Positions 1 to 36,074 of a stretch of DNA of 36,074 nt are shown in pieces. Each line of letters starts with the position of its first letter. Position 1 is the stretch's first letter. Below the pieces are notes generated by a model. That model had not been told where the DNA came from. It did no database searches and saw nothing but the letters and a program-made list of their open reading frames with translations. The stretch is from Sulfurospirillum sp. (GTDB lineage Bacteria > Campylobacterota > Campylobacteria > Campylobacterales > Sulfurospirillaceae). The DNA lies in assembly GCA_016735235.1 (NCBI GenBank), contig JAERRW010000047.1:1-36074 (forward strand). Direction: 5' to 3'. The position numbers and the translations under genes were made by a program.

Positions 1-4
1 GTTA

Positions 5-415
5 ATGAAATATTTTATAGATACAAATATTATTATTGATTTATTGAATAAAGATAAAAATGCCCAAAAAAAAATAAAAGATATCATTTCAAAAAACGAT
101 ATTAAACTTTTTATAAATAGATTAGTACGCATGGAAAGTTTAAGAACTTTTCCTTTGAAAAATACTAAAATATTCAAAGATGCAGAAGATACATTAGAGA
201 GTTTTGAGCAACTAGAGATAAAACCAAGTATTTATGAAAAAAGCATTAATTTTTCAAGATACTGCAAGAGTAAAGGTATTAATCTAAAAGGCAAATGTGA
301 AGCAATAGATTATTTACATTTTATGACAGCTAAGCATTATGGGTTAAAAATAGTTACTAATGATAAAGATTTTGAAAAACTAAAAAAAGCTTATTCTAGC
401 TGGGAAAGTTTTTAA
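5..415 (+). CDS. PIN-domain (VapC-like) ribonuclease toxin
   Basis: A 136-residue single-domain protein that fits the PIN fold: FIDTN at residues 4-8, with D6 as first acidic ligand, then E44, D102 and the TNDKDF stretch with D120/D122. These acidic residues normally hold Mg2+/Mn2+ for RNA cleavage, and the length is typical of VapC toxins. The ATG sits in a TAATG string beginning at base 3, so an upstream gene probably ends by overlapping this start. A coupled antitoxin would be expected there, but it lies outside the window. The RNA target cannot be told. A non-toxin PIN nuclease is the alternative. Confidence 0.8.
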   Translation: MKYFIDTNIIIDLLNKDKNAQKKIKDIISKNDIKLFINRLVRMESLRTFPLKNTKIFKDAEDTLESFEQLEIKPSIYEKSINFSRYCKSKGINLKGKCEAIDYLHFMTAKHYGLKIVTNDKDFEKLKKAYSSWESF

Positions 416-416
416 A

Positions 417-662
417 AATCTGTGTAAATTGAGAAAAATAACAAACACTCAAGAAGACACAGAAATAGATGTAGAGCAATTTGCTCGTGATGTAAAAACT
501 AGAGCAAATGGTTATGCCTCAAAAAATGGACTATACTAGCAAGAAATTGTAGTTTAACAATTTCTCAACTTGCAATTCACTTTGACGGCAGGCTAGATAA
601 AGCTTTAAATTTATGATACAATTTTAGAAATTACACAATGCTGACACAGATTATTGAACGCT
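417..662 (+). mobile_element. Decayed IS256-family element, internally deleted copy 1
   Basis: Bases 542-616 encode the end of an IS256-type (mutator) transposase, from [14 protein letters not shown] to a TGA. It is out of frame with the preceding stretch because a run has six A's where the second copy (1511-1659) has seven. Bases 515-662 are nearly identical to 1511-1659. The end GACACAGATTATTGAACGCT at 643-662 looks like a terminal inverted repeat, and AATCTGTGTAAATTG near 418-432 looks like its partner, so this may be a short internally deleted derivative. The stretch at about 435-537 is open for some 30 codons, but I do not recognise it. No functional gene is present. Confidence 0.65.
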
Positions 663-665
663 ACC

Positions 666-686
666 GGAGCTTTGGGAATGAGAGAG
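666..686 (-). repeat. Half copy of the palindromic element, inverted
   Basis: Read on the minus strand, this matches the left half of the element found at 33881, 34741 and 35885 (CTCTCGTTCCCAAGCTCC), with one extra base and one C-to-T change. It abuts IS256 remnant 1 and faces the copy at 1344-1377 in opposite orientation, with the toxin-antitoxin pair between them. The match is short and degenerate. Confidence 0.45.
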
Positions 687-714
687 AGAATATAATAATT
701 ATAAGCTAATGAGT

Positions 715-760
715 CTTAAAAAAGGTAAAAGTTTATGCTATAATGACAGTATTCTGTCAC
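715..760 (+). promoter_or_regulatory. Toxin-antitoxin promoter with overlapping palindromic operator
   Basis: An extended -10 (TGCTATAAT, hexamer at 739-744) is overlapped by the perfect inverted repeat TGACAG-TATT-CTGTCA at 744-759. A weak -35 (CTTAAA, 715-720) lies 18 bases upstream of the hexamer. A strong Shine-Dalgarno (AAAGGAG, 761-767) and the antitoxin ATG follow. A palindrome covering the -10 and start region is where the antitoxin of such modules usually binds to repress its own operon. Binding here is inferred. Confidence 0.65.
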
Positions 761-772
761 AAAGGAGTATAA

Positions 773-1027
773 ATGCAAGCAGTAAACTACACTTCAGCAC
801 GAAATAACCTAAAATCTATCATAGATAATGTTTGTGATAACAATGAAGAGGTTATCATAACAACTAAGAACAATAAAGCGGTCGTTGTTGTATCATTAGA
901 TGAGTATAATCAGACTCATGCAAAACTCAAGTGTGATGTGATAGAAGCAAAAAAACAGATAGAACAAGATGATTTTATTAGTATAGATGAGGCATTTGAA
1001 AGGGCAAAAAGAAGTTACCGTGCCTAG
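773..1027 (+). CDS. YefM/Phd-family antitoxin
   Basis: This 84-residue protein starts MQAVNYTSARNNLKSIID and has the conserved core VIITTKNNKAVVVVSLDEYN of the Phd/YefM fold. That fold binds DNA through its N-terminal half and wraps the toxin with its C-terminal tail. Length and order (antitoxin first) are normal for the family. A strong AAAGGAG ribosome site at 761-767 supports the ATG. Its last codons overlap the probable GTG start of the toxin gene by eight bases, which suggests translational coupling. It probably represses its own promoter through the palindrome at 744-759. Confidence 0.85.
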   Translation: MQAVNYTSARNNLKSIIDNVCDNNEEVIITTKNNKAVVVVSLDEYNQTHAKLKCDVIEAKKQIEQDDFISIDEAFERAKRSYRA

Positions 1028-1304
1028 TGTTATTTTTTCAAAAAAGGCAACAGAAGCTTTGATAAATCAAGCCCAATACATCTTTGAACAAACACAAAAT
1101 ATAGAGATTTCAGATATCTATTTAGATGACATGCAAAAGTTCATAGTTTTAATCTTAAGAAGCTTCCCAGAATCAGGACGACCAACTGATGAGATATTAA
1201 AAGGGAGCAGAAAGATTGTTTATAAGGGATATTCTATCATATATCAAATAGGAGATAGACGCATTGAGGTCTTGACAATATACAGGGAAAATTTAAGCAA
1301 GTGA
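1020..1304 (+). CDS. RelE/ParE-superfamily toxin
   Basis: The protein has 94 residues from the GTG at 1020, or 105 from an in-frame ATG at 987 that has no ribosome site and would sit deep inside the antitoxin gene. The GTG gives an N-terminus (VPSVIFSKKATEAL) like other family members. The C-terminal block GRPTDEILKGSRKIVYKGY followed by IEVLTIYRE is typical of the ParE/RelE plasmid-stabilisation family, which either cleaves mRNA on the ribosome or poisons gyrase. Which of these applies cannot be told here. The frame is intact, so the module may be active although mobile-element debris lies on both sides. Confidence 0.82.
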   Translation: MPSVIFSKKATEALINQAQYIFEQTQNIEISDIYLDDMQKFIVLILRSFPESGRPTDEILKGSRKIVYKGYSIIYQIGDRRIEVLTIYRENLSK

Positions 1305-1343
1305 AAATTTTAAGGCTATAAAGGTGAAAAATGAGAGAATCTA

Positions 1344-1377
1344 CCTCGCTCCCAAGCTCCAGTTTGGGAATGCCTAA
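1344..1377 (+). repeat. Palindromic element, copy A
   Basis: CTCGCTCCCAAGCTCCAG followed by TTTGGGAATGCCTAA. The arms TCCCAAGCT (1350-1358) and AGTTTGGGA (1361-1369) pair with one mismatch. This is a diverged copy of the element at 33881, 34741 and 35885. It sits exactly where the IS256 remnant becomes recognisable, and an apparent 83-codon reading frame from 1331 takes its first 14 codons from this repeat. Confidence 0.7.
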
Positions 1378-1659
1378 GTGGGATAATTTATCTGTTTATT
1401 TTAAATATCCAGAAGATATTAGAAGAGTGATTTATACCACTAATATCATTGAATCAGTTCATAGACAATTTAGAATGCTGACTAAAACTACTTTTTGTGG
1501 GTATTCAAAATGCCTCAAAAAAATGGACTATGCCGATAAGAAATTGGAGTTTAACCATCTCTCAACTTGCAATTCACTTTGATGGTAGGCTAGATAAAGC
1601 TTTAAATTTATGATACAATTTTAGGAATTACTTGATGCTGACACAGATTATTGAACGCT
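1378..1659 (+). pseudogene. IS256-family transposase, 3' fragment (copy 2)
   Basis: From 1378 the frame reads WDNLSVYFKYPEDIRR and then VIYTTNIIESVHRQFR, the conserved C-terminal part of IS256/mutator transposases (Pfam Transposase_mut). After TKT about 25 residues of the family are missing. The frame then shifts to [19 protein letters not shown], which ends at TGA 1611-1613. A terminal-repeat-like end, GACACAGATTATTGAACGCT, closes the fragment. The N-terminal two thirds, with the first catalytic residues, are absent, so it cannot transpose. Bases 1511-1659 duplicate 515-662. Nothing else is seen between here and 1717 except a short AT-rich palindrome (1708-1722) at the end of the next gene. 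Confidence 0.85.
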
Positions 1660-1716
1660 GCCTGTTGTGAGTAAGAGGCACTTCATGCATGTTAGAATGT
1701 GCGTCTATTGTAAATT

Positions 1717-2721
1717 TTACAACAACGAAAATAGATTTTTAACATCATCAAGTTTAGGAATAAGATTCATTCTCGTTCCAATATTGCTCTTTTTTGCTAA
1801 ATCATAAATTAATCTTAAAACAGAATAGTCCTCTAAGGCAAAACCTATAGAATCAAACAATATAGTGCCATGGGTTGATACATTTAACTTTTTTTCGCCT
1901 CGTATTACTTCATGTATTTGTGTACATGTAAAGTCTGTTGGCATTTGTTGAATATCGCCTTCTATCTTTGCTTGTTCTAGATACTCAACAACTACAGTGG
2001 AACTTTCGACTAACTCTTTTTCTATCTCTGTTTTACCAGGACAATCTCCTCCGATAGCATTTATAAAAACATCTTTTTTAATCATCTCTTTTGTTAAAAT
2101 AGTTTGGTATCTTTTATCAGCAGTGCAAGTTGTAATTATATCGGCTCTCTCAACAGCATCATATGAGTTTTTACAAGGAGTTATTTTTATATTAAACTGT
2201 GCCATATTTTTAGCGAATTTTTTCATAGCCTTAGAGTCAATATCGTAATAACGAATCTCTTTTAAATTAAAAATATATGAAAAAGCAAGGTATTGAAATT
2301 CACTTTGTGCTCCTGTTCCAATAAAAGTTAAAACAGAAGAGTCTTTTTTTGCTAAATATTTTGCAGCCATGGCAGAGTTAGCGGCCGTTCGCAGTGCGGT
2401 TAATAGTGTCATTTCTGTAAACATTAAGGGCTGACCTGTAGAAGTAATAGAGAGTTGTCCAGTTGCCATAACTGTCATTTTATTTTGCTCTGGATTTTTT
2501 GGATGACCATTGACATACTTAAAGCTATAGAGTTTACTGTTATTTATTGGCATAAGTTCTATTACTCCACCATTAACATGGTTGGCAACTCTTGGGCATT
2601 TATTAAAATCATTCCAGTTAGAGTAATCCTCTTCTATTGTTTTGATAAGCTTTTTGTAGAACTTCTCATAACCAATTTTTGATATAATTTCTCTTATGTC
2701 CTCTATTTCTAAAACTAACAT
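1717..2721 (-). CDS. Ornithine cyclodeaminase / mu-crystallin family protein
   Basis: A cytosolic NAD-dependent enzyme of 334 residues. The family turns ornithine into proline and ammonia, but members also act as other amino-acid dehydrogenases or imine reductases. A Rossmann motif (FIGTGAQSEFQ) is followed by an acidic YDID at the next strand, and the family block MTLLTALRTAANSAMAA precedes it. I start at ATG 2721 because AAAAGGAC lies five bases upstream. A further 18 in-frame codons (to 2775) look unrelated to the family. It stands alone, divergent from pyrC, and is not next to arginine or proline genes, so the exact substrate is open. Confidence 0.8.
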   Translation of the reverse strand: MLVLEIEDIREIISKIGYEKFYKKLIKTIEEDYSNWNDFNKCPRVANHVNGGVIELMPINNSKLYSFKYVNGHPKNPEQNKMTVMATGQLSITSTGQPLMFTEMTLLTALRTAANSAMAAKYLAKKDSSVLTFIGTGAQSEFQYLAFSYIFNLKEIRYYDIDSKAMKKFAKNMAQFNIKITPCKNSYDAVERADIITTCTADKRYQTILTKEMIKKDVFINAIGGDCPGKTEIEKELVESSTVVVEYLEQAKIEGDIQQMPTDFTCTQIHEVIRGEKKLNVSTHGTILFDSIGFALEDYSVLRLIYDLAKKSNIGTRMNLIPKLDDVKNLFSLL

Positions 2722-2846
2722 TTTTGTCCTTTTGTTTGCTTTATGGGGAAAATAATTTTTTTTTATTACTAGCAAGTGTTTACATATTTACTTTTATAAA
2801 TATAAAGTCTTACATGTTGCAACTTAATAGTGAGTTAATATTTAGA

Positions 2847-2852
2847 TATAAT
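2847..2852 (+). promoter_or_regulatory. Probable -10 of the pyrC promoter
   Basis: A perfect TATAAT lies 30 bases before the pyrC ATG. Only a poor -35 (TTAATA, 2824-2829) is seen 17 bases upstream of it, which is common in this phylum. The ribosome site TAAGGA lies at about 2866-2871. Confidence 0.5.
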
Positions 2853-2881
2853 AGAGTACTTTTTGTAAGGAAATTTTAATA

Positions 2882-3889
2882 ATGAATAATATAACAATAA
2901 AATCGCCCTTAGATATGCATCTTCACTTAAGAGATAAAGAGATGTTAAAAATTGTAGCACCGCTTAGTGCAAAATCTTTTTCTGCTGGAATTATAATGCC
3001 AAATTTAGTTCCACCAATTACAACCATAGAAGATATAAAGAACTATAAGCAAAGAATTATAGATTCAATTAAAAATGAAAAATTCGAACCTTTAATGACA
3101 CTATTTTTTAAAAACAACTACACCTATAAGTTTTTAGAGGAAGTAAAAGAGTACATTAGTGCTATTAAACTCTATCCATCGGGGGTTACGACTAACTCAC
3201 ATGAAGGGGTGAGTAATATGAATATTGAAGAGCTTCGTGAAACTTTTGAGGCTATGAGTGAGCTAGGTATTCCTCTTTGTGTTCATGGCGAAACTGATGG
3301 TTTTGTTATGGATAGAGAGGCCGAATTTGTACCTATATATGAACAATTTGCTAAAAACTTTCCTAATTTAAAAATTATAATGGAGCATATCACGACAAAA
3401 AATAGTGTAAATTTACTTAATTGTTACGATAATCTTTATGCAACCATAACAGTACAACATCTTTTTATTACTTTAGATGATATTGCTGGAGGCATGTTAA
3501 AGCCTCATCTATTTTGTAAACCAATTGCAAAAAGATATGAAGATAGAGAAGCTCTTTTAAGTGTTGCACTTAGTGGTCATCATAAAGTAATGTTTGGAAG
3601 TGATTCTGCTCCTCATCCAACAGATAAAAAAGAGTGCTTTGGGTGTGCGGCAGGTGTTTTTACCGCTCCTATAGCTCTTATGGCATTAACTTCACTTTTT
3701 GATTCAAATAATGCATTAGAAAATTTACAAGCTTTTGTTAGTGATAATGCTCAAAAAATATACAGTTATAAACCTTTAGATAAGAGAATAGAATTGACTA
3801 AAAAACCTTTTGTTGTTCCTCTTAACTATGCAAATATAGTTCCTATGTTTGCTGGTGAAGAACTACCTTGGAGTATTGTTACAAAATAA
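2882..3889 (+). CDS. pyrC: Dihydroorotase
   Basis: This cytosolic enzyme interconverts N-carbamoyl-aspartate and dihydroorotate in pyrimidine synthesis. At 335 residues it is the size of the short PyrC class (E. coli about 348). The zinc motif DMHLHLR (H13, H15, R17) is at the N-terminus. The lysine that is normally carboxylated is K96 in AIKLYPSG, further metal histidines are H135 (VHGE) and H169 (MEHIT), and the catalytic aspartate is D241 in FGSDSAPH. All key residues are present. The gene ends five bases before the stop of the convergent ABC permease gene, with no obvious terminator between them. Confidence 0.95.
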   Translation: MNNITIKSPLDMHLHLRDKEMLKIVAPLSAKSFSAGIIMPNLVPPITTIEDIKNYKQRIIDSIKNEKFEPLMTLFFKNNYTYKFLEEVKEYISAIKLYPSGVTTNSHEGVSNMNIEELRETFEAMSELGIPLCVHGETDGFVMDREAEFVPIYEQFAKNFPNLKIIMEHITTKNSVNLLNCYDNLYATITVQHLFITLDDIAGGMLKPHLFCKPIAKRYEDREALLSVALSGHHKVMFGSDSAPHPTDKKECFGCAAGVFTAPIALMALTSLFDSNNALENLQAFVSDNAQKIYSYKPLDKRIELTKKPFVVPLNYANIVPMFAGEELPWSIVTK

Positions 3890-3894
3890 AATGG

Positions 3895-4863
3895 TCACAT
3901 GCCTCCACTAGTTGCCATTTTTTTCTCCCACCTCCCACCAATATATGCTAAAAGAGCGGTTATGCAAAAGTACATACCAGCAATAATTATCCATGTCTCA
4001 AATGGTGAAAATGTATTTGCAACAATTTCACGCCCTACTTTTGTTAAATCTGTAATAGATATAATTGATACTAAAGAGGAGTCTTTAACAAGAGCAATCA
4101 TTTCGCCAACTAGTGTTGGAAGAGCTCGTTTTAGAGCTTGAGGCATAATTATAAAAGCCATGGTTTCAAAGTAATTCATGCCAAGCGATTTTGCTGCTTC
4201 GTATTGTCCTTTGTCTATAGACTGAATTGCACCTCTTAAAACTTCTGCTATATATGCACCAAAAAATATACCAAGCGATAATCCGCCAGCTAAAAATCTT
4301 TCTAATTCAAATATAGTGGCAATTATAAAGTAAAATATAAATATCTGTACAAGTAGTGGGGTCCCACGAATAATAGTTATGTAGACTGTTGCAATATCTT
4401 TCAAAAATTGATAGCTAGATAGTCTCATAAAGGCTAGTAGTATTCCTATAGAAAAAGCCAATATCGCAGCAAAGCCTGATATTTTTATTGTAACTAACAA
4501 GCCTTTTAAAAGTGGTCCCATAGCCCATGATGAACTTTTTGCTACCTCATCATACTCAAAAAGTTCATCACCGCTATCTATAGTTATATTATAATTGCTA
4601 GGAATTTCTAACTCTATACTCTCTTCATGATTGCTTAATAATACTGTTCCATTTTTCTTTATCTCTACAATACCATCAAATGGTGCTTCTATGGCTGTTA
4701 TTTTTTCATATACAAAGTATTGCGGAACACTTGTCCATTTCCAAATATAGTTCATATTTGAAGCTGCATTAAATAAAAAATAGACTACTACTACATAAAA
4801 AAAAGTAGCTACTATATGCCCAAATGTTCTATTTTTTAATATTGATTTTTTTATTTTTGCCAT
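3895..4863 (-). CDS. Polar amino-acid ABC transporter permease with extra periplasmic domain
   Basis: An inner-membrane permease of the His/Glu/Gln type. The C-terminal 200 residues carry several membrane helices and the cytoplasmic EAA loop (YEAAKSLGMNYFETMAFIIMP) that docks to the ATPase. Unusually, a first helix (FGHIVATFFYVVVVYF) is followed by about 80 soluble residues before the usual core. That segment (APFDGIVEIKKNGTVLL, later SGDELFEYDEV) resembles a small beta-barrel or lipoyl-like fold. It is the only permease gene in the operon, so a homodimer is likely. The start is uncertain: I use ATG 4863, but a GTG at 4905 would add 14 residues, and neither has a strong ribosome site. Confidence 0.85.
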   Translation of the reverse strand: MAKIKKSILKNRTFGHIVATFFYVVVVYFLFNAASNMNYIWKWTSVPQYFVYEKITAIEAPFDGIVEIKKNGTVLLSNHEESIELEIPSNYNITIDSGDELFEYDEVAKSSSWAMGPLLKGLLVTIKISGFAAILAFSIGILLAFMRLSSYQFLKDIATVYITIIRGTPLLVQIFIFYFIIATIFELERFLAGGLSLGIFFGAYIAEVLRGAIQSIDKGQYEAAKSLGMNYFETMAFIIMPQALKRALPTLVGEMIALVKDSSLVSIISITDLTKVGREIVANTFSPFETWIIIAGMYFCITALLAYIGGRWEKKMATSGGM

Positions 4864-4915
4864 TTTTCTTATTAACCTTAGATAGTTCTTGTTTAGAGTA
4901 TACACTTATTGAGCG

Positions 4916-4948
4916 ACCTAGAGAGACTTTAATTGTGTCTCTCTAGGT
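4916..4948 (-). promoter_or_regulatory. Intercistronic hairpin between binding-protein and permease genes
   Basis: The arms ACCTAGAGAGAC (4916-4927) and GTCTCTCTAGGT (4937-4948) are perfectly complementary over 12 bp, with a nine-base loop. No T-run follows on the minus strand. It therefore looks like an mRNA-stabilising or attenuating stem, which would give more binding protein than permease, rather than a full terminator. Confidence 0.7.
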
Positions 4949-4954
4949 ACTGTA

Positions 4955-5764
4955 TTACATTACTTTTTTTTGCCAATTATCTTTTTCAAACCACTTGTCA
5001 TATATTTTTTTATACTGACCATCAAGTTTTGCCTGTTTTAAAAAGTTGTTTAGCCAATTTGTAAAATCTGGATCTCCTTTTCTTATAGCCCAGCCTAATG
5101 GCTCATAAGTTAAGTCTTTATCTAAGTGTATAATATTGCCCGTTCCAGCTTTTTGTGCAAAAAAGATAGCATTATATGGTTTGTCATAAACAAAGCCATC
5201 AGCTTTTCCATTAAGCACTTCTTGAGCTCCATCAGCTTCTGTTTCAAATGTTCTAATTTTTGCTTTTTTAAACATTTTTCTTGTTGCTATCTCTCCAGTA
5301 ACACCCAATTTTGTAACTATTGTGTACTCTTTTTTATCTAAATCTCTCCAAGTTTTTCCTGCATGTTTTTTTTGTGCTATAATTGTTTGACCAACACTCA
5401 TATAAGAGTCGGAAAAATTAATTTTTAGGTTTCTCTCTTGAGTAATTGTCATTCCACTCATAATAATATCAAATTTATCTGTTAAAAGTGCGGCTATAAT
5501 TCCGTCCCATGCAGTAGGAACAAGTTCTAGTTTAACACCCATTGCTTTTGCCATTGCTTCTGCCATATCTACATCAAACCCAATAATATTACCTTTTTTG
5601 TCTTTCATCTCAAAAGGCATGTAACCCGGTTCCATTCCTACTCTTAAAACACCTCTTTGTAGTATTTTATTAAGTGTAGATTTTTTCCACAAGTTAATAT
5701 CATCTGCACTTATAACACTATTTAGCCCAAGCATTACAATTAATGCAACAAGAATTTTTTTCAT
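4955..5764 (-). CDS. Periplasmic amino-acid-binding protein of ABC transporter (SBP family 3)
   Basis: A 269-residue extracellular solute-binding protein. Residues 1-20 form a signal peptide (MKKILVALIVMLGLNSVISA) with no lipobox cysteine, so the mature protein is soluble in the periplasm. The family signature is clear: LRVGMEPGYMPFEM, then GFDVDMAEAMAKAMG, and later MTITQERNLKINFSDSYM. It captures a polar amino acid for the neighbouring permease, but glutamine, glutamate, arginine and others cannot be told apart by eye. It lies 25 bases after the ATPase gene and is separated from the permease gene by the 12-bp hairpin at 4916-4948. Confidence 0.92.
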   Translation of the reverse strand: MKKILVALIVMLGLNSVISADDINLWKKSTLNKILQRGVLRVGMEPGYMPFEMKDKKGNIIGFDVDMAEAMAKAMGVKLELVPTAWDGIIAALLTDKFDIIMSGMTITQERNLKINFSDSYMSVGQTIIAQKKHAGKTWRDLDKKEYTIVTKLGVTGEIATRKMFKKAKIRTFETEADGAQEVLNGKADGFVYDKPYNAIFFAQKAGTGNIIHLDKDLTYEPLGWAIRKGDPDFTNWLNNFLKQAKLDGQYKKIYDKWFEKDNWQKKVM

Positions 5765-5789
5765 CTATTTCTCCTTTAAAATTTATTTT

Positions 5790-6530
5790 CTAATGTATCA
5801 ATACCTCTTTGAGAAATTTTTTAGCACGATCTGTTTTTGGATTGCTAAAAAACTCATTTGGTGTATTTTCCTCTAAAATCTCGCCTTCATCCATAAATAT
5901 TATACGATTACATACCTCTTTAGCAAAACCCATTTCATGAGTTACACAGATTATAGTGTAGTTTTCATGTGAAAGATCTCGCATTACATCAAGTACTCCG
6001 CCTATCATTTCGGGATCAAGTGCGGAAGTAGGCTCATCAAATAGTATGATTTGAGGTTTCATGGCCAATGTTCTAGCTATTGCAATACGCTGTTTTTGCC
6101 CGCCACTAAGTTCACTTGGATAATCATTTGCTTTGTGTACAAGTTCTACTTTTTTTAAAAGTTCAAGAGAGTTTTTCTCTGCATGTTGCTTTGAAATACC
6201 TTTAACTTTTGTTTGTGCTATGGTTATGTTTTCCAATATTGTTAGGTGAGGAAAGAGATTAAAATGTTGAAATAACATTCCTGTATCTGCTCTTAATTGA
6301 TTTATATTTATTGAATTATCATATAGATCTTTACCCTCTACATGTATCTCTCCACTGTCTATCTCTTCGAGTCTATTTATGCATCTAATAAGAGTAGATT
6401 TTCCACTCCCGCTAGGTCCGCAAATGACAACAATTTCTCCTTTTTTTACGGAGAAATTGATATTTTTAAGTACATGGAAATCTCCATAATACTTGTTTAC
6501 ATTTGTCATATTTACTATTAGTTTATCCAT
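5790..6530 (-). CDS. Polar amino-acid ABC transporter ATPase (GlnQ type)
   Basis: The 246-residue ATP-binding subunit, acting on the cytoplasmic face of the permease. Walker A is GPSGSGKST at about residues 38-46, the signature is LSGGQKQRIAIARTLA, Walker B is IILFDEPTSALDPE, and the H-loop histidine is in CVTHEMGF. The sequence matches the polar amino-acid uptake family in length and motifs. It is the first gene of the minus-strand operon ATPase, binding protein, permease. A TATAAT on the minus strand at 6584-6579 may be its -10, although the -35 is poor. Confidence 0.95.
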   Translation of the reverse strand: MDKLIVNMTNVNKYYGDFHVLKNINFSVKKGEIVVICGPSGSGKSTLIRCINRLEEIDSGEIHVEGKDLYDNSININQLRADTGMLFQHFNLFPHLTILENITIAQTKVKGISKQHAEKNSLELLKKVELVHKANDYPSELSGGQKQRIAIARTLAMKPQIILFDEPTSALDPEMIGGVLDVMRDLSHENYTIICVTHEMGFAKEVCNRIIFMDEGEILEENTPNEFFSNPKTDRAKKFLKEVLIH

Positions 6531-6667
6531 TCCTAAAATATGCCTTTCATTGCATTCAAACTTAAAGTTTAGCCATATATTATAAAATTAAGGTTAAAGA
6601 AGAAATTAACTTCTTCTATAATTAAACAATTACATAAACTAAACTTAGAACTATTTTGAGTAAAATA

Positions 6668-6676
6668 TGCTAAAAT
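6668..6676 (+). promoter_or_regulatory. Probable extended -10 promoter for the lipoprotein-nfo pair
   Basis: TGCTAAAAT with the hexamer at 6671-6676. The same 11-mer TATGCTAAAAT occurs in the thrS promoter at 30520-30530. No good -35 is visible. It would give a leader of about 85 bases. A small stem (AAGAAG/CTTCTT, 6597-6615) lies further upstream, between the divergent transcription units. Confidence 0.5.
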
Positions 6677-6767
6677 GGCACTTAAAAGGTAAGTTACTTG
6701 ATAAAAAGCAAAATACGAGAGTTTAGAGCAGAACTTGGAACTTATTTTAAAAACAGAAGAGATCAAA

Positions 6768-7241
6768 ATGTATAAAATATTAGTAGTTACAGTTTTAATT
6801 TTAACAGTAGGATGTTCATATAAAGCACCATTTTTATCTTCAAAACCATATTATGTAATTATAAAAAATTCTCAAATAGCGGTGGCAGATACTGGATTTA
6901 TGAATAAAAACAACAAAAGAATAAACCTTCAACTATTTTCAGCGGCAACTCCTATACTTAATTTAGATATAAAAAATAATATATGTTTAGATTATGTCTG
7001 TGTTTCAAGAGAAACATTTAATGAAAAATTTTTTGGATATTTGCATTATGATGACTTTATAAATAATCTTCTAAATTTTAAGCCAATATACGATAAAAAA
7101 AATCTACAAATAACAAAAATGGGTTTTGAGCAAAAAATAACAACAGATAAATTTAGTATAATCTATATAGTAAAGGAAGAAAATCTCTATTTCAAAGATA
7201 AAAAAAATAGAGTATTAATAAAATTAGAGGAATTAAAATGA
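6768..7241 (+). CDS. Small lipoprotein of unknown function
   Basis: Starting at ATG 6768, this 157-residue protein opens [19 protein letters not shown], a lipoprotein signal with lipobox LTVGC, so it is probably anchored in the inner or outer membrane. An earlier in-frame ATG at 6735 would put 11 charged residues ahead of the signal and is unlikely. I do not recognise the mature domain; it looks beta-rich and carries several short lysine-rich stretches. Its stop overlaps the nfo start (ATGA, 7238-7241), so the two are translationally coupled, although a shared job with a DNA-repair enzyme is not obvious. Confidence 0.75.
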
Positions 7242-8083
7242 AATATATAGGAGCACATGTAAGTGCGAGTGGTGGAGTTTTTAACGCACCTATAAATGCG
7301 ACTAAAATAGGTGCAAAAGCATTTGCATTTTTTACAAAAAATCAACGACAATGGAGAGCAAAAGAGTTAGATAGTAAAACAATATTTAAATTTAAAGAGG
7401 AGTTGGAGAAATCTGAAATACTTCCAAGACATGTATTGCCTCATGATAGTTATCTTATAAATTTAGGGCACCCGGAAGATGAAAAAAGAGAAAAATCACT
7501 TAATGCTTTCATAGATGAACTAAAGCGTTGTGAACAGCTAGGACTTGATAGATTAAATTTTCATCCAGGAAGTCATTTAAAACTCATTAGCGAAGATAAC
7601 TGTTTAGAGCTTATTAGCGACTCTTTAAATGAGGCTTTGCGTCAAACATGTGGTGTAAAACTAGTAGTTGAAAATACAGCAGGGCAAGGCAGTAATATGG
7701 GTTACAAAATTGAGCATTTAGGTTATTTGATTAATAACTCCATAGATAAGTCCCGAATAGGTGTCTGTATTGATACATGTCATCTGTTTGTCTCTGGTTA
7801 TGATTTACGATCTGTAGAAGTATATAAAGAAACTATGAATAAATTTGATACAATAGTAGGATTTAATTATTTAATGGGTATGCATCTAAATGATTCAAAA
7901 CCAGCTCTTGGAGCTAAAGTAGATAGACACCACTCCATAGGAGAGGGGAAATTGGGCATTGAAGCATTTAATCTTATTATGAATGATGATAGAATAGACG
8001 ATATACCTATGGTGCTTGAAACCATAGATAATACTATATGGGATCAAGAGATTAAATTACTTTATAGTTTAATCAACAAATAG
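7238..8083 (+). CDS. nfo: Endonuclease IV (AP endonuclease)
   Basis: A 281-residue cytosolic repair enzyme that cuts DNA 5' of abasic sites and removes blocked 3' ends. All nine metal ligands of the trinuclear zinc site known from E. coli Nfo are present at the same numbers: H69, H109, E145, D179, H182, H216, D229, H231, E261. The signatures [20 protein letters not shown] and DRHHSIGEG are intact. It starts inside the stop of the lipoprotein gene, and the FadL-like gene follows 18 bases after its stop, so all three could share a transcript. Confidence 0.97.
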
Positions 8084-8101
8084 AGTTTTATAGGACAAAA
8101 T

Positions 8102-9382
8102 ATGAATAATTATTTAAAAGGCATAATGATGCTTAATCTTAGTACTATAATACTAAGTGCCTCAGGATTTAAAATTGCAGAACAATCATTAAATTCAAGT
8201 GCCATGAATGGGGCTAATATAGCTAGTGCAAATGGAGCGGATGCTAGTTATTATAATCCTGCAAACATGGTTTGGATGGACAGAAGAGCTGAAATTGAGA
8301 CGGCTATTATGATCAGAAATTTTAGAGATGCTAAATATAAAGATATTGATCCTGACTTTAATGGGAAATCAGAGGCACATAATGTTTATACTCCTACCTT
8401 TCACTATATTTCACAAGCAACATCTGAAAATTTAAGATTTGGTTTTTCTTTAGTAGAGTCTGGTGCTATCTCGGAGAAATGGGGTAGTCCTCGTCAAATG
8501 CTAGAAGCAGAAGATGTTAATATAAGAATTATGGAGTTAAATCCAACAGCTAGTTATAAAATACATGATAAATTGGCAGTGGGTTTTGGGTTAAGAGGAG
8601 TCTATACTCAAGGAGCTATGAAAACACGAAATGAATCAGAAGAGACTTTGATTAATGGAGATTTGTATCAAAATGAGATAAACTTTGATTCAATTGATGT
8701 AGGATACAACCTTGCAGTAAGCTATAAACCAACAAGAAATTTAGTTTTTTCATCGACTTATCGCTCTGAAGTTGATTTAACAGTCGAAGGGGATGCAAAA
8801 GGGTGGACACAAGAAAGAGTTCCGACAAATTCTAAAAAAGAAAATTTTAATACTAGTGCATCAACTCGAGTTACTTCTCCTGCAACTTTATCATTGGCAA
8901 CAGCCTATACTATGGCAGAATCTACAGGTGAAATAACAATTGAATTTGTATATGAGAGGACATATTGGTCTTCATATGATAGTTTGGAATTTAAATTTGA
9001 TGATGCTACGGTTGATAGATACTTTGGATCTGTTGCTCCTAGAGATTGGAAAGATACTACTGCCTACCGTGTAGGTGGCTCTTTTCAAGCAACGAATGAT
9101 TTAAAATTGATGATAGGTTTTGCACTAGATGAAAGCCCTGTTCCAGCAGAAAATTTTTCATTTATCCTGCCAGACAGTGATGCGAAACTCTATTCAACAG
9201 GTTTTGAATATAGAGTAAATGATGATATAAAACTAGGCTTAGCTTATCAATACAAAAAGAGAGAAGAGGTAACAATAGTAAATGAACCTTCTACAGATTC
9301 TCATGAAACAAAGCCTATTAATGGAGTATTTGAAAATAGTGCAGACCACCTTCTTTTGATGTCAATGAGTTATATTTTTTAA
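8102..9382 (+). CDS. FadL/TodX-family outer-membrane transport protein
   Basis: This 426-residue beta-barrel protein carries hydrophobic compounds such as long-chain fatty acids or aromatic compounds across the outer membrane. A signal peptide ends near residue 20. It is followed by the FadL hatch motif (SGFKIAEQSLNSSAMNG, then ASYYNPANMVWM). Alternating strands run through the rest, and the chain ends LLLMSMSYIF with a terminal phenylalanine, the usual outer-membrane assembly signal. AGGA at 8092-8095 precedes the ATG. The substrate cannot be told. Confidence 0.9.
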   Translation: MNNYLKGIMMLNLSTIILSASGFKIAEQSLNSSAMNGANIASANGADASYYNPANMVWMDRRAEIETAIMIRNFRDAKYKDIDPDFNGKSEAHNVYTPTFHYISQATSENLRFGFSLVESGAISEKWGSPRQMLEAEDVNIRIMELNPTASYKIHDKLAVGFGLRGVYTQGAMKTRNESEETLINGDLYQNEINFDSIDVGYNLAVSYKPTRNLVFSSTYRSEVDLTVEGDAKGWTQERVPTNSKKENFNTSASTRVTSPATLSLATAYTMAESTGEITIEFVYERTYWSSYDSLEFKFDDATVDRYFGSVAPRDWKDTTAYRVGGSFQATNDLKLMIGFALDESPVPAENFSFILPDSDAKLYSTGFEYRVNDDIKLGLAYQYKKREEVTIVNEPSTDSHETKPINGVFENSADHLLLMSMSYIF

Positions 9383-9411
9383 GAGGTTTTAATTTCTTTT
9401 ATCTTTTATTA

Positions 9412-9420
9412 TGGTAAAAT
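9412..9420 (+). promoter_or_regulatory. Probable extended -10 promoter for the AAA+ ATPase gene
   Basis: TGGTAAAAT lies 35 bases before the TTG start, in the gap after the FadL-like gene. No clear -35 is visible. It matches the TATGnTAAAAT pattern seen before two other genes in this window. Confidence 0.45.
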
Positions 9421-9455
9421 GCGACAATAAATTTAATTTTTATGAAAGGCATTAA

Positions 9456-11180
9456 TTGCACTACTTAGTAGATTTTTTAGATAGTAAACATGTTGAAAAA
9501 AGTATTATTTTTGAACATCTTAAATCGACTATAGAGGAAGCTAATCTCCTTAAAGAGATAACAAAACAGTATATTGATGGAAATGCTGAAATTTTAGTTT
9601 TAGATACTCTTGTAACTCTCTTTGGAGATAAAAAATATAATCATATCAAACAGCTATATTTAGTAAAAAATTTACTCGATCAAGGCTGGATAACTCTTGG
9701 GGCTTTTATTAATTTTAAAACTGCAGAAACTTCAACTCTAAAACTTTTAAATACTACAGTAACCCTTAGTAGTGGGTTTTTAAAACTTATAGAAGATGGC
9801 AGTTTAGATATGGAGTTGCCAGAGATTACCCCTTATAAAGACCACCTAGAGTATCTAAAAGATCAATTTTTAAGAATAGGAATATATCAAAAACTTAGTA
9901 TAAATAAACAAAATGCAATAAGCATAAACAACACAACAATAAAACTTAAACTTTTAGAAAAAAGAATATTGACAAGAGTAGAATCTAGTGAAATAGAAAT
10001 AGCCATAGAGAAAATCTTTTTAGATTACAGTTTAAATGAAAAAGAACAAGTTATATTTTTAGCTCTTTTAAAAGAGGAGTATGCGAGCGATAATGAATCA
10101 TTAAGAGACATGAATACACTAGTTAATTTAATAAGCATAGATGATTATGAAAAGATAAAAAATAGAGCTTTACTTGAAGAGGGCTCAAAGCTTATTGAAG
10201 ATGAAATTATAGATTATGATGAGATGCTCAATGGTTTTGGAGGGGTTTCAAGAAGTTTTTTCATAAGTGAAGAGTTACTTCAAAAAATCATGAATCCAAA
10301 TAAAGATAAAAAGATAAAAAAGATAAAATTGGACATGCTTATACAGAAGCAAGATATTTTTGAATTAATTGACCCTAAAACAACACTAGATGATATAATT
10401 TTAAGTAACAAGACAAAAGAACTTTTAGATAATCTACTCAAGCAAGTAGATAAAAATGTAATAAGACTCTTAAGAGAGTGGGGAGTTAAAGAGAGGCGTG
10501 GTGGAATAGATGCTAAAATTATATTTTATGGTTCCCCGGGAACTGGCAAAACTGTAACCGCACACTCCTTGGCAAAGTCTATGAAAAAAAGAGTTTTAAG
10601 TTTTGATTGTTCTAAAATACTCTCTAAATATGTAGGAGAGAGTGAGCAAAATGTAAGGGCAATTTTTGATACTTTTAGAGACTTATCAAAAAAAACAAAA
10701 ACAGAACCTGTTTTACTATTAAATGAAGCTGATCAATTTTTAAGTTCCCGCACTACAGACAACTCTAGTGGAATCGATAAAATGCACAACCAAATGCAAA
10801 ATATATTTTTAGAACAAATAGAGAAGTTTGATGGGGTTTTAATAGCAACTACAAATTTATTAGAAACTATAGATAGTGCATTTTCAAGACGCTTTGATTA
10901 TAAAATAGCATTTGAGAGACCTTCACAATCACAAAGAGTTTTACTTTGGCAAAAACTTCTTCCTAAAAGTGCAGTTTATGAAAATAATTTTTCTATAGAC
11001 AAGCTAGCAAAGCATAATCTTAGCGGAGGTCAGATAAAATTAGTATTAAACAATTGTGCTTTGAGAGTTGCAATAAAAGAAAAGCCAATATTTAACATGG
11101 AGGATTTTGAAAATGTTATAATAAGAGAAAAGGCAAGTGTTTTTGGTGAAGAGAAGTTAATGGGGTTTGTTTCGGTATAA
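9456..11180 (+). CDS. AAA+ ATPase with long N-terminal domain (Cj0377-like)
   Basis: A 574-residue protein. The last 250 residues are a CDC48/FtsH-type AAA+ module: Walker A GSPGTGKT at 359-366, YVGESEQNV, Walker B LLLNEADQF with N423-E424, sensor IATTNL, arginine-finger region FSRRFD, and sensor-2 LSGGQIKLV. The usual Walker B aspartate is asparagine; the catalytic glutamate is kept. The first 310 residues are mostly helical and match no domain I know. I read the start as TTG 9456 because GAAAGGC lies six bases upstream and no ATG fits. From memory it resembles Campylobacter Cj0377. The role is unknown; an unfoldase or remodelling function is inferred. Confidence 0.85.
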   Translation: MHYLVDFLDSKHVEKSIIFEHLKSTIEEANLLKEITKQYIDGNAEILVLDTLVTLFGDKKYNHIKQLYLVKNLLDQGWITLGAFINFKTAETSTLKLLNTTVTLSSGFLKLIEDGSLDMELPEITPYKDHLEYLKDQFLRIGIYQKLSINKQNAISINNTTIKLKLLEKRILTRVESSEIEIAIEKIFLDYSLNEKEQVIFLALLKEEYASDNESLRDMNTLVNLISIDDYEKIKNRALLEEGSKLIEDEIIDYDEMLNGFGGVSRSFFISEELLQKIMNPNKDKKIKKIKLDMLIQKQDIFELIDPKTTLDDIILSNKTKELLDNLLKQVDKNVIRLLREWGVKERRGGIDAKIIFYGSPGTGKTVTAHSLAKSMKKRVLSFDCSKILSKYVGESEQNVRAIFDTFRDLSKKTKTEPVLLLNEADQFLSSRTTDNSSGIDKMHNQMQNIFLEQIEKFDGVLIATTNLLETIDSAFSRRFDYKIAFERPSQSQRVLLWQKLLPKSAVYENNFSIDKLAKHNLSGGQIKLVLNNCALRVAIKEKPIFNMEDFENVIIREKASVFGEEKLMGFVSV

Positions 11181-11181
11181 T
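11176..11181 (+). promoter_or_regulatory. Candidate -10 for the nuo operon
   Basis: A perfect TATAAT overlaps the stop of the preceding ATPase gene, 46 bases before the nuoA ATG. No convincing -35 accompanies it. The nuo genes could instead be read from the ATPase promoter, since no terminator separates the two. Confidence 0.35.
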
Positions 11182-11226
11182 AATAAAACGGAACTTTTGA
11201 TAGTTCAATACATGTAAGGATTTTAT

Positions 11227-11625
11227 ATGACACAATTGTCGCATATGGATTTTGCTCATCCCTATTTTGGAGCATTTTTTCTTTTAATATTTGGTTTTGT
11301 TGTATTTTATGGGATTACTATTTTAGCAAGAGTAGTCTCAAGAAAAATGGCTAGGCTTGATACTGAAAAATTGAAACTCTCTATTTATGAGTGCGGTCCA
11401 GAAGTTAGTAAGCAACCTAACAAAATTTCGGCTCATTTCTACCTTTTTGCTCTTTTATTTATACTGTTTGATGTAGAGATTATATTTATGTTTCCATGGG
11501 CGGTAAACTTTAAAGTTCTCGGTTGGTTTGGTTTTCTTGAGATGATACTTTTTATTGGACTTCTCACAATTGGTTTTATATATGCATGGAAAAAAGGAGC
11601 GCTTGAATGGCACAGCATAAGATAA
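11227..11625 (+). CDS. nuoA: Complex I subunit NuoA
   Basis: A membrane subunit of the proton-pumping complex I, 132 residues with three membrane helices. The conserved loop [12 protein letters not shown] and the following acidic helix [15 protein letters not shown] are the family hallmarks; this loop lies at the junction of the quinone site and the membrane arm. It opens the nuo operon, and its last 19 bases overlap the nuoB start. Confidence 0.96.
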
Positions 11626-12116
11626 ATTATCTTAGTGAGGGTGGCTTACCTGTCGCTCTTACAACAGTAGATAAACTCGTTCAGTGGGGCAGAAGTAATT
11701 CACTATGGCCCATGACATATGGATTAGCATGTTGTGCTATTGAGATGATGGCAACAGGAGCTAGTAGATACGACTTTGATAGATTTGGAACTATTTTTAG
11801 AGCTAGTCCTCGACAATCTGATGTTCTTATAATAGCAGGCACTTTAACAAAAAAACACTCTCCTTTTATGAGAAGACTTTATGACCAAATGAGCGAACCT
11901 AAATGGGTTATTAGTATGGGAAGTTGTGCAAATACCGGCGGAATGTTTAATACATATGCAACAGTCCAAGGAGCAGATAGAATTATACCAGTTGATATTT
12001 ATCTTCCCGGTTGTGCACCTCGTCCAGAATCTTTACAGTATGCTCTTATGCTTCTTCAAAAGAAAGTAAGAACTCAAAGTTGTTCAAACAAATTAAAACC
12101 TAAGAGGTTAGTGTAA
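11607..12116 (+). CDS. nuoB: Complex I subunit NuoB (cluster N2)
   Basis: The peripheral-arm subunit that carries [4Fe-4S] cluster N2, the last electron carrier before quinone. All four ligands are present: the adjacent pair C42-C43 in [11 protein letters not shown]107 in MGSCANTGG, and C136 in LPGCAPRPE. The protein has 169 residues, the normal length. AAGGAG upstream of ATG 11607 supports a start inside the nuoA end. The stop overlaps the nuoC ATG in a TAATG. Confidence 0.97.
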
Positions 12117-12913
12117 TGAGAGAATATTCAGACAAAAAAAATAGACAAGCGAAAGCTTATTATAGTGATAGGTTTTATCTCTCGCCTCAAGTTCCTAAAG
12201 AAAAAGTCGACACAGATAATATTTTTTTAAAAGATATAAAATCTTTAGAATCTTTATTTGTTATAAAAGAAGCATATATTCAAAAGGGGCAACTTGTAGT
12301 ATATATAAGTGCAAAAGATAATTTAAAAGTGATGAAATTTTTAAAAAATAAACTAAAATATAACTTCTTAAGCGACATTAGTGCAGTTGATTGGCTAGCT
12401 AAAAGTGGGGAGTTTGAAATATTTTATCAGATGCTTTCAACTTCTAAGAGAAAAAGAATGAGAGTAAAATTTTTTATAAAAGAAAAAGAAGAGATAAAAA
12501 GCGTTACAAGTATATATAAAAGTGCCGATTGGGCGGAAAGAGAGATGTACGACATGTTTGGTGTGAGAATTACAGGACACCATTTTATGAAAAGAATTCT
12601 TATGCCAGATGATTGGCATGATCATCCACTTCGTAAAACTTATCCACTTATTGGTGATGAAGAGGCTCAATGGTATGAGATAGATAAAATTTTTGGACGA
12701 GAATATAGAGATGTCATAGGTCCCGAAGAGAGAGATTGTGCAAAAATAGTAGAAAAAGATACACATAGATTTGCAAGAATTAAACATGAAGTTCCTTTTG
12801 GAACTAAATACAGCAGTGAAGAGACCCAAACGGAGTATCAAGAAGAAGGCGGTATTCCAATTGTTAGAAAGCTTAAAAAATCAGATGTTAAAATACTAAA
12901 AGAGAGACCATAG
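12116..12913 (+). CDS. nuoC: Complex I subunit NuoC (30 kDa)
   Basis: A peripheral-arm structural subunit of 265 residues. The 30-kDa signature is clear: [17 protein letters not shown], then [19 protein letters not shown]. It is separate from NuoD here, not fused as in E. coli. A C-terminal tail of some 65 residues after the signature ([15 protein letters not shown] onward) is longer than in many bacteria. It helps hold the NuoB/NuoD quinone module. Confidence 0.95.
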
Positions 12914-12915
12914 AT

Positions 12916-14142
12916 ATGCAAAAAGTAAATAGACTTCAACCATTTTTTGAGAACTTGGTATTTGAGAGAGAAGATAATCATATGATTGTAAACTTTGGTC
13001 CACAACATCCTAGTTCACATGGACAACTTCGTCTTATACTTGAGCTTGATGGCGAGTTGGTTACAAAAGCAGTTCCTGACATAGGATACCTTCATCGTGG
13101 AATGGAGAAGATGGCAGAAAACATGATATACAATGAATTTCTACCAACGACAGATCGCATGGACTATATAGCACCAACTTCAAATAATTATGGTTTTTCT
13201 TTAGCTGTTGAAAAGTTGATAGGGCTTGATGTTCCAAGACGTGCAAAAGTTATTAGAATGATGCTTTTAGAACTTTCTCGTATTACTTCACACTTATTTT
13301 GGATAGCGACACATGCACTTGATGTTGGAGCAATGACCGTTTTCTTGTATGCGTTTAGAGAGCGTGAGTATGCGATGGATCTTTTTGAAGATTATTGTGG
13401 TGCTAGATTGACTCATTCTGCAATTCGTATTGGTGGAGTTCCGCTTGACCTTCCAAAAGATTGGATAAACTCTTTAATAAAATTTATTAATAAAATGCCC
13501 GCAGCTCTTGCTACTTATGAGGGTTTGCTTGATCAAAACCGTATTTGGAAAATGAGACTCGAAAATGTTGGTGTTATTAGTCCAGAAATGGCTCAAAGCT
13601 GGGGATGTTCTGGTCCCATGTTAAGAGGAAGTGGCATAGCTTGGGATATTAGAAAAGAAGAACCTTATGAACTTTATGATGAAGTAGAGTTTGATGTTCC
13701 AGTAACCAATAGATGTGATTGTTATGGAAGATATAAAATTTACATGCAAGAGATGAGGGAGTCATTAAAAATACTAAAACAACTTATACCAATGCACAAA
13801 GAGACAACCCCGGAAATAATGGCAGATGCACCAAAATATATTTCAGCTCCTAAAGAGCAGATAATGACTCAAAATTACTCTTTAATGCAACATTTTGTTC
13901 TTATAACTCAAGGCATGAGACCTCCAGTTGGTGAGGTTTATGTTGTAACTGAATCCCCAAAGGGTGAACTTGGATTTTATATAAACTCACAAGGCGACCC
14001 ATATCCATATAGACTTAAGGTAAGAACACCGAGTTTTTGGCATACAAGTATTTTTCAAGATCTTCTTCCTGGACAGTACTTAGCCGATGTTGTTACTATA
14101 ATTGGTAATGCAAATATTGTATTTGGCGAAATAGATAGATAG
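12916..14142 (+). CDS. nuoD: Complex I subunit NuoD (49 kDa)
   Basis: The 408-residue subunit that forms most of the quinone-reduction pocket together with NuoB. It shows the family blocks [14 protein letters not shown] (with the quinone-site histidine), [27 protein letters not shown] and the C-terminal end [17 protein letters not shown]. The hydrogenase-type nickel cysteines are absent, as expected for this subunit. It starts two bases after the nuoC stop. Confidence 0.97.
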
Positions 14143-14152
14143 GAGACAAAAT

Positions 14153-14386
14153 ATGCAAAGACACGATTTAAGACATTTAAAAAATGATTTTTATGGAAGA
14201 ATGCTAGAGATTGTAGATGAGTCTATGACCAATGAAGTATCTATTTTTATATTTGAAATTGGTGATTTCAAGTCAGTTCAAAAGAGTGCAGATATAATCA
14301 AAAATGCTAAACATACACTTATGAACTCAATAAAATTTAATGAAGTAGATTGGACTATAGTAGTTAAAAAAGGAGAAGATACATGA
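14153..14386 (+). CDS. Small protein in the NuoE position (Cj1575c-like)
   Basis: A 77-residue protein where other bacteria have nuoE. It contains no cysteine, so it cannot hold the N1a [2Fe-2S] cluster and is not a NuoE homologue. Campylobacter and Helicobacter have an unrelated short protein at this place (Cj1575c in C. jejuni), and experimental work there ties complex I to flavodoxin rather than NADH. The sequence is mixed alpha/beta with no motif I know. Its last four bases overlap the next start (ATGA), so the two are coupled. An adaptor role for a soluble electron donor is inferred. Confidence 0.8.
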   Translation: MQRHDLRHLKNDFYGRMLEIVDESMTNEVSIFIFEIGDFKSVQKSADIIKNAKHTLMNSIKFNEVDWTIVVKKGEDT

Positions 14387-15123
14387 GTCATGATTTTGTT
14401 ATGGTGATAGGCACAACACTTTCATATGATAATCCAACACTATTAAATGAGATAAAAAAATCTAATATTGCTCTACTTTCTGTAATGGAAGACATAGGCT
14501 TAATGGATAGCATAAAACTCTTTACCAAGTATGAAGTAGGAAGTGAAGAGGGAGTAGTAGCGATTCTTGCAAAAGAGTTTCTAAAAGATATAGATTTACC
14601 AAAGGAGATACAAAACTATTTTAATAACTTAGATGAGGGCTATATAAGTGCGGAGACAAATATAGGAAATGAGGAGATAGAAGAGTTGCACTCAATGCTT
14701 AAAAACTCTTCAAATCCACTTATTATTTTTGGAAAAGATATTTTTTTAAGCTCAAGAATAAAAAATATCTCAAAACTAATAAATCTTATAAAAAAATATA
14801 GTAATATTAAAATAAAATGTTTAGATGAGTTAAAATCTAATCAAATAGCCTCTATAGAAAAAATAGAAGAGTTAAAGAGTTTTGATGGAACTATTGTATT
14901 TGAGTACAACTCTACTAAAGATAGAGATTTACTTATTGGTTCAGCCCAATTTGCAATTGCAGCAAAAATTCAAGACAAACAAGCGATAGTTGTAAAAAAT
15001 CAAAATAGAGAGTTTAAACTTGATACAAGGTTAAAAGGCACAATTGCTTTGATGGCAAATGAGACTAAAGAAGACTCATATAGATTTGAAGTAGAAAAAA
15101 TCATAAAGAGAGAAGTGCAATGA
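14383..15123 (+). CDS. Protein in the NuoF position, NuoG C-domain paralogue (Cj1574c-like)
   Basis: A 246-residue protein in the nuoF slot. It has none of the NuoF features: no glycine-rich FMN/NADH site and only one cysteine, so no N3 cluster. It instead resembles the C-terminal half of the NuoG encoded next door. VMVIGTTLSYDNP (6-18) matches VISIGTALKTDSP near NuoG 380. VGSEEGVVAIL matches VGAEEAVLYLI, with LPKEIQNYF against LPDKIANYI. LIIFGKDIF, KNISKLINLIKKY match LIAGEDLY, KNLAKILGLIQKY near NuoG 505-535. It therefore probably carries part of the same fold and docks in the peripheral arm. It overlaps nuoG by four bases. Confidence 0.82.
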   Translation: MSHDFVMVIGTTLSYDNPTLLNEIKKSNIALLSVMEDIGLMDSIKLFTKYEVGSEEGVVAILAKEFLKDIDLPKEIQNYFNNLDEGYISAETNIGNEEIEELHSMLKNSSNPLIIFGKDIFLSSRIKNISKLINLIKKYSNIKIKCLDELKSNQIASIEKIEELKSFDGTIVFEYNSTKDRDLLIGSAQFAIAAKIQDKQAIVVKNQNREFKLDTRLKGTIALMANETKEDSYRFEVEKIIKREVQ

Positions 15124-17486
15124 AAAAAATTCTAATAACGATTGATGGAGTTGAATGTAGAGCAAAAGAGGGAGAGTTTATATTAAATATAGCAAGAGAG
15201 AATAGTATTTTTATTCCAGCACTCTGTTATATTTCAAACTGTTCGCCCACTTTAGCTTGTAGGTTATGCTTGGTAGAGGTTGATGGCAAGCGTGCATATT
15301 CATGTAATGCTAAAGCAAAAGATGGTATGAGTGTTACTACTAAAAATGAAGAGATAGAAAAAGAGCGTCGAGCTATCATGGAGATATATGACATTAACCA
15401 CCCCCTAGAATGTGGGGTTTGCGATCAAAGTGGTGAGTGTGAGTTGCAAAACTATACTTTGGAAATTGGAGTTAATTCTCAAAATCATGCCATAGCTGAT
15501 ATGCCTCGTCCAACGGCTCATTGGGGTAAGATTAATTATGATCCATCTTTGTGCATAGTTTGTGAGCGCTGTGTTACTGTTTGTAAAGACATGATAGGCG
15601 AATCTGCTTTAAAAACAGTGAAACGCGAGGGAGTGGAACTTGATAAAGAGTGGAAAGAGAAAACTCCTAAAGATGCTTATGCCATGTGGAATAAACTTCA
15701 AAAGTCTATTATAGGTGTTGCAAGCGGAGCTGATAGTTTAGATTGCACTATGTGTGGAGAGTGTAGTTCTGTTTGCCCTGTTGGCGCACTTGTGAGTAGT
15801 GATTTTCAATATAAATCAAATGCTTGGGAACTTAAAAAAATTCCAGCGGCAAATCCTCATAGTAGTGATTGTTCATTTATATATTATGATGTAAGGCATA
15901 ATAGTATATCGGACTCAAATAATAAAATTTTTAGAGTTAGTAATGATTATAGTTTTGCACCAATTCATGGTGGAATTAGATACGGGTATGATTTTGAGAA
16001 TATAGTTGATTCAAAAGATGAAGAGAAATTTGATAAAGTTGTTGAGATTATTAAAACCAAGGTAGATACTATAGTATTTGATAGTTTTATAACAAATGAA
16101 GAAGCTTTGATACTTCAAAAGTTAAAAGATAAATATAAATATAAGTTAATTAATAATGATGCCTACATGTACAAAAGATTTTTAAATAACTTTGCATCTA
16201 CAAGTGGGGTTAATCTCTATAATGGAGACTTACAAACTATTCAAAAAAGTAATTTTGTTATAAGTATTGGAACTGCCTTAAAAACAGATAGTCCAAATAG
16301 TGGGTACATGTTAAACAATGCACTTACTATGAATAAAGGTGCGGGACTCTATTTTCACCCTATAGCAGACCCTGTCATTAATGGATACTCTAAAAATTTA
16401 TTGAGCATTAATCATAAAGTTGGAGCTGAAGAGGCTGTTCTTTATCTAATCCTTGATCTGTTTGGTAAAAACTTGCCAGATAAAATTGCTAATTATATTG
16501 AATCTTTTCACACAAAATATAGCAAAAGTACAGATAAAGATACTAAACTAGACATAAATTCACTTTATGAAATTTTAGGAGTAGAAGACTTTAGTGAAAC
16601 ATTAGAAAAACTACTTCTTAAAAAAGATAATTTTTCACTTATTGCTGGGGAAGATTTATATAATCATCCAAAAAGTAAAAATTTAGCAAAAATTCTTGGT
16701 CTTATTCAAAAATATACAGATTTCAATGTAGTTATTATACCAAGCCAAACAAATACTCTTGGGGTTTCTCTTATATGTGATTTAGATGAGAAAAAAGGTA
16801 AATTTAGTTTGGGATACAATATAAAGGCAGATGTAACTTTGAGTGCTTTAGGAAAAGGTGATTTAGATATGCCTGCTCTTAATCAACAAGAGGGAACATT
16901 TACAAGTATGAATAAAAGAGTAGTTCCAACCAATGCGGCTCTCTCTTACCATGGATACTGCTTGAATGATATAGCAAATGAACTAGGATTTGATGCTGAA
17001 TTTACTATAGACTATACAGTAGATCTTCCAATCAGTAGTGGTTTTCAAGAAAAAGAGTTTGATAGCTTATCAAACGAATTTACACAATCTGGTGAAGAGA
17101 AAAGAGGCTACATGTTAAATTCTAAACCTGCTATTTGTAAAGACGAAATAGATGAGTTAAGTGAGTTTGAAGAGATAAAAAATCCACTTTATCTTGCAAA
17201 TCCAGTTAAACAATTTAATGCTTTTACCAATAAATCTCACCAACTCAATGAGATAGGAGCACTATATGCATCGAGTGAATTTTTAGAAAAAAATGAGTTT
17301 AAAAATGGTGATATGGTAGTTTTAGAGGGTAAAAATGGAGTTAAACTTGTGCTTAAAATTGAACTTGATTCTTTCATAAATGGCAACATTCCATACTTGC
17401 CTACTTTTGATAACAAATTAAATACAAAACAGTTTTTTGCTGGTGGATACAGATTTGCAGAAGTTAGTATTAAAGGTGTGAAATAA
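15120..17486 (+). CDS. nuoG: Complex I subunit NuoG (iron-sulfur)
   Basis: A 788-residue peripheral-arm electron-wire subunit. An N-terminal [2Fe-2S] domain (C36, C47, C50, C62) is followed by the H94/C98/C101/C107 site of cluster N5. Two complete CxxCxxCxxxC motifs come next (C145-C155 and C209-C219, the second ending CPVGAL). E. coli NuoG has only one cluster in this place (N4), so two full ferredoxin-like sites suggest an extra cluster, as in hydrogenase-type subunits. The remaining 550 residues form a divergent molybdopterin-oxidoreductase-like domain without cofactor residues I can identify. The protein probably receives electrons directly from a soluble carrier. Confidence 0.93.
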   Translation: MKKILITIDGVECRAKEGEFILNIARENSIFIPALCYISNCSPTLACRLCLVEVDGKRAYSCNAKAKDGMSVTTKNEEIEKERRAIMEIYDINHPLECGVCDQSGECELQNYTLEIGVNSQNHAIADMPRPTAHWGKINYDPSLCIVCERCVTVCKDMIGESALKTVKREGVELDKEWKEKTPKDAYAMWNKLQKSIIGVASGADSLDCTMCGECSSVCPVGALVSSDFQYKSNAWELKKIPAANPHSSDCSFIYYDVRHNSISDSNNKIFRVSNDYSFAPIHGGIRYGYDFENIVDSKDEEKFDKVVEIIKTKVDTIVFDSFITNEEALILQKLKDKYKYKLINNDAYMYKRFLNNFASTSGVNLYNGDLQTIQKSNFVISIGTALKTDSPNSGYMLNNALTMNKGAGLYFHPIADPVINGYSKNLLSINHKVGAEEAVLYLILDLFGKNLPDKIANYIESFHTKYSKSTDKDTKLDINSLYEILGVEDFSETLEKLLLKKDNFSLIAGEDLYNHPKSKNLAKILGLIQKYTDFNVVIIPSQTNTLGVSLICDLDEKKGKFSLGYNIKADVTLSALGKGDLDMPALNQQEGTFTSMNKRVVPTNAALSYHGYCLNDIANELGFDAEFTIDYTVDLPISSGFQEKEFDSLSNEFTQSGEEKRGYMLNSKPAICKDEIDELSEFEEIKNPLYLANPVKQFNAFTNKSHQLNEIGALYASSEFLEKNEFKNGDMVVLEGKNGVKLVLKIELDSFINGNIPYLPTFDNKLNTKQFFAGGYRFAEVSIKGVK

Positions 17487-17535
17487 TGGAAACTCTATAT
17501 TATAAAAACTTTAATTTTGTAAAAGGAGACTTGAA

Positions 17536-18525
17536 ATGGATTGGGCAATAGTAATTGAAACTATTATAAAATCTATAGTAGTATTATCAGTTGTAGCGGC
17601 AATGGCAGGTTTTGCTACTTACATAGAGAGAAAAGTTTTAGCATTCATGCAAAGAAGGCTCGGACCCATGAATGTAGGACCTCATGGAGTTTTACAACTC
17701 GCGGCAGATGGAATTAAGCTTTTTACAAAAGAGGATATTGTTCCTCAAAATGCTGTAAAACCTATATTTAAGTTTGCTCCTGTTATAGCTCCTGTTACTG
17801 CTTTTACATCTATGGCAGCGATTCCATTTTTTCCTGAATTTACAGTTTTTGGCTACACAGTAACACCTATAATTTCGGATATAAATGTAGGTGTTCTGTT
17901 TGTTTTAGGTGTGGCATCAACTGGAATGTTTGCACCACTTTTAGCTGGTATGAGTAGTGCCAATAAATGGGCTTTATTGGGAGCTGCAAGAACTGTTATA
18001 GCACTTCTTAGCTTTGAAGTTGTCTCTGGACTTGCTCTTTTAGCACCTCTTATGATGATAGGCTCACTCTCTTTGATAGATATTAATGATTATCAAATTG
18101 CTGGTTTTACATCTTGGCTAATTTGGTCACAGCCAATGGCATTTTTACTTTTTGTAATTGCTGGTTTTGCGGAGACGAATAGAACACCATTTGATTTAAT
18201 TGAGTATGAGGCAGAGATTGTATCTGGTTATGCAACAGACTATTCTGGCATTAGATGGGGGCTATTTTTTATTGGAGAGTATGCAAATATGATAACAGTA
18301 GCCTTTTTAGTAAGTATTATCTTTCTTGGTGGCTATAATCCTCTTTGGATTATTCCAGGGGCTATTATGATACTAATTAAAATATCCGCTTTTATATTTC
18401 TATTTTTATGGGTTAGAGCGGCTTGGCCTCATGTGAGACCAGACCAGATGATGTGGCTTTGTTGGAAGATATTGATGCCTTTAGCACTTATCAATATTCT
18501 GATAACTGGCATAGTTTTGATATAA
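17536..18525 (+). CDS. nuoH: Complex I subunit NuoH
   Basis: The membrane subunit that links the quinone site to the proton channels, 329 residues with about eight helices. The hallmarks are YIERKVLAFMQRRLGPMNVGP and ETNRTPFDLIEYEAEIVSGY, the latter carrying the acidic residues at the quinone-tunnel end. AAAGGAG lies about eight bases before the ATG. The 49 bases between nuoG and this gene are the longest gap in the operon. Confidence 0.97.
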   Translation: MDWAIVIETIIKSIVVLSVVAAMAGFATYIERKVLAFMQRRLGPMNVGPHGVLQLAADGIKLFTKEDIVPQNAVKPIFKFAPVIAPVTAFTSMAAIPFFPEFTVFGYTVTPIISDINVGVLFVLGVASTGMFAPLLAGMSSANKWALLGAARTVIALLSFEVVSGLALLAPLMMIGSLSLIDINDYQIAGFTSWLIWSQPMAFLLFVIAGFAETNRTPFDLIEYEAEIVSGYATDYSGIRWGLFFIGEYANMITVAFLVSIIFLGGYNPLWIIPGAIMILIKISAFIFLFLWVRAAWPHVRPDQMMWLCWKILMPLALINILITGIVLI

Positions 18526-18531
18526 GGGGAG

Positions 18532-19152
18532 ATGATGAGTTTAGAACAATTTTCAAAAAGAGATGTTGCTCCTGGATATATCCTATATCAAGGAGAGGTT
18601 GAACCAAAAACAGGTTGGGAGTTTTTTAAAAGAGCTTTTAGTCGTACAATAAAAGGTGAGCTTTTTGTAGGTCTTTGGATAGTTTTACGTGAGATGCTTA
18701 TAAGAGGAAATTCTCATACTATCTCATATCCGCAAGAGAAAGTAGCCATGACACCAAGATATAGAGCTATACATAAACTTTTAAGACTTCAAGAGAGTGG
18801 AAGTGATAGATGTATTGGTTGTGGTCTTTGTGAAAAAATTTGTGTTGCGAACTGTATTAGAATAGAGACAAAACTTGATAAAAACTCAAGAAAAGAGGTA
18901 TCGCAGTATACTATCAATTTTGGTAGATGTATATTTTGTGGTTATTGTGCTGAAGTTTGTCCAGAGCTTGCTATTGTTCATAGCGGTGATTATGAAAATG
19001 CTAGTGAGCAGAGAGCTCATTTTAGTTTAAAAGAGGATATATTAACGCCTTTAGATGAATTTAAGGCCAACAAACAGCAAGAGTTTTCTGGATTTGGTGC
19101 ATTAAGCAATGATGCAGATTCTTTTGTTAAAAAAACACCATTAGCGTATTGA
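18532..19152 (+). CDS. nuoI: Complex I subunit NuoI (2x[4Fe-4S])
   Basis: A peripheral-arm ferredoxin-like subunit of 206 residues that holds clusters N6a and N6b and passes electrons to NuoB. Two full motifs are present: C94, C97, C100, C104 (CIGCGLCEKIC) and C133, C136, C139, C143 (CIFCGYCAEVC). Two ATGs in tandem open the gene. The ribosome site AAGGGGAG touches the first (18532), so the second (18535) may be the one used. Confidence 0.96.
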   Translation: MMSLEQFSKRDVAPGYILYQGEVEPKTGWEFFKRAFSRTIKGELFVGLWIVLREMLIRGNSHTISYPQEKVAMTPRYRAIHKLLRLQESGSDRCIGCGLCEKICVANCIRIETKLDKNSRKEVSQYTINFGRCIFCGYCAEVCPELAIVHSGDYENASEQRAHFSLKEDILTPLDEFKANKQQEFSGFGALSNDADSFVKKTPLAY

Positions 19153-19159
19153 GGTTACA

Positions 19160-19714
19160 ATGTTTGAAGTTATAGCATTTTATATATTTTCAATTCTAAC
19201 TATTATAATGTTTGGAATTGTTGTTTTTAGTAAAAATTCACTCTATGCCATGAGTGCATTAGCAGGTGGGATGATTTTTATATCAGGTTTTTTCTTCCTA
19301 TTAGGAGCAGAATTTTTAGGTGTCGTCCAAATAGTGGTCTACTCTGGTGCGGTTATGGCACTTTATGCTTTTGGTATGATGTTTTTTGATACAACAAGAG
19401 ATGTTAAAGAGAATATTCACTACAAAAAGATACTCTACTCTCTTTCAATTATTTCAGCAGTTTTAATAGTTATTATTATGAGTGCGCCAATCTATTCAGC
19501 AAATATTGAATCTCTCTACCCATCGGCTATAGAAGGTGTTGGTAATACTCAAATAATTGGGCTTGTTTTGTTTACAAAATATCTTATACCTTTTGAGCTT
19601 GCAGCAGTTATGTTGCTAGTCTCCATGATATCTGGAATATTGCTTGTTAGTAAAAGGATGGATATGAATCTTACAGAAAAAGATCATTATGAAGAAAAAG
19701 GAGAGATAATATGA
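19160..19714 (+). CDS. nuoJ: Complex I subunit NuoJ
   Basis: A 184-residue membrane subunit with five predicted helices. The third (FLGVVQIVVYSGAVMALYAFG) holds the pi-bulge region conserved in NuoJ/ND6, which couples quinone chemistry to proton movement. The stop overlaps the nuoK start by four bases (ATGA). Confidence 0.95.
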   Translation: MFEVIAFYIFSILTIIMFGIVVFSKNSLYAMSALAGGMIFISGFFFLLGAEFLGVVQIVVYSGAVMALYAFGMMFFDTTRDVKENIHYKKILYSLSIISAVLIVIIMSAPIYSANIESLYPSAIEGVGNTQIIGLVLFTKYLIPFELAAVMLLVSMISGILLVSKRMDMNLTEKDHYEEKGEII

Positions 19715-20013
19715 TAACTCTAACTCACTATTTAGTCCTTTCTGTAATTCTCTTTAGTATTGGGCTTGTTGGAGTAATGAGAAGAAAAAATCTTTTGATG
19801 CTTTTTTTCTCAACTGAGATTTTATTAAATTCAGTTAATATTGGTTTTGTAGCAGTTTCGCACTATTATGGTGATTTAAGCGGTCAATTATTTGCATTTT
19901 TTATAATAGCAGTAGCGGCTAGCGAGATAGCAGTAGGGCTTGGCTTGTTGGTTCTTTGGTATAAAAAAACTGGTTCAATTAATCTTGACAGCTTACAGAT
20001 GATGAAAGGGTAA
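19711..20013 (+). CDS. nuoK: Complex I subunit NuoK
   Basis: A 100-residue subunit with three membrane helices, the usual size. The conserved run STEILLNSVNIGFVA carries one buried glutamate, and FIIAVAASEIAVGLGLLVL carries the second; both belong to the hydrophilic axis that carries protons through the membrane arm. It follows nuoJ by overlap and precedes nuoL by four bases. Confidence 0.96.
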   Translation: MITLTHYLVLSVILFSIGLVGVMRRKNLLMLFFSTEILLNSVNIGFVAVSHYYGDLSGQLFAFFIIAVAASEIAVGLGLLVLWYKKTGSINLDSLQMMKG

Positions 20014-20017
20014 AAGA

Positions 20018-21874
20018 ATGGAACAATATCTATACATAGCACTTTTTGCACCATTAGTTGGTTCTTTAGTAGCTGCACTTTTTGCACAGAGTTCTAAAAA
20101 TATTTTTACTGGTATTTTTACATCTACACTTATATTTATCTCTTTTGTAAGCTCCATAATACTTCTTTATTATGTCAATGCAAACACTATAGTTAATGTT
20201 GAGATGATGGATTGGATAAGTGCTGGAAACCTATCTATCTCTTTTGGATTTGTAGTTGATCAAGTTTCGGTTATTATGATGGTAACGGTTACATTAGTTT
20301 CAACAGTTGTTCATGTCTACTCTATAGGCTACATGGAGCATGATGAGAGTTTTAATCGATTCTTCTCTTATCTGTCTGCATTCGTATTTTCAATGATGAT
20401 ACTTGTTATGAGCGATAATTTTCTAGGTCTTTTTATAGGTTGGGAAGGTGTTGGTCTTTGTTCCTGGTTACTTATTGGATTTTGGTATAAAAAAACCAGT
20501 GCATCTTGGGCCGCAAATGAAGCTTTTATTATGAATAGAATTGCCGACCTTGGAATGCTAATGGGAATTTTCTTAATTTATTGGAATATAGGTTCACTTC
20601 AATATGACATAGTTTTTGCAAGTATTGTAAATCTTGATATAAAGATAGTTAGCTGGATAGGTATATTTTTATTTATTGGGGCTATGGGTAAATCTGCTCA
20701 ATTTCCACTTCATACTTGGTTAGCAGATGCTATGGAGGGGCCGACTCCAGTTTCAGCTCTAATTCATGCGGCAACCATGGTAACAGCTGGTGTTTATCTA
20801 ATAGTGCGTGCAGGTGAAATTTATACTCTAATACCTAATGTTGGTATGTTTATAGCCTCGCTTGGGGCATTTGTTGCAGTTTTTGCAGCTTCTATGGCTT
20901 TAGTAAATAGGGATTTAAAAAGAATTATTGCTTATTCAACTCTCTCACAATTAGGGTACATGTTCGTTGCAGCTGGACTAGGAGCTTACTGGATAGCGCT
21001 TTTTCATCTAATGACACATGCATTTTTCAAATCACTTCTATTTTTAGGAGCTGGTAATGTTATGCATGCTATGAATAATGAGTTAGATATAAAAAAAATG
21101 GGTGGATTATATAAAGCTATGAGACCAACGGCTATACTTATGGGTATAGCGTCTGTAGCACTTGCGGGTATTTACCCATTAGCTGGATTCTTTTCAAAAG
21201 ATAAAATTTTAGAAGTAGCTTTTAATGATGGTTCATACATTTTATGGGCTGCTCTTTTTGTTGGAGCTGGATTGACAGCATTTTATAGTTTTCGTTTAAT
21301 TATGCTTGTTTTCTTTGGAGATAAAGTTCATGAAAAATTTGGTATTGTTCCTCATGAGGCTAAACCATTTGTGATCTATGCACTAACTCCTTTAGCTCTT
21401 CTAGCAATAGTGGCTGGTTTCTTTGAACACTCATTTTATGAGTTTACAACTCAACTTTTAGCTGATTATAAATTTACGCTAGACCATAGTGTAGTTATTA
21501 ATCTAATATTTGCTACTTCTGCTATTGCATTAAGTGGTATTATTTTTGCAGTTTATAAATATATAAGAGGCGGATTTAGTGAAAAGATAGAAAATTGGAG
21601 AATTTATAAGCTTCTTTTAAACCAGTACTACATTCCAAAGCTTTATGAAGTATGTATAATAAAGCCTTTTGCTACACTCTCTAGATTTGCTTGGTTAAAT
21701 ATAGACAACAAAATAGTAGATGCCTCGGTTGATATGATTGCAAAAACTATATGTAGTAGTGGAGAAAAAGCAAGAGAGATGCAAAGCGGTAATCTCTCAT
21801 CAATGTTGCGATGGATGGTGGTGGGCATAATTGTCTTACTAGTATTAGCAATTTTTTATAGACCAATGGTATAG
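20018..21874 (+). CDS. nuoL: Complex I antiporter-like subunit NuoL
   Basis: The distal proton-pumping subunit, 618 residues with about 16 helices and the long lateral helix near the C-terminus. Family blocks are FIGWEGVGLCSWLLIGFW (with the key glutamate) and HTWLADAMEGPTPVSALIHA followed by TMVTAGVYLIVR (with the gated lysine/histidine channel). Length and motifs are normal. The lateral helix region around residues 520-600 is variable, as expected. Confidence 0.97.
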   Translation: MEQYLYIALFAPLVGSLVAALFAQSSKNIFTGIFTSTLIFISFVSSIILLYYVNANTIVNVEMMDWISAGNLSISFGFVVDQVSVIMMVTVTLVSTVVHVYSIGYMEHDESFNRFFSYLSAFVFSMMILVMSDNFLGLFIGWEGVGLCSWLLIGFWYKKTSASWAANEAFIMNRIADLGMLMGIFLIYWNIGSLQYDIVFASIVNLDIKIVSWIGIFLFIGAMGKSAQFPLHTWLADAMEGPTPVSALIHAATMVTAGVYLIVRAGEIYTLIPNVGMFIASLGAFVAVFAASMALVNRDLKRIIAYSTLSQLGYMFVAAGLGAYWIALFHLMTHAFFKSLLFLGAGNVMHAMNNELDIKKMGGLYKAMRPTAILMGIASVALAGIYPLAGFFSKDKILEVAFNDGSYILWAALFVGAGLTAFYSFRLIMLVFFGDKVHEKFGIVPHEAKPFVIYALTPLALLAIVAGFFEHSFYEFTTQLLADYKFTLDHSVVINLIFATSAIALSGIIFAVYKYIRGGFSEKIENWRIYKLLLNQYYIPKLYEVCIIKPFATLSRFAWLNIDNKIVDASVDMIAKTICSSGEKAREMQSGNLSSMLRWMVVGIIVLLVLAIFYRPMV

Positions 21875-21882
21875 GAGTTAGA

Positions 21883-23409
21883 ATGGATTATATTTTATCA
21901 TTAATAATATTTTTTCCACTAGTTGCAGGAATCCTTGGATTTCTAGTAAGTCAAAATAGTATAAGAATTTATGGAATTAGTGTAGCTTTTATAGAGTTTA
22001 TGCTTACTATTATTCTTTGGATAGGTTTTAATGGCAATACAGATGGTTTTCAGTTTGTTGAACATGTTACTGTAATATCTCATTTTGGTATGAATTATCA
22101 TTTAGGTGTTGATGGGATATCTCTATTTTTAGTAATTCTTAGCACTTTTATGACTATGATTGCACTTATAGGGCTCAATATTAAAAAAGATGTAAAAAAC
22201 TTAATTATATCAGTTTTACTTCTTGAGATGACTATGGTTGGTGTTTTTTTAAGTCTTGATGTGATTTTGTTTTATCTTTTTTGGGAATTTTCACTTATAC
22301 CTATGCTCTATATAATTGGTGCTTGGGGAAGTGATAAAAGAATATATGCGGCTATTAAGTTCTTTTTATATACATTTGCGGGATCTATCTTAATGCTTGT
22401 AGGTATTTTGTATATGGGTTACTTGTATCATGCAACAGCAGGGGTTTGGAGTTTTTCAATACCAGATTGGCAACTTCTTATATTGCCATTCAACACTCAA
22501 CTATGGCTATTTGGAGCATTTTTTTTAGCATTTGCAATAAAAGTTCCAATGTTTCCATTTCACACATGGCTACCTTATGCTCATGGTCAAGCACCAACTA
22601 TTGGCTCTGTGATACTTGCATCGGTTCTTTTAAAGATGGGGACTTATGGAATGGTAAGATTTTTACTTCCACTTTTTCCAGATGCAACTATCTATTTTGT
22701 AATACCAATAGCCATTATAGCCGTTATTATGGTTATATATGCTGCCATGATAGCTTATGCACAAGAAGATATGAAACAAGTTATAGCTTATAGTTCTATA
22801 TCTCATATGGGAATTATTATACTTGGAATATTTGCTATAAATGCAGAAGGAGTTACAGGCTCTATTTTTTTTATGATAAGTCATGGTATTGTTAGTGGCG
22901 CTCTATTTATGTTAGTTGGATGCATATACGATAGAAGACACACAAAAAAGATAAGTGAATTTGGTGGGCTTGCTATCTCTATGCCTACATTTGCAACAAT
23001 ATATGGAGTTATGTTAATGGCATCGGTTGGACTTCCTTTAACAATAGGCTTTGTTGGTGAATTTTTATCACTTATAGGTTTTTACAAAGTTAGTTGGATT
23101 TTAACTCTTTTAGCTGGTACTGGAATTATTTTAGGTGCTATCTACATGTTATCTTTATATAAAAGATCATTTTTTGGTGAAATAACTAATGAAAAAAATA
23201 GAAATTTAAAAGACTTAAATGGAAGAGAACTAGCAGCACTTATACCTTTAGTAGTTTTAGTTCTTGTTTTGGGTATTTACCCTAAACCGCTATTAGAACC
23301 TATTGATTTTAGTGTTAAAAAGATGATTGTGTTGATGGAGAAAAAAGCGGTTACACAAGAAGCAAAAGAGTTTATTGTAAAAGTGAACTCTATAGAAGGG
23401 GGTCTGTAA
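21883..23409 (+). CDS. nuoM: Complex I antiporter-like subunit NuoM
   Basis: The second antiporter-like subunit, 508 residues with about 14 helices. It shows FYLFWEFSLIPMLYIIGAWG, with the conserved glutamate, and KVPMFPFHTWLPYAHGQAPT followed by VILASVLLKMGTYG. It starts eight bases after the nuoL stop, and its stop overlaps the nuoN ATG in a TAATG. Confidence 0.97.
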   Translation: MDYILSLIIFFPLVAGILGFLVSQNSIRIYGISVAFIEFMLTIILWIGFNGNTDGFQFVEHVTVISHFGMNYHLGVDGISLFLVILSTFMTMIALIGLNIKKDVKNLIISVLLLEMTMVGVFLSLDVILFYLFWEFSLIPMLYIIGAWGSDKRIYAAIKFFLYTFAGSILMLVGILYMGYLYHATAGVWSFSIPDWQLLILPFNTQLWLFGAFFLAFAIKVPMFPFHTWLPYAHGQAPTIGSVILASVLLKMGTYGMVRFLLPLFPDATIYFVIPIAIIAVIMVIYAAMIAYAQEDMKQVIAYSSISHMGIIILGIFAINAEGVTGSIFFMISHGIVSGALFMLVGCIYDRRHTKKISEFGGLAISMPTFATIYGVMLMASVGLPLTIGFVGEFLSLIGFYKVSWILTLLAGTGIILGAIYMLSLYKRSFFGEITNEKNRNLKDLNGRELAALIPLVVLVLVLGIYPKPLLEPIDFSVKKMIVLMEKKAVTQEAKEFIVKVNSIEGGL

Positions 23410-24896
23410 TGTTAGAACCAATTAGTATAGACTTTGCAGCTCTAAATATAACTACACTTTTGCCAATGATTATAACAATTGTAGGGGCTCTTGTTATTAT
23501 ATGTATAGATTTGATGACAAAAGAACTATCAAGAAGTTTTTATACCGTCTTAACCATGCTTTTTATCCTTCTCTCTTTAGGCACTGTATTTGGTTTTAAT
23601 GGATACAGTAGAGGTTTTTTCGATGTTGTTTTAGTTGATGGTATTGCTCTTATAGCACAAATTATAATTCTTGTAACTTCGTTTCTATTTATACCGCTAG
23701 CTCTTGGAAAGCGTCGTTTTCAAGAGTTTGCAATGGCAGAATTTTATGCACTATTTCTGTTTATGATTGCTGGTTTTCAATTTATGGTTTCAAGCGATAA
23801 TTTTATTTTAATATTTATTGGACTTGAGACTGCTTCACTATCGCTTTATACAATGATAGCGATGCATAACCGTGCAAAAGCACATGAAGCTGCTATTAAA
23901 TATTTTGCCATGGGAGCACTTGCAGCTGGTTTTTATGTTATGAGTGCATTAATATTTTATGCACTCACCGGAAGTATAGAAATACATCAAATAGCACAAA
24001 CTCTTCAAGCAAGAAGTTTTGAGCCACTTGTTGCAATTCTTGCAGGAACTGTTTTTATGATAGGTGCATTAGGGTTTAAACTCTCTATGGTGCCATTTCA
24101 TACATGGACACCAGATGTTTATGAGGGAAGCTCATCTGCACTTGCAGGCTACATGTCGATAGTTCCTAAAATAGCTGGTTTTGTGGTAGCAATTAGGCTT
24201 TTTGAAATGTTAATAGACTCTGGAGTAGTATGGCTAGAAAATATACTTTATATCTGTGTTGTTTTAACCATGACATTTGGTAATATAGTCGCACTAGTGC
24301 AAGAAGATGTAAAAAGAATGCTTGCTTTTAGCTCAATAGCTCATGCTGGTTTTGTATTATCAGCTGTGCTTATTGGAACAACAGAAGCAAATGCTGGACT
24401 TTTTCTCTATTGGATTCTTTTTATGTTTGCAAATCTTGGAGCATTCACTATGCTTTGGGCAACAAGACATAGAAAAAATCTTTGGGACAATAGATACCAG
24501 CATCCATTTACTAAATTCTCAGGTATGATAAAAATCATGCCAGCTTATGCAGTGGTCATGGGTATTTTTATGTTTGCACTTGCAGGCATGCCTCCTTTTT
24601 CTGTATTTTGGGGAAAATTATATCTTATGAGTACAGCAGTCAATAATGGATTTGTAATTTTAGCAATAATTATGGCACTAAATAGTGCTATAGCTATCTA
24701 CTACTATATGAAACTTGTAGTTTACATGTTTTTAAAAGAACCTATAAGTACCGATAAAGATGCTTATAGTAGCAATATATCAATAGCATTAAAAGTTATT
24801 ATAGGTTTTTCTGTGGTAATTACAACTATCTCAATAGTTATGATTGAGCCTCTTTTAGAGATCATACTAAACTATATAACTCTTAGTGGGTTTTAA
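23409..24896 (+). CDS. nuoN: Complex I antiporter-like subunit NuoN
   Basis: The third antiporter-like subunit, 495 residues with about 14 helices. The family motifs FIGLETASLSLYTMIAMHNR, FKLSMVPFHTWTPDVYEGSS and VLTMTFGNIVALVQEDVKRM are intact. It is the last nuo gene and is followed within ten bases by an intrinsic terminator. Confidence 0.97.
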   Translation: MLEPISIDFAALNITTLLPMIITIVGALVIICIDLMTKELSRSFYTVLTMLFILLSLGTVFGFNGYSRGFFDVVLVDGIALIAQIIILVTSFLFIPLALGKRRFQEFAMAEFYALFLFMIAGFQFMVSSDNFILIFIGLETASLSLYTMIAMHNRAKAHEAAIKYFAMGALAAGFYVMSALIFYALTGSIEIHQIAQTLQARSFEPLVAILAGTVFMIGALGFKLSMVPFHTWTPDVYEGSSSALAGYMSIVPKIAGFVVAIRLFEMLIDSGVVWLENILYICVVLTMTFGNIVALVQEDVKRMLAFSSIAHAGFVLSAVLIGTTEANAGLFLYWILFMFANLGAFTMLWATRHRKNLWDNRYQHPFTKFSGMIKIMPAYAVVMGIFMFALAGMPPFSVFWGKLYLMSTAVNNGFVILAIIMALNSAIAIYYYMKLVVYMFLKEPISTDKDAYSSNISIALKVIIGFSVVITTISIVMIEPLLEIILNYITLSGF

Positions 24897-24904
24897 TACT
24901 CGAT

Positions 24905-24934
24905 AAAAGGAGCAATATAGTCTGCTCCTTTTTT
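24905..24934 (+). terminator. Rho-independent terminator of the nuo operon
   Basis: The arms AAAAGGAGCA (24905-24914) and TGCTCCTTTT (24923-24932) pair perfectly over ten bases with an eight-base loop. A run of six T's (24929-24934) forms the end. It is the clearest terminator in the window and separates nuoN from pflA. Confidence 0.92.
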
Positions 24935-24936
24935 GA

Positions 24937-24942
24937 TATAAT
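24937..24942 (+). promoter_or_regulatory. pflA -10 element, probably giving a leaderless mRNA
   Basis: A perfect TATAAT ends only six bases before the pflA ATG at 24949. Transcription would therefore begin at or next to the start codon. No Shine-Dalgarno precedes the ATG, because the space is filled by the terminator and the -10. No good -35 is seen. Confidence 0.6.
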
Positions 24943-24948
24943 AGTCTA

Positions 24949-27327
24949 ATGAAAATAAAATTATTTTTTTTAATTATTTTTACAACACAACTCTTTTCTC
25001 TTACAATAGTTCTCAATAGTGCAAAATTTAATGACAAACCATATGCAATTTTACATATAAAAGATAGTGAGCCGGTTGATTGTAAAATTGCTCCGCAAAG
25101 TAAGAATAAAAAAATATATCTTTGTAAATTTAATAAAATAATAAATACACCCATTGAATCAAAAGAGATGCCACTAGTCACTATAGATTTTTTAGAAAAA
25201 AAGAAAGAGTTTTATGTAAGAATTGAACCAAAAGTACACTCAAGACTAGTAGAGACTAAAAGCCCCCTCTATCTTGTTGATGAAGTAAGTTCAATTAAAT
25301 CAAACGATATAAAAAATCAATGGAGTATATTTTTATATGATAAGATTATATTAGGTAAAAAACCGTTAAATGAAAATATAAATTTTCCAATTCACTATCC
25401 TAAAAATATAAAACCTTATATTGGAGCACTTGACCTCAATGGTGCACCTATATCTTATGTTCAAAGTAAAGATATAGAACTCTATGTAGATTTAAAAGAA
25501 AACTTTAAAAACAAAAAATATAATAAAGTAGCTAATGACAGTATTGATATAATAAAAAAATATCCAAATACAATTTTCAAAAATGAGTTTATACTCTATA
25601 GGCTTAAAGCTATAGATATAGGACTTGATACAAAAGATCAAAGAATAACTAAAAATTTTGATCCTCATGACATTATAAAAGAAGGTAAAGCTTGGATGAA
25701 ACTGTTTCCTTCTGATAGCAATATACCAGAAATACTGATGTTAATAGCAAAATCATATTTAAAAATTGGCTTCAAAGCAGACGCGAATTACTTTATGGAT
25801 ATACTAATAAGCGAGTACAAAGATAGTCTTTATACCAAAAAGGCTATTTTAATTTTTGCCGATTCCCTCTATAATAATGATGAAAAAGATAAAGCTATAA
25901 AACTCTATCTTGATGTTTTATACTCAGTTCAAGACTTAGATGTAGCCGCAGAGGCTGCTATAAGACTAAGTGATAAAGAGATGAATAGAGGAAAAACGGA
26001 TCAAGCTAAAACATATCTCTTGAAAGTTTTAGAAGCAAATCACGAGTATCTTCTTCAAGATATAGAAGGGTCTTATAGGTTGGCAAAAAAATTGGCAAGC
26101 AATAAACTCTATGATATGGCATCCAAAGTTTCCGATACTCTTTTGCATGATTTAGATGTAGACTACAAAAATAGAGAAGAGATAGTAAAAAATAGTGGAT
26201 TGTGGCATGCAAAAGCAAATGAGATTCAAAATGCACATGATAGATTAAAACAATATCTTGAAGAGTATAAATATGGTATTTATAGAGATGAAGTGCAGGC
26301 AAGTCTTGATGAACTATTTTTTGAATTAAATGAGACAAATGAGACAAAATTAGCAAACTACTATGATGTTCTTATAGATAGATACCCAGACAAAATTGGC
26401 AAAAGAGCGCTAGTTGAAAAATCAAAACTTTTACTATCTCAAAAAAAATATAAAGATGTTTTAGGCATGGATAGTGTGTTAAAAAGTATAGATGAAGATA
26501 ATAAGAGAAGCAATCAAGTTTTGAAAGCAGCAAGTGCATTAGTTGTTTTAAATCTTAAAGATGATACATGTACACGAGCTATTAGCTACATGGAGAAATA
26601 TTCACTTAAAATTGAAGGTTTTGATAAAAGTAAACTCTTTAACTGTTTAATAACAACATCAAGATTCAAGCAAGCCAAAAAGCTTAGTGAGGTAGAAGCT
26701 AAAAATGGAACTCTAGAAAAGCGAAATATATGGATGCAAAAGCATCTTTTGAGTCTTTACAAATTAAATGAGCATGAGAGAGTACTCAATATGGGTGAAG
26801 ATATTGTAAAGATGTCTAGGGCATTGAAAATAGAGCCATCAGATGACACGCTAGAAATGATATTTTTCTCTTTAGTAAAATTGGATAAATTTGAAAAGGC
26901 TATAGATGTAGCAAAAAGAATAGAAAAAAGCAGTGGAAACAAATTTAAAAATAGTGATATTTATATAGTTATAGTAAAAAAAGCAGAAGAGAAAAGAGAT
27001 GATTTGTTATTAAGTGAGTATGCAAACAAAATAATATCACTGCAAAAAAAGCACAAAAACTATATTTATACTCCAGCAGTAGAACTTAGCCTTATAGCCG
27101 CCCTACAAAGACTTGGCAAGATAGAAGATGCACTAGTTGTAGCACTTGATCTATTAGATAAGCAGATCTCTGATAAAGAAAAAATAAGAGTCTATTATAA
27201 TGCTGGTGAACTTAGTATGAAACTTAACAAAAATAGTGATGCAAAAAAATATTTTGAGAAGTGCAAAAACATAAAAGCAGAAAGCTCATGGAAAGATATT
27301 TGTAAACAAAATTTAAGTTTATTGTAA
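24949..27327 (+). CDS. pflA: PflA-like flagellar motor scaffold protein (TPR-rich)
   Basis: A secreted protein of 792 residues. A signal peptide (MKIKLFFLIIFTTQLFS) is followed by a beta-rich N-terminal part to about residue 160. A long array of helical hairpins of TPR/Sel1 type runs to the end (for example DKAIKLYLDVL, DMASKVSDTLL, KFEKAIDVAKRIEK). C. jejuni PflA (paralysed flagella A) has nearly the same length and lies in the same place, directly after nuoN. There it forms the periplasmic medial-disk lattice with PflB that positions stator units. Identification rests on architecture and synteny, not on a catalytic motif. Confidence 0.8.
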   Translation: MKIKLFFLIIFTTQLFSLTIVLNSAKFNDKPYAILHIKDSEPVDCKIAPQSKNKKIYLCKFNKIINTPIESKEMPLVTIDFLEKKKEFYVRIEPKVHSRLVETKSPLYLVDEVSSIKSNDIKNQWSIFLYDKIILGKKPLNENINFPIHYPKNIKPYIGALDLNGAPISYVQSKDIELYVDLKENFKNKKYNKVANDSIDIIKKYPNTIFKNEFILYRLKAIDIGLDTKDQRITKNFDPHDIIKEGKAWMKLFPSDSNIPEILMLIAKSYLKIGFKADANYFMDILISEYKDSLYTKKAILIFADSLYNNDEKDKAIKLYLDVLYSVQDLDVAAEAAIRLSDKEMNRGKTDQAKTYLLKVLEANHEYLLQDIEGSYRLAKKLASNKLYDMASKVSDTLLHDLDVDYKNREEIVKNSGLWHAKANEIQNAHDRLKQYLEEYKYGIYRDEVQASLDELFFELNETNETKLANYYDVLIDRYPDKIGKRALVEKSKLLLSQKKYKDVLGMDSVLKSIDEDNKRSNQVLKAASALVVLNLKDDTCTRAISYMEKYSLKIEGFDKSKLFNCLITTSRFKQAKKLSEVEAKNGTLEKRNIWMQKHLLSLYKLNEHERVLNMGEDIVKMSRALKIEPSDDTLEMIFFSLVKLDKFEKAIDVAKRIEKSSGNKFKNSDIYIVIVKKAEEKRDDLLLSEYANKIISLQKKHKNYIYTPAVELSLIAALQRLGKIEDALVVALDLLDKQISDKEKIRVYYNAGELSMKLNKNSDAKKYFEKCKNIKAESSWKDICKQNLSLL

Positions 27328-27426
27328 AATAAAGCAAGTGTTGAAAATGATTTTTTTGGAGAAAATAAGAAAAATTAAAATAGTAATATGAATTAAGTAA
27401 AATTTTTATAAGTTCAAAAAACAATG

Positions 27427-27432
27427 TATAAT
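27427..27432 (+). promoter_or_regulatory. Candidate -10 for the glycosyltransferase-asnB unit
   Basis: A TATAAT preceded directly by TG lies 80 bases before the glycosyltransferase ATG. No clear -35 is visible. The 184-base gap from pflA (27328-27511) is AT-rich and shows no convincing terminator for pflA. Confidence 0.4.
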
Positions 27433-27511
27433 GTACCCACAAAACCAGACACTAAAAACAAACATAATAATAAATACATTTGATAATTTAAAAAATACAT
27501 GAAGGACCAAG

Positions 27512-28651
27512 ATGGTAAAAGTAGCAAATATAGTATTTAACCCTTTTGTGAATGATAGTAGAGTTTTAAAAGAGTCTATATCCTTAGCTAAAAATCACTA
27601 TAAAGTAGAAGTTATAGCTCATGGAGATAAAGACTTATTAGAAGTTGAAGAAAAAGAAAATTTCAAAATAGTAAGATTTAATTATCTTGATAGAAAAGTG
27701 ACTAAAAGCAAAAAAGATAAACTTAAAATTTATTTATTGTGGGCAAAAGAGGTAATTAGTTATGTAAAAACTTTTGATATATTGCATTGTAATGACTTAA
27801 ATGCTTTACCAATAGCATTTATAATAAAAAAGTTTTTTAACAAAAATATAAAAATAGTATACGATGCACATGAATATGAAACAGAGACCAATGGACTCAG
27901 TGGGTTACAGAAAACTTTAACCAAAAAACTCGAAAAGTTCCTTATAAAATACGCCGATAGTGTTATATGCGTAAGTAACTCTATAGCAGATGAGTATGTA
28001 AAGTTATATAATATATCAAAACCGGCATTGGTTCTCAATACCCCCCCCCTATATCGAAATATAATCAAACAAGATATATTTAGAGATACATTTAATATAT
28101 CAAAAGAAAAAAACATATTTTTATATCAAGGTGGATTAGGTCCAAGTAGAGGCATAGAGGTGCTTTTAGATACATTTAAAAGTATAAATAACAATAAAAG
28201 CGTGATAGTATTTATGGGATATGGAACATTGGAAACATTGATAAAAGATACAGCAAAAGAGTATAAAAATATATATTTTCACAAAGCAGTAGCTCCCGAT
28301 GTGTTGCTAAACTATACATCTTGTGCTGATTTTGGAATAGCTACTATTGAAAATACTTGTCTTAGCTATAAATACTGTTTACCAAATAAGGTATTTGAGT
28401 ATCTTATGGCAGAACTTCCTGCTATAGTTTCAAATCTTTATGAGATGAAAAGACTAGTGAAAAATAACAATATAGGCATAGTAGCTACTGATAATACGCC
28501 TTATGGATTAAAAGATGCTATACAAAAAGCAATACTTTTAGATAAAAATGAATTAAATAAAAATATCAAAAAAGTAAAAAATATATATAATTGGGAAGAG
28601 CAAGAAAAAGTGCTACTAGAATTATATGGGGAGTTAAAATGTGTGGAATAA
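27512..28651 (+). CDS. GT4-type glycosyltransferase, candidate phase-variable gene
   Basis: A cytosolic or membrane-associated sugar transferase of the GT-B fold, 379 residues. The N-terminal domain opens VANIVFNPFVNDSRVLKE and contains DILHCNDLNALP and YDAHEYE. The C-terminal domain has YQGGLGPSRGIEVLLDTF and the donor-site block KVFEYLMAELPAIVSNLYEM, as in GT4 enzymes that build surface polysaccharide or O-antigen. A nine-C run at 28041-28049 lies at codons 177-180, in frame. One C more or less brings a stop within about 12 codons. AAGGA sits a few bases before the ATG. The gene overlaps the next one by 13 bases. Confidence 0.85.
   Translation: MVKVANIVFNPFVNDSRVLKESISLAKNHYKVEVIAHGDKDLLEVEEKENFKIVRFNYLDRKVTKSKKDKLKIYLLWAKEVISYVKTFDILHCNDLNALPIAFIIKKFFNKNIKIVYDAHEYETETNGLSGLQKTLTKKLEKFLIKYADSVICVSNSIADEYVKLYNISKPALVLNTPPLYRNIIKQDIFRDTFNISKEKNIFLYQGGLGPSRGIEVLLDTFKSINNNKSVIVFMGYGTLETLIKDTAKEYKNIYFHKAVAPDVLLNYTSCADFGIATIENTCLSYKYCLPNKVFEYLMAELPAIVSNLYEMKRLVKNNNIGIVATDNTPYGLKDAIQKAILLDKNELNKNIKKVKNIYNWEEQEKVLLELYGELKCVE
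28041..28049 (+). repeat. Nine-base C homopolymer inside the glycosyltransferase gene
   Basis: Nine consecutive C's in an AT-rich gene, encoding Thr-Pro-Pro plus the first base of Leu. With eight C's the frame meets TAA six codons later; with ten it meets TAG about 12 codons later. Tracts of this kind are the standard slipped-strand switch of surface-glycan genes in Campylobacter and Helicobacter. This copy is in the ON state. Confidence 0.8.
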
Positions 28652-30447
28652 GTGGAATTATAAATAAATATAAATCAGAAGTGGATAAAAAAGAGATAAA
28701 AAATATAAATGATTTAATATCTCACAGAGGTCCAGATGATGAGGGATTTTTTTATGAAAATAACTTTGCTTTTGCTCATAGACGACTTTCTATATTAGAT
28801 TTAAGTGATAATGGGCATCAGCCTATGCACTATTTGGATAAAAAATATACCATTACTTACAATGGTGAGATCTATAATTATCTTGAATTAAAAGAGGAGC
28901 TTTTAGGTTGTGGTTATCTGTTTAATTCACATACAGATACAGAAATTATACTTGCTAGTTATCATGAATGGGGGAGGAGATGTGTAGATAAATTTAACGG
29001 CATGTGGGCTTTTGCAATATATGACAAGGAGAAACAGATAATATTTTGTAGCCGTGATAGATTTGGTATAAAGCCATTTTATTATACTGAAATTGATAAT
29101 AAGTTTATATTTGGTTCGGAGATAAAACAGTTGTTAGAATTTTATCCACAGAGATATATAAATAAAAACATTTTGATTGATTATCTAATAATAGGATACG
29201 AGGAACATACAAACGAAACTTTTTTTCAAAACATTTACAAGCTAGAACAATCACATAATTTAACTTATAATTTAAATACCAATACTTATAAAACTGAAAA
29301 ATTCTACAACTTAGAGAAAAATAATAAAAAATTGACAGAAACTCAATCTATAGAATTATATGAACAAAGGCTAAAAGATGCCATAACTCTTAGACTTCGC
29401 TCTGATGTAAAAGTTGGTACATGTTTGAGTTGAGGACTAGATAGCTCATCTATAGCAAGTATAGCATCTAAAGTATATAATAAGCAATCAAATAATAAAT
29501 TTGTAGCCATACATGCTAAATCTACACAAAAAAATAATGATGAAAGTAGATATGCACAAGATGTTGCAGAGTATTGTGATTTAGATTTGAAAGTTATAGA
29601 ACCATCAAAAGAAGACTTTGTGAAAAATATTGATGAGATAATTTATACACAAGAGGAGCCGTTTGGTGGTCCATCTATATTTATGCAGTATTTTGTGATG
29701 AAAAAAGCAAAAGAGGAGAATTGCAAAGTTATGCTAGATGGACAAGGTGGAGATGAAATTCTTTTGGGTTATGAGCGATATTATCCTGCATATCTATTAG
29801 ATTTGAATTTTATAGATAGAATAAAAGGAGTATTTAATGCTTCAAAAAATTCAAAATTATCCATCAAACAATTAATATTATATATTATATATTTTACTCG
29901 TTCAAATATTCGTATTAAAAGATTAAAATTCAAAAATAATTACTTAAAAAAAGAATTTTTAGATAATATAAACAAAAAGATACTTGACAGAAATTCAAAA
30001 AGTTATTTAAATATATTTGAGTTGCAAAATGAAGAGATATTTCATACTCAAATGCCTCATCTTTTAAAATATGAAGATAAAAACTCGATGAGAAATTCAA
30101 TAGAAACTAGGTTGCCATTTATAGACTATACTGTTTTGGAAACAGCAATAAACCTTGATAACAAAGTTAAAATCAAAGATGGCTGGACAAAATATATATT
30201 AAGAAAAGTAGCAGAACCTATTCTTCCTAATAATATTGTGTGGAGAAAAAATAAATTTGGTTTTGAAGCACCTGTAAAAAGTTGGTTGAATGAAATTTGT
30301 CAAGACATGGAAACTGTAATTAAAAATTCAAAAATAATTTCAAAAATTTCAAATAATATAATTTTTGATAATTTAGATAATCATCAAAAATGGAAGTTAT
30401 TTAATATTGCAAAATGGGAAGAGATATATAATGTTAAGTTCGATTAA
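28639..30447 (+). pseudogene. asnB: Asparagine synthetase (glutamine-hydrolysing), broken by in-frame TGA
   Basis: From ATG 28639 the frame encodes MCGISGIINKYK, with the C2 nucleophile, then HRGPDDEG, HRRLSILDLS and NGEIYNY of the class II glutaminase domain. Codon 265 (29431-29433) is TGA where the family has the first Gly of the SGGLDSS pyrophosphate loop; the text reads CLS-stop-GLDSSS. The same frame then runs open to 30447 with a normal synthetase domain, 602 residues in total. A single G-to-T change in GGA would explain it. The truncated product keeps glutaminase but cannot adenylate. Restart at ATG 29587 would miss the loop. Such proteins next to glycosyltransferases often amidate sugar acids in surface glycans. 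Confidence 0.88.
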
Positions 30448-30501
30448 GAAAAAATAAACATTTTATTTAACTACTACTTATCGAGTAAAGGCTTGAAATT
30501 A

Positions 30502-30530
30502 TAGACATAAATAGAGAATTATGCTAAAAT
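30502..30530 (+). promoter_or_regulatory. thrS operon promoter
   Basis: A -35 TAGACA (30502-30507), a 17-base spacer and an extended -10 TGCTAAAAT with hexamer TAAAAT at 30525-30530. This is the best sigma-70 promoter in the window. It gives a leader of about 65 bases that ends in AAAGGA before the thrS ATG. Confidence 0.75.
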
Positions 30531-30604
30531 TATTTTTATTAAATAAAGTACAAAATTAACTTTAGAGCTAATAGTCCTTAGGTACTTTTCAATAAAGGAA
30601 ATAC

Positions 30605-32443
30605 ATGCAAAATGAGGTTATAGCCTATAGTGATGGTATGACTACAATAGATACACAAAGTGTTTTGTTTCCAAATAACTTTAAAGAAATTTTATTTGAT
30701 AACTCTAATGATGCACTACATTTAATTAGACATTCGACAGCACATGTTATGGCTCAAGCTATTAAAGAACTCTATAGTGATGTAAAGTTTTTTGTAGGTC
30801 CTGTAATAGAAAATGGATTCTATTATGACTTTAGAGTAAGTGAAAAAATAAACGATACTGACTTAAAGACAATAGAGAAAAAAATGCAAGATATTGTAAA
30901 GAAAAAACTCTGTATTGAAAAAAAAGAGATGTCTAAAAAAATGGTTTTAGAGAAATTTAAAAATGATGATTTAAAGCAAGAAGTTCTTCTTCGTATTTTT
31001 GATGAAAAAATTTCTATCTATAAACAAGGTGATTTTGAAGATATATGTCGTGGTCCTCATGTACCAAATACTAAATATCTTAGGTTTTTTAGCTTAATGA
31101 GGGTTGCGGGTGCTTATTTGGGTGGGGATGAAAACAAAGAGATGCTAACTCGTATTTATGGGACAGCATTTGCAGACAAACAGAGTCTTTTTGATTATAA
31201 AAAGATGATTGAAGAAGCTAAAAAAAGAGACCATAGAAAACTTGGTCGTGAAATGAAGCTTTTTGCTTTTGATGAAACTTTAGGTATTGGACTTCCTGTA
31301 TGGTTGCCAAATGGAGCGAAACTTAGAAGTAAATTAGAGCGTCTTTTGTATGATGCTCATAGAATTAGAGGATATGAACCAGTTCGTTCTCCAGAAATTC
31401 TAAAGAGTGATACTTGGAAAACAAGTGGACATTATGAGAATTATGGTGAAAACATGTATTTTACTCAAATAAATGAAGGCGATGAAATTAATCAAAAAAT
31501 CAGTGAGTATGGAATGAAACCCATGAACTGTGTTGGACATATTAAAATTTTTCAAAGTGAGCCAAGAAGTTATAGAGATTTACCTATTAAGTTTTTTGAG
31601 TATGGTATTGTTCATAGGCATGAGATGAGTGGAGTTCTACATGGGCTTTTTAGAGTGCGTGAATTTACACAAGACGATGCACATATATATTGCATGCCCG
31701 AACAGATTAAAGAAAATATAATAGAAATTCTTGGTTTTGTTGATGATATAATGAAAACATTTAAGTTTGAGTACGAATTAGTGATTTCAACGAAACCAGA
31801 AAAAAAATCCATAGGAGATGATAAATTCTGGAAAAGTGCTACTGATGGATTACGAGATGCGCTTGATGAAAATAAATTATCCTATAAAATAGATGAAGGT
31901 GGTGGAGCATTTTATGGACCAAAAATAGATATAAAAATTCTTGATGCACTAAAAAGAAGATGGCAATGTGGAACAATACAAATTGATTATAATCTTCCTG
32001 AAAGATTCAAATTAGAGTACACCGATGCAAACAATGAAAAACAACAACCAGTTATGATTCACAGGGCAATACTTGGCTCTTTTGAAAGATTTATTGGAAT
32101 TTTAACAGAACATGTGGCTGGTGAATTTCCATTTTTCATAGCACCAATACAGGTTATAATTATACCAATTAGTCAATCTCATCAAAATTATGCTAAAGAA
32201 TTAGGGCATGAATTAATAACAAATGGTATAGATTTTGAAATTTCATCAAAAAATGAATCGCTAAATAAACGCATAAGAAATGCTGAAAAAATGCGTGTTC
32301 CGATGATTTTAGTACTAGGTGATGAAGAAATTAAACAAAAAACAGTATCTTTAAGAGATAGAAGAGAAAGAAAACAGTATAATCTAACCAAATGTGATTT
32401 TATAACTATAGTGAAGGAGAAATTTAGTGAGGTACACTTTTGA
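30605..32443 (+). CDS. thrS: Threonyl-tRNA synthetase, TGS-less
   Basis: A cytosolic enzyme that charges tRNA-Thr, 612 residues. The editing domain carries [11 protein letters not shown] near residues 43-53 and the DICRGPHVP region. The class II core has MNCVGHI with the zinc cysteine C309, [22 protein letters not shown] (motif 2) and [10 protein letters not shown] (motif 3). The anticodon domain closes the chain. Only about 37 residues precede the editing domain, so the N-terminal TGS domain of E. coli ThrRS (642 residues) is missing, as in Campylobacter. It heads the translation operon and overlaps infC by four bases (TTGA). Confidence 0.97.
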
Positions 32444-32958
32444 GTAAAAAAAGAGATGCAGTTCTCAATGAGGAAATTAGGGCTAGAGAAGTAAGATGTT
32501 TAGGTGATGATGGCACACAGTATGGCATTATTTCTCGTGATAAAGCTTTGGATAAATCTGAAGAATTAGGTCTTGATTTGGTATTAATAGCTCCTGATGC
32601 TAAACCACCAGTTTGTAAGATTATGGACTATGGAAAATTTAAATACCAAGAAGAGAGAAAGAAAAAAGAGGCAAGAAAGAAACAAAAAATCATTGAAGTA
32701 AAAGAGATTAAACTCTCTATTAAAATTGCGGACAATGACATTGGCTATAAAATAAAACATGCAAGAGAATTTTTAAAATCTGGTAAACATGTAAAATTTA
32801 GAGTATTTTTACGTGGTCGTGAAATGGCAAATCCTGACGCTGGTAAAGCAGTGCTTGAAAAAATTTGGCCTATGGTTGAAGATGTAGCAATTCGTGATAA
32901 TCACCCAAAATTTGAAGGAAGATATGTCAACATGCTTGCTTTACCTAAACAAAAATAA
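32440..32958 (+). CDS. infC: Translation initiation factor IF-3
   Basis: A 172-residue factor that binds the 30S subunit and rejects wrong start codons. The N-domain runs from [20 protein letters not shown] and the linker is the Lys/Arg-rich helix [18 protein letters not shown]. The C-domain carries [18 protein letters not shown] and [18 protein letters not shown]. The start is TTG at 32440, overlapping the thrS stop, with AGG seven bases upstream; no ATG or GTG fits. IF-3 genes often use a rare start so that the factor limits its own synthesis. Confidence 0.95.
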
Positions 32959-33069
32959 TAGTTAACTTATTATTAAGAAGTTTTAGGGTAAAATTGCAAG
33001 TTTTTTAGGTAAACTAGAGGGATTATTCTCGCTTTTTATCAAAATCAAAATAATTTATAAGGAGTTATT

Positions 33070-33264
33070 ATGCCTAAAATGAAAACCGTACGCGGTGCAG
33101 CAAAACGTTTTAAAGCTAGTAAAAATAAAATCAAACGAGGTTCTGCATTTAGAAGTCATATTTTAACTAAAAAATCTTCAAAAAAAATGCGTGGTCTCAA
33201 AGAACCTAAAACTATTGATAAATGTGATTTAAAAAGAGTAAAACTAATGTTAGGGAAAGCATAA
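33070..33264 (+). CDS. rpmI: Ribosomal protein L35
   Basis: A 64-residue basic protein of the 50S subunit. It starts [17 protein letters not shown] and contains the family run [21 protein letters not shown] precedes the ATG. The 111-base gap after infC is AT-rich and holds only a weak GAG/CTC stem near 33017-33030 followed by T's. Confidence 0.97.
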
Positions 33265-33307
33265 ATTTATATTGTTTTTAGTGTATATGCACTAATTTGA
33301 CTGTTCT

Positions 33308-33344
33308 CCTATTAGTAATAATAGGGAAAGTTCACAAAATGTGA
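33308..33344 (+). promoter_or_regulatory. Two hairpins in the rpmI-rplT gap
   Basis: CCTATTA (33308-33314) pairs with TAATAGG (33319-33325) around GTAA, and TCACA (33332-33336) pairs with TGTGA (33340-33344) around AAA. No T-run follows either stem. They sit just before the rplT ribosome site and could be an L20 autoregulatory target, which in other bacteria mimics its 23S rRNA site. The function here is inferred. Confidence 0.45.
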
Positions 33345-33369
33345 CACCAATAAGGTTAAGGAGACATAA

Positions 33370-33720
33370 ATGAGAGTAAAAACAGGTATTGTTCGAAGAA
33401 AAAGACATAAAAAAATATTAAAATTAGCAAAAGGCTTTTATAGTGGCAGAAGAAAGCACTTTAGAAAAGCGAAAGAGCAAATTGAGAGATCTCTTGTATA
33501 TGCATACAGAGATAGAAGAAATAAAAAAAGAGACTTTAGAAGACTTTGGATTACTAGAATTAATGCTGCTTGTAGATTAAATGGCATAAGTTATTCTCGT
33601 TTTATAAATGCTCTTAATAAAGCCAATATTGAATTAGATAGAAAAATACTTGCAGATATGGCTATGAATGACCCCGAAGCTTTTGCATTAGTTGTAAAAC
33701 AAGCAAAAACCGCACTTTAA
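33370..33720 (+). CDS. rplT: Ribosomal protein L20
   Basis: A 116-residue 50S assembly protein. It starts [23 protein letters not shown], with the typical RNA-binding N-terminal helix, and contains [27 protein letters not shown] lies before the ATG. It is the last gene of the thrS-infC-rpmI-rplT operon. In several bacteria L20 represses its own operon, and the hairpins just upstream may serve that. Confidence 0.97.
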
Positions 33721-33729
33721 GAAAAATTA

Positions 33730-33756
33730 ATTCAATGCCGATAATCGGTATTGAAT
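33730..33756 (+). terminator. Hairpin after rplT, possible terminator without T-tract
   Basis: ATTCAATGCCGAT (33730-33742) pairs with ATCGGTATTGAAT (33744-33756), 12 Watson-Crick pairs and one G-T, around a single base (in practice a loop of 3-5). No T-run follows, so it may block 3' exonucleases or stop transcription weakly. From here to 34186 there is no intact gene; the stretch holds an isolated TGCTAAAAT at 33823, the palindromic repeat and a probable transposase remnant. Confidence 0.5.
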
Positions 33757-33880
33757 ACCTAATCTTCAATATAACGACCCCACTAAAAACAACAAAATCA
33801 ATAAATACTTTTATTCCTAAAATGCTAAAATAAGCAAAAATAGCTATAGAAATACTGCAGGGAAGTAGACATTAAACGAG

Positions 33881-33919
33881 CTTCTCTCGTTCCTAAGCTC
33901 CAGCTTGGGAACGCATAAA
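33881..33919 (+). repeat. Palindromic element, copy B
   Basis: CTTCTCTCGTTCCTAAGCTC followed by CAGCTTGGGAACGCATAAA. The arms GTTCCTAAGCT (33889-33899) and AGCTTGGGAAC (33902-33912) have one mismatch. It is in the same orientation as copies A, C and D. It lies between the translation operon and the accessory genes. Confidence 0.85.
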
Positions 33920-33950
33920 CCACAAGCTTTATTATATTTCATTGACAAAA

Positions 33951-34076
33951 TTAGTCAAGATTGATTATTTGATTGAAGTTTCTAGAGCATTTAAATCCAT
34001 TGAAAAATACTTATTTTTTGCCTTACTTGCCATACTTTAGGATGCATTTCTGGCATTTAAAGTTTGTTAGGCTCTT
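33951..34076 (-). pseudogene. Possible transposase zinc-ribbon remnant
   Basis: Read on the minus strand in one frame, this gives KCQKCILKYGK, a stop, GKK, a stop, then VFFNGFKCSRNF. The spacing of C-x2-C, a KYGK-type turn and a later KC-x-RNF resembles the N-terminal zinc ribbon of several IS transposases (IS1- or IS1595-like, with their CPKC, YGK and CGRxF pattern). Two in-frame stops mean it is dead. The match is by eye only. Confidence 0.25.
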
Positions 34077-34140
34077 AATATATTTATCTTTATTGTTGGT
34101 TTATTGTATTATTTTTTACTAGGTTTTAGGTTAATATCTG

Positions 34141-34146
34141 TATAAT
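34141..34146 (+). promoter_or_regulatory. Candidate -10 for the membrane-protein/patatin unit
   Basis: A perfect TATAAT preceded by TG lies 41 bases before the TTG start of the next gene. The -35 region is poor. A good ribosome site (AAAAAGGA, 34173-34180) follows. Confidence 0.45.
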
Positions 34147-34186
34147 TATGAGTAGTCATAAATAGTTATATATAAAAAGGAATTTC

Positions 34187-34735
34187 TTGGATATTTTACA
34201 AGCACTTATCGCATTTATCGGAGTATTAGTAGGTTCAATTTTTACAATCCTTGGTATAGAGATTACAAATAGAGCGAATACAAAAAGAGTTGAAATTCAA
34301 CACAAACATGAGAAAGAAACAAATAAAGAAAATTTAATGAGAGATAGGTTAGAAGAGTTATATATACTTTCAGATAAATATTTTGATACTCTTGTCTCTC
34401 ATCAATTACCATTGAGAAGTGTTATGAAGGGTGAAATATCATTCGATGATGCTTTAGATTTACATATTGAAAGGGGCAAAGAGAAAAAATTTGATTATAA
34501 TCGTGTTGATATGATTATTGAAATGTATTTCAATGAACTTCAAGAACCATATAATGAAGTATTGAAAATTGGAGATGAACTAAATAATATTTCAGAAGGA
34601 TATAAAAACCAATATAAGACCGGTGACTATGACGGAAGAAAATGGTTAGATTTATTTCAACCAAAACTTGAACTATTAACACAAAAAACTGGAAATTTTA
34701 AAAACAAACTGACGAAGTTTATAAAAAATGTATAA
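34187..34735 (+). CDS. One-TM membrane protein with cytosolic helical domain, unknown function
   Basis: A 182-residue protein. Residues 3-24 (ILQALIAFIGVLVGSIFTILGI) form one membrane helix; the remainder is charged and largely helical and is probably cytosolic, including a coiled-coil-like stretch (RVEIQHKHEKETNKENLMRDR). I recognise no domain. The start is TTG 34187, supported by AAAAAGGA six bases upstream; no ATG fits. Its stop is five bases before palindromic copy C, and the patatin gene follows 45 bases later on the same strand, so the two are probably co-transcribed. A membrane partner or sensor for the phospholipase is a guess. Confidence 0.7.
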   Translation: MDILQALIAFIGVLVGSIFTILGIEITNRANTKRVEIQHKHEKETNKENLMRDRLEELYILSDKYFDTLVSHQLPLRSVMKGEISFDDALDLHIERGKEKKFDYNRVDMIIEMYFNELQEPYNEVLKIGDELNNISEGYKNQYKTGDYDGRKWLDLFQPKLELLTQKTGNFKNKLTKFIKNV

Positions 34736-34740
34736 CAAAA

Positions 34741-34780
34741 CCTTCTCTCGTTCCCAGGCTCCAGCTTGGGAACACATAAA
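34741..34780 (+). repeat. Palindromic element, copy C
   Basis: CCTTCTCTCGTTCCCAGGCT followed by CCAGCTTGGGAACACATAAA. The arms GTTCCCAGGCT (34750-34760) and AGCTTGGGAAC (34763-34773) have one mismatch. It fills the gap between the membrane-protein gene and the patatin gene and ends at the base before the patatin ATG. Confidence 0.88.
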
Positions 34781-35926
34781 ATGATAAAGAACACAAAAGG
34801 ATACGAAATAGAAAATAATGATAAATTAAAAATTGGTATTGCGTTATCAGGTGGTGGATTTAGAGCATCTGTTTTTCATATTGGAGTGTTTGAAACTTTA
34901 GCAAAAAATGGCTTTTTAGATCAATTAAATACTATTTCCACTGTATCAGGTGGTTCTCTAACTATAGGCTTAATATTTAAACTAAATAATAACAAGTGGC
35001 CAACTGATAAAGAATACTTAGAAAATATTCTACCAAAGTTGAAAAAATATTTTACAGAAATGAGATTAGCAAAAAATGCGATATTGCGTTTGTTCCTTCC
35101 TCTACATTGGTTGAACTTATTTAGTAGAGCAAACATCATCGCACATTCATTAAAAAAAGACTGGAATCTAACGGATAAATTATCAGATTTGCCAGACAAG
35201 CCTACGTGGGAAATAAATGCAACTACAAATGAAACAGGGAAAAATTGGCGTTTTTCAAAACAAAAAATGGGAGATTATAAATTTGGCTATATTATGGACC
35301 CAAATTATGACATATCAAATGCCATAGCTTCATCAACTGCATTTCCAGGACTAATTGGTAGATTCAAACTTAACATTTCTAGTTATCAAAATTGGCATTA
35401 TTTTGATTGGGATAGAAAAATATTCAAAAAAGATGAAAAACCTAGAATGATTAAAAAACTACATTTATCAGATGGTGGACTTTATAATAATCTAGGAGAA
35501 GAAGCATTAATTAATAAGTTGGGCGAAACATTAACAAAAGACATAAATTTTCTGATAGTTAGTGATGCAACAAAAGCTTTAAAAATTGAAAAAAGTAAAT
35601 CTACAATAAATGCTTTAGGAAGGACATTGAGGCTAATTGATATAGCAATGGACCAAATTAAGATGCTAAGAGTTCGTGCTCTTCACAATTTTTTTGAGAA
35701 AAACCCGAAAAATGGTCTCTATATTCAACTGGGGCAGTATCATGAATTAATGAAGGATAAATTTGACTTAAAAATGATAAAGAATATTAAGACAAGTCTT
35801 TTTGCATTATCTCATGAAGAATATGATGAATTAACAAAATATGGAGCTTGTATGGCCCAAACAGGTATAAAAAAATGGTATGACTCTTGTTCCCAAGCTC
35901 CAAGCTTGGGAACACATAAAAAATGA
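34781..35926 (+). CDS. Patatin-like phospholipase
   Basis: A serine lipid acyl-hydrolase of 381 residues. The oxyanion-hole motif is SGGGFRA (23-29), the probable nucleophile is S56 in STVSGGS, and the dyad aspartate is D231 in LSDGGLYNN. All are intact. Patatins of this type act as membrane-degrading effectors in several phage-defence systems, but no cyclase or sensor gene is seen here. ATG 34781 directly follows repeat copy C; a TTG at 34766 inside the repeat would add five residues. No clear ribosome site other than the repeat itself is present. The last 12 codons (CSQAPSLGTHKK) come from repeat copy D, so the native C-terminus has been replaced. Confidence 0.85.
   Translation: MIKNTKGYEIENNDKLKIGIALSGGGFRASVFHIGVFETLAKNGFLDQLNTISTVSGGSLTIGLIFKLNNNKWPTDKEYLENILPKLKKYFTEMRLAKNAILRLFLPLHWLNLFSRANIIAHSLKKDWNLTDKLSDLPDKPTWEINATTNETGKNWRFSKQKMGDYKFGYIMDPNYDISNAIASSTAFPGLIGRFKLNISSYQNWHYFDWDRKIFKKDEKPRMIKKLHLSDGGLYNNLGEEALINKLGETLTKDINFLIVSDATKALKIEKSKSTINALGRTLRLIDIAMDQIKMLRVRALHNFFEKNPKNGLYIQLGQYHELMKDKFDLKMIKNIKTSLFALSHEEYDELTKYGACMAQTGIKKWYDSCSQAPSLGTHKK
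35885..35920 (+). repeat. Palindromic element, copy D
   Basis: The arms GTTCCCAAGCT (35889-35899) and AGCTTGGGAAC (35903-35913) pair perfectly over 11 bp around CCA. The tail ACATAAA is shared with copy C. The copy lies inside the reading frame of the patatin gene and supplies its last codons. It is the best-preserved palindrome of the set. Confidence 0.9.
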
Positions 35927-35940
35927 ATTTCCTTTTATAC

Positions 35941-35993
35941 GGTATGGTTTTAGGGGAGGGTTACATCAGCTAGCCCTCCCCAAAAACCATACC
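35941..35993 (+). terminator. Long hairpin between convergent genes
   Basis: The arms at 35941-35960 and 35974-35993 pair over 20 bases with one mismatch (A-A, at 35952 against 35982), around a 13-base loop. The stem includes GGGGAGGG/CCCTCCCC, unusual G/C runs in this AT-rich sequence. The right arm encodes the last residues of the minus-strand frame. No T-run follows on either strand. It may act as a two-way terminator or be a separate repeat. Confidence 0.55.
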
Positions 35994-36074
35994 ACCTAAA
36001 ACAGAATAATTTTGATTGTTAAGTACATAAATATCTTCTATCTTTTCAAAAAAATTCTCTTTTGCTTTTTTATC
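35970..36074 (-). CDS. C-terminal end of a minus-strand gene, partial
   Basis: From the window edge inward the minus strand is open for 34 codons and stops at TAG (35972-35970). The end reads NQNYSVLGGMVFGEG, preceded by a charged helix (KENFFEKIEDIY). It looks like real protein sequence, convergent to the patatin gene, but it is too short to name. The last codons and the stop lie within the 20-bp hairpin. A chance open frame cannot be excluded. Confidence 0.4.
   Translation of the reverse strand, partial: DKKAKENFFEKIEDIYVLNNQNYSVLGGMVFGEG

What the first reader, a model, noticed from the sequence alone, without database searches (positions are those of the whole stretch)
28041..28049. Nine-C tract: likely phase-variable glycosyltransferase
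The tract is the longest G/C run I see in an AT-rich window and lies at mid-gene. Gain or loss of one C stops translation within about 12 codons, giving an on/off switch of a surface glycan. This mechanism is well known in host-associated Campylobacter and Helicobacter; in a Sulfurimonas-like organism it would point to phage or grazer escape.
Basis: partly seen in the sequence, partly recalled or inferred. Interest (0 to 1): 0.65.

Follow-up and report, generated by a model that had tools for sequence, protein, structure and literature searches.

The report
Phase-variable glycosyltransferase gene switch (poly-C)
A run of nine C's in the middle of a sugar-transferring enzyme gene is very probably a known kind of slippery on/off switch; it is one of about eleven such runs in this bacterium's genome, mostly in cell-surface genes, and this repertoire resembles that of the related gut pathogen Campylobacter in a lineage where I found no published description of it.

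Summary
In detail: C9 at 28041-28049, the only G/C run longer than 5 in the window, lies in an intact 379-codon GT4 glycosyltransferase gene (27512-28651). Only lengths divisible by three keep the frame; C8 and C10 give 183- and 190-residue stumps without the C-terminal domain. Codon usage alone gives this C9 with probability about 1.5e-4. The host genome (G000, 1.51 Mb) has 11 G/C runs of 8 or more: 8 of exactly 9 (0.08-0.45 expected), 3 of 8, none longer. Ten are in or at genes (glycosyltransferase, glycan-cluster, lipoprotein, restriction): five intact across the tract, five broken exactly at it, while none of 79 genic A/T runs of 8 or more sits at a broken gene. MutS domain I is absent. 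Seventeen GT homologues (37-71% identical) mostly keep the N-x-P motif but have no C-run, so the tract is lineage-specific. Length variation itself was not observed: no reads or strains were available. Verdict: a phase-variable glycosyltransferase, a new member of a known kind (simple-sequence-repeat contingency genes), in a Campylobacterota lineage where I found no published description. The overlapping neighbour asnB carries a nonsense codon.

The parts
28041..28049 (+). C9 homopolymer, the proposed slippage site (ACC CCC CCC C|TA: Thr177-Pro178-Pro179-Leu180); [quoted passage not shown]
27512..28651 (+). GT4/GT-B glycosyltransferase gene, 379 aa, open (ON) at C9
   Evidence: Pfam; AlphaFold2 pLDDT 92.8 and PDB fold matches to GT4 enzymes; homologues
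28028..28075 (+). codons 173-188: coil linker between the N-domain (last strand about residue 172) and the C-domain (first helix 189); contains the tract and conserved Asn176 and Pro178
28639..30447 (+). asnB-like glutamine-dependent amidotransferase whose ATG overlaps the end of the GT gene by 13 bases; the same gene pair is found in L025, L026 and L027
29431..29433 (+). in-frame TGA in asnB in place of the first Gly of the SGGLDSS motif; three homologues have Gly there

Best explanation
The C9 is a slippage (contingency) tract that turns a GT4 glycosyltransferase on and off by frameshift. In the assembled state (C9) the gene is ON. Gain or loss of one or two C during replication, uncorrected because the genome lacks MutS, moves the ribosome out of frame, ends translation 4 or 10 residues past the tract, and removes the entire C-terminal Rossmann domain that binds the sugar donor in GT4 enzymes; later slippage restores it. 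It is one of about eleven such tracts in this genome, mostly in surface-glycan and lipoprotein genes, so the population is expected to be a mosaic of surface types. Shown: tract, frame consequences, domain loss, genome-wide excess of 9-mers, genes split at other tracts, no MutS, no tract in homologues. Inferred: actual length mixing at this tract, the glycan made, and the benefit (phage, predator or host avoidance).
For: C9 and its frame consequences. Synonymous-codon probability of C9 given T-P-P-L about 1.5e-4. Genome-wide G/C runs: 3 of length 7, 3 of 8, 8 of 9, 0 of 10 or more against 0.08-0.45 expected 9-mers. Five tract genes intact (window GT; another GT4; a 590-aa membrane protein in a glycan cluster; a GNAT protein beside a PseI/NeuB-like gene; a lipoprotein). 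Five broken at the tract (FAD oxidoreductase whose two halves both match Pfam DAO; UbiA-type prenyltransferase, intact in relatives; VWA lipoprotein; second lipoprotein; NgoPII-type restriction fragment). Same automatic rule: G/C>=8 4 split/5 intact, A/T>=8 0 split/79 intact, Fisher p 5e-5. MutS_I absent with 11 of 14 controls positive. Tract at the orthologous site of another species with another length (G9 in G000 C39, G8 in G039). A reported slippage bias holds C. jejuni tracts at G9-G10 (PMC8355987), close to the mode of 9 here.
Against: No read-level or strain-level length variation was seen; no reads or second genome of the species were available. The tract sits on a conserved motif (Asn-x-Pro), so some C content is due to protein constraint. 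Homologues lack the tract. The neighbouring overlapping asnB is broken by a nonsense codon, so the pathway may already be decaying. [quoted passage not shown]
Confidence: 0.82

Rival explanations
1. Fixed coincidence: the C-run is only an unlucky choice of synonymous codons for the conserved Asn-Thr-Pro-Pro linker and does not slip at a biologically useful rate.
For: The motif is conserved in homologues (ACA CCA CCA and the like), so several of the nine C's are forced by the protein.
Against: Codon usage gives 1.5e-4 for this string. Eight runs of exactly 9 against under 0.5 expected genome-wide, and frame-split genes at the sister tracts. The extra Leu beside the tract, absent in all 17 homologues, looks like past indels here.
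Confidence: 0.11
2. Assembly or sequencing artefact: the true tract length, and the OFF state of the sister genes, are miscalled homopolymers.
For: 106-contig assembly; G/C homopolymers are hard for several platforms (own knowledge); no G/C run of 10 or more is present.
Against: Every one of 79 genic A/T runs of 8 or more lies in an intact frame; A10-A12 runs occur, so there is no cap on length; complete single-contig relatives also hold G/C runs of 9-10.
Confidence: 0.05
3. The tract is mutable but functionally idle: the GT-asnB pair is an acquired, decaying cassette, and switching the GT changes nothing because its partner is dead.
For: The pair is absent from the thrS-upstream position in three congeners; asnB has a nonsense codon in its ATP-binding motif.
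Against: The GT itself is intact over 379 codons with the conserved residues of its homologues. It may act in another pathway, and asnB loss may only change a decoration.
Confidence: 0.2
4. Transcriptional or ribosomal slippage at C9 sets a graded mix of full and truncated protein without any change in the DNA.
For: Long homopolymers can cause RNA polymerase slippage (general knowledge).
Against: It does not explain the 9-mer excess or the split genes better than DNA slippage does; no tract in homologues.
Confidence: 0.05

Closest known systems
Poly-G/C phase-variable genes (phasome) of Campylobacter jejuni (PhasomeIt, PMC6321876; review PMC8355987)
   Same: G/C tracts of at least 7, mode near 9-10, in surface and restriction genes; ON/OFF by frameshift; no functional mismatch repair
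   Different: 11 tracts of 8 or more here; [quoted passage not shown] the organism is outside Campylobacter and Helicobacter; no length variation shown yet
Helicobacter canadensis simple sequence repeats (PMC2823697)
   Same: homopolymer tracts in coding regions, many around a glycosylation-related region, with frame-shift consequences
   Different: there translational tracts are at the 5' end or the 3' end and the listed tracts are longer (G10 and more); read-level variation was shown there, not here
GT4 glycosyltransferases (MshA 3c4q, BshA, Campylobacter PglA 8dqd)
   Same: GT-B fold, two Rossmann domains, TM about 0.7-0.8
   Different: 12-18% sequence identity only; no PDB sequence match; donor and acceptor unknown

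Membership tests
Simple-sequence-repeat translational phase-variable gene | repeat tract long enough to be mutable (G/C >= 7-8) inside the reading frame | tested here: met
   C9 in frame; cut-off of 7 or more from PMC6321876
Simple-sequence-repeat translational phase-variable gene | one-unit change gives early stop or loss of function | tested here: met
   C8 183 aa, C10 190 aa; C-domain 188-353 lost
Simple-sequence-repeat translational phase-variable gene | tract longer than chance and codon usage give, with sister tracts in ON and OFF states | tested here: met
Simple-sequence-repeat translational phase-variable gene | length varies between cells or strains, reversibly | not testable with these tools
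   no reads or second strain; only an indirect hint from the extra Leu and G9/G8 at an orthologous sister tract
Simple-sequence-repeat translational phase-variable gene | mismatch-repair context permitting slippage | tested here: met
   no MutS_I domain in the genome; 11 of 14 control genomes positive
GT4 glycosyltransferase | N- and C-terminal GT-B domains and the C-terminal PNKxFEY motif | tested here: met
   Pfam; alignment A1 with invariant N292, K293, F295, E296, Y297; fold
GT4 glycosyltransferase | sugar transfer activity | not testable with these tools
   needs biochemistry
Surface-polysaccharide gene | lies in or belongs to a glycan cluster | tested here: inconclusive
   L020 homologue lies among genes that look like flippase, polymerase, chain-length and GT genes, named from their sequence only; in the window the pair stands alone between a TPR gene and thrS

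The most novel reading that the evidence does not exclude
A whole repertoire of poly-G/C contingency genes (glycan enzymes, lipoproteins, restriction genes) is spread through an environmental family of Campylobacterota. Runs of 8 or more occur in 36 of 44 genomes, in all five genera sampled, so genome-wide surface phase variation may predate or be independent of the animal-host lifestyle of Campylobacter and Helicobacter.
Probability: 0.45. Interest if true: 0.55.

Novelty: new member of a known kind. Interest (0 to 1): 0.42.

Why it matters
Phase variation by G/C tracts is usually explained as an adaptation to animal hosts and immunity. Finding the same architecture, with about half the genes OFF, in a Campylobacterota lineage whose named relatives are mostly environmental MAGs makes it testable whether phages, grazers or surfaces alone maintain such switches, and whether the trait is ancestral.

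Tried and rejected
Genetic-code idea: the closest GT homologue (L020, 71%) is filed under Candidatus Gracilibacteria (TGA = Gly) and the neighbouring asnB has TGA at a Gly, but L020 has no in-frame TGA in any of its nine long ORFs while that MAG's own ThrS has 12, so the contig is probably misbinned and the asnB TGA is a plain nonsense codon. Length cap by assembly: rejected, A10-A12 runs exist. PDB sequence search: nothing. Rfam: nothing in the window. Promoter scan: no more than in shuffles. Search for intact FAD-oxidoreductase relatives in the family: none. Paper searches for phase variation in Sulfurimonas, Sulfurovum or vent Campylobacterota: nothing relevant in the held library.

Full report
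Observation. The window has nine C's at 28041-28049. It is the only G/C run over five bases in 36 kb (31% G+C); a first-order chain expects 0.0007 C-runs of nine or more. It lies in an open gene of 379 codons (27512-28651). The frame is ACC CCC CCC CTA = Thr177-Pro178-Pro179-Leu180. C8 gives a 183-residue protein (4 residues after the tract), C10 a 190-residue protein (10 residues after); only C6, C9 and C12 read through.

The gene. Pfam finds Glyco_transf_4 (24-170) and Glycos_transf_1 (188-353), both well over their cut-offs. An AlphaFold2 model on 18 sequences has pLDDT 92.8 and a two-domain shape; the closest solved folds are GT-B enzymes such as MshA, BshA and Campylobacter PglA at 12-18% identity. 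The tract is in the coil between the two domains (residues 173-188), so every out-of-frame length removes the whole C-terminal domain, the donor-binding half in GT4 enzymes (established knowledge). NCBIfam gives only sub-threshold hits to polysaccharide glycosyltransferases.

Is the run just codon choice? Asn176 is invariant and Pro178 nearly so in 18 homologues, so the motif is under protein constraint. But homologues write it as ACA CCA CCA, ACT CCG CCT and so on, with no C-run. From the window's codon usage (ACC 8.6% of Thr, CCC 5.8% of Pro) the chance of C9 given T-P-P-L is about 1.5e-4. Our gene also has one residue (Leu180) that all 17 homologues lack. An added C plus an added TA would explain it; that reading is inference, but it points to earlier length changes here.

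The genome. G000 (1,509,490 bases, 106 contigs, 99.95% complete) has 11 G/C runs of 8 or more: eight of exactly 9, three of 8, none longer; runs of exactly 7 number three. In 160.6 kb in hand the lengths fall 149 (4), 21 (5), 1 (6), 1 (7) and then rise to 3 (8) and 8 (9). That 160.6 kb includes all the 8- and 9-base runs by design, but the decline from 3 to 5 sets the expectation: 0.08-0.45 runs of nine genome-wide. A second peak at nine is what slippage equilibrium gives: in C. jejuni, insertions are favoured at G8 and deletions at G11 or more, holding tracts at G9-G10 (PMC8355987). A10-A12 runs exist, so lengths are not capped technically.

The sister tracts. Ten of the eleven are in or at the start of genes. 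Intact across the tract: the window GT; a second GT4 (C19); a 590-aa membrane protein in a contig with glycan-type genes (C38); a GNAT protein beside a PseI/NeuB-like gene (C39); a lipoprotein (C61). Broken exactly at the tract: an FAD oxidoreductase in the same C38 contig, whose two halves both match Pfam DAO; a UbiA-type prenyltransferase (C49) that is one open frame in relatives; a VWA-like lipoprotein (C23; the VWA match is below Pfam's cut-off) and another lipoprotein (C70), with start codon and tail in different frames; and an NgoPII-type restriction endonuclease fragment (C83) directly behind ATG-G8. Names without a Pfam match (lipoproteins, PseI/NeuB) rest on reading the sequence. One tract is intergenic (C104), some tens of bases before a gene whose start looks like a Tat signal. 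One automatic rule on the same sequences scored G/C>=8 as 5 intact, 4 split, 2 other, and A/T>=8 as 79 intact, 0 split, 19 other; Fisher p = 5e-5. The C83 case is called by eye and is not in that count. Random pseudogenes or general homopolymer miscalls would not be confined to G/C tracts.

Mechanistic context. The MutS mismatch-recognition domain is not found in G000 although it is found in 11 of 14 control genomes, as is usual in Campylobacterota (own knowledge; absence of functional mismatch repair in C. jejuni is stated in PMC8355987). The start codon of asnB (28639) overlaps the end of the GT gene, with GGGGAG just upstream, so asnB is probably coupled to it. GT and asnB are neighbours also in L025, L026 and L027 (about 68% identical asnB), and GT homologue L020 lies in a cluster of polysaccharide-type genes. 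In the window the pair lies between a TPR-protein gene and thrS; in three congeners the thrS-infC side is kept but lspA- and glmM-like genes, not the pair, stand upstream. So it is an accessory cassette. asnB has an in-frame TGA at 29431 within the SGGLDSS ATP-binding motif, so the cassette may be partly broken, or the codon may be an error.

Wider family. In 44 genomes of the family, 36 have at least one run of 8 or more. Examples: a methyltransferase-like gene split at G10 in G043, an acetyltransferase-like gene split at G11 in G041, an HsdS-like gene split at G10 in G027, and an acetyltransferase-like tail with a terminal tract in two genera (G014, G043). A tract at the orthologous site with a different length is seen in G000 C39 (G9) and G039 (G8), at 67% DNA identity. 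Its lifestyle is unknown, and its genome is smaller than those of its congeners (1.5 against 1.9-2.7 Mb).

What is shown and what is not. Shown: the tract, its frame consequences, its rarity, the sister tracts in both states, missing MutS, no tract in homologues. Not shown: mixed lengths of this tract, any glycan, any benefit. I give 0.82 that it is a true phase-variable switch. Resemblance to the Campylobacter phasome is close in architecture; [quoted passage not shown]

Verdict. A correct observation and a mostly correct interpretation; a new member of a known kind. The more interesting part is the genome-wide set, which I did not find described for this group in the papers that could be searched.

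Noticed in passing
window 29431-29433: In-frame TGA in asnB at the first Gly of SGGLDSS; three homologues have Gly there. The rest of the gene is open on both sides.
   Followed up: partly
L067:9304-9810 (G000 C83): C-terminal part only (profile 122-262) of an NgoPII-type restriction endonuclease directly behind ATG-G8, next to an intact gene that looks like a C5 DNA methyltransferase; possible phase-variable or degraded restriction system.
   Followed up: partly
L088:3710-3719 (G014) and L105:1501-1509 (G043): Acetyltransferase-like gene with the same tail (NPAKHKGYVCKCGQKC) carries a G/C tract at its very C-terminus in two genera; candidate C-terminal phase variation.
   Followed up: no
L100:2044-2053 (G027): HsdS-like gene split at a G10 tract: possible phase-variable type I restriction specificity.
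   Followed up: no
L068:10007-10015 (G000 C104): G9 tract between genes, some tens of bases upstream of a gene whose start looks like a Tat signal; possible promoter-type phase variation.
   Followed up: no
L020: Contig filed under a Candidatus Gracilibacteria MAG is Campylobacterota-like (standard code, polysaccharide cluster); probably misbinned.
   Followed up: yes
L070:899-917 (G000 C44): Two G7 runs 12 bases apart inside a repetitive GTAGCAGGGGGG-type stretch.
   Followed up: no
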